Part shown: piece after piece, positions 1 to 64,000 of the stretch | Numbering within the stretch: the first letter of the stretch is position 1 | Layout of the letters: each line of letters starts with the position of its first letter | NCBI GenBank assembly: GCA_951812665.1 | Contig: CATOST010000018.1 | Coordinates: forward strand, 186,001 to 250,000 | DNA length: 64,000 nt | DNA from: an uncultured Acidobacteriota bacterium | GTDB lineage: Bacteria; Acidobacteriota; UBA6911; RPQK01; JAJDTT01 | Direction of reading: 5' to 3' | Notes under the pieces: model-generated | Told to the model about the DNA's origin: nothing | The model's database searches: none | Seen by the model: the letters and a program-made list of their open reading frames with translations, nothing else | Translations under genes and position numbers: made by a program

Positions 1-2
1 AC

Positions 3-1421
3 GGGATTCTGGACGCCGGCGTGGACATGAAGACCACGCTCACGCCGACTTTGACCTTGGACGCAACCCTGAACACCGACTTCTCCCAGGTGGAGGTGGA
101 CGAAGAGCAGGTCAATCTGACCCGTTTCGATCTCTTCTTTCCCGAGAAGAGACCCTTCTTCCTGGAAAACGCCGGTTACTTCCAGGTCGGCAGTCCCCGT
201 CAGGCGGAACTCTTCTTCAGCCGCCGCATCGGCATCGACGACAGCGGAGTCGAGGTGCCCATTCTGGGCGGCGCCCGCCTCACCGGGAAGCTGAATCGTT
301 TCAACCTGGGTGTCCTCAACATGCAGACCAATGAAGTGGAGGACGTGACTCCGGCGCACAACTTCACCGTTCTGCGCGTGGCCCGGGAGGTGGGTTCCCG
401 CAGCGGGTTCGGGGCTATCTTCATCAACAAGGTGGCCACCGGGTCCACGGCGGGGCCGAACGAGTTCAACCGGACCTACGGCGTGGACGCCAACATCGGA
501 CTGGGGGAACGCTGGACCTTCTTCAACTACGCCGCCCGCACCGAGACGCCGGGTCTTGACGGGCGCGATCACGCCGCCAGCTCGTCGGTGAGCTACAACA
601 CCGATTTCTTCAACTGGGACGTGGGTTATCTGGAGGTGGGAGAGGATTTCAATCCGGAGGTGGGATTCGTGCCCAGGTCAGGCTACCGGAGGCCCTCCTA
701 CGGAATCTTCTTCAATCCCCGTCCCAAGAATCATCCTTTCTTCCGCCGCTTCTGGCCGCATCATTCCTGGCGCGGACATTATCGCTTCGATGGAACTCCC
801 GAGTCGGGTTGGCGCCATAACGACATGCGAGTCTTCTTCCAGGACGGCGGGTCGGTGGGATTTGCATTCAACCAGAACTTCGAACAGCTCTTCGAACCCT
901 TCGAGATCTTCGAAGACATCGTGCTGCCGAAGGGAATCTACCGTTTCAACAACTTTCTGCTGACCGTCGAATCGGACGAGAGCGCCGATCTGTTCGGCGT
1001 CGCAAACTACTCCTGGGGGGAATTTTACTCGGGTCACATCAAGACCTTGAGCTTGCGGGCGGGATTCCGTGTCGGAGCCGAGTTTCTGCTGGCCGCCCGC
1101 TACGTGCACAATACCGTGGACCTCCCCGAGGGGCCTTTCGCAACCGATCTGGCCATGGTTCAGTTGAACTATTCCTTTACTCCCAAGAGCTACATCCAGT
1201 CACTGATCCAGTACAACAGCACAGAGCGGGAGATCGGGGCCAACATCCGGTTCGCCCTCCTCCGCACCGGCAGCACCGGGTTCTTCATCGTCTACAACAG
1301 CCACTTCGATCCCACGGGAATCGACCCTCACGAAGGACCGATGGTGCCCGGTGCCTATCGGACCCACCGAACCCTGGACCGGACGATCCTGGCCAAGTTC
1401 ACCTATCTGCTGGATTTCTGA
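3..1421 (+). CDS. DUF5916-like outer-membrane beta-barrel protein, 5' truncated by window edge
   Basis: Frame open from the window start; motif TDFSQVEVDEEQVNLTRFDLFFPEKRPFFLENAGYF and a beta-barrel-like C-terminus. Confidence 0.75.
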   Translation, partial: GILDAGVDMKTTLTPTLTLDATLNTDFSQVEVDEEQVNLTRFDLFFPEKRPFFLENAGYFQVGSPRQAELFFSRRIGIDDSGVEVPILGGARLTGKLNRFNLGVLNMQTNEVEDVTPAHNFTVLRVAREVGSRSGFGAIFINKVATGSTAGPNEFNRTYGVDANIGLGERWTFFNYAARTETPGLDGRDHAASSSVSYNTDFFNWDVGYLEVGEDFNPEVGFVPRSGYRRPSYGIFFNPRPKNHPFFRRFWPHHSWRGHYRFDGTPESGWRHNDMRVFFQDGGSVGFAFNQNFEQLFEPFEIFEDIVLPKGIYRFNNFLLTVESDESADLFGVANYSWGEFYSGHIKTLSLRAGFRVGAEFLLAARYVHNTVDLPEGPFATDLAMVQLNYSFTPKSYIQSLIQYNSTEREIGANIRFALLRTGSTGFFIVYNSHFDPTGIDPHEGPMVPGAYRTHRTLDRTILAKFTYLLDF

Positions 1422-1489
1422 CCCTTTCTGAATCATGCTATGAGCGCTCCGGAAACCGCTGGAAACAGGCAAAAACCAACGCCGGAATC

Positions 1490-1951
1490 ATGACCTACCT
1501 GACGCGTTTGACCGCGGCCATCAAAAGGGAATTGGAGCAGGGTCGACTGGGAACCCCCGTCTACGTGCGGTTGGTGATCGTGGCGTCATCAGACCATGGA
1601 CACCTTGTCCCCGTCTCCGTCGCGGGCATGCAGATGGTCCAGGAGCTGCTTGGACCGCCGATTGGCGAGATCTTCGTTGCCGGTAGCGTCGAATCCGGCA
1701 ACCTGTCTCTGCAACTGCATCTGGAGGGCGGGCGCACCGGACAGGTCGTAGTGACCCTCAAGCGGGAGGGCTCGCCGGGAGCCGATCTGCTCCTGGTGGG
1801 GAACCATGGCACGCTACGTCACGATCTGGCGGAAGCCGGTCTCGCCGATGAGACCGGGGAACGGCTCTGGAGCGCGGGTTCGGTACGAGCGGAGTTGGTC
1901 GAAGCTGTGGAAGAGTCGTTGCGGAAGAGATCGCCGGTGCGGCTCGGGTAA
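1490..1951 (+). CDS. Hypothetical protein, upstream of an oxidoreductase
   Basis: 153 aa ORF tightly spaced before the Gfo/Idh/MocA gene. Confidence 0.5.
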   Translation: MTYLTRLTAAIKRELEQGRLGTPVYVRLVIVASSDHGHLVPVSVAGMQMVQELLGPPIGEIFVAGSVESGNLSLQLHLEGGRTGQVVVTLKREGSPGADLLLVGNHGTLRHDLAEAGLADETGERLWSAGSVRAELVEAVEESLRKRSPVRLG

Positions 1952-1962
1952 CGGAGCGATCG

Positions 1963-3096
1963 ATGGGTAAAACCTACGGGGTCCTACTGGTGGCCGGAGA
2001 CTTGACCCACCAGGAGAATTACGGTGCGGCGTTCGGCAGAGATCCACGTTGCCGCGTGGTGGCGGTCACCGACGAGCCTGGAGTCCCGGAACGGCGGGAC
2101 CGTTTGAATCGATCTCTGGCCCGCCGCTTTGGAATTCCCTTCATCCCAGATCTGTCCGATGCGCTGAAGCGCAGTGATGTCCACGTCGTCAGCGTCTGCG
2201 TGGAGTTCGAACGCCGCGCCCAGGTGGCCGCTCAATGCGCCCGAGCGGGCAAGCACGTCTACGTGGACAAACCGTTGACCGTCTCCAACCAGGAGGCGTC
2301 TTCTCTAGTCTCCGAGATCCGAAGGGCCGGAGTACGAAGCCAGATGTTCAGCATGTTCCGAACCCCTTGGGCCCAACGGGCTCGGCGGCTGACCGACAGC
2401 GGCGCCCTGGGGGGACTCGTGAGCATGCACAGCGACCTTCTGTTCTCCAAGGGCCACACCGGGACCGCCGATCTGGACCGTCCCCGCCAAGAACATTTCC
2501 CTCCCCGAAGGTTCACCTATATCGACTCGAAACGGGAACTCTTCACCATGGGGGTCTATTCCATCGGGATCATGCGTTGGCTCTCAGGCCGTGCGGTGAA
2601 ACGCGTCTATGCCCGAACCGCCAACTATTTCTTCCAGGAACACCAGAAGAACGACGTGGAAGATTTCGCGGCCCTGACCATGGAGTTCGAAGGCGGACTG
2701 GTGGGGACCCTGAGCGGAGGGAGAATCGGCTGGTTGAGCCATTTGGCCGGGGGAGTTTCGGGGATCTTCCTGGCCGGGACCCGGGATTGCCGATTCGTGG
2801 ACGGCGCCCGCCCCCGGTTCGAAATCGCCTGCGACGCTCCTGCCTGGCGGCCCGGACCGCCGCACCCCGAAGATCCCATGGGATTCTGGAGAAGCAGCAC
2901 CCGGGAGGCCGGCGGAGTCCACAAGTTCACTTGGCGTACGGTCCCCGATGCGACCCAGTCGGACGAGTCCTACTTCATCGACTGCATCGAGCAGAATCGC
3001 GAGAGCGACATGAGCGTCGCCGAGGCCGCCGAGGTGCTGAAGGTGCTCTTGGCCGGCTACGAGTCTGCCGCCACCGGCAAGGTGGTTTCCATCTAG
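1963..3096 (+). CDS. Gfo/Idh/MocA family oxidoreductase
   Basis: GKHVYVDKPLTVSNQEA motif and overall Gfo/Idh/MocA architecture. Confidence 0.85.
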   Translation: MGKTYGVLLVAGDLTHQENYGAAFGRDPRCRVVAVTDEPGVPERRDRLNRSLARRFGIPFIPDLSDALKRSDVHVVSVCVEFERRAQVAAQCARAGKHVYVDKPLTVSNQEASSLVSEIRRAGVRSQMFSMFRTPWAQRARRLTDSGALGGLVSMHSDLLFSKGHTGTADLDRPRQEHFPPRRFTYIDSKRELFTMGVYSIGIMRWLSGRAVKRVYARTANYFFQEHQKNDVEDFAALTMEFEGGLVGTLSGGRIGWLSHLAGGVSGIFLAGTRDCRFVDGARPRFEIACDAPAWRPGPPHPEDPMGFWRSSTREAGGVHKFTWRTVPDATQSDESYFIDCIEQNRESDMSVAEAAEVLKVLLAGYESAATGKVVSI

Positions 3097-3205
3097 GAGG
3101 GGCGACTTTCTTGCCGCCCAATGGGAGGGGCGACTTTCTTGCCGCCCAATGGGAGGGGCGACTTTCTTGTCGCCCACTGGGACAGGCGGTTTTCTTGCCG
3201 CCTGC
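3096..3205. repeat. Tandem hairpin repeat array, unit about 28-29 bp (GGAGGGGCGACTTTCTTGCCGCCCAATG)
   Basis: At least 3 near-identical units plus a degenerate fourth; each unit is an inverted repeat around TTTCTT. Confidence 0.9.
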
Positions 3206-3277
3206 TCTTCCGTGTACCTATTCGACTCGACGGCCGGAAAGTGTAGAGTGGGGACTCCGTCCCCCCTGCCCCCCTAA

Positions 3278-3354
3278 TCGGCGGCAAGAAAGCCGCCGCT
3301 CCTCAGCGACAAGAAAGTCGCCGCTCCTCGGCGGCAAGAAAGCCGCCGCTCCTT
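3278..3354. repeat. Second hairpin repeat array in opposite orientation, unit about 25 bp (CGGCGGCAAGAAAGCCGCCGCTCCT)
   Basis: Three units, AAGAAA loop with compensatory arm changes (GGCGGC/GCCGCC versus GCGAC/GTCGC). Confidence 0.9.
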
Positions 3355-4401
3355 TCAAAACCAGGCGTTCTTGTCGACTAGGTTCTTGACCGGGCGGCCG
3401 GCGGCGTATCGCCGGACGTTGTCCACCACCACCTGGGCGAATCGATCAGGGATCCTGGGGGATCGGGCCGCGCAGTGCGGAGTCAGGATGACGTTCTCCA
3501 TCTGCCAGAGAGGATGCTCCGGGGGAAGCGGCTCGATTTCGAACACGTCGAGGCCGGCGCCGGCGATCTCCCCCGCCTCCAGCGCCGCGACCAGATCGTT
3601 CAGGTCGACGATGACTCCGCGTCCGATGTTGATCAGAAAGGCGGTCCGCTTCATCTGCCGGAATTGGGGCCGCCGAAACATCTTGACCGTTTCCGGCGTA
3701 TGAGGCGCGGAAATCACGACGAAATCGCTCTCCACCAGCAGGTCTGCCAGCCGTTCCGGCTTCCAGAGCGACTCCACGCCCGGCGGACATTCCTCTCGCT
3801 TGGGGTCGACCGCCAGCACCCGCATCCCGAAGGCCAGACCTCGGCGGGCCAACTCCGATCCGATGCTGCCCAGACCGACCACGCCCAGAGTGGTGTCCGA
3901 AAGGTGGATGTGGGCCCGGTCGGCGGGAGCGACGTCTCTCAGGCTGCGCACGAAGTTGGGGGCTTTCCAACTGGGGTCTCCCATCACCTCCCAGGTGGCT
4001 TTCGCCTGATTGCGGACGTAGTGGTGGAAATTCCGGGCGAAGCAGAGGATGAAACCGAATACGTGTTCGGCAATGATGTCCGAGAAGATGCCCCGCATAT
4101 TGGTCAGGATCGAGGGATGCTCCACCAGGGCGGGGAAGAGATAGTGTTCCATGCTGGCACTGGGAGCTTGTATCCAGCGCAACCGGGTTTCCGCTGCCAG
4201 CAGCTTGGGCGTCATCTTGCCGAAGAAGGCGTCGGCGTCCACCAGGGCCGCGGCGGCGGCGTCCTCGTCGGGCGCGTTCACCACGGTGCCGCCGTCACCG
4301 GCAGCTTCCATGATCGCGGCAAGGCGGTGAGCATCCACGGCGGGATAGATCACCAGCTTGAAGCTTCGCTTCGGGCTTTGGTCTTGGTTTTCCGTTGTCA
4401 T
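3355..4401 (-). CDS. D-2-hydroxyacid dehydrogenase family protein
   Basis: GLGSIGSELARRG nucleotide-binding motif; INIGRGVIVDLNDLVAALEAGEIAGAGLDVFEIEPLP. Confidence 0.88.
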   Translation of the reverse strand: MTTENQDQSPKRSFKLVIYPAVDAHRLAAIMEAAGDGGTVVNAPDEDAAAAALVDADAFFGKMTPKLLAAETRLRWIQAPSASMEHYLFPALVEHPSILTNMRGIFSDIIAEHVFGFILCFARNFHHYVRNQAKATWEVMGDPSWKAPNFVRSLRDVAPADRAHIHLSDTTLGVVGLGSIGSELARRGLAFGMRVLAVDPKREECPPGVESLWKPERLADLLVESDFVVISAPHTPETVKMFRRPQFRQMKRTAFLINIGRGVIVDLNDLVAALEAGEIAGAGLDVFEIEPLPPEHPLWQMENVILTPHCAARSPRIPDRFAQVVVDNVRRYAAGRPVKNLVDKNAWF

Positions 4402-4402
4402 T

Positions 4403-5425
4403 TCATGCTCCCTGGGAATCGATGAGTGAACTCACTCTGGGCCTGATGACGGTGCACCCAATGGTGCGAAAGTCTTCCTGCAGGTCGCGGAAGGTCTCGT
4501 CGGACGCGCAGATTCCGACAATGGCTCCCCCCGAGCCGGCGTATTTCGCGCAGACTCCGTGGGACCTCGCCAGCTCGATCATCTCGACGTTCTTGGGGTC
4601 CAACCGGGACAGACCGGATCGAATATCGAAGTTCCGGTCCAGCAGGCGTGCCAACTCCACTGTGTCCCCTTGCAATAGGCATTCTCTCCCCTGCCGCGCA
4701 AGCTCCGCGAACTGTTCCATGGCCCGATGAACCGCCCGCTCTCCCCGGTTCCAGCGGCCTCTCAAATCGGAGTGATAGATGCCGGAGATCCGGCTCAGAT
4801 CGTTGCGGAATGCCAGGTAGAGCGGGGGCAGCAGACCGGGATCGAGGGACTCGTAGAGTCCATGCCCGAGGCGGCTCATGGTCTCCCGGTTGAAATCCAT
4901 GTAGACGAGCCCTTCGTAGACTTGACAGACGCGATCCTGGAGACCCGCGTCGATGCCGATCTCCTCCGTTTCCACCGAGAGGACGAGTCCGGGCAGAATC
5001 TCCCGGGGGAGGGACACCTGGTAGAACTCGGCCAGACCCCGCATGGCCGCGGTGATGATGGCGCTGGATCCTCCCAGGCCCACCTGGCGCGGAATGTCGG
5101 TCTCGTACCTGAGCGAAAAGTTCTGCTGAGGGAGTCGAATCTTCTCTCGCCAGCAGTATTCGGCGAAGATCTTGATCGTGGCCTTGACCAGGCGGAGACC
5201 GCCGTAGAGCCCGTTGAGCCGGACATCGTCCACCAGGTCCTCCAGTTGCCGGAACTCGCAGCGGTCCTGGCGGCTCAGGATGATCTCCAGTTCGGGCCAC
5301 TCGTAGACGACGACCTTGGCGGCGTAGTTCCTGAGGATGCAGGAGATGGTCTTGCCGAAGAAGCCGTCGGAAGGGTTGCCCAGGAGGCCGATGCGAGCGT
5401 TGGCCGCGGCCCTAGTGATCTTCAA
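4403..5425 (-). CDS. GHMP-family sugar kinase, possibly glucuronokinase-like
   Basis: GHMP motif PRQVGLGGSSAIITAAMRGL; overlaps the start-proximal side of galU. Confidence 0.75.
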   Translation of the reverse strand: MKITRAAANARIGLLGNPSDGFFGKTISCILRNYAAKVVVYEWPELEIILSRQDRCEFRQLEDLVDDVRLNGLYGGLRLVKATIKIFAEYCWREKIRLPQQNFSLRYETDIPRQVGLGGSSAIITAAMRGLAEFYQVSLPREILPGLVLSVETEEIGIDAGLQDRVCQVYEGLVYMDFNRETMSRLGHGLYESLDPGLLPPLYLAFRNDLSRISGIYHSDLRGRWNRGERAVHRAMEQFAELARQGRECLLQGDTVELARLLDRNFDIRSGLSRLDPKNVEMIELARSHGVCAKYAGSGGAIVGICASDETFRDLQEDFRTIGCTVIRPRVSSLIDSQGA

Positions 5426-6311
5426 CCAAACGCTCCAGCAGACGCTTGCGGAGCCCGGAGCCCAGATCCGGGTCGCGCAGGGCGAACTCGACGAAGGTCT
5501 CGAAATAGCTCTCGAAGTTGCCGATGTCGTAGCGCCTCTCGTTCTCCGGAAGACGGACTCCGACGACCGTCTCTCCTTCTTCCAGCAGCAGTTGGATGGC
5601 GTCGGTCAACTGGATCTCGCCGCCGACTCCCGGTTGGATCCGGTCCAGCTTCCGATAGATGGAAGGCGAGAAGACATACCGGCCGACCAAGGCCAGACGG
5701 CTGGAAGTGGACCCGACAGGCGGTTTCTCGATCAGACCCAGAATGGGAAATTCGGGACCGTCGCCTCCCGGTTCCACGATCCCGTACCGGAAGATGTCCT
5801 GAGGAGAAACCGTCTCGACGGCAACCACGCAGGCCGCCCCCGACTCGCGATGGATCCGGGTCATGGCGCTCACGACGTGCGACGGCGAATCGAGACCGAT
5901 GATGCTGTCTCCCAGTGCGACCACGAAGGGTCGGTTCTGGGTGAATTGGCGGGCACACCGCACCGCATCCCCCAATCCCCGCTGAAGCCGCTGGCGCGTG
6001 TAGAAGAACTGGACCTCGGTCTGCTCGTAGTCGAGCTCCAGCAGCAGGTCTTCCTTTCCCGACTCCCTCAGATTCCGGATCAACTGCTGATCCGGATCGA
6101 AGTGGTTCTCGATCGAGGTCTTGGTTCGTCCGGTGACGAAAAGGATCTCCTTGATGCCGTTCCTGCCCAGTTCTTCGACCACGTATTGGACCACCGGCTT
6201 CTTGGCCACCGGCAACATTTCCTTGGGCTGAGACTTGGTGGCCGGCAAGAGGCGAGTGCCCAATCCGGCCACGGGAACGACGGCGACGCTGATCTCCGAT
6301 CCTGATTTCAT
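5412..6311 (-). CDS. galU: UTP--glucose-1-phosphate uridylyltransferase
   Basis: VAVVPVAGLGTRLLPATKSQPKEMLPVAKKPVVQYVVEE signature; start set at MKSGSEIS. Confidence 0.88.
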   Translation of the reverse strand: MKSGSEISVAVVPVAGLGTRLLPATKSQPKEMLPVAKKPVVQYVVEELGRNGIKEILFVTGRTKTSIENHFDPDQQLIRNLRESGKEDLLLELDYEQTEVQFFYTRQRLQRGLGDAVRCARQFTQNRPFVVALGDSIIGLDSPSHVVSAMTRIHRESGAACVVAVETVSPQDIFRYGIVEPGGDGPEFPILGLIEKPPVGSTSSRLALVGRYVFSPSIYRKLDRIQPGVGGEIQLTDAIQLLLEEGETVVGVRLPENERRYDIGNFESYFETFVEFALRDPDLGSGLRKRLLERLVEDH

Positions 6312-6334
6312 CGTGTCTCGTCTCACCGACGGGG

Positions 6335-6820
6335 TCACCCCTGCGGACGATAGAGCGTTACCAGGCAACCTCCCAGGGCGGCCAGCAAGATGCCCAGGAC
6401 AAACGGCCACTGGATACTGGAGATCCCGCCCGGCGGCGGATGTCTAACCATGGAAGCGAAGGCGTTGACGATGGGCGCTCCGGCGAAGACGATGGCCATG
6501 ACCACACTGGGAGAGCCCTTGGCTCCGAAGGCCAGGAGGACTCCGAAGGCTCCGACAGCTCCCAGGATTCCAGCCACGAGTGACAAGCCCATTCCCGGCG
6601 CCGGATAGCTCCAGTCCGCCCCCTGGCTCTTCAGAACCAGCAGCGGAGCCAGGACGGCGATCAGGAAATAGGCCAGACCGACGAAGAGGAAGGCCTTGTA
6701 ACGCCCGTTCACCGGGTCCCCCATGGCCACCTGCCCGGCATGGAGAAGGGTGCCGTACATGCCCCAGCAAAACACCGTCATGATCGCGAAGCCGAGCCAA
6801 GCCAGTCCGGTACTTGTCAT
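6335..6820 (-). CDS. Small multispanning membrane protein (DMT/EamA-like)
   Basis: About 4-5 predicted TM segments; start at MTSTGLAWLGF. Confidence 0.55.
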   Translation of the reverse strand: MTSTGLAWLGFAIMTVFCWGMYGTLLHAGQVAMGDPVNGRYKAFLFVGLAYFLIAVLAPLLVLKSQGADWSYPAPGMGLSLVAGILGAVGAFGVLLAFGAKGSPSVVMAIVFAGAPIVNAFASMVRHPPPGGISSIQWPFVLGILLAALGGCLVTLYRPQG

Positions 6821-6950
6821 GAAAATCCTCCTTGATTGGATAGGGAGTATAGCCCGAATTTTTCCCAGGAGGGGGGACATCCTTGTCCCCCTCTTCATCC
6901 TTGTCCCCTTCTTTAATTTATGTTCCCACTCTTCATCGCGGACCCGGAAT

Positions 6951-6978
6951 CGGGGGTTGAAAACCCCCGCTCCTACCC
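6951..6978. repeat. REP-like hairpin (CGGGGGTTGAAAACCCCCGCTCCTAC)
   Basis: Perfect GGGGGTT/AACCCCC arms followed by the GCTCCTAC tail shared with other intergenic repeats here. Confidence 0.75.
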
Positions 6979-8133
6979 GAGCCTGAAATCCAAGAGAATC
7001 GGGTCGTGATCGGACAGCTTGCCGAAGCTCTCCTCGAGTCCGCCGATCACCCGTGGAGGGGACTGGGGATCGGGACGGATCTTCTTGCCGCCGAACCAGT
7101 CCAGCTTCATGGAACATCGGCCTTGATGGTCCTTCAGGGCCCAGTCGATGAACCAGAAGCACCAATTGGGGATCCACTCGGCCATGTTCCGGTTCGTGGC
7201 CAGATTCGCGGCGTCGTAGTGGAGGGTGCAGACACCCATCTGGTTCAGGTCCCGATAGCGGTAGCCTCGCTTCTCCAGTTCCCGGAAGAGGCGCCGTTCA
7301 AACCAGCGTTCCGGATAGGGATAGTGATTGTCCAGAACGTTGTCGATCCCCATGAGGACCCGCCGGGCGTATCCGAGTATCGAATATACGGCGCGCCGGG
7401 AATGGTGGGTGGAGGTGTTCCAGTCTCCTCCGATGAGCACCGGCAGCGAAGGGTGCCAGCCATGGAGGTGGTCCAGCAACAGGCACATCTGCAGGTGCCG
7501 ATGCGCCTGGCTGGAGTGGGCGTCCAAGTGGAGGCTGACGGCACGGAATCGTCCCCGAGGATGCTGGACCAGACCCAGGATCGCCCGCTGGCACCCCAGG
7601 CGTTTCTCCTTCCCCCTCATCTTGTCCTTGCCGTTGGGAAGGGGTAGCGCATGGGGCTCCGAAACCGGATGCCTCGAGAGCAGCGCGTTCCCGTGCAGAG
7701 CCTGGGAATTCTCCCCCGGCGCCTCGTTTTCCAGACCGGCTCCCTTGACCAGATTGAGATAGCTGGGGGCGAAGACGTAGGTCATCCCGAGTTTCCGGGC
7801 CAGCTCGCGGGTCACGTGGAGATTTCCGGTTCGGGCCATTCCGTAATCCAGTTCCGTCAGCAAGAGAATGTCGGCTTCCCGCAAGTGCGGATGTTCCCGG
7901 AGAGCGCGGGTCAGGCCGGGTAACTCCAGGCCGCGTTCGATATTCCAGGCGACCGCGCGGACCGAGCTCCTGTCCGGTCCCGAATGCGGTGCCGGGTCTT
8001 CACCGGTCTCGACGGTATTCAGGACCCGGTCTATTTCCGGCCGGAGCCGGCGATAGAGGGGAGAGGACTCCAGACTGCCGGCCGAAGGGATCTGCCTCAG
8101 TTGTGGGAAGTAGCGGTTGATGGAGTGGTCCAT
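6973..8133 (-). CDS. Endonuclease/exonuclease/phosphatase family protein
   Basis: VRAVAWNIERG, LLLTELD, IGGDWNT and LSDHDPI motifs. Confidence 0.82.
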   Translation of the reverse strand: MDHSINRYFPQLRQIPSAGSLESSPLYRRLRPEIDRVLNTVETGEDPAPHSGPDRSSVRAVAWNIERGLELPGLTRALREHPHLREADILLLTELDYGMARTGNLHVTRELARKLGMTYVFAPSYLNLVKGAGLENEAPGENSQALHGNALLSRHPVSEPHALPLPNGKDKMRGKEKRLGCQRAILGLVQHPRGRFRAVSLHLDAHSSQAHRHLQMCLLLDHLHGWHPSLPVLIGGDWNTSTHHSRRAVYSILGYARRVLMGIDNVLDNHYPYPERWFERRLFRELEKRGYRYRDLNQMGVCTLHYDAANLATNRNMAEWIPNWCFWFIDWALKDHQGRCSMKLDWFGGKKIRPDPQSPPRVIGGLEESFGKLSDHDPILLDFRLG

Positions 8134-8191
8134 CAGCCCTTATCCCGGGGAGGGGATTCGAATCCGCGATTGTCATCCCGGACCGGTTCTC

Positions 8192-8639
8192 TCACCAGAG
8201 TGCTCCGGAAACGGAATCCCCTTCCAGAAGCAGCAGCACGAAGATGACGAAATTGATGGCGTGCGAAGTGAAGCAGAGGACGCAGGGAACCCGGGTCAGG
8301 AACAGTAGGGAGTAGGTGAGAAACAGCCCCAGGAGAACCGTGACTAGACTTGCCAGCAGTGACAAGTGGAAGATGGGAAAGGTGAAGAGGAAGCCCTCCA
8401 AGGTCCCGGCGGCGATGAAGGGGTAGAAGAGTTGCGCCAGAACCGAGTTGGGAACTCCGAAGACACGGGCCCGGGGTGTGAAGACGATGGTGGCGCAGGT
8501 CTTTTCTCCCATCCTGCAGAAGCTGGGAATCCAGGCGGCGTCCGGACGTATCCAGCGGTAGGCCACGGCCGTGAAATAGGATGAGATGATGAAGCCTGCC
8601 AGTGACAGGACGACCAGCAGCAAAGAAGGCCAACTCATG
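8192..8639 (-). CDS. Vitamin K epoxide reductase (VKOR) family protein
   Basis: FCRMGEKTCATI, GVPNSVLAQLFY and PCVLC motif with 4 TM segments. Confidence 0.75.
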
Positions 8640-8752
8640 CCTGCCGCCCGTCTCTCGCGTTTCTCCGCCGCCCCATGGTGGGATGTATTGTATCCCCCCA
8701 TTGGCCCCGGGTGCAGCGTGCAGGCCCTTGAATTCGGCGGGGAGCATGGATC

Positions 8753-10252
8753 TTGAACAAGGTCCGGGCGGGTCGGCTCCAAGTCCTGACACTGGATGCC
8801 GGGACTTCTTCCTTACGGGCTCAGGTGTGGGGAGTGGACGGGCGTCCCCTGCCTGAAATCGGCGCCCGGGCCCACTATCGCCTTGGGACCGACCCGGAGG
8901 GCGGGGCCTGGCTGGAGCCGGAGGAGGTCCTTTCGGCCGTGTCCGAAGCGCTCGACGAGACGTTGGCTCGAGCCGAGTCCCGGGACGCCCGGATCGCCGC
9001 CGTCGCTCTGGACACGCTCTCTCCCACACTCCTGGGAGTGGATGAGCAGAGACGGCCGCTGACGCCTGTCTATACCTATGCCGACACCCGCAGCCGGCAG
9101 GCCGCCGCCGACCTCAGGAAAAGTCTGGATCCTGCGGAGATCCACGAGCGGACGGGGTGTCCCATCCACAGCAGCTATCTGCCCTCCCGTCTCCTCTGGC
9201 TGGAACGGAGTCGCCCCCGCCTCTTCTCCCGAGTCTCCCGCTGGATGACTCTGGGAGAGTTTCTCTATTCCCGATTCTTTAGGTCCTGCGGTATCAGCTA
9301 TTCCGCCGCCTCGTGGAGCGGCCTCCTGAACCGCCATAGCTTGGACTGGGACGAGTCCTGGATTTCGATGCTCCCGATCCGTCGGACCCAGCTCTCGCCG
9401 CTTCGCGATTGCACGGAACCGTTCACCGGATTGCGTGACCCCTGGGCCCGGCGCTGGCGCGCCCTGGCTCCAGTCCCGTGGTTCCCAGCGGTGGGAGACG
9501 GAGCCGCCGCCAACGTGGGGAGCGGCTGCATACGATCGGACCGGGTGGCCCTCACCATCGGCTCCACCGGGGCGATCCGGGCGGTCCTGGACCGGCCTGC
9601 CTCCCCCCTTCCGGCGGGTCTCTGGAGCTACCTGGTCGATGCCGGACGTCCCCTCTTGGGGGGAGCCACCACCGAGGGGGGCAGCGTCTTCTCGTGGTTG
9701 ACCAGCCGGCTCCAGGTCGATTTCGAACCGGACCGCCTCGAAGCCGAGTTGCAAGCCATGGAGCCGGCGGCCCACGGCCTGGTCTTCCTGCCGTTCCTGG
9801 CGGGAGAAAGGAGCCCCGGATGGCGCGACGAAGCCCGCGGAAGCCTGTTGGGGTTGACGCTGTCCACACGGCCGGTGGAAATCGTCCGGGCGGCTCTGGA
9901 ATCGATCGCCTACCGGCTCTGTTTGATCTACCGGCTCATGGAGCCCCACTTGTCCCGGCAACACGAGATCATCGGCGGGGGCGCGGGGTTGCTCTCTTCT
10001 CCCGCCTGGCTCCAGATCCTGGCGGACGTCCTCGGCCGCCGGGTCATCGCCTGCGCCGAGCCCGAAGTGACGGGCCGGGGAACCGCCCTGCTGGCGCTCG
10101 AGTCCCTGGGTCTGGTTCCGGACCTGGCGGCGGTCCCGCCGATGATGGACAAGAGTTACGATCCCGATCCCGCACGTCACCGCCGACATCTCGAGGCGAT
10201 GGAGCGCCATTTGGAGCTTTACCGGCGTCTGGTCGGCGTGCCTTGGGCTTGA
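8753..10252 (+). CDS. FGGY-family carbohydrate kinase (gluconate kinase-like), TTG start
   Basis: LTLDAGTSSLRAQVW and TIGSTGAIR phosphate-binding motifs; adjacent to gnd. Confidence 0.82.
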   Translation: MNKVRAGRLQVLTLDAGTSSLRAQVWGVDGRPLPEIGARAHYRLGTDPEGGAWLEPEEVLSAVSEALDETLARAESRDARIAAVALDTLSPTLLGVDEQRRPLTPVYTYADTRSRQAAADLRKSLDPAEIHERTGCPIHSSYLPSRLLWLERSRPRLFSRVSRWMTLGEFLYSRFFRSCGISYSAASWSGLLNRHSLDWDESWISMLPIRRTQLSPLRDCTEPFTGLRDPWARRWRALAPVPWFPAVGDGAAANVGSGCIRSDRVALTIGSTGAIRAVLDRPASPLPAGLWSYLVDAGRPLLGGATTEGGSVFSWLTSRLQVDFEPDRLEAELQAMEPAAHGLVFLPFLAGERSPGWRDEARGSLLGLTLSTRPVEIVRAALESIAYRLCLIYRLMEPHLSRQHEIIGGGAGLLSSPAWLQILADVLGRRVIACAEPEVTGRGTALLALESLGLVPDLAAVPPMMDKSYDPDPARHRRHLEAMERHLELYRRLVGVPWA

Positions 10253-10520
10253 CGCCCCGTGGTAACGGTCGTCACGATGTGCGACCGGCTGTGCCTCATG
10301 GCGGACCGAGTTGTTCCACAGTTGCATACACCCGGAGTGCATGTTGGGAGGGTCCATCCGAGGCGCCTCAAGCCCCCCGTGCTGATCGATCCCCAGCCGT
10401 CTCGCCAGCACCCGAAAAATCGGATCCGGCCGCTTGTCCCAGGATCTACCTTCTCCATGAGACCGAGCGGCCGGGTCCGCATCGTGGAGAATTCTCCGGG
10501 TTGGTGTAGCCTCCCGACTC

Positions 10521-10625
10521 ATGGCGCAATCAGACTTCGTTCGGCGGCTGAATCGGATTGAAGTTCTACTGGGGATTATCGTTGCTCTGCAGATTGCGAC
10601 TTTCGGAGCCGTCATTTTCAACTAG
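10521..10625 (+). CDS. Putative 34-aa single-TM small protein (MAQSDFVRRLNRIEVLLGIIVALQIATFGAVIFN)
   Basis: ATG..TAG read directly; amphipathic N-terminus plus one hydrophobic helix; below ORF-caller cut-off. Confidence 0.4.
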   Translation: MAQSDFVRRLNRIEVLLGIIVALQIATFGAVIFN

Positions 10626-10905
10626 GTCGTCCTTGAACTGAGGGATCGGTCAAAGGCACTGCGACCGAAATCAACTTTGTAATTCCACAACTCGCCCGCC
10701 GTTCTTTTCCTCTTTCCCGGTGAGCCCATTCCGGCGAAAAACTCACATTTTCTGATGCGCGATCTGGGCGTTGACGAGCTCGCGACCCCGGGGGCGTTCT
10801 CTCTGATTCGGTAGGCTCATACTGAGGATTTTTGTATCTCTGTGTCTGTAGCTTGGGGTTAGGGCTAGAATAGGAGCTCGTCGCGCAGGACAGGAGAATA
10901 CGAAG

Positions 10906-12360
10906 ATGGAAACCAAGGCGGATATCGGGCTCATCGGTTTGGCGGTCATGGGCCAGAACCTGGTCCTGAACATGAACGATCACGGCTATACGGTGGCGGT
11001 CTTCAACCGGACGGTCTCCAAAGTGGACGACTTCCTCTCGGGGGAGGCCCGGGGAACGAAGGTTCTGGGGGCTCATTCCCTGGACGAACTTGTCCGGATG
11101 CTCAAACGGCCTCGGCAGGTCATGCTGATGGTCAAGGCCGGCTGGCCCGTCGACGAATTCATCCGGCAGCTCCTGGACCATCTGGAGCCGGGAGACATCA
11201 TCATCGACGGCGGGAACTCCAACTACGAAGACACCCGCCGCCGGGTCTCCCTGGTGGAGTCAAAGGGCCTTCTGTATATCGGAACCGGCGTCTCCGGCGG
11301 CGAGGAGGGAGCCCGGCTGGGGCCCTCCATCATGCCCGGCGGATCCGCCGAGGCCTGGCCCCAGGTCCGGCCCCTCTTCCAGTCCGTGGCGGCCAAGGTG
11401 GACGGAGGCGAACCCTGCTGCGAATGGGTGGGTGACGACGGCGCCGGGCACTTCGTCAAGATGGTCCACAATGGCATCGAATACGGAGACATGCAGCTCA
11501 TCTGCGAGGCTTACCATCTGATGAAGGCGGGATTGGGAATGCCCGCGGACGAGATCAGCCGCGTCTTCGCCCGCTGGAACCGGGGGAGGCTGGATTCCTA
11601 TCTGATCCGGATCACCCGGGACATATTGGCCGTCAAGGATGACGATGGAGGTCCGCTGGTGGAAAAGGTCCTGGATACCGCCGGCCAGAAGGGAACCGGG
11701 CGGTGGACCGTGATCTCGGCGTTGAACATGGGGGTGCCTCTCACCCTCATCGGAGAAGCCGTCCTGGCGCGGGCCCTGTCGGCCATCAAGGAGGATCGGG
11801 TCGAAGCTTCCCAGGTGCTGACCGGCCCCGCTGGCTCCGGCGCCGCGCCTGCAAGGGACCTGGTCGATGACCTGGAGCAAGCCCTCTACGCGTCCAAGAT
11901 CGTCTCCTACACGCAGGGGTATCAATTGATGCGGGCGGCGGCAGCCGAATACGGCTGGAACCTCGATTTCGGGGGCATCGCCCTGATGTGGAGAGGCGGT
12001 TGCATCATCCGTTCCGTCTTCCTGGGGAAGATCAAGGAGGCCTTCGACCGGGAGCCGGCTCTGAAGAACCTACTGTTGGATCCCTATTTCAAGGAGCAGG
12101 TGGAGGGTGCCCAGGAGTCGTGGCGCCGCGTCGTCTCCCGGGCGGTCCGCTGGGGAATCCCGGTCCCGGCGACCTCCAGCGCCTTGGCCTTCTATGACGG
12201 CTACCGGCAAGCCTGGCTTCCCGCCAACCTCCTGCAGTCCCAGCGGGACTACTTCGGCGCCCACACCTACGAGCGCGTCGACCGGCCCCGCGGCGAGTTC
12301 TTCCATACTCGCTGGACGGAATCTGTCGAGGCTGCAGTTCCAGACTTAGAAACAAGATAA
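10906..12360 (+). CDS. gnd: 6-phosphogluconate dehydrogenase, decarboxylating; last codons derived from an IS-end remnant
   Basis: IGLIGLAVMGQNLVLNMNDHGY, GVSGGEEGARLGPSIMPGG and FVKMVHNGIEYGDMQ. Confidence 0.93.
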   Translation: METKADIGLIGLAVMGQNLVLNMNDHGYTVAVFNRTVSKVDDFLSGEARGTKVLGAHSLDELVRMLKRPRQVMLMVKAGWPVDEFIRQLLDHLEPGDIIIDGGNSNYEDTRRRVSLVESKGLLYIGTGVSGGEEGARLGPSIMPGGSAEAWPQVRPLFQSVAAKVDGGEPCCEWVGDDGAGHFVKMVHNGIEYGDMQLICEAYHLMKAGLGMPADEISRVFARWNRGRLDSYLIRITRDILAVKDDDGGPLVEKVLDTAGQKGTGRWTVISALNMGVPLTLIGEAVLARALSAIKEDRVEASQVLTGPAGSGAAPARDLVDDLEQALYASKIVSYTQGYQLMRAAAAEYGWNLDFGGIALMWRGGCIIRSVFLGKIKEAFDREPALKNLLLDPYFKEQVEGAQESWRRVVSRAVRWGIPVPATSSALAFYDGYRQAWLPANLLQSQRDYFGAHTYERVDRPRGEFFHTRWTESVEAAVPDLETR

Positions 12361-12460
12361 CTCCTTGATCATAAAGGGATAAATCACGAAATTGGTTTAG
12401 CGGCCACCGGGCGCGCCTTGATCAATTCCAACAGCCGTCGCTACGGTGGTGTCCATCGTA
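12337..12460. mobile_element. IS1634-type element remnant (3' transposase end)
   Basis: GTTCCAGACTTAGAAACAAGATAACTCCTTGATCATAAAGGGATAA matches 28777-28822 with few mismatches; minus strand reads RLLELIKARPV versus HRALELVKVFPV. Confidence 0.8.
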
Positions 12461-12467
12461 GATCCTG

Positions 12468-12492
12468 AGAACGTGACTGTCCCTTTCTCCCA
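12468..12492. repeat. Dispersed repeat copy (GAACGTGACTGTCCCTTTCTCC)
   Basis: Near-identical to 54319-54345 and 12572-12596. Confidence 0.75.
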
Positions 12493-12511
12493 CCCTTCTC
12501 CCATGCGCTGG

Positions 12512-12646
12512 TTATGTCATGATCGAGCAGTCGAAGCGGTGTGGACCTATTTGGGGGGAGGAGATCACGAGAGCGAACGTAACTGTCCTCTTCTCGCGTG
12601 CGCAGCCCTGCTCTCGATGGTGTCTCAATAGGTAAATCCGCTTCAT
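12512..12646 (-). pseudogene. Truncated HicA-like toxin remnant
   Basis: MKRIYLLRHHREQGC resembles a HicA N-terminus; ATG overlaps the hicB stop (ATGA); homology ends at the dispersed repeat. Confidence 0.55.
12572..12596. repeat. Dispersed repeat copy (GCGAACGTAACTGTCCTCTTCTCGC)
   Basis: Same family; interrupts the hicA remnant. Confidence 0.7.
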
Positions 12647-12852
12647 GCAACAACGACTTTCTCCTCAAAGTAGTCGTCTCCCGTAGCGGACAGGGCATCC
12701 CGCCGGTTGAGTTCAAGTGCTTCGGGGAGCGTTTCGGCGAGGCTTTGCATCAATTCCTCATGCGTGCGTTCCTGGCAATTCACGCCGGGCACTTCTTCAA
12801 TCCAGCCGATCCACCATTCTCCGCGATGCTTCACAATGGCCGTATATTCCAT
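12643..12852 (-). CDS. hicB: HicB-family antitoxin
   Basis: MEYTAIVKHRGEWWIGWIEEVPGVNCQERTHEELMQSLAETLPEALELN, HicB/UPF0150-like. Confidence 0.8.
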   Translation of the reverse strand: MEYTAIVKHRGEWWIGWIEEVPGVNCQERTHEELMQSLAETLPEALELNRRDALSATGDDYFEEKVVVA

Positions 12853-12926
12853 ACTTGCTCCTTCTCTTCCCTTCCATGCTCCCCAGCCTGAAGAGACCGT
12901 TACTGTCCACTTCTTTGTCCCCGGCC

Positions 12927-13805
12927 TCAGACCAGCCCCTGGAAGGCTCGAAACAGGGTCCGGTAGTAGTGCATGACGCGGATCGGATCGGTGCTCTCGG
13001 GGATCTCGGCCAGGCAGTAGCCCGGATATTCCATCTCCCTGAGCAGACGGAAGAGGAGCCGCCAGGGATATTCTTCGACGAAGAGGTCCCGCATGTGGAC
13101 CAGGGAGATCCGGTCCTTGATCAGGTTGAAGTTGGTCTTCACCCCCCCGTCCAGGAGGTCCGTCTTGTTGGAGTTCCAGCAGATCCGGACGTTGTCGTGA
13201 TCCGCGTAGTCCAACATCTTCCGGATGCGGGGGATGCGGCCGGTCTCGCGTCCGTGAACCTCCATCCGGATCTGCACGCCCCAGCCGTTGCCGTAGGCTC
13301 CGCATTCCCTCAGGGCCAGTCCGATCTGTTCCAGGGTCTTCTCCTCCGGGACCCCCTCGGGGAGGCCGTTGGGGCGCACCTTGACGCCGGGGGCCCCGAC
13401 GTCGTGGGCCAGCCGGACAAAGGCCTTGGTCTCTTCGATGTTGCGGCGCAGGACTTCCGGATCGGGCGAGTGGTACTCGCAGGCGCTGCCCAGGCCCACC
13501 AGGCGGACCGGTGAATCCTGAAATCGCATCATCACCTCCCGGCGCTTCTCGGGAGAAATGTCGATCTCGACGCCATGGGCGTGGGTGCTCCGCAGCTCGA
13601 CCCCCTCGAACCCGGTTTCGGCGCAGTTGCGGATGAGCGTCTCCAGATCCCAGCTCCGGCCCAGGTTGTAGGTCACCGTCCCCAGCCGCAGGGGAGGTGT
13701 CCGGGTGGTTTGCCGGGTCGAAGCGGGCAAGGCGGAAGTTTCTCCGGTCCGGAGTCCGGCCGGCGCCGATGCCGCCGCTGCACCCAGAAATCGTCTTCTC
13801 TCCAT
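12927..13805 (-). CDS. Sugar phosphate isomerase/epimerase (TIM barrel), signal-bearing
   Basis: MERRRFLGAAAAS N-terminus; ETGFEGVELRST and CWNSNKTDLLDGG. Confidence 0.8.
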   Translation of the reverse strand: MERRRFLGAAAASAPAGLRTGETSALPASTRQTTRTPPLRLGTVTYNLGRSWDLETLIRNCAETGFEGVELRSTHAHGVEIDISPEKRREVMMRFQDSPVRLVGLGSACEYHSPDPEVLRRNIEETKAFVRLAHDVGAPGVKVRPNGLPEGVPEEKTLEQIGLALRECGAYGNGWGVQIRMEVHGRETGRIPRIRKMLDYADHDNVRICWNSNKTDLLDGGVKTNFNLIKDRISLVHMRDLFVEEYPWRLLFRLLREMEYPGYCLAEIPESTDPIRVMHYYRTLFRAFQGLV

Positions 13806-13843
13806 GGTTCTCTCCCTGATTGCGCTACCGTGCGGACTCGGTG

Positions 13844-14383
13844 TTACCGGTGCCCCGACACCAACAATTCCTGATAGCTTCTGATGACGCCGCCGCGGCT
13901 CTCTTGGAATTCGAGGGCGCTCCGCCGATCCTTGAAGGCGACGAGCCCGGGCAGGCACCGGTCCCAGGCCAGAGTGTACTGGTGTCCGGATCCATCTTCT
14001 CGCGGCCGTTCCATTGAGCAGCATTGGCGGACCGAGCTGTCTTCGACGTAGACGGCCTGTTCGGCAGGGAAGAGCTCTCCCGTGGAGACGTCGCCGATCC
14101 ATGCCTCTTTCACCCGGTCGCTGTTCAATTCCTGGTAATGGAGCCCGCAGCGAGGACAGCAGACGTGGAGGTCATCTCCTCCGGACAGTACGATTCGGTA
14201 GGTCGAAGATCCATGCAGAGGTCTCTGGCAGACGGCGCAGGTTCCCGACTCCAGCGTGTACAGGAAATAGCCGCTGCCGGCCAGCAGCAATATCAAGAGT
14301 ATGAGCGCAGTTCCTCGAAGCACCTGGGAGCCATTTCCGGCACGCTTGGCCGGAGCGTCGGGCGGCGGCCCATTTTCCTTCAT
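13844..14383 (-). CDS. NosL/TRASH-like metal-binding membrane-anchored protein
   Basis: TM anchor then CAVCQRPLHGSSTYRIVLSGGDDLHVCCPRCGLHY. Confidence 0.65.
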   Translation of the reverse strand: MKENGPPPDAPAKRAGNGSQVLRGTALILLILLLAGSGYFLYTLESGTCAVCQRPLHGSSTYRIVLSGGDDLHVCCPRCGLHYQELNSDRVKEAWIGDVSTGELFPAEQAVYVEDSSVRQCCSMERPREDGSGHQYTLAWDRCLPGLVAFKDRRSALEFQESRGGVIRSYQELLVSGHR

Positions 14384-14422
14384 GGCACAGTCACCCTGGG
14401 AGCCGGTCTCCGCTTGCCGAGA

Positions 14423-15103
14423 CTACGGCAGCTCGCGGCGAAGTTTCTCATAGTATGCTTGATTCAGAGGCTCCTTGAGTTGAAAGCGAAAGACCCGCAT
14501 CTTGTCGAAGTTGCGGCGGTTCTCTTCGTAGGTCCGGATCTCCAGTTCGTACCGTTGCGAGGACCAGACGTTGGCCACGTCCCGATCCTTTCTCCATTTC
14601 CTCGAATCCGACGGGTCCTCGCTGTCGTAGACGATGGTCTCCGGGCCGAAATAGAGCGTGCCTTCGCAGCCTCCGAGAGTGTGCTTGTGTTTGGCCGGGA
14701 CCTGGTACTCGGCGTCAATGGGGTCGGTCACGCGATCGGTCACCGGTTTCTTCAACTTGCCGGAGATGAGCGACAGCGTCCGGTCGGAAAATGTCTGATC
14801 AGAAGACAGCAGCTCGAAGTCGAAGACCTTGTCCTGGCCCAGCCGGAGCTTCTGGTCTTCGTAGGTGAGCACGCTCAGGTGAGAGGGGGACTTGCGGTCG
14901 ACGCTCTGAATGTCTTGCCAGACCCACTTCCGGTTGTGGTCCATCTTTTTCGGCGACCTGTATTCGATCCCCTCCTGGTCGATGATCAATTCGCCTTCGC
15001 ACTTGCCCCAGGGATCGTGGTCGTGCCTGACCCGAATCGAATCTCCCCAGGCGCCGGTGGCGAAACAGAGCAGTGTCAGGAGAGCGAACGGACTTGGTTT
15101 CAT
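14423..15103 (-). CDS. Secreted hypothetical protein linked to the RND copper-efflux genes
   Basis: Signal peptide MKPSPFALLTLLCFATGAWG; internal duplication (CEGELIIDQEGIEYRS / CEGTLYFGPETIVYDS); 4-bp overlap with the RND gene. Confidence 0.65.
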   Translation of the reverse strand: MKPSPFALLTLLCFATGAWGDSIRVRHDHDPWGKCEGELIIDQEGIEYRSPKKMDHNRKWVWQDIQSVDRKSPSHLSVLTYEDQKLRLGQDKVFDFELLSSDQTFSDRTLSLISGKLKKPVTDRVTDPIDAEYQVPAKHKHTLGGCEGTLYFGPETIVYDSEDPSDSRKWRKDRDVANVWSSQRYELEIRTYEENRRNFDKMRVFRFQLKEPLNQAYYEKLRRELP

Positions 15104-18100
15104 TTCAGCTTCCAACCCTTCCAGATGTAGTAGATGACGGGGTAGACACAGAGTTCCAGGAGGACGGAAGTCGTCACTCCTCCGACCATGGGTGCGGCGA
15201 TTCTCTTCATGACGTCCGCGCCGGCTCCATGGCTCCACATGATGGGAATGAGACCCGCGAGGATGATGCAGGCTGTCATCACCTTGGGGCGCACACGGTG
15301 GACCGCGCCTTCGCGGATGCTTTCGGTCAGATCCGAAGGGGAGCGCATGCGTCCCGCACGGACTGCCTTCCCGTAGGCCACGTTCAGGTAGAGTAGCATC
15401 ACCACGCCGGTTTCCGCATCCAGTCCCATCAGGGCGATGATCCCGACCCAGACCGCAACGCTCATGTTGTAGTCGAGCAGATAGAGCAGCCAGAACGCCC
15501 CCACCAGGGAAAAGGGGACCGCCAGGAACACGATGGCCGTCTGGAAAACGGACCGCGTGTTCAGGTAGATGATGACGAAGACGATCAACAGCGTCATGGG
15601 GATCACGGCCATCAGGTGTCGTCGGGTCCGCTCCATGTGCTCGAATTGACCGCTCCAGATGACGTTGTATCCGTCCGGGATGTCGACCTGACCGGCGACG
15701 GCCTGCCGGGCCATCGTCACGTAGCTCCCCAGGTCGATGTCCGCCAGATCGACGTAGATCCAGGCGTTGGGGCGGGAATTCTCGGTCTTGATGGAAGACG
15801 GCCCCTTCCGAATTCGGATGGAGGCCAACTGTCCCAGGGGAATCTGCGCCCCGTGGGGTGTGGGAACCAGGATTTCCCGCAGGGCGGGAAAATTGTCCCG
15901 CAATTCCCGGCTGTAGCGCAGATTCACCGGATAGCGTTCCAGGCCTTCGACGGTGGTGGTGATGTTCATTCCCCCGATGGCCGACTGGATCACGTCCTGC
16001 ACGTCGCCCACGGTGAGCCCGTAGCGGGCGATGGCGTCCCGCCGGATGTCGAAGTCCAGGTAGTTGCCCTCCATGACCCGCTCCGAGTAGACGGAGAGGG
16101 TGCCGGGCAGGCGGCGGACAACCGCCTCGATCTCCTGCCCCAGGTTCTGGAGCACGGTAAGGTCCGGTCCCGACAACTTGATCCCGACCGGGGTCTTGAT
16201 TCCGGTGGAGAGCATGGCGATCCGGGTCTTGATGGGCATGGTCCAGGTGTTGGTGAGCCCAGGGAACTGAATGGCTTCGTTCAACTCGTCGATGAGGAGG
16301 TCCGGGGTCATGCCGGGGCGCCACTCGGACTCGGGTTTGAGCATGATGGTGGTCTCGATCATGCTCAGCGGGGCGGGGTCGGTGGCAGTGTCGGCCCGCC
16401 CGATCTTCCCGAAGACGCGGTCAACCTCGGGAAAGGAGGCGATGATCTTGTCCGTCCGCTGCAGGATCTCTCTGGCCTTGGTGGTGGAGATTCCGGGCAG
16501 TGTCGTCGGCATGTAGAGCAGGTCGCCTTCGTACAGGGGGGGCATGAACTCGGATCCCAGGCGGGAGTAGGGAAACCAGGTCAACCCCAAGGTCCCCGCG
16601 GTCAGGATCAGGACCGTCCACTTCCACCTCAGGAGGAGACGGAGCACCGGGTCGTAGAGCCCAATCAGGATACGGCTGAGGGGATTCCTTTTCTCGGAAC
16701 GGATCCTCCCCCGGATCCAGTAACCCATGAGGACCGGTACCAGGGTGATCGCCAGGATCGAGGCCGCTGCCATGGACCAGGTCTTGGTATAGGCCAGCGG
16801 CTTGAACAGCCTCCCTTCCTGGGCCTCCAGCGTGAAGACCGGAATGAAGGAGACGGTGATGACCAGCATGGCGAAGAAGAGGGTGGGGCCGACCTCCTTG
16901 GAGGCTTCGGCGATGATCTGCCAGTGGTCCTTGTTGCCGCGATCCGCCTCCAGGTGTTTGTGGGCGTTCTCGATCATGATGACGGCGCCGTCGACCATGG
17001 CCCCGATGGCGATGGCGATGCCCCCCAGGGACATGATGTTGGCGTCGATCCCCTGACGCTCCATGACGATGAAGGAGATGAGGACCGCCACCGGCAGGGT
17101 GATGATGGCCACCAGCGAGGAGCGCAGATGGAGCAGAAACAGGATGCACACCAGGGCGACCGCCAGCCCCTCTTCCAGGAGCTTCTCCCCCAGCGTCTTC
17201 ACCGCCCGTTCGATCAGAGCCGAACGGTCGTAGACGGTCAGGATCTCCACGTCCCCGGGCAGACCCTGACGCAGTTCCTCCAACTTCTCCTTGACTCCTC
17301 GAATGACCTGGTGGGTATTGGCCCCGGACCGCACCACGACGATTCCGCCGACCACTTCTCCCTCGCCGTTGTATTCGGCGATCCCCCGCCGCATCTCGGG
17401 TCCAATCTGGACCGTGGCCACGTCTCTCAGGAGAATCGGCGTTCCGGCCGGCGACACCGCCAGCGCAATCTCCCGGAGGTCCGCCACGTTTCGGATATAC
17501 CCCCGGCCGCGGATCATGAACTCGGTTTCCGACATCTCCAGGACCCGTCCGCCCACTTCGTTGTTGCTCCGCTGGACGGCCTGGCGAATCCTGGAGATGG
17601 GAATGTCGTAGGCTCGGAGCCTGTTGGGGTCCACGGTGATCTGGTACTGCTTGACGAAGCCGCCGACACTGGCCACTTCCGACACGCCGTCGACCGAGGT
17701 GAGCTCGTACTTGAGGAACCAGTCCTGGATGCTGCGCAGTTCGGCCAGATTTCTCCGGTCCGACTTGAGGACGTACATGAAGGCCCAGCCGACGCCGCTG
17801 GCGTCCGGTCCCAGGGTGGGGCTCACTCCCTTGGGAAGACGGGCACTGACGTAGTTCAGGGACTCCAGCACCCGGCTCCGGGCCCAGTACATGTCCGTCC
17901 CGTCTTCGAAGATGACGTAAACGAATGAGGCGCCGAAGAAAGAGTATCCCCGCACCACCTTCGAATAGGGCACCGAGAGCATCTGGGTGGTGATGGGGTA
18001 GGTCAACTGGTCTTCCACCACCTGCGGCGCCTGGCCCGGATACTCGGCGTAGATGATCACCTGGACGTCGGAGAGATCGGGAATGGCGTCCAGAGCCGTC

Positions 18101-18198
18101 CTCTGGAAGGAGTAGAGTCCGGCCAGGATGGCGAAACCGGTGGCCAGGACGACCAGGAGCCGGTTTTCCAGGGACCAGTCGATGATTCTTCCCAGCAT
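15100..18198 (-). CDS. cusA: Heavy-metal efflux RND permease, CusA/CzcA family
   Basis: 1032 aa; MLGRIIDWSLENRLLVVLATGFAILAGLYSFQRTALDAIPDLSDVQVIIYAEYPGQAPQVVEDQ. Confidence 0.92.
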   Translation of the reverse strand: MLGRIIDWSLENRLLVVLATGFAILAGLYSFQRTALDAIPDLSDVQVIIYAEYPGQAPQVVEDQLTYPITTQMLSVPYSKVVRGYSFFGASFVYVIFEDGTDMYWARSRVLESLNYVSARLPKGVSPTLGPDASGVGWAFMYVLKSDRRNLAELRSIQDWFLKYELTSVDGVSEVASVGGFVKQYQITVDPNRLRAYDIPISRIRQAVQRSNNEVGGRVLEMSETEFMIRGRGYIRNVADLREIALAVSPAGTPILLRDVATVQIGPEMRRGIAEYNGEGEVVGGIVVVRSGANTHQVIRGVKEKLEELRQGLPGDVEILTVYDRSALIERAVKTLGEKLLEEGLAVALVCILFLLHLRSSLVAIITLPVAVLISFIVMERQGIDANIMSLGGIAIAIGAMVDGAVIMIENAHKHLEADRGNKDHWQIIAEASKEVGPTLFFAMLVITVSFIPVFTLEAQEGRLFKPLAYTKTWSMAAASILAITLVPVLMGYWIRGRIRSEKRNPLSRILIGLYDPVLRLLLRWKWTVLILTAGTLGLTWFPYSRLGSEFMPPLYEGDLLYMPTTLPGISTTKAREILQRTDKIIASFPEVDRVFGKIGRADTATDPAPLSMIETTIMLKPESEWRPGMTPDLLIDELNEAIQFPGLTNTWTMPIKTRIAMLSTGIKTPVGIKLSGPDLTVLQNLGQEIEAVVRRLPGTLSVYSERVMEGNYLDFDIRRDAIARYGLTVGDVQDVIQSAIGGMNITTTVEGLERYPVNLRYSRELRDNFPALREILVPTPHGAQIPLGQLASIRIRKGPSSIKTENSRPNAWIYVDLADIDLGSYVTMARQAVAGQVDIPDGYNVIWSGQFEHMERTRRHLMAVIPMTLLIVFVIIYLNTRSVFQTAIVFLAVPFSLVGAFWLLYLLDYNMSVAVWVGIIALMGLDAETGVVMLLYLNVAYGKAVRAGRMRSPSDLTESIREGAVHRVRPKVMTACIILAGLIPIMWSHGAGADVMKRIAAPMVGGVTTSVLLELCVYPVIYYIWKGWKLK

Positions 18199-18224
18199 GT
18201 CTCAGATCGCCGCGGACTGGACCC

Positions 18225-19751
18225 TCAGTGCTGATGCTGCATGGAGGCTCCCGAGTCCCCCGTCGCGCCCGTGGAGTTCGGAGATACGATCTTCCGAATG
18301 GCCTCCTTCAGACGGCTCTCCGAATCGATGAGGAATTGGGAAGAGATCACGACGCGATCGCCCTCGGCCAGACCCTTTCTCACTTCCCAGAAGCCATTGC
18401 CGTTTCTGCCCACCACCACCTCCCGAACCTGGAAAGCTCCGTTTCCCCGATCCAGGACCACCAGGTTCCGGCGGCCGCTGTGGATCACCGAGTCCTCGGG
18501 GACCGCCAGCGCGCCGCGGACCGATGACACGTCGAAGGTGACGTTGGCGTACATGTCGGCGCGGAGGCTCGGATCGGGATCGATCAACTCCAGGGACACT
18601 TTCAGGGTCCGGGTCCGGCCGCTGAAAGCGGGAGACAGGAACCGGACGGCGCCGCGAAATTTCCGTCCCGGCTGGGAGGGGATCTCGATGGAGGCTGCTT
18701 GTCCGACTTGCATCCAGGGAATCTGATGTTCGAAGACCTCCGCCTCGACCCAGAGGCTGGAAGGATCGGCGATTTTGTAGAGGTTCATTCCGGGATGGAC
18801 TCGCATCCCCTCCAACGCCTCGTCCATCTTCTCCACCACGACGCCGCTGACCGGCGAGACCAGGGTGACGGTGTGCCGGAGCTCACGGGACTCTTCCAGT
18901 TGGCGGATCTGCTCCGAGTCGATGTGCCAGTGATCCAGGCGCCGCCGGCTGGACTCCACCAGGGAGCGGGCCCGCTCGGCCACCTCGGGGTACCGGTTTC
19001 CGCCGAGGCGCGCGGCGTATTCCATGGCCTGCAGGTACTCCTGCTGGCTGGTCACCAGTTCGGGGCTGTAGATCTCCAAGAGCTTTTGGCCTTCCTCGAC
19101 CGGCTCACCCACGTAGTTGACGTGGGCCTTCTCGATCCAACCGTCGAACTTGGTGTTGATCCACGACATTTTGCCTTCGTCGTAGACCAGGTTTCCCACG
19201 GTTCGGATGGTGAACGAGAGATCGGCCCGCCGGACGGCAACCCACTGCACGCCGAAGTTCTGGACGAAGGACGGATCAATTCGAACGATGTCCTGATCCC
19301 CGATCCCGGATTCCGATTCCGAAACGTCCGTCTGTTGCTTGTCTGCGGTGCGAGTCGCCATCTCACCGGAAACACCGCCGTCGTCCCTGGGGCCGTGCGA
19401 GAGTCGGGAATGGGACATGCCTTGGTCGGTGCCGGAACCTTCCGAGTGTGTCCCGGAGCCTTCCCGGTGTGAATCTGAGCCTTCACGGCCGGCGGTCGAC
19501 CCCTTCAACGGACTCAGACGCATCCCGCAGAGTGGGCAGCTTCCCGGCCCTTGCCGGATCACCTGGGGATGCATGCCGCAGGTCCAGAGTTGTCCCTCCT
19601 GGGAAGCTCGTTGGGGAGACAGGACGCCGAACCAGGAGGCGGCTCCGTTCCGGATCCGGTGACTCAAGCGCCAATCGAAAGGATCCACCAGGATCAGGGC
19701 GGCTGCACCCAGAAAAACCAGCAGGACCGAAAGAATCCTTGCCTTCATCAC
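18225..19751 (-). CDS. cusB: RND periplasmic adaptor (CusB family) with heavy-metal-binding domain
   Basis: CGMHPQVIRQGPGSCPLCGMRL; membrane-fusion protein core. Confidence 0.88.
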   Translation of the reverse strand: MMKARILSVLLVFLGAAALILVDPFDWRLSHRIRNGAASWFGVLSPQRASQEGQLWTCGMHPQVIRQGPGSCPLCGMRLSPLKGSTAGREGSDSHREGSGTHSEGSGTDQGMSHSRLSHGPRDDGGVSGEMATRTADKQQTDVSESESGIGDQDIVRIDPSFVQNFGVQWVAVRRADLSFTIRTVGNLVYDEGKMSWINTKFDGWIEKAHVNYVGEPVEEGQKLLEIYSPELVTSQQEYLQAMEYAARLGGNRYPEVAERARSLVESSRRRLDHWHIDSEQIRQLEESRELRHTVTLVSPVSGVVVEKMDEALEGMRVHPGMNLYKIADPSSLWVEAEVFEHQIPWMQVGQAASIEIPSQPGRKFRGAVRFLSPAFSGRTRTLKVSLELIDPDPSLRADMYANVTFDVSSVRGALAVPEDSVIHSGRRNLVVLDRGNGAFQVREVVVGRNGNGFWEVRKGLAEGDRVVISSQFLIDSESRLKEAIRKIVSPNSTGATGDSGASMQHQH

Positions 19752-21086
19752 TCTTCTCCCGGTGCGGGGTAACGTGTTCCGACGGCCTGCTCCATTTCCG
19801 CCAGGGCCTGCATATAGTCGGCCTGATGGCGAGCCTGGAGCACTCGCGTTTCCAACAGGGACCGTTCGCTGTCCAACAGCTCCAGGGCTCCCAACAGCCC
19901 GTTCCGGTATCCGGACTCGGCGGAGCGGAGCGCCTCCCGGGTCTGGGGAATCAGGACCCGTTCAAACAGGTCCATCTGTCTCCAAAGGGTCTGAATGCGA
20001 ACCGACAAGTCCCGGATGGAGAGTTGGATCCGGTTTCGCAGATCTCGATAGGTGCTGCGTTCGGCGATCAGGTTTTCCGCTGCCTCCATCACTTCCGCGC
20101 GGTATTTGTCTCTTTGGAGGGGAATGTTGATGCTCACCGAGAGGTTGTAGGCGTTCTTGCCGCCACCGGGACGCGGGTCCGGAAGCAGGTCCTGCGGCGG
20201 AAGGCCGCCCACGTTGACGGTTCCCGCACTCAATGTGACATCCGGCCAGAAACTCTTCTTGGCCAGCTCCACGCCCTGCTCCGATGCTTCGATCCGAACC
20301 ATGGCTCCCTTGAGTTCCTGCCGGTGACGCACTCCCAGCTTGTAAAGCTCATCCAGGTTGGTCCCGACCTTCGTTGGGGCGGGAACCAGGAGTCGGGGGA
20401 CGGGTTTCTCCGGCGGTTGATCCAGCAGGCTGTTCAGCCGTGCCGAAGCCGATTGGCGTTGTTGCCGCAGGAGTTCCAGCCGGCTCATGGTCCGGCTGAT
20501 CTCGGTCTGGATCCGGATCACTCCCTGCTGGTGTCCCTTGCCCGAAGCGTAACGAGCCTGGGCCAGCTCCTCGTAGTGATCCAGCAGTGATTGTTCTTCG
20601 CTCACGATATCCAGGGCCCGGTCCAGATAGGCTACGTCGTAAAAGGCTCGTTTCACGCCGGCGGCGACTTCCCTTTCCCGGGCGCGGTAAAGCCGGTATC
20701 GGGCCAGCGCCCGTTTGACGGCAATCTTGCCCTTCAGGTCCAGCTTCCCGAACCAAGGAAACCGTTGACTGAGTGTGAGCGTGCTCAGTTGAGGACCCTC
20801 GCGGGTCTCCACACTGCGAAGGAAACGCCCGAAGGTCAGGGTGGGGTCGGGCAGAGCAGTCTGTTGCGGCACCTTCTGAAGAGCCGCGCGGTAACGGGCA
20901 TACGCCGTCTGGATGGACGGGTTGGAGTCGAGGGCCATGCGAATGTATTCACCGAGCAGCGGGTCCGGGATATGGAAGCCTCTCTCCGGATCCGGCTGGG
21001 CCCCATAGATTGCCGGCCGCTCCGAGACGAGAAGGCCGAGTGCCAGCAATACGGCCGTCAGGATTGGGGGTGTCGATCTCTTCATC
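19748..21086 (-). CDS. TolC-family outer-membrane efflux protein
   Basis: TolC repeat architecture; 4-bp overlap with adaptor; start at MKRSTPPI. Confidence 0.82.
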
Positions 21087-21328
21087 GTCTCTTGTCCGGC
21101 GCAGTTGTTTCCGCCGTTTCCGCCGTCTCCGCACGCAATTCCGGGTCCAACCAAAACTCCTGCCCCGGATTCGGGTGCTAAGTCCTTCCAAAACAGATAT
21201 TTGATGCTTGTCGTCCAAAGAAGGTCCGGGAATCGGCAGACCCGCAGCGTGAGCTATATGAATCATCGAGTGTGGGAAATAGATCATCTGTCTCATATGG
21301 CACACTTGTTGAGTACAATGAGTAGAAG

Positions 21329-22717
21329 ATGACTTCCGAACGGATCCTGTTGGTCGACGACGACCGGAATTTCCTGCGGGTTCTGGGCTACCAGGTCCAG
21401 GAGTTCGGGTACGATACCTGCTGTGTCTCTTCGGGGATCCGAGCCTTGGAGCGAGTCCAAGAGTCCGACGTGGACCTGGTGGTCACCGACCTGCGCATGC
21501 CGGGGATGGACGGCCTCCAGTTGCTGGAACGGATCCGCCGGCTGGACCCCGACCTGCCAGTGATCGTCCTGACCGCGCACGGTTCCATCGAGGGGGCCGT
21601 CGACGCCGTCAAGGGCGGGGCCTCCGATTTTCTGACCAAGCCCTTCGAACGGGAGGAGATCCACCAGTCCATCCGGAAAGCCCTGCAGATGACGCAGTTG
21701 ATTCGTGAGAACCGGAGACTCTCCCGGGAGGTGGAGCGCAGGTTCGAGTTCGAGGGGATCGTGGGATCATCCAAGGAGTTCCGGGAAGTCCTGGAGATGG
21801 CGCGCCAATTGGCGGCGGTGGGGACGACGGTCCTGATTCAGGGAGAGACGGGAACCGGGAAGGAACTCCTGGCGCGGGCCCTCCATTTCAACGGTCCGCG
21901 CCGGGATCGTCCCTTCGTGGTGGTCAACTGCGGCGCCATTCCACGGGACCTGATGGAGTCCGAACTCTTCGGTCACCGGAAGGGCGCCTTCACCGGAGCC
22001 GTCGCCGACAGGCGTGGAAAGTTCGCGGCGGCGGACACCGGGACTCTGTTCCTGGATGAGGTGGCGGAGCTTCCGCTGGACATGCAGGTGAAACTGCTCC
22101 GGGTATTGCAGCATAAGGAGATGGATGTGGTCGGAGATCCCGAGCCCTCTCCGGTGGACGTCCGGATCCTGGCGGCCACGAATCAGGATCTGGTCCGGAC
22201 CATGGCCGAGGGCCGATTCCGGCAAGACCTTTTCTATCGGCTCTCGGTCGCGCCCTTGAAGATCCCCCCCTTGCGGGAGCGCCGGGAAGACGTCCCGCTT
22301 CTGATCCACCATTTCCAGAGTGAGTCGTCCCGGAAACTGGGAAAGGAGGTGCGGTTCGGGGAAGACGCGGTTTCGCTTCTGCAGTCGTACCGTTGGCCCG
22401 GCAATGTCCGGGAGTTGGAAAACGTCGTCGAGCGGCTGGTGCTCTTCAACCGGACCGGAAGCGTCGAGCGCGAGGACCTGCCCATCGAAATCCGGCGCCC
22501 TCCCGGGGATTCCGGCGGCCGGATGTTCCGGCTCCCCGAGAAAGGCTTTTCTCTGCAAGAGCTGGAGCGCGACATTCTGCTGGCGGCGCTGGAGCGGAAC
22601 CGGTGGAATCAGGTTCGTACGGCGCGGTACCTGGGGATCACCAGAAACACTCTGATCTACCGGATGCGGAAGTTCGGACTCAGGCGAATCAGGGGGGAGG
22701 GCCGCCCTCCGTTATGA
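21329..22717 (+). CDS. Sigma-54-dependent response regulator (NtrC/ZraR type)
   Basis: REC domain, [30 protein letters not shown], Fis-type HTH. Confidence 0.93.
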
Positions 22718-23802
22718 TGGGGCAACGCGCCAACTGGTTCGGACCGGTCTCGATTCTGGCGGGTGTGCTGGTCATCTCCGCTTTCCACTACACCACCAGC
22801 ACGGAGTTCCGGTATCTGCACGAGATCTACCAGCGCGTCTACTACGTTCCCATCCTGCTGGCCGCCTTCTGGTATGGACCCGCCGGCGGCGTCTCGACGG
22901 CCCTGCTGACGAGTGGACTCTACCTCTACCACATCCAGCGGGACTGGTCCCATTTCCCCATGTACACGTTCAACCAGTATGCGGAGATCTTCCTCTACCA
23001 CGCCATCGGGCTCCTGGTGGGAATCCTCTCCAGCCGCGAAAGACGGCAGCGAAGAGACCTGGAGCGAACTTCCAGGCGTCTGTCGGAGGCGTATGAATCG
23101 CTGCAGAAGACCTTCGAGCATCTGAGGCAGGCGGATCGTCTCGCCTCCATGGGACAACTCAGTGCCGGCATCGCCCATGAGATCCGCAACCCACTGGGCA
23201 CCATCAAGGGCTCCATCGAGATCTTGTCGGGCGAGTTCCCCTCCGATCATCCCAAGCGGGAATTCCTCAGGATCGTCCACCAGGAGATCGGACGGCTCAA
23301 TGCCATCGTGGAGGACTTTCTCAGGTTCGGAAGGCCGCCCCAACCGTCGATTCAGGCGACTCCCATCGGGGAGCTTCTCGATTCGACGGTCACGTTGCTG
23401 CAGAAGCCGGCGCGGGACGCCCGGGTCCGAATCCGTATCCTGGACGATCCTCAGATTCCGCCGGTTCCCATGGACCCCGACCAGATCCGGCAGGTCATGC
23501 TGAACGTCATGCTCAACGGCCTCGAAGCCATGCCCGATGGGGGACGGTTGGAAGTCCGAGTCTTCAGGGCGCCGGCGAACCGGCGCGCCGCTGTCGAAAT
23601 TTCGGACAACGGCGCCGGTCCGGAAGGGGTGGATCTGGAGCGCATCTTCGACCCCTTCTATACCACCAAGGCCGAGGGGACCGGCTTGGGCCTGTCCATC
23701 TGCTTTCAACTGGTGAAGAATCATGGCGGCGCCATTTCGGCCCGGGCCAACGCGGATCGCGGGCTCACCTTCAGAATCGAGTTGCCCTTGGAGGAATCAT
23801 GA
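22714..23802 (+). CDS. Sensor histidine kinase
   Basis: [23 protein letters not shown]-box, [21 protein letters not shown] overlap with regulator. Confidence 0.9.
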
Positions 23803-26120
23803 GACCCTCGTCCGAGCAGCGTGAAATCGATCCGGTTTGCGGGATGACGGTGACTCCCGGACCCGACACCGCCACCGTCGCCCACCGGGGAACCAGGTAC
23901 TACTTTTGCTGCTCACACTGCGCCGATTTGTTCCGCTCCGATCCGGACCTCGCCCTTGGGCACCAGGGAGGAGACCCTCCCGAGAATCAGGTTCAGGAAC
24001 ACGGGGACACCTTCACTTACATCTGCCCCATGTGTCCCGGCGTCGAGTCGCCGACACCTGGGTCGTGTCCCATTTGCGGCATGGCTTTGCAGCCGTCCGA
24101 CGCGGCGGCAGGAGACGACGACGGAGAATTGCGGGAAATGACCCGGCGTTTCCGCTGGAGTCTCGGTTTCACCGTTCCCCTTTTTCTGCTGTCCATGTCG
24201 GACATGGCGCCGGGACATCCGATCTCCGGGTTCTTGACTCCGACGCTCCGCCAGTGGATCGAGCTGCTGCTGGCCACACCCGTGGTGGTCTGGGGAGGGC
24301 TCCCCTTTTTGCAGAGAGCCTGGGCCTCCATTCTGAACCGCAGCCTGAACATGTTCACGCTGATCGCCCTGGGAACGGGTGCAGCCTACGTCTACAGCCT
24401 GGCGGCCGTCGGGTTTCCAAAATCTTTCCCGGATGTCTATCGGGACAGCCTCGGTCAGGTGGGCGTCTATTTCGAAGCCGCCGCCGTCATCACGACCCTG
24501 GTGCTTCTGGGGCAGGTCCTTGAACTCAGGGCCCGGGCGCGCACCGGCGACGCCATCCGATCCCTGCTGGAACTGTCTCCGCCCACGGCCCGGAAGATCT
24601 TCGGGGGGGGCGAAGAAGAGGTGCCCTTGGGGGACGTGCAGCCGGGCGATCGGCTGCGGGTGCGCCCGGGAGACAAGGTTCCGGTGGACGGCCGGGTGCT
24701 GGAGGGGCAGAGCAGCGTCGACGAGTCCATGATCAGCGGCGAGTCCATCCCGGTCATGAAACACCCGGGAGACCCCGTGACGGGCGGGACGTTGAACGGT
24801 TCCGGTACGGTCGTCATGGAGGCGCTTCGAGTCGGAAGCGAGACCCTGCTGGCTCATATCGTCCGGTTGGTGACGGACGCCCAACGCTCCCGGGCGCCAG
24901 TCCACCGCCTGGCCGACCGGGTGGCGGCGTGGTTCGTGCCCGCGGTCATCTTGGTGGCAGTGGCGGCGGCGGTGACGTGGGGACTGTTGGGGCCGGAACC
25001 GAGGTGGGCCAACGCGCTCGTCACGGCGGCGGCGGTCTTGTTGATCGCGTGTCCCTGCGCCCTCGGTCTGGCCACTCCCATGTCCATCATGGTGGGGGTG
25101 GGAATGGGGGCTCGATCGGGGGTGCTGATTCGCGACGCCGAGTCCCTGGAAGTCCTGGAGCGCGTGGACACTCTGATGGTCGACAAGACGGGCACTCTCA
25201 CCGAGGGGAAGCCCCGGCTTCAGGCCGTGCTTCCGGCCGCCGGGTGGAAGCGTGAGGAGATCCTGAGACTCGCCGCCGGCGTCGAGCAGGGGAGTGAGCA
25301 TCCTCTGGCCGGGGCGGTGGTTGATGGAGCGCAGCGGGAGGGACTGGAGCTGCCTTCCGTGAAACGCTTCGATTCCGTGGCCGGACAGGGCGTCCGGGGA
25401 AAAGTAGAGGACCGGGAGGTGGCAGTGGGCAACCGGCGTTTCCTGGCGGGCCTTTCCATCCGTGAGGGAGATCTGGATCGGCAGGCGGAGAAACTGCGCC
25501 GGGGCGGACTGACGGCCTTCTATGTGGCCGTCGAAGGCCGGACCTGCGGCGTCTTGGGTCTGGGAGACCCGGTCAAGGCGTCCGCCCGGGAGACTCTGGC
25601 ACAGTTGAGGCTCCAAGACCTCAGGATCGTCATGCTCACCGGAGACGGCCGGACCACGGCCGACGCGGTGGCGAGTGAACTGGGGATCGAACAGGTCCGG
25701 TCGGAGATGTCGCCCGGCGAGAAGGCGAGTCTGGTCCAGCGGGACCAGGAGAAGGGCAGGATCGTCGCCATGGCCGGAGACGGTGTCAACGACGCTCCGG
25801 CCCTGGCGGTGGCCCGAGTCGGCATCGCCATGGGCACTGGATCCGACATCGCCCTCAAGAGTGCCGGCGTGACCCTGTTGCAAGGAGATCTGAGAGGCAT
25901 ACTGCGCGCGCTCCGATTGAGCCGGGCGACGCTGCGAAACATTCGTCAAAATCTATTTTTAGCCTTTCTTTACAACATGCTGGGTGTGCCGGTAGCGGCC
26001 GGGGTCCTGTATCCCCTGTGGGGAATCACACTGAACCCCATGCTGGCCGCCGCGGCCATGGCTCTCAGTTCTCTCTCGGTGATCGCCAACGCCTTGAGAT
26101 TGCAGCGGGTCCGGATCTGA
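23799..26120 (+). CDS. Heavy-metal (copper) translocating P-type ATPase with N-terminal YHS and metal-binding domains
   Basis: [53 protein letters not shown]. Confidence 0.93.
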
Positions 26121-26152
26121 TCGGCGCCAGGGATGGCGGCGAGTCGAGTACA

Positions 26153-26914
26153 ATGGAGCCCGTGAGAACGAGCCGTTGGTTGCTGGCGCCCCTGCTCTTC
26201 CTGCTGGGTGGTCCGTCCCAGGCCCAGGTCGAGTCGGACGCCCTGCTGGAGAGTCTGAAGCCCCAGGGTTACGTCAGCGACTACGCCGGCGTGATGGACG
26301 CCAATCTGAGGCGGTCGCTGGAGGTCCGGCTCAGGGAACTGGAGCAGAAGACGTCCGCTCAGATTGCGGTGGTCACTCTTCGGTCGCTGAAGGGAGGAGA
26401 GATCCGGGACTTTGCCAACCGGCTCTTCGAGCGCTGGGGCGTCGGACGGAAAGACAAGGACAACGGCGTTCTGATTCTCACCTCGTTGGAGGATCGCAAG
26501 ATCTGGATCGAAGTCGGTTACGGCCTGAAAGAACTCCTTCCCGATGCGTTGGTGGGACGCATTATGGACCAGGCGGTGTTGCCGGATTTTCGCCACGGGC
26601 GCCATGGGGGAGGAATGGCCCGGGGCGCGCTCACGATTGCCGGGGTGATTGCCCGGGACTCGGGAGTCACTCTCAGCGGGGCTCCCGCCCCGTCGGGAGC
26701 TCGAAAAAGCCGCCGTCCGGGCGCCGGCAACCTGCTCTACCTCCTTTTTCTGCTGTTCCTGTTCCTGCGGCGTCCCCTGTTGGGGTTGTTTCTGCCACTC
26801 GGAATGGGCGCCGGGTTCCCGCGGGGCGGCTATGGCGGCGGGTTCTCCGGCGGGGGCTTCGGCGGCTTCGGCGGCGGGCTCTCCGGCGGTGGCGGCGCGG
26901 GCAGGAGTTGGTGA
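26153..26914 (+). CDS. TPM domain-containing protein with Gly-rich C-terminus
   Basis: YVSDYAGVMDANLRRSLEVRLRELEQKTSAQIAVVTL; GGGFSGGGFGGFGGG tail. Confidence 0.85.
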   Translation: MEPVRTSRWLLAPLLFLLGGPSQAQVESDALLESLKPQGYVSDYAGVMDANLRRSLEVRLRELEQKTSAQIAVVTLRSLKGGEIRDFANRLFERWGVGRKDKDNGVLILTSLEDRKIWIEVGYGLKELLPDALVGRIMDQAVLPDFRHGRHGGGMARGALTIAGVIARDSGVTLSGAPAPSGARKSRRPGAGNLLYLLFLLFLFLRRPLLGLFLPLGMGAGFPRGGYGGGFSGGGFGGFGGGLSGGGGAGRSW

Positions 26915-26942
26915 GCGTTCGTCTTGGATCGGATTTGAAGAC

Positions 26943-27683
26943 ATGAAACCGGAACAATTGGTCGAGAAGCTGCGTAAAGTCCAACCCTTGAGTCTCAGGT
27001 CGGTCATTCTGTACGGGTCGGCCGTCACCGGCGACTTCGTGAAGAAGCGCTCGGACTACAACGTGCTCGTCATCGCGGAGCATCTGGGAGTGAAGGAGTT
27101 GCGGGCCCTCACCGGTGTGGCCCGGCGATGGGTCAAGGCGGGCAATCCGCCTCCGCTGCTCTTCACGCTGGAGCGATTGAAGCAGTCTACAGACGTCTTT
27201 CCCATCGAGATCCTGGACATGAAGGCGGCGAACCGGGTTCTTTACGGGGAGGATGTGCTGAGCCGGATTCCGGTCAGTGAAGACAACCTGAGCCACCAAG
27301 TGGAGTCGGAGCTCAAGGGAAAGCTGATCCAACTCCGGGAAGCCTACCTGATCACGGGCGGCAAGCCCCGGGACGTGGTGGAGGTCCTAGTCCGTTCCGT
27401 CGCGTCGTTCCTGGTTCTCTTTCGGGCGGCCCTTCGCATCTACCAGGTTGATGCACCGGCCCGGAAACTGGACGCTCTGGCGGCTCTGGCGCGGCAGATT
27501 CCATTGGATGCCAAGCCGTTCGAGACCGCCGAAGCCCTCAAGGAAGGGCGGATCAAGGTTAGAAGGGTCAATGCGGACGCCCTCTTCGGGGACTTCCTGA
27601 AGACCATTGAGACCGTGGTGGACGCCTTCGACAGCTACGTTCACGGGCGGGAGCGAGCTGAGGAACAGGAGTTGTCGTCTTGA
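26943..27683 (+). CDS. Nucleotidyltransferase-domain protein
   Basis: [25 protein letters not shown] motif. Confidence 0.7.
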
Positions 27684-28037
27684 AGAAGGTATTGATCGTC
27701 TTGGGAGGGTTGCTGGTTCTGTTCCTCATCATCGGCATGAGTCTGACCGGCTCCTACAATCGGCTGGTCACGCTGATCGAGGGGGTGGAGAGCGCTTGGG
27801 CCCAGGTGGAGACGGTATTGCTGCGGCGCTACGATCTGATCCCCAACCTGGTGAACACGGTGAAGGGGGTTTGCGACCCAGGAACGGGAGGTTTTTACTG
27901 AGGTCACCCGCTTGCGCAGCCGGTGGGGAGCGGCCCGGACCACCGCCGGCAAGGACCAGATCGCTGGACAGATGGAAGGGATGCTGTCCCGCTTGCTTCT
28001 GGTTGCCGAGCCTACCCGGATCTCAAGTCCAATTAGA
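27680..28037 (+). pseudogene. lemA: LemA family protein, copy 1: N-terminal part, frameshifted and truncated
   Basis: [10 protein letters not shown]...[28 protein letters not shown]; an extra G in a G-run shifts frame, then [43 protein letters not shown] in frame +1; homology ends at CCAATTAGA. Confidence 0.85.
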
Positions 28038-28060
28038 CTGAAGTTCCAGGAGCCACTCTA

Positions 28061-28730
28061 GTACTCATTAACACTTAAAGTGTGGGATACAGGTTCTTCA
28101 GATTGATCCGTGCGTCCTCCGTCTTGAATTGCCAGTTGATCTCGGTTTGCCGTTGATTCCGATCCACGACCCAGGCCTCGATCTCACGTTGCATCCGGGC
28201 CAGGCTTGGAATGCGGCGGTCGAGGCATTGCCCGCACAGCGTGCTCAGTTCGATTTCCGCAATGTTGAGCCAACTGCCGTGATTCGGCGTGTAGTGGATT
28301 TCGAGACGCTCCGCCAACTGGCGGGCGTGTTCAGGTTGTCCATGACCAGGACGACCCGCTCGGCCTCTGGATATCGCCTCTCCAGCAGGCCCTCGATCCA
28401 CCGGGCCCAGTCCTGGCGCGTGCGCCGTTCGCACGCCTTCACATGGCTTCGCCCGGTCAATGGTTCCACTTCCAGGAAGATCTGCGCGACCCCGTTGCGC
28501 ACGTACTCATGCTCGACCCGCTGCGGCCGGCCGGGCGCGACCGGCAACGGCTCCCGCACTTCTCCGATCAACTGCTTGTTGGTCTCGTCCATGCAGATCA
28601 CCGGACGACGGGGGTCGTACGGACGGGCATAGACTTCCAAAACGTCCTCCATGCAGGCTACGAATGCGGCACTGCCCCGGGGCGGGATCCGCCAGTACTT
28701 CTTCCGATGAGGCTGCAATTGGTTTTTTTA
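28061..28730 (-). pseudogene. IS630-family transposase, C-terminal half
   Basis: QPHRKKYWRIPP...YDPRRPVICMDETNKQLIGE, HYTPNHGSWLNIAEIELS; internal frameshift; left IS630 end after a TA dinucleotide. Confidence 0.85.
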
Positions 28731-28835
28731 GTCGGAACTTCACTGGAGATATTCGCCTAACCCTTTCTAAACCGAAGTTCCAGACTCAGAGACAAGATAA
28801 CTCCCTGATTATAAAGGGATAACCGACGAATCGGA

Positions 28836-30043
28836 CTAGTTGTCCACTGGGAACACCTTGACCAACTCCAGCGCCCGGTGCTGCAGCGGTGTCGGTTCCG
28901 TCAGTCGTTGCAACTTTGGACCGTCCGGGTCCGAGGCCGTTCGGCATTGGTGACGGGCACGTGTCCCCATCTCAGCCATCAGTGTCTTGAAGCTCTGGAT
29001 CGGCAGTCCGTCCTCGGTTTCCCGCTTCGCCTTCTTGCGTTTTGCCGATGCCGACGGCTGGGCTTTCAGCACCGGGTCCCGTCGAGCGCGATGCGCGTCC
29101 AGGTCCTCGTCATCAAACAGCAACGGGGCCAGGGCTCGGCGCAGATGCCACTCGACGTAGTAGGACAGCAGGCACAGGAACAGGTGTGATCGCACCCGGG
29201 TCTCCGCCCGGTGGCGGATGGGACGGATCTGCAAGTTCACGGTCTTCAAAGAGCGGAACGCCCGCTCCACGTTCCCCAGGTTCTTGTAGCTGCGCACCAC
29301 GTCGGCCGTCGACAGCCGCTTTTGGGGCTCACTGGTGCGCAGGATGTAGAATCCGTCCAGTTGCGGCTCGCGGACGATAGCCTCAGTGCGCCGAGCGTAC
29401 TCGAAACGCCCGTCCTCGATCCCCATTTCGAAGTGCTTGGCCACCTTGTACCGGTTCTTGACCCGACCCACCTTCTCGGCAATCTGGGGCGCCAACAAGG
29501 GCGTCTTGGTGCGCCGGGCCACCTCCCGGGCGATCTTGGCCAACTTTTCCTCCGTCGCCGCCAACAGGCGCTCCCGTTTGCGGCGCCGATACTCCCCGAG
29601 CATCGGGTTGTGACAAACGACGAGCCGTTCGCCCGGATAGGCCTCGGTCCGGATCTGGGCCAAGTGACGCTCATCAAAGAGCGAGAGTTGAACCGCTTTC
29701 GTTTCCACCAGTTCGCGGATGGCCGTATGGCGCAGGGCCGAGATCCAACCCAGTCCGGGATGGCGCTTCAGATGCTTGACCTGGGTCTCGGTCAGTAGCC
29801 CTCGGTCCCCGACCAGCACCACCCGCTTCAACCCGAACCGCTGGCGCAACGTCTCCACTTGATCCGGCACCGTGGTCGGATCCCCCGTGTTGCCGGGATA
29901 GGCCTGGACGGCCACCGGCCGTCCCGCCCGATCCGCCATCACCCCGTAGACGATGATGGGCTGGCCGCGCTTGCCGTCCCGGCTGTGGCCGAACCGGGCC
30001 AAGGAACAGGTGTGCCCTTCATAGTAGCTGCTGGACACAACGT
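28836..30043 (-). pseudogene. IS1634 element A transposase, C-terminal part
   Basis: VVSSSYYEGHTCSLARFGHSRDGKRGQPIIVYG onward; separated from its N-terminal part by the LSR unit. Confidence 0.85.
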
Positions 30044-32278
30044 GGATACAAAAGGCGCCTTGTTGTTTGACCGGCGGATTCGCCGTCCGACTCGGAAGGA
30101 GACTCTTGAAATGATCATATATCAGCGTTACTATATGACATATGAGGCGCGCCACACGGCAAGAACGCGTCGAACGGACCAACGCCGCCTACCAGCTCCG
30201 GGGCCGCCACAGCCCAGCGCAGGCAGTTCGCTTGCTGGCCCGTCGCTATGCCCTGTCCCCCGCCCAGGCACGCCGGTACGTGCGAGCGGCGCAGTCCCTG
30301 CAAGCTCCGCTGCCGGAAGTGGCGATCAAAGAGCCGATCACGGTGCGTCTCCCGCGTCCTTTGGTCGAGCAATTGCGGGCCCGGGCGCGGGCCACGGGAC
30401 GCAGCCTGGGGTCGCTCGTGGCCCAGGCCATCGCCCGCTTTCTGTCCGGCGGGACTTAGGATCGAATGCCCCGCATCCGCCTGGTTCAGGTCTTCGACCG
30501 GCTGGCGCACGAACGCCTCGCAGAAGCCTACGGGTTATTGGTTCGAGAGCAAACGTGGTCTACAAGAGGAACCCCAGATGAAAATCGCAAGACTGCCGCC
30601 CGTTCCGGGAACGGTAGCCGTGTACCTGCGAGTGTCGAGTCGGATGAGAGCGCCAGCGCGAAACCATCGCCAGTCAGCGTGAAGCGGTGCTGGAACATGC
30701 GGGCAGCCGTGGTTGGATCATTCCTGAGGAGCAGGTGTTCGCCGACGACGGTTACAGTGGCGCGACGCTGGATCGTCCCGCGCTGGAAGCCTTGCGCGAC
30801 GCGGTTGCAAGCGGCCGGGTCGAGACCGTCCTGGTCTGGGCCGTGGACCGTCTGAGCCGCAATTTCGCCCACCAGATGTTGCTCCAGGAAGAGTTTGACC
30901 GCTCGGGGGTGAAGATCGTCTTCGCCCAGGAACCCGACGATGGCACGCCCCAGGGCATGCTGCTGCGACAAATGCTGTCGGTCATCTCCGAGTATGAGCG
31001 GACCCAGATCGCGGAGCGCTCCCGGCGGGGCAAGATCCATCTCGCCCGTCAAGGTTCGCTGAACATGATCACGCGCGCCCCCTACGGATATCGTGTGATC
31101 CGCAAGACCGAGACCTCTGGCGCACGGCTCGAGATCGACGATGCCGAGGCGACCGTCGTGCGCCGGATCTATGATCTGTATGTCCGCAAGGGGTTAGCGA
31201 TGAATGCGCTTGCGCGCCGGCTCGATGCCGAAGGCTGGCGGCCGCGTCATGCCGAGCTCTGGCCGATCTCGACGGTGGCCGTGATTCTCAGAAACGAGGC
31301 CTACGTGGGAAGAGCCGCGTATCTGAAGACCACCGGCACTGGACGCCGAGCGCGTCCCAACCGCACCGGTCGGCGCCAGCTCGGTATGGTCCGGCGCTGG
31401 ACCGGGCGGACGGCGCGTCCCCGCCGGGAATGGATCGAATTGCCCGTCCCCGCCATCCTTGACGAGACGATCTTCGCGCGAGCGCAGCAGCGGCGGGCAG
31501 ACAACCGCCGCTTCTCTCCCCGCAGGACGAAGGAGGTGACCCTTCTGCAAGGACTTTGCGTGTGTGCGCACTGTGGCTACGGCATGGGAAGGAATTCCGG
31601 GAGTGGCGGTCGCGGCGGCCGACGCCTCCATTACTATCGATGCTACGGAACCGAACAATGGCGTTACGCGCAGGGCGCCGTCTGTGACAATCCTGCGGTC
31701 CGTGCCGAGGACATCGACGACGCGGTGTGGCAGGAGATGCTCACCCTCCTGCAGCACCCGGAACTCATCCAGACCGAAATCGAACGCCGGCTCGTGGCCG
31801 CCAATGACACGGCCTCGCCCCGTCGCCGAATTGAGAGCTTGCAGGGGGAGCTGTCTCGCATCCAGACTCGGTTCCGTCGCCTTCTCGATGCCTACCAGGA
31901 GGGGATCGTAACTCTTGACGAGTTGCGCCGGAGGAATGCTCCCCTGCAAACTCGGCAACGTTCGATCCGATCCGAACTTGAAACCCTGCAAACCTCGGAA
32001 CTCGATCGTGAATCCCAGTTGGCTCTGGCCACCACGATCCAGCAATTCCTCCAGCGCATGCGCCAAGCGGCGCAGTCGCTCTCCATCCTGGAACGTCAGC
32101 GTATCGTGCGTCTACTGGTTCGCGAAGTCATGATCGGGAAGGATTCGATCACGATCTGTCATTCGATCCCGCTCAACGAACTGCCGCCCACAGGTTCCGA
32201 TCCTTCTCCGGGTCAGCTTTCCAACACCAAGAGGGCATCAGGCCGCAGCGGACTTTTGTTTCCACGATATCGTAACGT
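30039..32278 (+). mobile_element. Large-serine-recombinase mobile unit (2235 bp core to core) inserted in IS1634 element A
   Basis: AACGT at both junctions (30039-30043, 32274-32278); arms CTTTTGTTTCCACG (32253-32266) and CGTGGATACAAAAG (30041-30054) form a near-palindromic attP when joined. Confidence 0.8.
30142..30459 (+). CDS. Ribbon-helix-helix-like small DNA-binding protein
   Basis: ITVRLPRPLVEQLRARARATGRSLGSLVAQAIARFL. Confidence 0.6.
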   Translation: MRRATRQERVERTNAAYQLRGRHSPAQAVRLLARRYALSPAQARRYVRAAQSLQAPLPEVAIKEPITVRLPRPLVEQLRARARATGRSLGSLVAQAIARFLSGGT

Positions 32279-32876
32279 CGTAAAGCAAAAGGGTTCGGCC
32301 CTCCAGGTGCCGTCTGGCCAGGCTCTTCTCGATCCAGATCTGGCGTCCCAGCAACCAGTCGAGCATCGCCAGCATCTCGTTGCCGTGGACCGGACCGAGG
32401 TCCAGGAGGGGGCCGAGACTGCTGGTGGCGGTCGAGGGGGACAGTCCCCGGGCGGTGGCGAGCTTGGAGAGAGGTTGGAGCACGCGGGCGACGATGGCGG
32501 CCAGCGCGAGGTCGCGGTTGCGGCTGCGCTTGCGGTGCAGGATGCGGTGGAGACCGAGACGCCGGGCGAGGCCGAGAAGGGCCGCGACATGGCCATGGGG
32601 CAGGGCGCGGCGAATGGCGAGGGACTCGCCCAGAGGGCGAAAGACTTGGCCGCCCTTGAGCAGGGCGCGGATGCCGTCGACGATCTCCGGGGGGAGTTTG
32701 GAAAGATTGGCGAGGGTGGTGCGACGGATGCGCTTGCCCTCGCGTTTGGCTTCACGGAAGAGGATGGCGGGAGGGCTGTTGCGGTTGGGGATAACGTCGA
32801 CGTGATAGGACATGGTGGAGAGGCCCCTTACATGGAAACACATATCCAGATGGGAACTCCACCTGCGAAGCCGTAA
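30687..32876 (+). CDS. Large serine recombinase; catalytic N-terminus (from about 30578) is out of frame
   Basis: DDGYSGATLDRPALEALRDAV, YERTQIAERSRRGK, recombinase domain, zinc-ribbon CAHCGYGMGR; N-terminal VAVYLRVSS lies in another frame at 30578; frame reads through the att junction into flanking IS. Confidence 0.8.
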   Translation: MLEHAGSRGWIIPEEQVFADDGYSGATLDRPALEALRDAVASGRVETVLVWAVDRLSRNFAHQMLLQEEFDRSGVKIVFAQEPDDGTPQGMLLRQMLSVISEYERTQIAERSRRGKIHLARQGSLNMITRAPYGYRVIRKTETSGARLEIDDAEATVVRRIYDLYVRKGLAMNALARRLDAEGWRPRHAELWPISTVAVILRNEAYVGRAAYLKTTGTGRRARPNRTGRRQLGMVRRWTGRTARPRREWIELPVPAILDETIFARAQQRRADNRRFSPRRTKEVTLLQGLCVCAHCGYGMGRNSGSGGRGGRRLHYYRCYGTEQWRYAQGAVCDNPAVRAEDIDDAVWQEMLTLLQHPELIQTEIERRLVAANDTASPRRRIESLQGELSRIQTRFRRLLDAYQEGIVTLDELRRRNAPLQTRQRSIRSELETLQTSELDRESQLALATTIQQFLQRMRQAAQSLSILERQRIVRLLVREVMIGKDSITICHSIPLNELPPTGSDPSPGQLSNTKRASGRSGLLFPRYRNVVKQKGSALQVPSGQALLDPDLASQQPVEHRQHLVAVDRTEVQEGAETAGGGRGGQSPGGGELGERLEHAGDDGGQREVAVAAALAVQDAVETETPGEAEKGRDMAMGQGAANGEGLAQRAKDLAALEQGADAVDDLRGEFGKIGEGGATDALALAFGFTEEDGGRAVAVGDNVDVIGHGGEAPYMETHIQMGTPPAKP
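32274..32813 (-). pseudogene. IS1634 element A transposase, N-terminal part
   Basis: MSYHVDVIPNRNSPPAILFRE...LDWLLGRQIWIEKSLARRHLEGRTLLLYDV, broken at the recombinase unit. Confidence 0.85.
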
Positions 32877-32937
32877 ACTACTCTACTGCAACGATTTGAT
32901 CGATCGAACTATGGCTTGAGGGGCAGTGAAGTTCCGT

Positions 32938-34902
32938 CTAGCCCGCGTTTACCGTATTGGAGATCAGGATAAAGATAAGTTGTTTTTTTGCAAAGAGATA
33001 GAGCAGGTGTCCCGTATGACCTACGGAGCCGCGTCAAGGGGTCGGATGGCGTGTTTTTCGAGTCCCAGGACTTCGTACATCGTGCGCTGTTCGTCCGTCA
33101 TCTGCGAGAGCGTTGTCCGGAGTACGGGCTCGCCGCCCTCCTCCCGCGCTGGGTATAGCACGTCGACCTCGCGGATCCTGCTGAGCGCGTCCAGCAGCGC
33201 GGGGATCGAATCCTGCACGCCGTGGCGGCTCAGTTCCCGCTGCAGCAGGCCGCACAGCATCAGCGCCAGCACGCAGCAGAACACATGCACCGCGATCTTC
33301 TGGTCCGTCCAGTGGTATTGTGGCCGGATGGCGATGCAGTTGCTGTCCTTGAGCTGCCGGAAGGCGCTCTCGACATGATGTTGCGCGCGGTAGCCGCGCA
33401 CCAGCTCGGCGTCGCTCCAGCCCGCCTGGTCGGTGAACAGCAGGGTCTTGCCCAGTAACGTGCGCTGAAGCTGCTCCCAGGCGCGCCGCTGGAAGCGATA
33501 ATTCACCTTCGGCAAGCCGTCCACCTCACGCACCTGAACGGCGACCAGGTCCCGCATGTGCCGGGCCCGCAGCCAGCCGTCGACCTTCTTGCGCGTGCCG
33601 GCCAAGCTCGGCTTGCGTCCCCCCCGGATCTTGCCCTCGCGCCAGCGCCGCAACTGCCACTGCAGGGCGCGCAGGTGCTGGCGCCGCTTAGCGATCTCGC
33701 GCAGCAGCGTCCGACATTGGGCGTCGAACAGCGCTTGGTTCCAAGTCACCAGCACCGTGCGCTGGACGCCGAACACTTTGGACTCGGTGCGGTAGGAGCG
33801 CACACCGGCCAGCCCGTCGTCCTCCAGCGAGCGCATCTGGTCCGCCGGCACGGCCAGCAGGTGCGGATGCTGGGTGGGGACCAGCGAACCGATGAAGTGG
33901 AACGGGCTGCGCTCGACCCAGTCCAAGTTGGGGCGCGAGTTGTTGCCCTTGTCGAAGACCAGGGTGACCGTCTCGGTCCCGGCGGCGAGCTCCCGGTAGC
34001 GCCGGGCCAAGTCGGCGGCGAGGCTTTGGAAGGTTGGCGCGTCGGGGCGGTTGCCGGGATAGGTGCGATGCAGCAGGGGCAGGCGGAAGTCGGCCGTGAC
34101 CAGCAGGGCCACGCCGATGATGCGCAACGACCTGCGGCCCTCCTTGCTGTGACCGCGCTGAGCCAGTTGGGAGCGCTGGTTGAAGGAATTGATGTAGGTA
34201 AAGAAGTTGGTGGCGTCAAACAGCACGTGGCCCAGGTCGAGGCGGAACTCGCGGGTCATGGCGGCAACGATGTCGCGTTCGATGGCGGGTAGGGCGGGGA
34301 CGGGGACGCGGTGCATATGGTCCCAGAAGCGCTGGCTGGTGAGCTGGTTGGAGCGCAGGGGGAGCAGGCGGCGCAGGGCGGTGGAGTCGAACCAACGGGC
34401 GAGGCTGGCCTTGGAGCCGGGGGCGAGGCAGCGGTTGAGGACGGCGGCGAGCAAGTAGGTGCCGACGGAGGGACCGGAGCCGCGCTTGGGGAGATGGCGG
34501 TCGATGTGCTCGACCAACTGCAAGCGGCGGGCGAGGGTAAGCAGGGCGGCCGAGGCCCCGAATTCGCGTACGACCGCCTCGAGCGGCTGGCCGGGGGCGG
34601 GGGCGGCGCGGAGCTTCTCGATGATCTTGTCGGCGCGACCGAGATAGGTCTGGGAGACGATCTTGGGTTTGCCGTCGACGCGCTTGCAGACGCGGGCGTA
34701 GTAGTAGGGGCGGCCCCGGATGATCTTCTTGACGAGGCTGGCCATATAGTTAGGTCATACAAAAATCAATTGGACGAGAGCAAGGGCCTCGGCCGGGCTG
34801 GGTGATAAACCCTTCCTTATCAATAACTTGAATCTGAATCGTCGGTCTGCCCACGCGCTAGGGCAATGCTATGCTGGTGCGAACACGGTAAAGTCGAGCT
34901 AG
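32938..34902 (-). mobile_element. IS1634-family element B
   Basis: Imperfect inverted ends CTAGCCCGCGTTTACCGTATT (32938) and AACACGGTAAAGTCGAGCTAG (34882-34902). Confidence 0.78.
33021..34745 (-). CDS. IS1634-family transposase
   Basis: 574 aa; GHSKEGRRSLRIIGVALLVT, YRAQHHVESAFRQLKD. Confidence 0.88.
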   Translation of the reverse strand: MASLVKKIIRGRPYYYARVCKRVDGKPKIVSQTYLGRADKIIEKLRAAPAPGQPLEAVVREFGASAALLTLARRLQLVEHIDRHLPKRGSGPSVGTYLLAAVLNRCLAPGSKASLARWFDSTALRRLLPLRSNQLTSQRFWDHMHRVPVPALPAIERDIVAAMTREFRLDLGHVLFDATNFFTYINSFNQRSQLAQRGHSKEGRRSLRIIGVALLVTADFRLPLLHRTYPGNRPDAPTFQSLAADLARRYRELAAGTETVTLVFDKGNNSRPNLDWVERSPFHFIGSLVPTQHPHLLAVPADQMRSLEDDGLAGVRSYRTESKVFGVQRTVLVTWNQALFDAQCRTLLREIAKRRQHLRALQWQLRRWREGKIRGGRKPSLAGTRKKVDGWLRARHMRDLVAVQVREVDGLPKVNYRFQRRAWEQLQRTLLGKTLLFTDQAGWSDAELVRGYRAQHHVESAFRQLKDSNCIAIRPQYHWTDQKIAVHVFCCVLALMLCGLLQRELSRHGVQDSIPALLDALSRIREVDVLYPAREEGGEPVLRTTLSQMTDEQRTMYEVLGLEKHAIRPLDAAP

Positions 34903-35406
34903 GGTCCGCTGCACCGTCATCACCGACACCCGCTCGACCCAGCCCAGTTCCACCACTTTCTCCGCCAGCAGGCGCAGCGTCCAGCGCTGGCGTCCCGGCG
35001 GGGCCGGGGAGCAGGCCAAGGCGACCAGGCGAGCCTCGAACGCGCCGTCGAAGATCACTTTCCGCGGCGGCCGCACCCGCCGCTTGCGCTCCAAGGCGAA
35101 CTCCAACCCCTGCTCCACAAACCGCCGTTTCAACCGCTCGAGGGTGCGGGCCGAGACGCCCAGCGCCTCGGCCACCCGGGCCACGGGCCATCCCGGCCCC
35201 TCCGGCCCGCGGTCGCACAACAACAGCGCTCGTGCGTACAGGAACCGCTTGCCGGTGGTCTTGGTCGCGGCGCGGGTCACAGCCTTCAATTCCGTGCGCT
35301 CTTCCGCAGTGAGTGTGACGCGATAGCGTAGTGCCATGAGAACCCCTCCTTCCGAGTTCTCCAACCGCCTACGGTAATATACGCCAAATCACATGTTATG
35401 CTGTAC
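34903..35406 (-). pseudogene. IS630-family transposase, N-terminal HTH half
   Basis: MALRYRVTLTAEERTELKAVTR, VARVAEALGVSARTLERLKRRFVEQG, ends VSVMTVQRTL; right IS630 end GTAC followed by TA. Confidence 0.85.
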
Positions 35407-35408
35407 TA

Positions 35409-36083
35409 GAGGCCATCGTCGAGGCCACGCCGGTGTCCCAAATGGGCCTTGCGGGGTGGGGACAAGATCGGAGTGCGCGTGGGGCGCGAGATCCACAAGC
35501 ACAAGATGGCGAAACACTTCATCACCGAGATCACCGAGACCTCGTTTGAGTTCCGGCGCAATCCGGAGACCTTGGCGGTCGAGGAGGCCTTGGACGGGAT
35601 CTACGTCGTGCGCGCCAATGTGAAGCCGGACTGGTTCACTGCGGACGAGACGGTGCGGGCCTACAAGGACCTCTCCAAGGTCGAGCAGGCCTTCCGCTGC
35701 ATGAAGTCGGTGGATCTGAAAATCCGGCCTCTCCACCACCGGCGTCCCGACCGGGTGCGTGCCCACGTGTTTCTGTGTCTGCTGGCCTATTACGTGGAAT
35801 GGCACATGCGCCAAGCCTTGGCGCCGATCCTGTTCGACGACCACGACCGCCATGCTGCCGAGCAGGAGCGCGCCAGCATGGTGGCCCCGGCCGTTCGTTC
35901 CCGCAAGGCGCGGGACAAGGCGTCACGCAAGAGAACCGAGGACGACCTCCCGGTGCACAGCTTCTGCACCCTGCTGCAGGATCTGGGCACCCTGGCTCAG
36001 AATACGATGCAGGTGGAACATCGCGAAGATACCTTCGTGCTCAAGACGCAGCCCACCGAACTGCAGCGACGAGCATTCCAAAT
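35409..36083 (+). pseudogene. IS1634-type transposase C-terminal fragment (element C)
   Basis: HKHKMAKHFITEITETSFEFRRN, YKDLSKVEQAFRCMKSVDLKIRPLHHRRPDRVRAHVFLCLLAYYVEWHMRQALAPILF. Confidence 0.8.
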
Positions 36084-37064
36084 GTCTTCCAGTTGATAAC
36101 TCTGCTTGATGAAGCGGATCGTCTCTTCCACCCGCCAGCGACCCAGGTAACTTTCCACTACCCGCCACTGGCTCTTTCGCGACCGAGTCACCTTTCGGTG
36201 CGTGAGTCGGATCAGCGGATTCGGCCCCAGTCCATCCACCACGACCAAGTACAGAGCCTCCGTCCGTCCCGGCCAACGCACCTTCCGAAACCCGAACTCC
36301 ACGCGGTAGACCTTCTCCCCCGAACTCGTCTCCTTGACCACCACCTCCCGGTGTTGACGACGGCACCCGGCCGCCCACTCTTGGACGCTCTTGCGCTGGT
36401 GACCGGAGATCAGATGCTGGTCCCCGCGTTGCCGTACCACGAAGTGAAGTCCCTGATTCAAGAGGACTTTCAGGATCTTCTGCCGGTCTCCTCCCGCATC
36501 GATCACCCAGACCCCGCGGCCCTGCGTCGCCTTTGAGACCCGCCCGATGGCCTTCAGGATCTCGTCGTTTTCACTCACGAATCCCGGCGCCTCCTGCGAA
36601 TACAGCTCCTGATCCAGTGGCATCACCTCCGCGCTGCCCCGCTCCAGACCCACCACCTGGCAACACCAGTACCCGCTTCCCAGTTTCTTGGTCGAACCGT
36701 CCCGGACCCGCGCCAGATATTCCATCTTGCGCGCATAGGGTTTGATCACATCCGTCAGATCCACCACCAACAGTGTCTCCGCTCCCACCCGAGGCGCCGC
36801 CAGGGCCAGCAGATTCTCCCGCACCCGCTTCCTCAGTCCCGGCCGATTCAATTGCCGACTCAATCGCGCCATCATCTTCTTGAGCCGGATCTTCTCCTCC
36901 AACGCTCGCGCGATCTCACTCAGTCGGACCGATCCCCGAGACTGCACCCCGTAGATCACCTCCCGCACCAGGCGGGCAGCCGTCTTGGGCAGTCCCATCG
37001 AGACTTCCCCCGAAAATCGTCGGATCTGCACTCGAATCTGGGCGGCTACTTTGGCACTATGCAT
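36083..37064 (-). pseudogene. IS4-like DDE transposase, C-terminus truncated
   Basis: YLGRWRVEETIRFIKQSYQLEDI ends abruptly at junction with element C; upstream inverted end CTGGAACTTCAG at 37289-37300. Confidence 0.75.
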
Positions 37065-37612
37065 TTGGGTCCCTCCGCTGTAACTGGTTCTTGGAATTGG
37101 GCTTCCACTAAATCAGTCTACCGGTCCGGGACCCACATTCTTTCGTGGCGAAAGTTCCCCCATTTTTCGAAAACTCAACCGATTCCACTTGTCGAATCTT
37201 CTTATTCTCCTGTTATCAATGACTTACGGCGATTCCCCCTCAATTTTTGGGGGAACTCCTGAAATGAAAGGGTTCCTCGATTTCACCTCTGGAACTTCAG
37301 GTTAGAGGGTGAATGGTAGTAGAGAAAATATGTCCACGTGTGAGGCAGCGTTTTTTCTGGCCTGCCGTTCATCCGCGATACCCTATTTTTTCATCGCTAT
37401 ACGGGGAGACTTTCTGAAAACCCTTCACCCTTTCACCAACGAGGCGTAACGTCTTGATATGGGACGAGATAATGTGGCTAGAGGTATGTCGGTGAAGGTC
37501 CTGGTGAAAGGGTGCGGCAGCTTTCACCGGAGTCGGTTCACCCGCTGTAAACCGGGATACTTCGGAGGATCATGGACGTTGAAGTAGGAAAACGAGAACG
37601 GGAGGAATTGCG

Positions 37613-38008
37613 ATGAGACCGTGTTGGCTCGTGCTTCTACTGCTGGCTGTTTCTTGCCTCACCGCCGGTGTCGTCGAGCATGCGCAGCGCACGGCGGCGG
37701 ACTTGACAGCCTCGGCTGCCACAATGACCGGAAACGCGGGGAATACCATTGCCACCGCGGTGAGCTCGCGGGACGAACCTTCGCTTTGAAGGTGGAGGCC
37801 GAGAAGACACTGGCGGGCGGTGCACCGACCAAGTCCAAGAAATATCCATCCGCTATCGCGTAAGATCGTAACCTCTACGGTGGTTGGATCGATGCGGACG
37901 GTGATTGCCAGAACACCCGTCACGAGGTCCTGATCGCCGAGAGCACCGTCCCCAGACGCTTGACGCAAGGGGCTGTTCGGTCATCGCCGGGCGGTGGGAG
38001 GACCGAGG
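37613..38008 (+). pseudogene. Secreted YHYH-motif / HNH (DUF1524-like) nuclease fragment, frameshifted and truncated
   Basis: GGAGG ribosome site then MRPCWLVLLLLAVSCLTAG; other frames read [74 protein letters not shown]. Confidence 0.6.
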
Positions 38009-38069
38009 TACTCCACAAAATTCAGACAGGTGGCTAAGATGTAAAATCGCTGCCTACCAGCGGAGGCAC

Positions 38070-38432
38070 ATGAAGAAACGTCAGCGGAAGCAGTACAGTG
38101 CGGATTTGAAGGCGAAAGTGGCGTTGGAAACGATCAAGGGGCAGCGGACGATCCAGGAGATCGCATCGCACTACGGGATCCATCCGAACATGGTGACAAA
38201 CTGGAAAAAGCAGCTTCCGGGGCGGAGCCGCAGAGATTTTTTCGACGGGGCGTGGCTGGCCCGCGAAGCCGACGAACAATTGAAGGCGAAGTTCCACCAG
38301 CAGATCGGAAAGCTACAGGTGAACATGGACTGGCTCAAAAAAGCCCAGTCTGTCCCGGTAAAGGAACGTCTGGAATGGATCGACCCCACCAACGATTCAA
38401 GTATCAGTCGCCAGAGCATGCTGGCGGGGTGA
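38070..38432 (+). CDS. IS3-family transposase OrfA (no OrfB follows)
   Basis: MKKRQRKQYSADLKAKVALETIKGQRTIQEIASHYGIHPNMVTNWKKQ. Confidence 0.85.
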   Translation: MKKRQRKQYSADLKAKVALETIKGQRTIQEIASHYGIHPNMVTNWKKQLPGRSRRDFFDGAWLAREADEQLKAKFHQQIGKLQVNMDWLKKAQSVPVKERLEWIDPTNDSSISRQSMLAG

Positions 38433-38646
38433 CGTTCCCCTCAGGCTACCATGATCTTCCAGCGCCTCCACCGCCCGAACTTCCCCCTTCTGGGTCATTT
38501 GTTTCATCTGATTCATCTTCACTCAGCGCTAAATATAGCAACCACAAAATAAACATAGTCTACTTTCCTCCAGTAATACCTCACCCAAAGGCATATACAG
38601 TATAAAGTCAATTTTTTCTAATGTCAAGACAATACTGGCCTGGGGG

Positions 38647-40792
38647 CAGGGCCATCCCACGCTAGGAATATCTGACGATTCGCCCCAACAACCGCAGAGG
38701 TTTGCATTCTCCGCTGGCTTTTTTTCGCCCCAGGCTTCATCCTGGGGGTATGAGCGCTCCAGCAGACGACGAAGTGATCTTCAAGGAAACCCCGGAAGGG
38801 TTTTTCCTCAACGATGCCCAGGTGCGACTGGCCCGCCCCGACGAGCGGGTGAAGTGGGACCGACGGGTTCACCAACACCATTACCTCGGCTTCAATCGGT
38901 TTGCCGGTCGCGGTCTGCGCTACGTCGTCGAATGGCGCGGGAAGTGGCTGGCGCTCGCCGGCTGGCAGTCGGGCGCCTTCAAGTGTCGGCATCGGGACCG
39001 CTGGATCGGGTGGAAGCCCGACCTGCAGTACCGGCGTCTGCATCTGATCGCAAACAACACGCGATTCGTGATTCTCGCCTCCAAGGGCGTCTTCCCGGGT
39101 CTCGGTTCCTGGACGCTGGCCCGGATGCTGCGGCGTCTCGGCGACGACTGGCAGGCGCACTATGGACACCCGGTGCTGATCGCCGAGAGCTTCGTCGACC
39201 CCGCCCGCTTCGACGGCGCCCTCTACCGCGCTTCCAACTGGCGTTATCTCGGCGACACGCGGGGGTTTGCGCGTCACAACGGTCGCTATACCGATCCTCA
39301 CGGCCAGCCGAAGCAGCTGTACGTGTCCCCGTTGCGGCGCAACGCCTGCCGTCGTCTGCGCGACCCTCGCCCGCTGACCTCGAAGTGGGAGCCCAAGGGT
39401 CCGACCCGGAAGGGCGCGAGCGAGTTGCGCTCGCTGGTTCAGGAATTGGCCGAGATCAAGGATTTCCGGCGCGCCCAGGGGCGCAAGCATTCCGTGGCCT
39501 CGGTGCTCACCGTCTACCTGCTCGCGAGGCTGGCGAACCTGCGCGGACCGGTGGCCGCCGCCGAGTATGCGCAGAAGCTCTCGCAGCCGGAACTCGAGGC
39601 GATCGGCGCCTGGAAGAACCCCCGGACCGGCCGCTACGTTCCGGTCTCCAAGTCCACCCTGCACCGCGTGATCTCCTCGGTGGATCCGGACCAGATCGAG
39701 GCCGTGCTCCGGCGGTTCTCGATGCCGAGACTGCAACTGGGCCGCGCGATTGCGGTGGACGGGAAGCGGATTCGCGGCGCCAACCGCAACGGAGACGGAC
39801 ACTTCGAGACCGCGACCCTGGTCGAGCACACCACCCGATTGCCCCTCGCCACTCTCAGCTTCAATGAAGAGGGTGCGGAGATCGCCGCCGTGCGCGCTCT
39901 GCTGGAGAAGGTCGACGTCGCGGGCCGCGTCCTCACCGTCGACGCCTTGCACACCACCCGCGAGACCGCGCGCGTCATCGTCGAAACCCACGGGGCCGAC
40001 TATCTCATGACGGTCAAGGAAAACGCCCCCGAAACCCATGAGATGCTCTCGACCATCGACTGGAACCGGGACGCGACCGGGTCTTTCCAGGAAGAGACCG
40101 ACTTGGCCCATGGGCGCATCGAGCAGCGCTCCATCCAGGTCATGACTCCTCTGGAGGGCCTCCTGAACTACCCCCACGTCGCCCAGATCTTCCGCATCAC
40201 ACGCCGGCGCACCGACGCCCGGCAAAACGGAACCGGAAAAACCAGCCGCGAGCAGGTCTACGGCATCACCTCGGCGCCGGCTTACCGCGCGTCCCCCCGG
40301 CAACTCCTTGCCGACAACCGCGGCCACTGGGCGGTCGAAGTCAATCACAACCTCCGGGACACCCTCTTTGCCGAAGACGACTGTCTCGCCCGCACCCGAT
40401 TCGCGCCGGCGAACAATGCGACCTGCACCAACCTCGCGATCGCGATCATCATTCACCAGACTTCGTTTGACAGCTTCGCCTCCGCCACTCGCCACTTCGC
40501 ACTCCAACGCCAGGACGCCTTCACCGCGCTGCTGTCTCCGTGAGCACCGGCCCAACTCCCATCCCCAGACGGCGACGATCCGATCCCTCCCGCCGTCCCT
40601 GAGACGGAACTTCTACTCGTCCGCAGCCCGACCGGGCCGCTCGGGACCCTCAGCGGCAGGAGCTCAGGGCCCTGACGGCCCCCATGGTGGCGCCCCCATT
40701 CGGACCGACCCAACGCCCTGGCCGACAGCAGCGCTCCCTGATCTCGAAAATCAACTCAATTCACGGCAATGTCAGAGCGTGGGATAGTCCTG
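38647..40792 (+). mobile_element. ISAs1-family element 1 with DruA-like/DDE fusion
   Basis: TIRs CAGGGCCATCCCACGCT (38647-38663) / AGCGTGGGATAGTCCTG (40776-40792); 9-bp direct repeat GCCTGGGGG at 38638-38646 and 40793-40801. Confidence 0.88.
38750..40543 (+). CDS. DUF4338 (DruA-like) domain fused to ISAs1-family transposase
   Basis: N-term HHYLGFNRFAGRGLRYVVEWRGKWLALAGWQSGAFKCRHRDRWIGW...ESFVDPARFDGALYRASNWRYLGDTRGF; C-term EIKDFRRAQGRKHSV, AVDGKRIRGA, VEVNHNLRDTLFAEDDC. Confidence 0.85.
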   Translation: MSAPADDEVIFKETPEGFFLNDAQVRLARPDERVKWDRRVHQHHYLGFNRFAGRGLRYVVEWRGKWLALAGWQSGAFKCRHRDRWIGWKPDLQYRRLHLIANNTRFVILASKGVFPGLGSWTLARMLRRLGDDWQAHYGHPVLIAESFVDPARFDGALYRASNWRYLGDTRGFARHNGRYTDPHGQPKQLYVSPLRRNACRRLRDPRPLTSKWEPKGPTRKGASELRSLVQELAEIKDFRRAQGRKHSVASVLTVYLLARLANLRGPVAAAEYAQKLSQPELEAIGAWKNPRTGRYVPVSKSTLHRVISSVDPDQIEAVLRRFSMPRLQLGRAIAVDGKRIRGANRNGDGHFETATLVEHTTRLPLATLSFNEEGAEIAAVRALLEKVDVAGRVLTVDALHTTRETARVIVETHGADYLMTVKENAPETHEMLSTIDWNRDATGSFQEETDLAHGRIEQRSIQVMTPLEGLLNYPHVAQIFRITRRRTDARQNGTGKTSREQVYGITSAPAYRASPRQLLADNRGHWAVEVNHNLRDTLFAEDDCLARTRFAPANNATCTNLAIAIIIHQTSFDSFASATRHFALQRQDAFTALLSP

Positions 40793-40805
40793 GCCTGGGG
40801 GAGGC

Positions 40806-42898
40806 CTGCGCAAAAGTCGTAAGTGAGCAGGTTGGCGGGTGGTATGCGAGTAGGTTGCGACGGTGCTGGATGCGGACAGGGGAGTGTTGTTGTGCGTTGT
40901 AAGGGAGATCACTGGAGTCGGAGGGAGGGATAGGGCCCGTCCCGTCAGGGATTTCGGTCCGTGCCGACGCACAGCGACGCGAGCGGGCGCGAATCGGGGG
41001 TTCGGGACGCGGCCGTGTCAGTTCGGCGTGGGGGTCAGGATCGTATCGAGGGCCGCTTGCGGTCGGGCGGCAAAGTACCGGTTCGCCTCGGGCATGAACT
41101 GGAAGCAACTGCGACGCACGATGGAGATGGCGGCGTTGGTGAGGGCGGCGAGATTGCGCGGGAGATGGCGGGTCCTCGCCCGGCAGCGATCTTCGTCGTA
41201 GGTGAAGTCGCGCACGTAGTGGAGCCGGTTCTCGATCTCCCAGTGCTGGCGAGGGAGCGCGAGCAATTGCTGGGGTCCGGCCTCCTGGCGGCTCAATGAG
41301 GTGAGACACCAGGCGGTTTCCGTGCTGCTGGTTTTGCGGCTCAGGACATGACGTTCCCGCTCCACGCGCAACGCCTGCCGGCGTCCATAGAGATCGACAT
41401 AACCGTCCCACTCCGGGCCGCTGACGTCCACCACCGCGCACTGACGCCGCTCGATGCGGCCATGCGCCTTCTGCCATTGTTCCTGCCAGGTGCGGGCCCG
41501 GCTCCAGTCGATGGCCTGCAGGTCCTCCATGAGGGTTTTCTGGTTGCTCTTGACTGCGGTCACCAGATAGGCGCGCCCGGCAACGGTCGATCAGGCACCG
41601 TGCGGTCTCCTGCTGCACGTGCATGGCATCGAGCGTCACGGTCCGGTTGCGGAGGTCGAGGATCTCGGCCAGTTCCCGCACCGCCGTGATCTCGTTGGTG
41701 GTATCGCCGACCTGAACCTGTCCGAGCACCAGGCCGCTGCCGTGCTCCACCGCAGCCACCAGCATTCGGCGCTGGTCGTCCGGAAGCGCCTTGGACGCGC
41801 CGCGGACGTCCTTGCCGTCCATCGCCACGGGCGTCCCTTCACCCAAGTGTTGCGCGGTCCACTCCTGCAGGACGCGATCCAACGTCTCGGGCGGCAACGA
41901 CGTCAAGATGTAGCGGAACGTCGAGATCGCCGGCGCCGTATAGCGCTTCCGGCTCGGGCTCCAGAACGCCCCCACCGCGCGTAACTGATCCTGGTCCAGC
42001 AGGGCCGCAAACTCCCCCATGGCGGTGACCCCGCGATAGCCGGCCAGCCGTGCCGCGATCGCAATCGCCAGATAGCAGGACAACGGATAGCGTTGCCCGC
42101 GAGCCTTGCGAAAGTCCGGAATCTCGCCGAGATACTCCGCCAGAGAGCGCAACGCCGGCGCCGCCATCGGCTCGCGTTTCTCCCCCAGCTGCCACGCCGC
42201 CGGCTCCTCCTCGCCGCAGAGCACATCGCGGGCATCCGCCCGCAACGGATACACATACACCTGCTTGGGTTTGCCGTTCCTCCGCCAGCGGGCCCGACCG
42301 CCCGACTCCCGCGAATACCCCTGGGTCATCCCCAGCCGCCGCCAGTTCGCCGCCCGATAGCAGGTGCCCGCAAACCGCGACGGGTCGACGAAGGTCTCCG
42401 CCAGCAACACCGGATACCCGTGAATCGCCTCCATGTCCCCCGCCAGTCGCCGCAGACTCAATCCCAGAACCCGAGACGCCAGATTCGGGACCCGCCCCGC
42501 CTCCAGCACCACGAATCGCGCATTGTTCGCGAGCAGATGCAGCCGCCGGAATTGCCGCTGTGCAGACCACCCGATCCACTGGTCCCGGACTCCCACCTTG
42601 AACGCGCCGGCATGCCAGCCCAGCAACGCCAGCCACTGGTCCCCGAGCACCGCCACATGGCGGAGCGCCTTCCCGAACAGCCCGCGGAAGGGAAGATAAT
42701 GATGCTCCGCCACCAGCGCGTCCCAACGCCGACGCTCCTCGACTCGGAGAACCGGTCGCACCGTCACCTCTCCCAATACAATCCTGTCGCCGACGGTTCC
42801 TGCAGAATGCATGCCTCCCTGCATACCACAACGACTTTTGTTTGGCCAGTCCGAATCCCTCCGTTGCTCCCACTTTCTCTCTCACGACTTTTGCCTAG
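40806..42898 (-). mobile_element. ISAs1-family element 2 with DruA-like/DDE fusion
   Basis: Imperfect inverted ends CTGCGCAAAAGTCGTAAGTGAG (40806) / CTCTCTCACGACTTTTGCCTAG (to 42898). Confidence 0.75.
41018..42824 (-). pseudogene. DUF4338 (DruA-like)/ISAs1 transposase fusion, one frameshift near 41575
   Basis: HHYLPFRGLFGKALRHVAVLGDQWLALLGWHAGAFKVGVRDQWIGWSAQRQFRRLHLLANNARFVVLE...ETFVDPSRFAGTCYRAANWRRLGMTQGYSR; DDE part continues in another frame from 41563. Confidence 0.82.
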
Positions 42899-43224
42899 TC
42901 CTGGGAGCCGCCCGGACCACAGCCGGCAAGGCTCAGATCGCCGGCCAGATGGAAGGGATGCTGTCCCGTCTTCTCCTGGTCGCCGAGCGCTATCCCGAGC
43001 TCAAGTCCAATCAGAATTTCCTGGCTCTGCAGGATGAGCTGGCCGGGACCGAGAACCGGATCGCCGTGGAGCGGCGCCGCTACAATCAGACCGTACGGGA
43101 CTACAACACGACGGTCCGCCGATTCCCCACCAACCTGGTGGCCGGTTTTTACGGCTTCGAGCGGAGCACGGCTTACTTCGAAGCCGCCGAGGGAGCCGAA
43201 GCGGCTCCCTCCGTGGAGTTCTGA
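42899..43224 (+). pseudogene. lemA: LemA family protein, copy 2: C-terminal part
   Basis: GAARTTAGKAQIAGQMEGMLSRLLLVAERYPELKSNQNFLALQDELAGTENRIAVERRRYNQTVRDYNTTVRRFPTNLVAGFYGFERSTAYFEAAEGAE. Confidence 0.85.
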
Positions 43225-44057
43225 TCCGCAGGTTCCTCATAGATACGCCGGGCGGAAATCAGAAAACCGGTGTGCGCCACCATCCGATGGACCGGCCGGA
43301 TGGACTCCTCGCTGATGTGCCAGGGACGGACCAGCGATTCGGTGGTTTCGATGTGCGCCCAGTCCGGGTCGCGCTGCAATTTTCTCACCAGCCGGTACAC
43401 CTGAAGCGCCGTGGGGAGCCAGCAGAGAAGGCTGCCGCCCGGTCTCAACGCCGCCGCCGCCGAGTCGACGGTGCGCTCCGGTTCGGGGATATCGAGCAGG
43501 ATCGTGTCCAGGTCCTTCTCCCGGATCCCGTCGTAGACATCCTCCAGAACGATCGTGTGCCGCGCTCCCGAAGCCCCGTAGAGGTCCGCGAATTCGGAGA
43601 GCGTGTCCCGGGCCAGCGAAGCGAACTCTTCCCGGCGCTCGTAGGAGATGAGATGACCCTGCGGCCCCAGGAAACGGAGCAGGACCAGGGCCACCGACCC
43701 GGACCCGATGCCCGCCTCCAGAACCCGGGCCCCGGGATAGATGTCACCCCGGATCAGGATCTGCGTCGAGTCCCGCGGGTAGATGATCTGGGTTCGACGG
43801 CGCAGCCCTTTGAGAACGTACCGTTCCAGGGTAGGCCGCAGGCAGACGACGGGCATTCCCTGGCGGCTCAGAAACCGGCAGCCTGGGGGCTTGCCCACGA
43901 TCTCGTCGTGGTAGACGTGGCCGGTATGGGAGTGGTGGAAGAGGCCTCCCGGGCGCAGTTGAAACATGTGGCGCTTGTTCTTGGGTCCGATGAGCAGAAC
44001 CAGCTCACCCTCCCGAAGGGGAACCCGCTGCAGCGCCGATGTCGCGTCCGAGGCCAT
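43173..44057 (-). CDS. tRNA (adenine-58-N1)-methyltransferase (TrmI-like)
   Basis: PGARVLEAGIGSGSVALVLLRFLGPQGHLISYERREEFASLA; DTILLDIPEPERTVDSAAAALRPGG. Confidence 0.82.
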   Translation of the reverse strand: MASDATSALQRVPLREGELVLLIGPKNKRHMFQLRPGGLFHHSHTGHVYHDEIVGKPPGCRFLSRQGMPVVCLRPTLERYVLKGLRRRTQIIYPRDSTQILIRGDIYPGARVLEAGIGSGSVALVLLRFLGPQGHLISYERREEFASLARDTLSEFADLYGASGARHTIVLEDVYDGIREKDLDTILLDIPEPERTVDSAAAALRPGGSLLCWLPTALQVYRLVRKLQRDPDWAHIETTESLVRPWHISEESIRPVHRMVAHTGFLISARRIYEEPADQNSTEGAASAPSAASK

Positions 44058-44143
44058 CACGGGAGAATAGTCACGCCCATTTTCGGGTGTCAAATGGGCC
44101 GAGGTGGAATCGGTCGAATTATCCAAGAATGGGAGAATCTCTC

Positions 44144-44222
44144 GTAGGGGCGACCCTTGTGGTCGCCCTCCCTGGGCCGATCAGTGAAGGGCGAAAGCGG
44201 GCACCCACAAGGGGTGCCCCTA
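44144..44222. repeat. Paired REP-like hairpins (GTAGGGGCGACCCTTGTGGTCGCCC ... GGGCACCCACAAGGGGTGCCCCTAC)
   Basis: Two inverted copies, each a palindromic hairpin around CTTGTGG. Confidence 0.8.
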
Positions 44223-44339
44223 CGTCGCGATCCTCGTTCAAACCTGCTTCCCCTGCTCTACTGAACCCCCGGAAAAATGGGGACGGTGTTGGTGGTGGAA
44301 ACCATGACGATGCTCGGCCGGTGCTGCTATTGTAGCCCG

Positions 44340-47327
44340 ATGAGAGACCGATCTCCCGTGAGGTATCCTGCGTCATCTTCCACCCTGCCGGCGGTCCGGG
44401 TCTGCACGGCCATCCTGGCGACCGTCTTGAGCAGCTTGGGATTCGGTCGAACTCCGGCGCCGGAACCGAATCATGTTTCAAGCGAAGGGGAGCCTCTACT
44501 CTCCGAAACTCGGCAGCTCACTTTCGAGGGCCGGCGTTCCGGGGAAGGATATTTCAGCCCGGACGGCTCCCGGTTCATCTTCCAGAGCGAGCGCGAGGAG
44601 GGAAACCCGTTCTTCCAGATCTACCTGATGGACATGATCCGGAGAGAGGTGAGCCGGCTCTCGCCCGGCCAGGGTAAGACCACCTGCGGCTGGATTCATC
44701 CGAAGGGCGATCAAGTGCTTTTCGCCTCGACCCACCATGATTCCGAATCCGGCCGGAAGCAACGGGAGGAACTGGAGCGCCGGGCCTCGGGCAGGACCCG
44801 CCGGTACACCTGGGATTTCGACGCCGAGTATGAAATCTACGGACTCGCTCTTGGAACGTCGACGTTGCAGAACCTCACCAACAAGTTGGGATATGACGCC
44901 GAAGCTTCCTGGTCGCCGGATGGCGGACGGATCGTATTCGCCTCGAATCGGTTGGCCTACGAAGGCCGTCTGGCGCCGGAGCAGGTGGAGTCCCGGGACC
45001 GGGACCCTTCGTCCTTCGTGGACCTCTATTCCATGAACTCGGACGGAACCGGTGTCCGCCGGCTGACCGCCTCGCCGGGGTATGACGGCGGTCCCTTCTT
45101 CAGTCCCTCCGGCCGGGAGATCTGCTGGCGGAGATTCACCGAGGACGGACTGGTGGCCGAGATCTACCTGATGAATGCGGACGGGGGCCGGCAGCGGCCC
45201 GTGACCCGGCTGGGAAAGATGTCCTGGGCGCCGTTTTTCCATCCTTCCGGCGATTACCTGATCTTCACCACCAACCTGCATGGGCTGGACAATTTCGAAC
45301 TCTACCTGGTGGCCGCCGAGGGAGGTGCCGAACCGGTGCGCGTCACCCGGACTCCCGGATTCGACGGTCTGCCCGTCTACTCGCCGGATGGAGATACGCT
45401 GGCCTGGACCTCCAATCGGACTCCCGGAAAGACTTCCCAGATATATCTGGCCGCCTGGGACGACCGGGAAGCGAGACGTCTGCTGGGACTTTCCGAGCCG
45501 GAGGGAGTGGCCGTCTCCGGTTCGTCCGCGGAGACTGCAAGTGAGGTCCTGATTCGGGCTCAGGACCTTCGCCGCCACGTGAACCGCTTGGCTTCCGAGG
45601 AGATGCAGGGACGAATGACCGGGACTCGGGGAGAGCTCCTGGCCACCGAATACGCTGCTTCGGTCCTGGCTCGGTTGGGGTTGAAGCCGGCTGGAGACGA
45701 TGGTTCCTACTTCCAAGCCTTCCCCTTCACGGCGGGAGTCTCCCTGGGCACCGAGAACCGATTGGCCATCGTGAGCGGGGAAGAGAAGAAGTCGCTGCGC
45801 CTGGACCACGACTGGCGACCGCTGTCCTTCTCGGCCACCGGAACCTTCGGGACCTCTGAGGTGGTCTTTGCCGGGTATGGGATCGTGGCGCCCGAGTTGG
45901 AGGAGAATCCGGGGTACGATTCTTATGCTCACCTGGACGTGGCCGGCAAGTGGGTCCTGGTGCTGCGCTATTACCCCGAAGAGGTGTCTCCCCAACGGCG
46001 GCGCCATCTGGCTCGCTATGGGAGCCTTCGATACAAGGCCATGCAGGCCCTGGACCGTGGCGCCCGGGGACTCCTCATCGTCAGCGGTCCCAACTCCAAG
46101 GTTCGCCGGGAGCTGATCCCGCTGAGGCTCGACGGTTCGGTCACGGACGGACGCCTTCCCGTCATCTCCATTACCGACCGGACAGCCGGAATTCTGCTGG
46201 AGTCCAACGACCGGACCTTGGGAGAGCTTCAGCAGGAACTGGATTCCGGCGAGCTCCGGATGGGGTTCGCGTTGCCCGGGGTCAAGGTGGATTCGAACGT
46301 CGATCTGAACACGGAGCAGAGGACCGGCCGGAACGTTCTGGGGATGCTGCCGGCGGGTCAGAGCAGCGACGCGGACGGAGTTCTGGTGGTGGGCGCCCAC
46401 GTGGATCACTTGGGGGCGGGAGCCACGGCTGCATCATTGGCCCGGTCGGACGAGGAAGGAGGGATCCACTACGGGGCCGACGACAACGCGTCCGGGGTCG
46501 CCGCGGTTCTGGAGATCGCGGAGCAGCTGGTGCACCTTCGAGACAGAGGAGACCTTCCGCAGGGGCGAGACGTGCTGTTCGCGCTCTGGTCCGGTGAGGA
46601 GCTGGGTCTGCTGGGCTCGAACCATTTCATGAAGACCTATGGATCGGGCCCAGGGCATGGGTCCGGAAGCGACCTGTTGGCCTATCTGAATCTGGACATG
46701 GTGGGTCGCTTGAAGACATCCCTGGTGGTGCAGGGTGTGGGTTCGAGTTCGGTCTGGCCCTCCGCCATTGAACGGTCCAACCTGGATCTGGGCCTGCCCA
46801 TCGTGATGCAACCCGAGAGCCACCTGCCCACGGATGCCACCTCCTTCTATGTCAAACAGGTCCCGATCCTGAGTCTCTTCACCGGTTCCCACGAGGACTA
46901 TCACACACCCGGAGACCGCCCCGAAAAACTCAACTACCAGGGAACGCGGAAGATTGCGTCGTTCCTGAGCCGGATTGCCGTCCACCTTTTGGAGAACCCC
47001 GATCGTCCCGATTACCAGGAGCTGAGCGACCCCAGAAGGCGAGGGGCCAGAAGCGGGTTGAGAGCTTACCTGGGTACGATTCCCGATTACGCTCAGGGTG
47101 CGCAAAAGGGTCTCAGCCTCTCCGGTGTCGCGCCTGGAGGACCGGCCGAAAAGGCGGGAGTCAGAGCCGGGGATCTGGTGGTGCGACTGGCCGACCGTGA
47201 GATCGGGGACATCTACGATTACACCTACGCCATCGATTTTCTGGAGATCGGCTCACCGACCGAGATTGTCGTCGTGCGAGAGGGTAAGAGAATCACCTTG
47301 ACCGTGGTCCCGGCTTCCAGGGACTGA
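44340..47327 (+). CDS. M28-family aminopeptidase with N-terminal PD40/TolB-like propeller and C-terminal PDZ
   Basis: ASWSPDGGRIVFASNR repeats; VGAHVDHLG, GADDNASGVAAVLEIAE, ALWSGEELGLLGS; PDZ SGVAPGGPAEKAGVRAGDLVVRLADREI. Confidence 0.85.
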   Translation: MRDRSPVRYPASSSTLPAVRVCTAILATVLSSLGFGRTPAPEPNHVSSEGEPLLSETRQLTFEGRRSGEGYFSPDGSRFIFQSEREEGNPFFQIYLMDMIRREVSRLSPGQGKTTCGWIHPKGDQVLFASTHHDSESGRKQREELERRASGRTRRYTWDFDAEYEIYGLALGTSTLQNLTNKLGYDAEASWSPDGGRIVFASNRLAYEGRLAPEQVESRDRDPSSFVDLYSMNSDGTGVRRLTASPGYDGGPFFSPSGREICWRRFTEDGLVAEIYLMNADGGRQRPVTRLGKMSWAPFFHPSGDYLIFTTNLHGLDNFELYLVAAEGGAEPVRVTRTPGFDGLPVYSPDGDTLAWTSNRTPGKTSQIYLAAWDDREARRLLGLSEPEGVAVSGSSAETASEVLIRAQDLRRHVNRLASEEMQGRMTGTRGELLATEYAASVLARLGLKPAGDDGSYFQAFPFTAGVSLGTENRLAIVSGEEKKSLRLDHDWRPLSFSATGTFGTSEVVFAGYGIVAPELEENPGYDSYAHLDVAGKWVLVLRYYPEEVSPQRRRHLARYGSLRYKAMQALDRGARGLLIVSGPNSKVRRELIPLRLDGSVTDGRLPVISITDRTAGILLESNDRTLGELQQELDSGELRMGFALPGVKVDSNVDLNTEQRTGRNVLGMLPAGQSSDADGVLVVGAHVDHLGAGATAASLARSDEEGGIHYGADDNASGVAAVLEIAEQLVHLRDRGDLPQGRDVLFALWSGEELGLLGSNHFMKTYGSGPGHGSGSDLLAYLNLDMVGRLKTSLVVQGVGSSSVWPSAIERSNLDLGLPIVMQPESHLPTDATSFYVKQVPILSLFTGSHEDYHTPGDRPEKLNYQGTRKIASFLSRIAVHLLENPDRPDYQELSDPRRRGARSGLRAYLGTIPDYAQGAQKGLSLSGVAPGGPAEKAGVRAGDLVVRLADREIGDIYDYTYAIDFLEIGSPTEIVVVREGKRITLTVVPASRD

Positions 47328-47547
47328 AGGAAGAGGCGTCGTTGTGACTCTGGAGCCGGCATGGGCCGACTCGGGGTAACCGGCTCAGGAGTGAAAAGAA
47401 GGCGTGAAACGGGAACTGTCAGTTGTGGGAAGCGCCGTTTGCCTAAATTCAGTGACCATTGAGGATCAAGACCGCATTTGCCGCCTTTCGCCTGCGCGCC
47501 TCGGAGTCGGCGGCGGTGCAGTTTTTTCTTAGTAAATCCATGAACTT

Positions 47548-47862
47548 GTGTTATTATCGCTGACTGTGCGGATGAGGGGCATCGGTCGAAACACCGAGAC
47601 GCGTCAAAAGGTAGATTTCAGGTCCGAAAGAAACCTTGCCGTTGCGATCTTGAGACAGGCTTGGCACGAAGCCGTCATCGACCTGCGGATCGTCAAGGAA
47701 AACTCCCGCAAAGATTATCGCCTGCTCAAGAAGAAGGCCATCGAGTGGATCGTCAGTGACGAAGATGGCTTTCCCTACTGGTGCAAGCTGGCTGACGCCG
47801 ACCACAGCGCCATCCGGCAGCGCCTCCAGGAGCGACTGAGCCAACAGTACAACTGTCAGTAG
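47548..47862 (+). CDS. Hypothetical 104-aa protein
   Basis: ORF only. Confidence 0.4.
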   Translation: MLLSLTVRMRGIGRNTETRQKVDFRSERNLAVAILRQAWHEAVIDLRIVKENSRKDYRLLKKKAIEWIVSDEDGFPYWCKLADADHSAIRQRLQERLSQQYNCQ

Positions 47863-48021
47863 ACGCTCTCAGCTCTATCGACGGATTCCCGGACTGGCTT
47901 CTGCTTCTACCAATCTGAGAATTCCTCTACCCTCTCCAAAAAATTCTCTCGCTTCTATTCTCACTCCTCCTCTTCGTTGCCTGACGAACGGGGAATGAAT
48001 ATAATGTGTGTTCGGCCTAGC

Positions 48022-48099
48022 GGGGCCGTAGTTCAGCTTGGTTAGAACGCCGGCCTGTCACGCCGGAGGTCGCGAGTTCGAGTCTCGTCGGTCCCGCCA
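48022..48099 (+). tRNA. tRNA-Asp (GTC)
   Basis: GGGGCCG/CGGTCCC acceptor stem, anticodon loop CTGTCAC, GTTCGAGT T-loop, encoded CCA. Confidence 0.93.
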
Positions 48100-48116
48100 A
48101 TCCCGTTCCCTTCCCC

Positions 48117-49475
48117 TTGAACCCGGCAACCGGCATGGGGCAACCCCTCCAGTCTCCCACCCGAGTCCGTTGGCTGGTCTTCGGCTTGGCCTGCGCCTCG
48201 TCCTGGATGCTCTACCTGCACCGGTACACCTGGAATTTCATTGGGCCCGAGTTGGAACGGACCCACGGCCTCTCCAAGACCGAGCTGGGCACTCTCTTCT
48301 CCTTCTTCATCCCTCCCTACGGGCTCCTGCAGATTCCCAGCGGCATCGTGAGCGATCTGGTCGGTCCCCATCTGTTTCTGGGACTGATCATGATCCTCTG
48401 GTCGTTGGCGCTTCCTTTGCATGCCGCGGCCGGAAGCTTCTTTTCTCTGGCCGTCGTCCGGGTTCTCTTCGGTACCTTCCAGGCGGGTTGCTATCCCAAT
48501 CTGGCCAAGGTCACCCAGGTCTGGTTTCCCCGGAGCCGGCGCACCGTCATCCAGGGTTGGGTGGCCACCTTCTTCGGCCGGGGCGGAGGGGCCATGTCCC
48601 CCATCCTCTTCGGGACCCTCCTCATCGGCTACTGCGGCTTCTCGTGGCAATCCGCACTGGTGTTGTTGGGAGGAGTAGGGGTGCTTCTGGGTGTCCTCTT
48701 CCTGCAACTGTTTCGCAATTCGCCGGAGCTGGCCCCAAGAACCAACCAGGCGGAGCGGGATCTGATCCGGGAAGGATCGCCGAAACCGGAGCCGGGAGGG
48801 TCCCGGATGCTGCCCTGGCGCCGGGTCGCGCGCAATCGGAGCATGCGCTTTTTCGTCCTGGGCCAGATCATGAGCGCGGCCGCCGACACCATCTACGTAT
48901 CGTTCATGGGAGATTTTTTCCTGAACGCCAAGGGCATCGAGATGATCCAGGCAGGCATACTGGTGAGCCTGCCCCTGTGGGGAGGAGCCGTGGGGGGCAT
49001 GGTGGGAGGCTACTGCAACGACTGGGCCATCCAGTGGAGCGGAAGCCGGCGTTGGGGCCGGAGCCTCATCGGATTCACCGGCAAATTCCTGGCCTGCCTG
49101 CTGATGCTCTTGACCATCCGCCAGGAGAGTGCGGTGGCAGCGGGGATCTCCCTGTTCGCAGTCAAGTTCTTCACCGACTGGAGCCAACCGACGGTGTGGG
49201 GAACCTGCACCGATCTGGGTGGAAGATACTCGGCGACTCTCTTCGGAATCATCAACACCTCGGGCAGCGCGGGGGGCGTTCTTGCCCCACCGCTCTTCGG
49301 TCTGATCCTGGACTACAACACGGCCCGGCACTGGGTTGACGGAGCCTGGGTCCGGACCACCGACTACAACCCCCTCTTCGTCGTCGTAGCCGCCCTGTAT
49401 CTGGTCAGCGCGCTTTCCTGGTTTTTTATCGACTGCACGGAGTCCGTGGAAACGGAGCTTGAACCGGACCAGTAG
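48117..49475 (+). CDS. MFS transporter
   Basis: About 12 TM segments; WMLYLHRYTWNFIGPELERTHGLSKTELGTLFSFF. Confidence 0.85.
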   Translation: MNPATGMGQPLQSPTRVRWLVFGLACASSWMLYLHRYTWNFIGPELERTHGLSKTELGTLFSFFIPPYGLLQIPSGIVSDLVGPHLFLGLIMILWSLALPLHAAAGSFFSLAVVRVLFGTFQAGCYPNLAKVTQVWFPRSRRTVIQGWVATFFGRGGGAMSPILFGTLLIGYCGFSWQSALVLLGGVGVLLGVLFLQLFRNSPELAPRTNQAERDLIREGSPKPEPGGSRMLPWRRVARNRSMRFFVLGQIMSAAADTIYVSFMGDFFLNAKGIEMIQAGILVSLPLWGGAVGGMVGGYCNDWAIQWSGSRRWGRSLIGFTGKFLACLLMLLTIRQESAVAAGISLFAVKFFTDWSQPTVWGTCTDLGGRYSATLFGIINTSGSAGGVLAPPLFGLILDYNTARHWVDGAWVRTTDYNPLFVVVAALYLVSALSWFFIDCTESVETELEPDQ

Positions 49476-49502
49476 ACGCCGCGACTACCGGAGGGGGAGA
49501 GA

Positions 49503-50483
49503 TCAGAGCTTGGCCCAGATCCCGAATTCTTCCTCGGCCGCCAAGTCGTAGATGCGGCGGGCGACGGCGGCGTCCTGAATGGCCATTCCGGTCCCGTCGA
49601 AAAGGGTGATCTCGTCGTCGGAAGTGCGCCCGGGTATGGTGCCGTTGATCACCTGGCCCAGAGTGCCCTTGATCTGTTCACGGTCGATATGGCCTTTTTC
49701 CAGCGGCTCCGAGACCTCGCCCAAGTGGCAGATCTGCTCGATGTGATCGCCGAAGATGGTGCACCGTGCATGCACGCCATTGGCCAATTCCTGTTTCCAG
49801 GCCTGATCGGCCCCCATGCACGACAGGTGGGTCCCGGGTCTCAACCATTCGCTCTGAACGATGGGGACGGTGGTATTGGTGCAGGTAATGATGACGTCGC
49901 TCGTCGTGACCAGATCCCGCGGGCGGCGGACCGGCTCCACCGGTCGGCCCAGATCCTCGGAAAGCTCGGCGACGTAGCTTGCCAGGGCTTTGGGAAAGGA
50001 GTCGTAGACCCGGATCTCCTCGAAGGACCGGACCTGGACCGCGGCTCGCAGGGCGTGCCTCCCCTGGAATCCGGCTCCCAGGATCCCCAGCGTCCGGACG
50101 TCCGTCCGGGCCAGGTGCTTGACGGCGACCGCGGCCGAGGCTCCGGTTCTGAGTCCGGTCACCCAGGAACCATCCATCAGGGCCAGCGGCTTTCCCGTGT
50201 CGGGATCGAACAGCGAGATCTGGGAGAGAATGTTGGGCAGGTTCCGCTTGGGGTTCTCTTCCCGGCCCTGTCCCAGTTTCATGGCCAGCACGTTCAGGTC
50301 CGGGAGCATGCTGGCCATGCAGGCGCTGATGCCGCCCGGGACCTGGAAAATGAGTTTTTTGGGAAGGATGTCGTTCCCCTTCTCATGATTGGCGAAGGCC
50401 TGCTCCACCATGTCGATGGACTCCTGGATGCTGAATCGTGAGATGATTTCTTTCTGGCTGATGATCAGAATCGGGTAAGCCAC
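49503..50483 (-). CDS. Ornithine cyclodeaminase/mu-crystallin family protein
   Basis: LTRTDVRTLGILGAGFQGRHALRA-type Rossmann motif; DGSWVTGLRTGASAAVAVKHLA. Confidence 0.87.
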   Translation of the reverse strand: MAYPILIISQKEIISRFSIQESIDMVEQAFANHEKGNDILPKKLIFQVPGGISACMASMLPDLNVLAMKLGQGREENPKRNLPNILSQISLFDPDTGKPLALMDGSWVTGLRTGASAAVAVKHLARTDVRTLGILGAGFQGRHALRAAVQVRSFEEIRVYDSFPKALASYVAELSEDLGRPVEPVRRPRDLVTTSDVIITCTNTTVPIVQSEWLRPGTHLSCMGADQAWKQELANGVHARCTIFGDHIEQICHLGEVSEPLEKGHIDREQIKGTLGQVINGTIPGRTSDDEITLFDGTGMAIQDAAVARRIYDLAAEEEFGIWAKL

Positions 50484-51616
50484 TGTCGTATCCTCCTAAG
50501 TCCCTCCCGGATGGTGTCCGGACCCACCGCGTATGAAATTCTGAAGGCCCGGCGGCAAGACTCGCCGAAGCCGGTTCCGGGAATGCAACAGACTCGCGCC
50601 TCCTCCAGGAGACGCAGGCAAAACGTATCCGCATCCAGGTCCAGATCGAATCTGGGAAAGATGTAGAAGGCCCCTCCCGGGGTATAGCTGGAGAGATGCG
50701 GTATGTCTCGAAGCAGATCCAGGGCCAGATTGCGCCGTTCCCGGTATTCGGAAACCATGGGGGGGATAAAGGTCTGATCTCCGGTCAGCGCCTCGATGCC
50801 GGCCCACTGGCCCGGCGTGTTGGCCACGGTGGTGGTAAAAGTGTGGAGCTTTTGCAGGAGCCGCCAATTGGAATGGCCCGTCACGACCCAACCGACTCGG
50901 ATGCCGGTCATGGCGTAGGTTTTGGACAAACTGTGGAACACGAAGAGACGGTCCCGGTCGGGCTCCAGCGCCAGCATGGAGGGGTAACTCCCCTCATGGT
51001 CGTAGACCAGTTGTTCATAGACTTCGTCCGAGCCCAGCAACAGGCCGTGCCTCCGCGCCACTGCGGCCAGCCCCTGGAGGACCTCCACCGGATAGGTCGA
51101 CCCGGTGGGATTGCAGGGGGAGTTGACCAGGATCATCCTGGTTCGGGGAGTGACGGCGGCTTCGACCTGATTGGGATCGGGAATGTAGCCGTCTTCGACC
51201 CTCGTCACCACGGAAACGGGTTCCCCGCCGATCATCCGAATGAAGGGAGCGTAGACGACGAAAGCCGGTTCCAGCAAGATGACCTCATCGCCCGGACTGA
51301 TGAAGGCCTGAAGTGTCAGGGTGATGGCCTCCACTGCGCCGTCAGTGACCAGGATCTCTTCGGGACGGACTTGAACGCCCTGGGTTCTCTCATAGTAGCC
51401 GCCGATGGCCGCTCTGAATTCGGGGACGCCCGAATCCAGGGCGTAGCGGGTCTTGCCCTCGTGAAGAGCATTCACCATGGCCTCGATGACCGGAGCGGGA
51501 GTGTTGAAATCCGGTTGTCCGATGGAGAGATGAACGACGTCTTCCTTTCCCGCAGCCTCGTTGAACATCATGCGGATACTGGAAGGCGGAAGCTCAACGA
51601 CACTTCTTCTTGGCAT
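50465..51616 (-). CDS. Pyridoxal-phosphate-dependent aminotransferase
   Basis: VNSPCNPTGSTYP, VFHSLSKTYAMTGIRVGWVV. Confidence 0.9.
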   Translation of the reverse strand: MPRRSVVELPPSSIRMMFNEAAGKEDVVHLSIGQPDFNTPAPVIEAMVNALHEGKTRYALDSGVPEFRAAIGGYYERTQGVQVRPEEILVTDGAVEAITLTLQAFISPGDEVILLEPAFVVYAPFIRMIGGEPVSVVTRVEDGYIPDPNQVEAAVTPRTRMILVNSPCNPTGSTYPVEVLQGLAAVARRHGLLLGSDEVYEQLVYDHEGSYPSMLALEPDRDRLFVFHSLSKTYAMTGIRVGWVVTGHSNWRLLQKLHTFTTTVANTPGQWAGIEALTGDQTFIPPMVSEYRERRNLALDLLRDIPHLSSYTPGGAFYIFPRFDLDLDADTFCLRLLEEARVCCIPGTGFGESCRRAFRISYAVGPDTIREGLRRIRQWLTRF

Positions 51617-51667
51617 GGGATCAGTCAATTAAACTAGACTGGAGCGGGTTTCCAGCGACTAAATCTT

Positions 51668-53551
51668 ATGTTCCAAGCCACCGGATATCAAGTGCGTACG
51701 GGGTCGAAACCGCGGGGCCGGCGCTTCCTCGCCCGGTGGTTGGTTCTGGGTCTTCTGTCCTCCAACCTCTTCGCCGCCGGTCAGGATCAGGAGCTCAATG
51801 CGGCTCTGATCGGGGCCGCCGTGGAGGGCCGCACCGATCAGGTCGCGGCCTTGTTGGACCGGGGCGCCAGCCTGTTGGTGCGGGACCCGGATGGATTGAA
51901 TCCTCTCATGTACGCCGCCATGGGCGGGAATGAACAGACCGTCCGCCTGCTCCTGTCCCGGGGGTCGGAACTGGAAGCCAGAACCCGGGACGGCGCAACC
52001 GCCCTGATGATCGGTTCCGGCTCCGGTCACGCGGCTGCCGTTCGCGCCCTGCTGGAGGCGGGAGCGGACATACGCTCCACCGACGCCAATGGACATTCGC
52101 CCTTGGTCTGGGGAGTTCTGGGAGGCAGCGTGGGGGTGGTCCGGACTCTGCTCGCGGCCGGGGCCGGACCCGACGCGCGCGACAAGACGGGTTGGACCGT
52201 CCTGATGCGGGCTTCGTCCCAGGGCGACCTGCCGGTGGTGGAGGCTCTGCTCGAAGGAGGAGCCAAGGTCGGGACCCGGAGCCGGGACAACTGGACGGCT
52301 CTCGCCCTGGCGCTGTTCGAGGGCCACGGACGGACGGCTGCCCTGCTGGTCCGCCACGGAGCCAAGGTGGATGAAGTGGACGTCAACGGCATCCCGCTCC
52401 TGATGCATGCAGTGTCAGGCGGAAAGACCGAAGCGGTCCGTTTCCTGCTGGCCCACGGCGCCGCCACCGGCTTCCGGGACAAGGAGGGCAACGGGCCCTT
52501 GGCGGCGGCGGCGTACAATGGCTTTGCACCCATCGTCGAGGCTCTGATCCGGGCGGGGGCCGTGGTCGACAGCCGCGACAGCCAAGGCCGGACGCCTCTC
52601 ATGCAGGCCGCCTCCCAGGGAAAGGCGGATGCGGTCAAGGTGCTTCTGGCGGCGGATGCGGATCCGCAGATCAAGTCCAATCGGGGCCAGACGGCTCTGG
52701 ACCTGGCCGTCTGGTACGACCACACGAAGGTTATCGAAGCGCTGCTCCCGGTCGGAGAAGGAGTCGACACCCCCGACGAGGCGGGTCGAACCCTTCTCGT
52801 GCACGCCGCGTTGGAAGGAAACGAGGCCACGGTCAAGGTCCTGCTGGCGAGAGGGGCCGATCCGGACCGGCCGGACCGGGAGGGGAGGACGCCGCTCATC
52901 TACGCCGCCCTCCACGGTCACGCCGAAGTGGCCCGCCGGCTCATCGACGCCGGTGCCCGGCTCGACTCCAGGAGCAACGAGGGTTGGACGGCCCTGGGGC
53001 TGGCGCTGAGCCAGGACCGCGGTCCCATCATCGACACTCTCTTGGCGGCGGGCGTGGATCTGAATTCGGTGACCTCCGACAGCCAATCTTTCCTGGGAAT
53101 GGCGGCCTACCGGGGGCGACTTGAGTCGGTGCGGAAACTGTTGCAACGCGGCGCTCGCGTCGGAACCCGAGGCGCGGGAGGCCAGACGGCTCTCGCCTTC
53201 GCGGCGTATCAGGGATTCCCGGAGATCGCCAGGCTGCTGCTGGACCGGGGTGCCGCCCCGGATGTCCGGGACGACTCCGGCCGGACCCCGCTGATGCAAG
53301 CCGCCTGGAACGGTCATGCTGAGGTGGCGGAACTGCTGCTGGACCGCAAGGCCCGGATCGATGCCCAGGACGGTGAGGGCGCCACTGCCTTGGGCCTCTC
53401 CGCGTCCCGAGGCCAGGCGGACCTGGTCCGGCTGTTGTTGAGCCGCGGCGCGGACGGGCGCATCCGGAACCACCAGGGACGGACTCCCCTCATGCTGGCG
53501 CAGGCCGAAGGCCGAAAGGTCACGGCCAGATTGCTCCAGGAGCAGGAGTAG
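51668..53551 (+). CDS. Secreted ankyrin-repeat protein
   Basis: Signal peptide then uninterrupted ankyrin repeats (GRTPLMQAASQGKADAVKVLLAADADPQIKSN and similar). Confidence 0.92.
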   Translation: MFQATGYQVRTGSKPRGRRFLARWLVLGLLSSNLFAAGQDQELNAALIGAAVEGRTDQVAALLDRGASLLVRDPDGLNPLMYAAMGGNEQTVRLLLSRGSELEARTRDGATALMIGSGSGHAAAVRALLEAGADIRSTDANGHSPLVWGVLGGSVGVVRTLLAAGAGPDARDKTGWTVLMRASSQGDLPVVEALLEGGAKVGTRSRDNWTALALALFEGHGRTAALLVRHGAKVDEVDVNGIPLLMHAVSGGKTEAVRFLLAHGAATGFRDKEGNGPLAAAAYNGFAPIVEALIRAGAVVDSRDSQGRTPLMQAASQGKADAVKVLLAADADPQIKSNRGQTALDLAVWYDHTKVIEALLPVGEGVDTPDEAGRTLLVHAALEGNEATVKVLLARGADPDRPDREGRTPLIYAALHGHAEVARRLIDAGARLDSRSNEGWTALGLALSQDRGPIIDTLLAAGVDLNSVTSDSQSFLGMAAYRGRLESVRKLLQRGARVGTRGAGGQTALAFAAYQGFPEIARLLLDRGAAPDVRDDSGRTPLMQAAWNGHAEVAELLLDRKARIDAQDGEGATALGLSASRGQADLVRLLLSRGADGRIRNHQGRTPLMLAQAEGRKVTARLLQEQE

Positions 53552-53751
53552 CCCGGCGGTCCCAACCGCAAGCCGCTCCTCGGCATCCTCCTGCGCGAGC
53601 CCTGCCGTCATCAGGGCAACGTCAAGAATCGCACCCTCCTCAGCCGGTTTTGGGATGGCCCGGGAGGGGTTCCTGGCGGTTCGGGGCTCCGCTATGATCG
53701 GTCCCAACCGGATCGTCTCGACCACACCAACGATCAACGGGAGAGAGTTCC

Positions 53752-54308
53752 ATGCAGGTCGAGATCAACAGCAACGCCGAGATGGGAACGGCCCGAAAAA
53801 GAGCAGGCGTCCCCCGGACGGCGGGGCTGTTGATGGCATCGTGGGCGATTTTGGGATCGTCGGCTCACGCGGAAGTTCTCTATGAAAAGGACGGCATCCA
53901 GCTTTGGGGGACGGCGCGGATCATCACCTGAAACGCCGCGACCTGCCACGTCTCGGAGGCGAACGCCACCGCCGAGCGTTACCAGGAACTGAAGGAAATA
54001 GACCACAAGGGCGCGCTGGAGACGATGGATCGGATCGCGGCCCTGCAGAAGGAGCACAGCCTGACGTTGCCGGAGGAGTTTCCATTCCAGTACGCGAAGG
54101 CGGCTTTGGAGGCCTCGGTTCGAAGGGAGGGGCCCACGGCGGGTGCAGGGGGGCGACAGCGCGTCCAATCGCAGACCCGGGAAAGGCTGCCGTTTGAGCC
54201 GGAGATGGTGGAGATTCCCGATGGGAGCTTCCGGATGGGCTGCGTTTCGGGTCGAGACTGCTTCGACGATGAGCATCCGGTGCATCCGGTGCATCCGGTG
54301 CGCACGCA
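53752..54308 (+). pseudogene. Secreted FGE-sulfatase (SUMF1)-domain protein remnant
   Basis: MQVEINSNAEMG...AILGSSAHAEVLYEKDGIQLWGTARIIT then in-frame TGA (53929-53931); frame continues to EPEMVEIPDGSFRMGCVSGRDCFDDEHPVH, typical FGE start, then stops at a dispersed repeat. Confidence 0.6.
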
Positions 54309-54318
54309 GAAAACGCGC

Positions 54319-54345
54319 AGAAAACGTGACTGTCCCCTTCTCTCC
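54319..54345. repeat. Dispersed repeat copy (AGAAAACGTGACTGTCCCCTTCTC)
   Basis: Same family as 12468-12492 and 12572-12596. Confidence 0.8.
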
Positions 54346-54356
54346 TCCCCTTCTCC

Positions 54357-54607
54357 CGAACCGCAACAGGAACACCACCACGAACCGGAACAACAACAAC
54401 GGGTTCCGGGTCGCCCGTACGCTCGCAAGCCGGAGCCGGAATCCCTACGGGGAGGCCGGGAGAGCCCACGAGCGTCCAGGGACGGTCATGATGAAGACCG
54501 GGACGGCGCCCCTCTTGCCCCGCAGCAGTGGGGGAGGGGCGCTGCCCAAAGCGGTCCGTCTGCGGTGCGTCGGTGGAATCTCAGATTGTCCGGCTGCGAA
54601 ACTGTAG
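54357..54607 (+). other. DGR-like AAC-rich variable/template-repeat cassette (PNRNRNTTTNRNNNNGFRVARTLASRSRNPYGEAGRAHERPGTVMM...)
   Basis: AACCGCAACAGGAACACCACCACGAACCGGAACAACAACAACGGGTTCCGGGTC read directly; resembles C-terminal variable repeats of FGE/C-type-lectin-fold DGR targets. Confidence 0.5.
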
Positions 54608-54632
54608 CAGGGCGCAGGCTGCCGATGTCGCT

Positions 54633-56150
54633 TCACCTTGGCTCGTTGGTCCCCGACCGGGACGAAGCTTTCTGCATCAGGTAATCGAGAACCAGGGTGA
54701 GATCCCGGGGAGCGACGTTCATCCCCTTCTCGAACATGTACTCTTCCATTTTCCGGGTCACCCCCGGCCAATCCTCGCGGCCGTAGGCATCGGGGTGAGG
54801 CCGGGCATGGCAACCGGTGCAGGCCCTCTCCACCGCCCTCGCTCCGGGAGAGTCGTCCATTACAGCGGCCGGCGCGGGACGGTGTTTCAGGGAAAGGGAC
54901 GGGACGGCAAACGCGGAGTTGTCACTGGAGATCCGGTCCCGGTAGTGGATCAGCGTCAGCGTCAACAGGTAGGTGTTGGCGCCGTCCATGGTGCCCAGCT
55001 TGATCCCGGCGGCCGGCGGCTTGTCCAGTCCCCATAGACTGAGGGCGCGGGGTAGCGGCCAGGCCCCCGTTTCACTTTGCGACGCGACGTACCCGTTCAC
55101 GGCGGCATCCACCTGAGGCGATCTCCTGCCGGCGGTCATGAGCGCCCGCACCAGGAGGCTGCGGAATCCCGGGAACTCCATCAGGGCGAAATGCGACTTC
55201 CAGCCACCGCCGATGGTCGCCTCCGTGAGTTGAAGACACCGCTGGTAGGCCAGGTCGGGTTCCAGGTCGAAGTCGTGGGTCAGGAAGACGTACCAGGCCA
55301 GTCCCACGTAGTCCGCTGCGATCATGGGCGGACCCAGAGCCAGGAGCCGGTTCGCCAGTCCCCGGCGGAGATCGGTCAGGCGAGCGTCCGTGGACGGAAA
55401 CCCGGCTTGCAGGAGCGCGTACAGCAGCTTTGCGCTGTTCTCCATGTCGGGCACCGGGCTGCCGTGCTCCCAGCCGTGCTTTCCGGTGAGCGAACTCCGG
55501 GCGTTACCCAGGGTCTGGATGATGTTGCCCGATTGCATGATGGTGAAGATCCGGTCGGGGACAGGCAGGGAACTGGGGGGCAGATAGGGAAGGGAGAGCG
55601 GCGACCTGAGTGCCCAGCCGTACGCCTTCTTAACCAGGGAAGAGCGGCCCAAGTTGGCCAGTGCGATCATGCCCTTGGGATGGAGGCAGCCCTCGTGAGA
55701 CCAGAGCCAGCTCCCGGTCCGGCCATCGAATTCCTCCACGAACCAAGTCTTGACCTTCCGGAAGAGATCGCTCTCGGGGTCGACACCGAAGTCCTGGTAG
55801 TACATGAGGAAATGGGTCAGCAGGTAAAGCTGGTAGGCCACGTAGGCCTTGGGTCCGTAGCGTTTGACGGCGCCTTCGGCGTTCTTGTAATCGACGTAGC
55901 CGCCATTGGAGACGGCGGCGTAGGAGGGCTCGACGAAATCGCGGATGAAGGATCGGGTGCCCCGGGTGATGGCTCGATCCAGATCCGCCCGCGCCGGCTG
56001 TCCCGGCGCCGGCGGCGAGGGAATCTCGCCCTGCGCGGGGAACTCGCCGGCGCCCTTGACCGGGGCTGCCGTAAGGTTCGCGAACGTTAGCAGCAGAAGA
56101 ATCACTGCCGCCATCGGACTCGCAAGTACGGGTTTGGAAAGGGCCTGCAT
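54633..56150 (-). CDS. Secreted alpha-helical-repeat protein with C-terminal CXXCH haem-binding motif
   Basis: Signal peptide MQALSKPVLASPMAAVILLLLTFANLTAAP; ERACTGCHARPHPDAYGREDWPGVTRKMEEYM. Confidence 0.6.
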   Translation of the reverse strand: MQALSKPVLASPMAAVILLLLTFANLTAAPVKGAGEFPAQGEIPSPPAPGQPARADLDRAITRGTRSFIRDFVEPSYAAVSNGGYVDYKNAEGAVKRYGPKAYVAYQLYLLTHFLMYYQDFGVDPESDLFRKVKTWFVEEFDGRTGSWLWSHEGCLHPKGMIALANLGRSSLVKKAYGWALRSPLSLPYLPPSSLPVPDRIFTIMQSGNIIQTLGNARSSLTGKHGWEHGSPVPDMENSAKLLYALLQAGFPSTDARLTDLRRGLANRLLALGPPMIAADYVGLAWYVFLTHDFDLEPDLAYQRCLQLTEATIGGGWKSHFALMEFPGFRSLLVRALMTAGRRSPQVDAAVNGYVASQSETGAWPLPRALSLWGLDKPPAAGIKLGTMDGANTYLLTLTLIHYRDRISSDNSAFAVPSLSLKHRPAPAAVMDDSPGARAVERACTGCHARPHPDAYGREDWPGVTRKMEEYMFEKGMNVAPRDLTLVLDYLMQKASSRSGTNEPR

Positions 56151-56230
56151 GTTGCGGAGTTCCCGAGCGCAGTCTAGCATAGCAGCCCTCAACGGCCCGT
56201 CGGGGGAGCCCCAGCGGAAAGGTCTCAGGA

Positions 56231-57838
56231 ATGCAAGACACGACACCGGAAAACTCGTCTCCTGACTCGGGAAGCCGTGGCTTTCAGGCGCCCCATCCCG
56301 GTTCCAAGGAGATGCCGCGATGGCAGACCGGAAAGCTGGTCGACGCGCCCGTCTTCACGACTCGAAACTGGTTCGGGTTGCTGGGTCCCGGTCTGCTCCT
56401 GGGGGGAGGCGCCATCGGCGGTGGCGAATGGCTGATGGGACCCGCCGTCACGGCCAAGTACGGCGGCGCACTCATGTGGCTCGCCACCCTGAGCATCATG
56501 AGTCAGGTGCTCTACAACATCGAGATCAGCCGCTACGCGCTCTACACGGGAGAACCGATCTTCACCGGCAAGTTCCGTACCTTGCCCGGACCCAGGTTCT
56601 GGCTCATCGCCTACATCTTCCTGGATTTCGGAGCCGTCTTTCCCTATCTGGCGGCCAATGCGGCCACGCCTCTGGCCGCCGTGCTGCTGGGTGGAGTCCT
56701 TCCCGACCCCCTCAACAACGACGCCCACTGGTGGCTCCTGAAGATCCTGGGCTACCTGATTTTTCTGGCGGCCCTGGTTCCGTTGCTGATCGGCGGCAAG
56801 ATCTACAACTCGCTCCGGGCGGTGATGACCTTCAAGATCGTGGTCGTCCTGGGGTTTCTCTCGATCCTGGGAATCTTCCACTCCAGTCTCTCCACCTGGG
56901 GCGAGATCTTCAGCGGCTTCCTCAAGTTCGGGTCGGTTCCCGTGGGTGGAACCGAGACCGAGAACATCTTCGTCTCCCTGCTGGACAAGGGCACACTGCC
57001 CGAGATCGATTTCAGCACCATCTCCCTCCTGGCGGCATTCGCCGCCATCGCCGGCAGCGGGGGGCTCTCCAATGCTCCCATCAGCAACTACACGCGGGAT
57101 CAAGGTTGGGGAATGGGGCGTCACGTCGGAGCCATCCCCAGCGTCATCGGCGGGCACAACCTGAGCCTGTCCCACGTGGGGATGGTCTTCGAGGTGACGC
57201 GCAGCTCCCTGGGCAGATTCCGCCGCTGGTACCGGCACGTGGCCCGTGACCAGTTGGCCGTCTGGATGCCGGCCTGCTTCCTGGGCCTGGCCCTGCCCAG
57301 CATGCTCTCGGTGCAATTTCTGCCCCGGGGTACGGAAGCCAGCAGTTGGGTCGCAGCCGGTATGACGGCGTCCGGGGTCCGGGATCACGTGGGGGCGGCC
57401 TGGGGCCTGGATGCCGGCGTGCTCTTCTGGTACCTCACCATGTTCTGCGGTTTTCTGGTTCTGGCTCCGACCATGGCCACGTCGGCGGACGGAGTGATCC
57501 GCCGCTGGGTGGACGTGTTCTGGACCTCCAGCGCGCGCCTGCGGAAGCTGGAACCCAGCCGGATCCGGATCGTCTACTTCAAGGTGCTGGCCGGCTACGC
57601 CGTTTTCGGCCTCATCATGCTCTCTTTGGCGCCGCCGCTGGAACTCTTGAAGTTCGCCACCAACATCTTCAATTACGCTTTGGGCGTGAGCTGTTTCCAC
57701 ACGCTGGCCGTCAACGTCATCCTGCTGCCCCCGGAACTACGCCCCGGCTGGCCCATGCGCATCGGAATGTTCCTGGCCGGATCCTTCTTCACCCTGCTGG
57801 CGATCGTCACCACGCTGAGCCTGGTGGGGTATCTGTGA
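56231..57838 (+). CDS. Nramp-like (APC superfamily) transporter
   Basis: FGLLGPGLLLGGGAIGGGEWLMGPAVTAKYGGALMW; multiple TM segments. Confidence 0.7.
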   Translation: MQDTTPENSSPDSGSRGFQAPHPGSKEMPRWQTGKLVDAPVFTTRNWFGLLGPGLLLGGGAIGGGEWLMGPAVTAKYGGALMWLATLSIMSQVLYNIEISRYALYTGEPIFTGKFRTLPGPRFWLIAYIFLDFGAVFPYLAANAATPLAAVLLGGVLPDPLNNDAHWWLLKILGYLIFLAALVPLLIGGKIYNSLRAVMTFKIVVVLGFLSILGIFHSSLSTWGEIFSGFLKFGSVPVGGTETENIFVSLLDKGTLPEIDFSTISLLAAFAAIAGSGGLSNAPISNYTRDQGWGMGRHVGAIPSVIGGHNLSLSHVGMVFEVTRSSLGRFRRWYRHVARDQLAVWMPACFLGLALPSMLSVQFLPRGTEASSWVAAGMTASGVRDHVGAAWGLDAGVLFWYLTMFCGFLVLAPTMATSADGVIRRWVDVFWTSSARLRKLEPSRIRIVYFKVLAGYAVFGLIMLSLAPPLELLKFATNIFNYALGVSCFHTLAVNVILLPPELRPGWPMRIGMFLAGSFFTLLAIVTTLSLVGYL

Positions 57839-57885
57839 TGGAGTCGTTCGAGGGGTCGGCCGCAGGCAGGCGATATTCCGCGGCG

Positions 57886-58581
57886 TCAGAATCCGAACTT
57901 CTGCAACAGTTGAGCGGTCTGTTTCGGCTTCTCCAGAGGAGGTAGATCGGGCCGGCGCATGATCTCGTGCGCCTCCTTCTCGAAGACGAGCATCTGTCCC
58001 GCCTTCTCAGGCAGGATCCGGAGGCAGCTCGCGGGGATCTTGATGACCCCTTCGTTGTTGGCGTGGATGACGTCGCCCGGGGTCACCTGAATGCCGCCGA
58101 CCTGGACCGGCTCGTTCACACCCGACACCGTCAGTGCGCAGTGGTGGATGGTGAGGCCTCTCGCATAGGCCGCGAAGGGAATGCTCATCAGTCCGGGAAT
58201 GTCTCTGACCCCGCCGTTGGTCACGAGCGCGCTGCAACCGGCGACGTGCAGCGCCTTGGCCATGCCGTCGCCGAACACGCACTCGTGCTCCGGCCTGGAC
58301 CCGACCGCCTCGCATACCCACACCACGGGCTCTTCCATCTTGTTGATCCGGTCCACCATCTTCCAGAACCCACTCAGGTCCGACTGCCTTCCCGGCGTGC
58401 TGCTGTCCAGCTTGCAGGTGACGGCCACTCCGACGCTGGGTCCCAACGAAGGGGTGACCGATTGGATGGCGCCCGACATGTAGAACTCCTCAGGCGGAGT
58501 CGGATCGATGTAGCCGATGGTGTTGGCGAGCAGTGCAGTGTCGTATTCGATGAAGCGATTCAAAGTCTGAATCAGGGACAT
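57886..58581 (-). CDS. RraA-family protein (aldolase/RNase E regulator-like)
   Basis: GDGMAKALHVAGCSALVTNGGVRDIPGL; GDVIHANNEGVIKIP. Confidence 0.85.
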   Translation of the reverse strand: MSLIQTLNRFIEYDTALLANTIGYIDPTPPEEFYMSGAIQSVTPSLGPSVGVAVTCKLDSSTPGRQSDLSGFWKMVDRINKMEEPVVWVCEAVGSRPEHECVFGDGMAKALHVAGCSALVTNGGVRDIPGLMSIPFAAYARGLTIHHCALTVSGVNEPVQVGGIQVTPGDVIHANNEGVIKIPASCLRILPEKAGQMLVFEKEAHEIMRRPDLPPLEKPKQTAQLLQKFGF

Positions 58582-58650
58582 GTTCTCCTCCGTCGAAATC
58601 CTTCCTTTTCCACGACCGGTCCAGTATAGAATCGGACGGCAACGGTCGAA

Positions 58651-59712
58651 GTGGCCCGAAAGCCTATCATGGTCTCTCCAGGTGGTAGTTCGCCGAATGA
58701 AGCACGCGAGGCGTCGATGAGCGGAGGTCGAGTGATGACTGAACGATCCGGACGCCGGGAATTCCTTGCCGGCCTGGGAGCCGGTCTTCTGGCGGTCTCC
58801 GGGAAACCGGTCCGAGGCGAACCTTTCGCTCGCCGCCGGAGCCCCGCCGTCCCCGAGTGGACGTACTCCATCTTCTCCAAGCATCTGCAGTGGCTGGACT
58901 ACCCGGAATTGGGCGTGGCCGTGTCCCAGTTGGGCTTTGACGGAGTCGACCTCACCGTCCGTCCTTCAGGGCATGTACTGCCCGGGAGGGTGAGAACGGA
59001 TCTTCCCCGGGCCGTGTCGGCTGTTGGCGAATCAGGTGTCCGTGTGCCCACGATCACGACGGCCATCACCCGACCGGAGGGAGCGGGCACGCGGGAGATC
59101 CTGGAGACCGCCAGCGGCCTGGGGGTTCCCTACTATCGGCTGGGCTACTATCGCTACCCGGAAGACGAGGACATTTCGAAAACGCTGACGGAGATCAGGA
59201 GTGATCTCGGCGGCTTGGCCGATCTGAATCGCAGGTTCGAGATCTGCGGCGACTATCAGAACCACGCCGGCGCTTCCCATTTTGGAGCGGCATTGTGGGA
59301 CCTGCGTCAAGCCTTGGAGGGACTCCCCCGGCGCTGGCTCGGTTGCCAGTTCGACATTCGTCACGCCGCCGTGGAAGGGGGGCTCGCCTGGCCCACCAAC
59401 TTCAGGGCTTTGGCCGACCGAATCCACACCGTGGTGGTGAAAGATTTCAGATGGAAGGAAACATCCGAGGGGTGGCGGGTGGAAAACTGTCCCCTGGGCG
59501 AGGGCATGGTTCCCATCCGTCCCTTTCTGGCCCTTTTGCTGAAATCGGGTTTCGCAGGTCCAATCAGCCTTCACTGCGAATACTCCCTCGGCGGCGCCGA
59601 GCGTGGCAGCCGCCGGCTCACCATGGACCGGGATCGGGTTCTGGAATCCATCGGGAAGGATCTGGCCACCCTCAAGCGGCTGGTTCGAGAGGCCATGGCT
59701 TCTGTGGGCTGA
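58651..59712 (+). CDS. Sugar phosphate isomerase/epimerase with export-type N-terminus
   Basis: SGRREFLAGLGAGLLAVSG; xylose-isomerase-like TIM barrel. Confidence 0.8.
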   Translation: MARKPIMVSPGGSSPNEAREASMSGGRVMTERSGRREFLAGLGAGLLAVSGKPVRGEPFARRRSPAVPEWTYSIFSKHLQWLDYPELGVAVSQLGFDGVDLTVRPSGHVLPGRVRTDLPRAVSAVGESGVRVPTITTAITRPEGAGTREILETASGLGVPYYRLGYYRYPEDEDISKTLTEIRSDLGGLADLNRRFEICGDYQNHAGASHFGAALWDLRQALEGLPRRWLGCQFDIRHAAVEGGLAWPTNFRALADRIHTVVVKDFRWKETSEGWRVENCPLGEGMVPIRPFLALLLKSGFAGPISLHCEYSLGGAERGSRRLTMDRDRVLESIGKDLATLKRLVREAMASVG

Positions 59713-59748
59713 CGTTGTTGTTGCCTCCTCGCATACCACCTGTTGAAA

Positions 59749-59775
59749 CGGGCGGCCACAAGGGCCGCCCCTACG
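59749..59775. repeat. REP-like hairpin (GGGCGGCCACAAGGGCCGCCCCTAC)
   Basis: Same family as 44144-44222. Confidence 0.8.
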
Positions 59776-59886
59776 CATCGTATTCCCGGTTTAGTGGAAC
59801 TCGCCTCCAGAGGCCGTCGTGAAATATTTCGAAGTCTGAGAATCCCATTTTCCCTCGAGAAGTAAAAGAAAGCGGAACCATCCAAG

Positions 59887-60876
59887 ATGAACATCGAGAT
59901 CCGAGAGATCCAGAGAAGAATCGACGCCGAGAGTGTCCTGGTGGAGCGAATCCTCGAGGAGGTTTCCAAGGTGATCGTGGGCCAGGAATATATGGTCCGG
60001 CGCCTGCTCATCGGGCTTCTCACCAATGGGCACGTGCTGCTGGAGGGGGTGCCGGGTCTGGCCAAGACCCTGACGGTCAAGACCCTCTCGCAGACCGTCG
60101 ACACCGGGTTTCAACGGGTTCAGTTCACGCCCGACCTGCTCCCCGCCGATCTGATCGGCACGCTGGTCTACGATCAGGGCGACGGCACCTTCAAGACCAA
60201 GAAGGGACCCATCTTCTCCAACCTGATTCTGGCTGACGAGATCAATCGCTCACCGGCCAAGGTCCAGTCGGCTCTGCTGGAGGCCATGCAGGAGCGGACC
60301 GTGACCATTGGCGAGACCACTTATCCCCTGGATGACCCGTTCCTGGTTCTGGCGACCCAGAATCCCATCGAGCAGGAGGGCACTTACCCCCTTCCGGAGG
60401 CACAGGTCGACCGCTTCATGTTGAAGCTTTCGGTGGGGTATCCGTCGCGAATGGAAGAATTGGAGATCATGCGCCGCATGTCCGGCAGCGTCGTTCCCGA
60501 GGCCGTCCCGGTCGTGTCTCCGGAGGAGATCCGCCGCGCCCGGGACGCGGTGCAGGAAATCTACATGGACGCCAAGATTGAACGGTACATTGTCGACATC
60601 GTCTTCGCGACGCGAACTCCCGACGATTCCGGAATGGACGAGCTGGTCGACCTCGTCAATTTCGGAGCTTCTCCCCGAGCCTCCATCTTTCTGGCTCGGG
60701 CGGCCCGGGCCCACGCCTTTCTGGACCATCGTGCCTATGTGACTCCGGAAGACGTTCGGGCCATCGGCATGGATGTCCTCAGGCACCGGGTCATTCTGAC
60801 CTACGAGGCGGAAGCCGAAGAGGTGACCGCCGAGGACGTGGTCCGAAAGGTCCTGGACAACGTGGAGGTGCCGTAG
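59887..60876 (+). CDS. MoxR-family AAA+ ATPase
   Basis: GVPGLAKTLTVKTLSQ, ILADEINRSPAKVQSALLEAMQERTVTIG. Confidence 0.93.
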   Translation: MNIEIREIQRRIDAESVLVERILEEVSKVIVGQEYMVRRLLIGLLTNGHVLLEGVPGLAKTLTVKTLSQTVDTGFQRVQFTPDLLPADLIGTLVYDQGDGTFKTKKGPIFSNLILADEINRSPAKVQSALLEAMQERTVTIGETTYPLDDPFLVLATQNPIEQEGTYPLPEAQVDRFMLKLSVGYPSRMEELEIMRRMSGSVVPEAVPVVSPEEIRRARDAVQEIYMDAKIERYIVDIVFATRTPDDSGMDELVDLVNFGASPRASIFLARAARAHAFLDHRAYVTPEDVRAIGMDVLRHRVILTYEAEAEEVTAEDVVRKVLDNVEVP

Positions 60877-60894
60877 AAATGTCCTCATGGCAAT

Positions 60895-60920
60895 GTAGGG
60901 GCACTCCTTGTGGGTGCCCT
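60895..60920. repeat. REP-like hairpin (GTAGGGGCACTCCTTGTGGGTGCCCT)
   Basis: Same family as 44144-44222, with different arms. Confidence 0.75.
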
Positions 60921-60953
60921 CTTCGACCCTGCTGTGCTTGAATTTTAATTGAG

Positions 60954-61835
60954 ATGATTCCACGCGAGATCCTCCGCAAGGTTCGCCGCCTCGAGATCGC
61001 CACTCGAGGCTTGGTCAACAACGTCTTTTCGGGCGAATACCATTCGGTGTTCAAGGGACGCGGCATGAGCTTTGCCGAGGTTCGCGAGTACCAGATCGGG
61101 GACGACGTCCGGACCATCGACTGGAACGTGACGGCCCGGATGGATCGTCCCTACGTCAAGCTGTTCGACGAGGAGAGGGACTTGACGGTGATGCTCATGG
61201 TGGACGCCAGCCTCTCGGGAGAGTTCGGGTCCGGGGAGCGCATGAAGGGAGAGGTCGCAGTCGAGATCTGCGCTCTGCTGGCATTTTCCGCCATCAAGAA
61301 CAACGACAAGGTGGGTCTGATCATCTTCACCGACCGGATCGAGAAATTCGTGCCCCCCCGCAAGGGCCGCTCCCACGTGCTCCGGGTCCTGCGGGAGTTG
61401 TTGTATTTCCAGCCCCGGAATCAGGCCACCGACATCGGGCTGGCCCTCGAGTACCTGATGCGGGTGATCCGCAGAAGAAGCATCGTGTTCCTGGTGTCGG
61501 ACTTCCTTGCGGACGGTTTTCAGCGCGGGCTCCGGGTCGCCAACCGGAGGCATGACGTGGTGGCCATCCGGGTCCGGGACCCCAGGGAACGGGAACTTCC
61601 GCGAGTGGGCTTCGTCGAGTTCGAGGATGCCGAGACGGGCGAGCAACTGATCCTCAACACCAATGACCCCCAGGTTCGAGAGGCTTTCAAGGCCCAGGTT
61701 CTCCGGGAGGACGAGGAGTTCAGGAGCTTTCTCAACTCCATCAGCGTCGACAGCATCGAAGTGGATTCGGACCGGAGCTATCTGGAGTTGTTGATCCGGT
61801 TCTTCCGGACCCGGAGCCGGCGACTGCGGCGATGA
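60954..61835 (+). CDS. DUF58 domain-containing protein
   Basis: GRGMSFAEVREYQIGDDVRTIDWNVTARM. Confidence 0.92.
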   Translation: MIPREILRKVRRLEIATRGLVNNVFSGEYHSVFKGRGMSFAEVREYQIGDDVRTIDWNVTARMDRPYVKLFDEERDLTVMLMVDASLSGEFGSGERMKGEVAVEICALLAFSAIKNNDKVGLIIFTDRIEKFVPPRKGRSHVLRVLRELLYFQPRNQATDIGLALEYLMRVIRRRSIVFLVSDFLADGFQRGLRVANRRHDVVAIRVRDPRERELPRVGFVEFEDAETGEQLILNTNDPQVREAFKAQVLREDEEFRSFLNSISVDSIEVDSDRSYLELLIRFFRTRSRRLRR

Positions 61836-62827
61836 GACAAAATGCCATCCCAATTGTGATCCTGATCTGCTGTCTACTGGTGCTGCAGGGGCAATCCCCC
61901 GTCCAGTTGGATTCCCAGGTGGATCTGCCCCAGGTCACCGTGGGAGATCTGATTCGCTTCACGCTGACGGTGACGGCGGTCCCCGGCGTGGAAGTGGAAT
62001 TGCCGGAGCCGGAGCTGGACTTGGGCGAGTTCGAGGTCCTCGGCCAAGAGGTCGCGGGTCCGGTCGAGGAGGAAGGGAATCGGGTCTGGACCGTGGCCTA
62101 CACTCTGGCTCTCTACGAAACGGGCAGTTTCGAGATTCCACCGGTCCCGGTGGGTTACCGTGGCGACGGGATCCAAGCCGGCTCGGTCCGGACCCAGGAG
62201 CATTCGATTCGGGTCGAGAGCACTCTGTCGGACGATTCCAAGGACATCCTCGACATCAAGGGACCGCTGGAGATTCCGCGAAGCCTCTGGTCGCTGTGGC
62301 CCTGGTTCGCCGCCGCCCTGGGCCTGGCGGCCCTGATCCTCCTGTATCTTCGCCGAAGAGGCGGGGAGGCTCCGTCAGCGGTATCCCGCAAACCCCGGCT
62401 CCCGCCTTATGACGAGGCGTATCAGGCGCTCTGCCGCCTGCGGGACTCGGGACTTCCGGAAGAGGGTCAGCTGAAGCCCTATTTCACGCGGCTCTCGGAG
62501 ATCATCCGCCGCTACCTGGAACGGCGGTATCCGATTCAAGCCATGGAATCGACGACCACGCAGGTCCTGGACCAACTGCGGAAGATGGCTCTCGCCCTGG
62601 ATAAACTGCAACTGTTTCGGGATTTCTTTCCTTGCTGCGATCTGGTCAAATTCGCCAAATACACCCCCCCGGTCGCGGAGCAGGAGCGAGTGACGAAGCT
62701 GGCCTTCCGGATTCTGGAGGTCACCCGCCCGGCGGAACCGGTTCTATCGGCCGCCCCGCAGTCCGCGCCGGAGACCGGTGAACGTCTGCCAGGGGATCGC
62801 CGCTACGGGCAAGACGATACACATTAG
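61832..62827 (+). CDS. BatD/DUF4381-like membrane protein of the MoxR operon
   Basis: N-terminal beta-rich domain, TM segment, C-terminal RRYLERRYPIQAMESTTTQVLDQLR; ATGA overlap with DUF58 gene. Confidence 0.65.
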   Translation: MRQNAIPIVILICCLLVLQGQSPVQLDSQVDLPQVTVGDLIRFTLTVTAVPGVEVELPEPELDLGEFEVLGQEVAGPVEEEGNRVWTVAYTLALYETGSFEIPPVPVGYRGDGIQAGSVRTQEHSIRVESTLSDDSKDILDIKGPLEIPRSLWSLWPWFAAALGLAALILLYLRRRGGEAPSAVSRKPRLPPYDEAYQALCRLRDSGLPEEGQLKPYFTRLSEIIRRYLERRYPIQAMESTTTQVLDQLRKMALALDKLQLFRDFFPCCDLVKFAKYTPPVAEQERVTKLAFRILEVTRPAEPVLSAAPQSAPETGERLPGDRRYGQDDTH

Positions 62828-62838
62828 AGGAGGTCATC

Positions 62839-63159
62839 ATGGTTCCTGTTCCCCCGATTTTGCTTGGGGCTCTGATCGACGCTGTGGTCACGGCCGTTAC
62901 GAAAGTCATTGACAAGCGAATGGGCAGAGACACAGGGTCCGGCATCGATGCGGCAGATGTGCGCCAGGCGTTCGATGAGGCCACGACGACCCTGCACGAC
63001 GACTTGGCTCAGATCCGGGAGGCTATTGCGTCGCGTCCCACGAGCGAAGCCCTGCAATCGACCATCCGCGATCTGGAATCTCGGATCTATCGGGCCTTGG
63101 CAGTACAAGCCGTCGGCATCGTGGGGATGGTTGCGGCCCTCCTGTGGGTCTTCGGATGA
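62839..63159 (+). CDS. Small coiled-coil protein with C-terminal TM anchor
   Basis: RQAFDEATTTLHDDLAQIREAIASRPTSEALQSTIRDLESRIYRALAVQAVGIVGMVAALLWVFG; GGAGG upstream. Confidence 0.55.
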   Translation: MVPVPPILLGALIDAVVTAVTKVIDKRMGRDTGSGIDAADVRQAFDEATTTLHDDLAQIREAIASRPTSEALQSTIRDLESRIYRALAVQAVGIVGMVAALLWVFG

Positions 63160-63192
63160 GGATCGTGTGCAGGATCACGGCCGTGCAGATTC

Positions 63193-63419
63193 TCCCACCG
63201 AGTGGGAATTCAAAGCTGACCGCCGGCGGGTCCGAAACCGGTAGAGTGGACCCCTGGGGCCATAGCAGTCCGTGGTGAAAGTCCCGCGAGCACCGAGACC
63301 GTTCCTGCGCCCGCCGGACAAGGCGAGATTCGGGTGCATACCGGGAGTATGTGAGCCGATAGCAACGCCGTCCGCCGGGATGCAGGGACGGTCGAATGCC
63401 GTGATGACTTTTGCCACGG
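63193..63419 (+). ncRNA. Candidate structured RNA (group-II-intron domain-I-like or HEARO/omegaRNA-like), identity unresolved
   Basis: Run of hairpins CCCAC/GTGGG (63193-), CATAC/GTATG (63337-63351), CCGTCC/GGACGG (63368-63391), CCGTG/CACGG (63399-63419), plus GGTGAAAGTCCCG; no ORF. Confidence 0.35.
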
Positions 63420-63490
63420 GCTGATAGAGAACCTCGATTCGGACAATTGGAGATCTACGACCTGATTTCGCTTTGCCCCGGGAATTGACC

Positions 63491-64000
63491 ATGTCGTACC
63501 GTTTCGCGGATCCCTGGTTTCTCAGCCTGCTGTTGATCCTTCCCCTGGTCCTGGTCTGGACCCTGAGGCGGGCGGGCCGCCGGAACTCCAGTCTGCGGTT
63601 TCCGCATGTGGGATCTCTCAAGAAGGCCTACAAGCCCATGGCGGCCCGTTCCCGCCATTTTCTTTTCGCCCTTCGGTTGATCGCCCTGGGGCTTCTGGTT
63701 CTCGCCGCGGCCCGGCCCCAGAGTGGCGCCACGCGTGAGGAGGTGACGGCGGAAGGGATCGATATCGTTCTGGCATTGGATCTGTCCAGTTCCATGCTGG
63801 CCCAGGACATCGAGCCGGACCGGATCGAGGCGGCGAAGCAGGTGGCCGCCGATTTCATCCGCCGCCGGACCAACGACCGCATCGGCCTGGTGGTCTTCGC
63901 CAGCCACGGGTTTGTCCAATGTCCCCTGACCCTGGATTACGGGATTCTTCTGGATTTCCTGGACGAGCTGAAGGTGGGCCTGCTGGACGACGGGACCGCC
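63491..64000 (+). CDS. VWA-domain BatA-like protein, 3' truncated by window edge
   Basis: ATG at 63491: MSYRFADPWFLSLLLILPLVLVWTLRRAGRR...GIDIVLALDLSSSMLAQDIEPDRIEAAKQVAADFI (MIDAS DLSSS); absent from the ORF track because it has no stop in the window. Confidence 0.9.
   Translation, partial: MSYRFADPWFLSLLLILPLVLVWTLRRAGRRNSSLRFPHVGSLKKAYKPMAARSRHFLFALRLIALGLLVLAAARPQSGATREEVTAEGIDIVLALDLSSSMLAQDIEPDRIEAAKQVAADFIRRRTNDRIGLVVFASHGFVQCPLTLDYGILLDFLDELKVGLLDDGTA

Follow-up and report, generated by a model that had tools for sequence, protein, structure and literature searches.

What kind of element interrupts the transposase gene of an IS1634-family insertion sequence in the DNA studied here, and how did it enter? 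The question was raised by an insert of ~2.2 kb in the window (the whole 64,000-nucleotide stretch that was analyzed), which a preliminary description had presented as a self-contained mobile unit of a large serine recombinase (LSR). It was indeed found that a unit containing an RHH open reading frame (ORF), a short ORF and an LSR separates the two halves of a minus-strand IS1634-family transposase; the family profile NF033559 matched the right half at positions 2-137 (1.2e-9) and the left half at positions 138-480 (7.2e-72), placing both halves in the family. The split falls directly after a YDV motif, which we take to hold the first catalytic Asp of the DDE transposase. A third, divergent and intact transposase of the same family (NF033559, 2.6e-84) lies next to the interrupted one, at 33021-34745.

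Inspection of the window sequence confirmed the two junction sequences quoted earlier, with AACGT at 30039-30043 and 32274-32278, spaced 2235 bp apart, but the proposed role of this pentamer as the core was not upheld when other copies in the same genome were compared. The suggested search for an uninterrupted IS1634 copy (attB) retrieved L003 and L004, and their empty site, here called type B, reads AACTGGAGGAAACGTCG. A second copy of the element, L002, reads AACTGGAG-GA-CACAACGTGG at its left junction and TTCCACGATATC-GA-AACGTCG at its right junction. Since GA is the sole sequence common to both L002 junctions and the empty site, AACGT is not the exchanged core, and its interpretation as a target-site duplication was likewise ruled out by these sequences; the left AACGT lies within the element, and the right one within the target. 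No target duplication was evident at the insertion of the element. The AACGT match being coincidental, the healed protein that had been deduced from it (YDVVSSSY) contains an extra Val, i.e., one codon too many, whereas the real IS copies encode YDVSSS (healed form YDVSSSY). The unit in the window extends from 30036 to 32273, with GA as the left and GT as the right dinucleotide (Table 1), and a 2-nt crossover was also found in another member, L022, where comparison with L021 gave AT. The attP reconstructed from the element ends is CTTTTGTTTCCACGATATC-GA-CACAACGTGGATACAAAAG, in which inverted-repeat half-sites surround a GA at the exact dyad center; thus, the symmetry of the attP deduced earlier stood, while its length required correction from 37 bp to 40 bp (19+2+19). 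The junction pattern is not a matter of chance, as dozens of relatives display this geometry.

Table 1 Coordinates of the element, its att sites and its host insertion sequence in the window
Feature	Position	Strand	Basis
3' end of type-B IS1634 element (outer terminal repeat)	28729..28765	-	90% to L003/L004 3' end
Type-A IS1634 transposase, C-terminal part, left flank	28766..30033	-	88.6% to L005/L006, 67% to L003/L004
Left crossover dinucleotide GA	30034..30035	+	Comparison with empty sites L003/L004 and copy L002
attP half-site P' (CACAACGTGGATACAAAAG)	30036..30054	+	Inverted repeat of 32253-32271; 19-nt spacing kept in family
Displaced 3' tail of the integrase gene (HNVDTKGALLFDRRIRRPTRK), putative	30036..30101	+	In-frame conservation across family
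RHH (CopG/Arc-like) protein, 105 aa, intact	30142..30459	+	Pfam RHH_1 2.7e-5
Short conserved ORF (MPRIRLVQVFDRLAHERLAEAYGLLV...), 3' limit approximate	30466..30560	+	Motif upstream of LSR in 70/88 loci
LSR, frameshifted near 30646, no stop before right end of element	30579..32273	+	Intact in L002
attP half-site P (CTTTTGTTTCCACGATATC), also encoding the last LSR residues within the element	32253..32271	+	
Right crossover dinucleotide, GT in window, GA in L002	32272..32273	+	
Type-B IS1634 transposase, N-terminal part, right flank	32274..32843	-	95.2-95.7% to L003/L004, 65% to L005
5' terminal repeat of type-B IS1634 host (CTAGACGGAACTTCACT on minus strand)	32926..32942	-	Comparison with L004

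Judging by its frameshifted LSR, the window copy is a pseudogene. The indel lies just after the RVSS residues and beside the catalytic serine, and the stop codon of the displaced tail was also lost by a G for T at 30099, such that 30099-30101 reads GAG as against TAG in L002. The L002 element is 97% identical to the window copy, and its LSR remains open for 565 codons to the end of attR. It exhibits the domain order of a large serine recombinase, namely Resolvase followed by Recombinase and zinc-ribbon (PF00239, 3.3e-34; PF07508, 1.2e-17; PF13408, 9.8e-14). It does not belong to the IS607 family, whose short serine recombinases have an N-terminal DNA-binding domain and a TnpB partner: in the present LSR the catalytic domain comes first and the protein has at least 565 codons, the IS607 profile NF033518 gave 18.6 bits, far below its cut-off of 110, and no TnpB was seen among the ORFs and profile matches of the window unit. 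With its frameshifted LSR, mutated tail stop, GA/GT junctions and chimeric host, the window copy cannot serve as the ready integrase/attP/attB triple that it had been thought to provide; the usable triple is L002 together with L003/L004. The short ORF between the RHH gene and the LSR carries an F-D-R-L...A-Y-x-L-L-V motif that is kept in most family members, and it and the RHH protein are candidates for a regulator or directionality factor.

Comparison of the flanks with the related IS copies indicates that the interrupted host in the window is a chimera of two IS1634 types, A on the left and B on the right (Table 1), while the host of L002 is of type B on both sides. The type-A part is followed outwards by a type-B 3' end, and the window element itself, when compared to L002, is a mosaic of ~93% and ~100% identity. 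The simplest history that we infer begins with the nesting of a type-A IS, carrying one LSR copy, close to the end of a type-B IS that carried another; a deletion between the two LSRs would then have produced the chimera. It could also be envisaged that the LSR itself made the chimera by recombining the att sites of two IS copies, and the position of the A/B switch at the left junction of the element, together with the unequal dinucleotides of the window, would agree with this; nonetheless, we consider it rather unlikely, as the mosaic and the outer B-type 3' end are accounted for at least as well by a deletion through homologous recombination between two LSR copies in nested IS elements.

The L002 LSR is ~37-46% identical to LSRs on rhizobial and actinomycete plasmids. 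Eight such regions were inspected, one of them without annotation, and most of the others had an RHH gene upstream and fragments of a group II intron reverse transcriptase (RT) alongside; L020 of Nitrobacter was the exception. A scan of contigs with the single L002 protein as query found no relatives, whereas an alignment query of contigs retrieved 245, of which 80, from many phyla, were kept. The 91 loci analyzed were gathered by LSR similarity, with several per genome, and are therefore non-independent, making the following target proportions descriptive: group II intron RT sequence lay on both sides in 57 of the 91, and an RHH homologue upstream of the LSR in 83. The unit common to the family is RHH, short ORF and LSR in ~2.24 kb, and in the 59 loci with the host gene on both sides, its orientation was forward in 30 and reverse in 29. 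Other hosts were IS1182 (L018, L067), IS110 (L066, L077), IS91 (L011) and IS1634, the last represented by two element copies in one genome; some loci lay elsewhere or ran off their contigs. The host families were backed by profiles TIGR04416, NF033551, NF033542 and NF033538, with profile support for the non-RT hosts at L018, L066 and L011. In the tree, read for topology alone, the IS91, IS1634 and IS1182 lineages were deepest, and the IS110 members were nested among those that target RT. The family is widespread and apparently unnamed, and inserts mostly into genes of other mobile elements.

The ends of the family members are terminal inverted repeats of ~11-36 bp, with a CTTTTG-type half-site of 19 nt in common. 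Of the 66 members whose junctions were mapped, 64 have a predicted circle of 2201-2308 bp, and the remaining two (L018, L067) one of ~1.93 kb. Because the palindromic arms interfered with choosing the core by the longest healed ORF, the 19-nt geometry was used instead. By this geometry, the left and right dinucleotides were unequal in 31 of the 66, which makes the 2-nt rule less clean than it is for phage integrases. Strand exchange may tolerate mismatches; alternatively, some of the unequal pairs may reflect a wrong register or truncation at a contig end. Such inequality being frequent in the family, we abandoned the idea that the GA/GT pair ‘locks’ the window copy. A few loci had unusual flanks. 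The element ends of L049 are seemingly embedded in a ~242-bp inverted repeat; the flanking RT matches of L025, L028, L036, L064 and L069 are on opposite strands, and in L064 two N-terminal RT halves face each other, as if two target copies had been joined, either through the palindromic core or by homologous recombination.

Signs of mobility were seen in several relatives. In Bradyrhizobium erythrophlei, Nitrococcus mobilis and Methylocystis, elements with 99.7-100% identity to each other lie between flanking sequences that are, for the most part, unrelated, and such near-identical copies at unrelated sites imply, at the level of sequence, that these relatives are active. A rhizobial member could be compared to an empty site of 99.8% identity, and in one strain this gave a clean AT crossover. 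In B. elkanii strains S05J (L014) and USDA 76 (L022), the element occupies the same RT site, empty in B. japonicum, in opposite orientations; this is expected from the palindromic AT core. How orientation depends on the central dinucleotide is reviewed in PMC3783163. The junctions of L014 have AG next to the clean AT or in its place, an arrangement that is not accounted for by a simple crossover of 2 nt. In two sets of near-identical elements (L041/L042/L045/L060 and L046/L048/L073), the dinucleotides differ between sites, as do, slightly, the bases adjacent to the core.

The attP appears to lie within the integrase gene itself, such that integration would swap the C-terminus of the LSR. In 66 of the 67 members whose ends were mapped, the LSR frame reaches the right end of the element without a stop, usually reading the attP arm in one frame as YLLRSG-like residues; in the integrated state, the gene continues into the host for anything from 1 to several hundred codons before it stops. 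When the frame is followed across the joined ends of the predicted circle, it runs into a tail such as HSPNAKGNFCFDRVIALDRSRSVLDLRLKR, which is 29-31 codons long in most members, the full range being 18-49 once the mutated window copy is set aside; that of L002 is HNVDTKGALLFDRRIRRPTRK, followed by TAG. This tail would be complete only in the circle form. Alternatively, the left-end segment could be non-coding DNA, i.e., an extended integrase-binding or regulatory site, with the missing LSR stop a by-product of GC-rich sequence and the attP arm. The first tail codons do coincide with the attP half-site, which must be conserved as DNA, and an exact-pattern search of a plasmid collection, IMG/VR and 40 genomes, of a kind that would miss the IS1634 type, found no circle, tandem dimer or contiguous LSR-plus-tail gene. 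However, beyond the half-site the changes follow codons in the LSR frame only, with a dN/dS of 0.27 in frame as against 1.34 and 1.49 out of frame (27 tails; pairs of <35% divergence, not mutually independent). In 25 non-redundant tails, amino acid identity was 43% in the LSR frame and 26% and 22% in the others, and stops numbered 0 versus 20 and 50, the tail ending at codon 30-31 in most members. By these measures the tail looks selected as protein in the phase of the LSR, which, along with the open LSR ends, renders the non-coding alternative improbable.

It is very improbable that the unit is merely the remnant of a phage or integrative and conjugative element (ICE) whose serine integrase landed in the IS by chance, even though LSRs are typical of phages and ICEs and P0001 matches the PHROG 95 integrase, because the family members have a near-constant size of ~2.2 kb without cargo, 2.9 million viral contigs contained only 11 distant relatives (27-36%), and the best phage matches were of 25-36%, leaving only distant relatives in the viral and phage collections.

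We therefore favor, with a probability of roughly 0.8, the reading that the window unit is a degenerate copy of a compact LSR-driven element that carries its attP in the 3' end of the integrase gene and has its tail cut off on insertion. The element boundaries, the 2-nt core of L002, the second copy and the empty sites, the family architecture and targets, the absent stop and the purifying selection on the tail are the parts that the sequences show. In the cycle that we infer, the element would circularize, its circle holding the complete integrase gene with the conserved tail of ~20-30 residues at the end; the tailed enzyme would be expressed and would integrate the circle by a 2-nt crossover into a conserved motif within a gene of some other mobile element, usually a multicopy one. 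In the window, this motif would be the codons around the first catalytic Asp of the IS1634 transposase. Integration would cut the tail off, stranding it at the opposite end of the element, and the integrase gene would then read into host sequence, an arbitrary C-terminus replacing the tail, with a possible effect on activity or direction. Such an effect on direction is plausible, since C-terminal fusions can redirect serine integrases (PMC5737554). A more specific proposal, held tentatively and at somewhat less than even odds, is that the tail acts as a switch, the tailed circle form integrating and the host-tailed form having a changed activity or direction, with no need for a separate directionality factor, in a family that lives by targeting conserved, multicopy, active-site-coding DNA of mobile elements.

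In known systems, a close parallel is found in the archaeal tyrosine integrases whose gene is split at att (PMC8371274). The ‘suicidal’ integrases of the SSV1 type, found in archaeal viruses and plasmids (PMC8371274), likewise have att in the integrase gene, are split on integration, and form a compact module of integrase and site. By its sequence, the present unit would work like them, with att inside an integrase gene that is split on integration, but it is not a member, since its domains are those of a serine recombinase; the SSV1 type is tyrosine and archaeal (PMC8371274), and the present family serine and bacterial. Moreover, SSV integration parts the catalytic domain from the N-terminal part, whereas the present LSR keeps all recognized domains and would lose only the ~20-30 residue tail. 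In mycobacterial prophages, attP lies inside the repressor gene (PMC8092301), and this integration-dependent immunity (PMC8092301, PMC9934374) resembles the present case in that attP is in a coding gene, the free and integrated C-termini differ, and 20-35 residues are lost. There, however, it is the repressor gene that is split, integration relies on a tyrosine integrase, and the lost residues form an ssrA-like tag, whereas here the split gene is the serine integrase itself, and the end of the tail is unlike an ssrA tag. The LSRs of phages and ICEs (A118, TP901-1, SPbeta YokA, TnpX) share the Resolvase, Recombinase and zinc-ribbon domains, the dyad-symmetric attP and the 2-nt crossover; unlike them, the present family has no phage or conjugation genes, appears to hold attP within the integrase gene, and targets mostly mobile-element genes. 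The helper-embedded PICI satellites (PMC10111431) are also integrative elements inside a gene of another mobile element, but they are phage satellites in a prophage late gene, whereas the present element is 2.2 kb and resides in transposase or intron RT genes. The multi-targeting LSRs (Durrant et al. 2022, PMC10083194) are similarly predicted to enter several target genes; they are enriched in DUF4368, which Pfam did not find in the present LSR, and a word search of the main text of that paper returned no reverse transcriptase targets. Searches of the open-access literature found neither a serine integrase gene divided at its own attP nor LSRs in group II intron RTs. The present family would appear to be a serine analogue of the archaeal suicidal tyrosine integrases.

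Serine integrases are major tools of genome engineering, and the basis of their direction is an active question; an enzyme whose C-terminus is changed at each integration would offer a natural and direct test of direction control. The family also provides dozens of candidate LSR/attP/attB triples, and its insertions account for many broken group II intron RTs and transposases. This family appears to be specialized in parasitizing other mobile elements at conserved codons.
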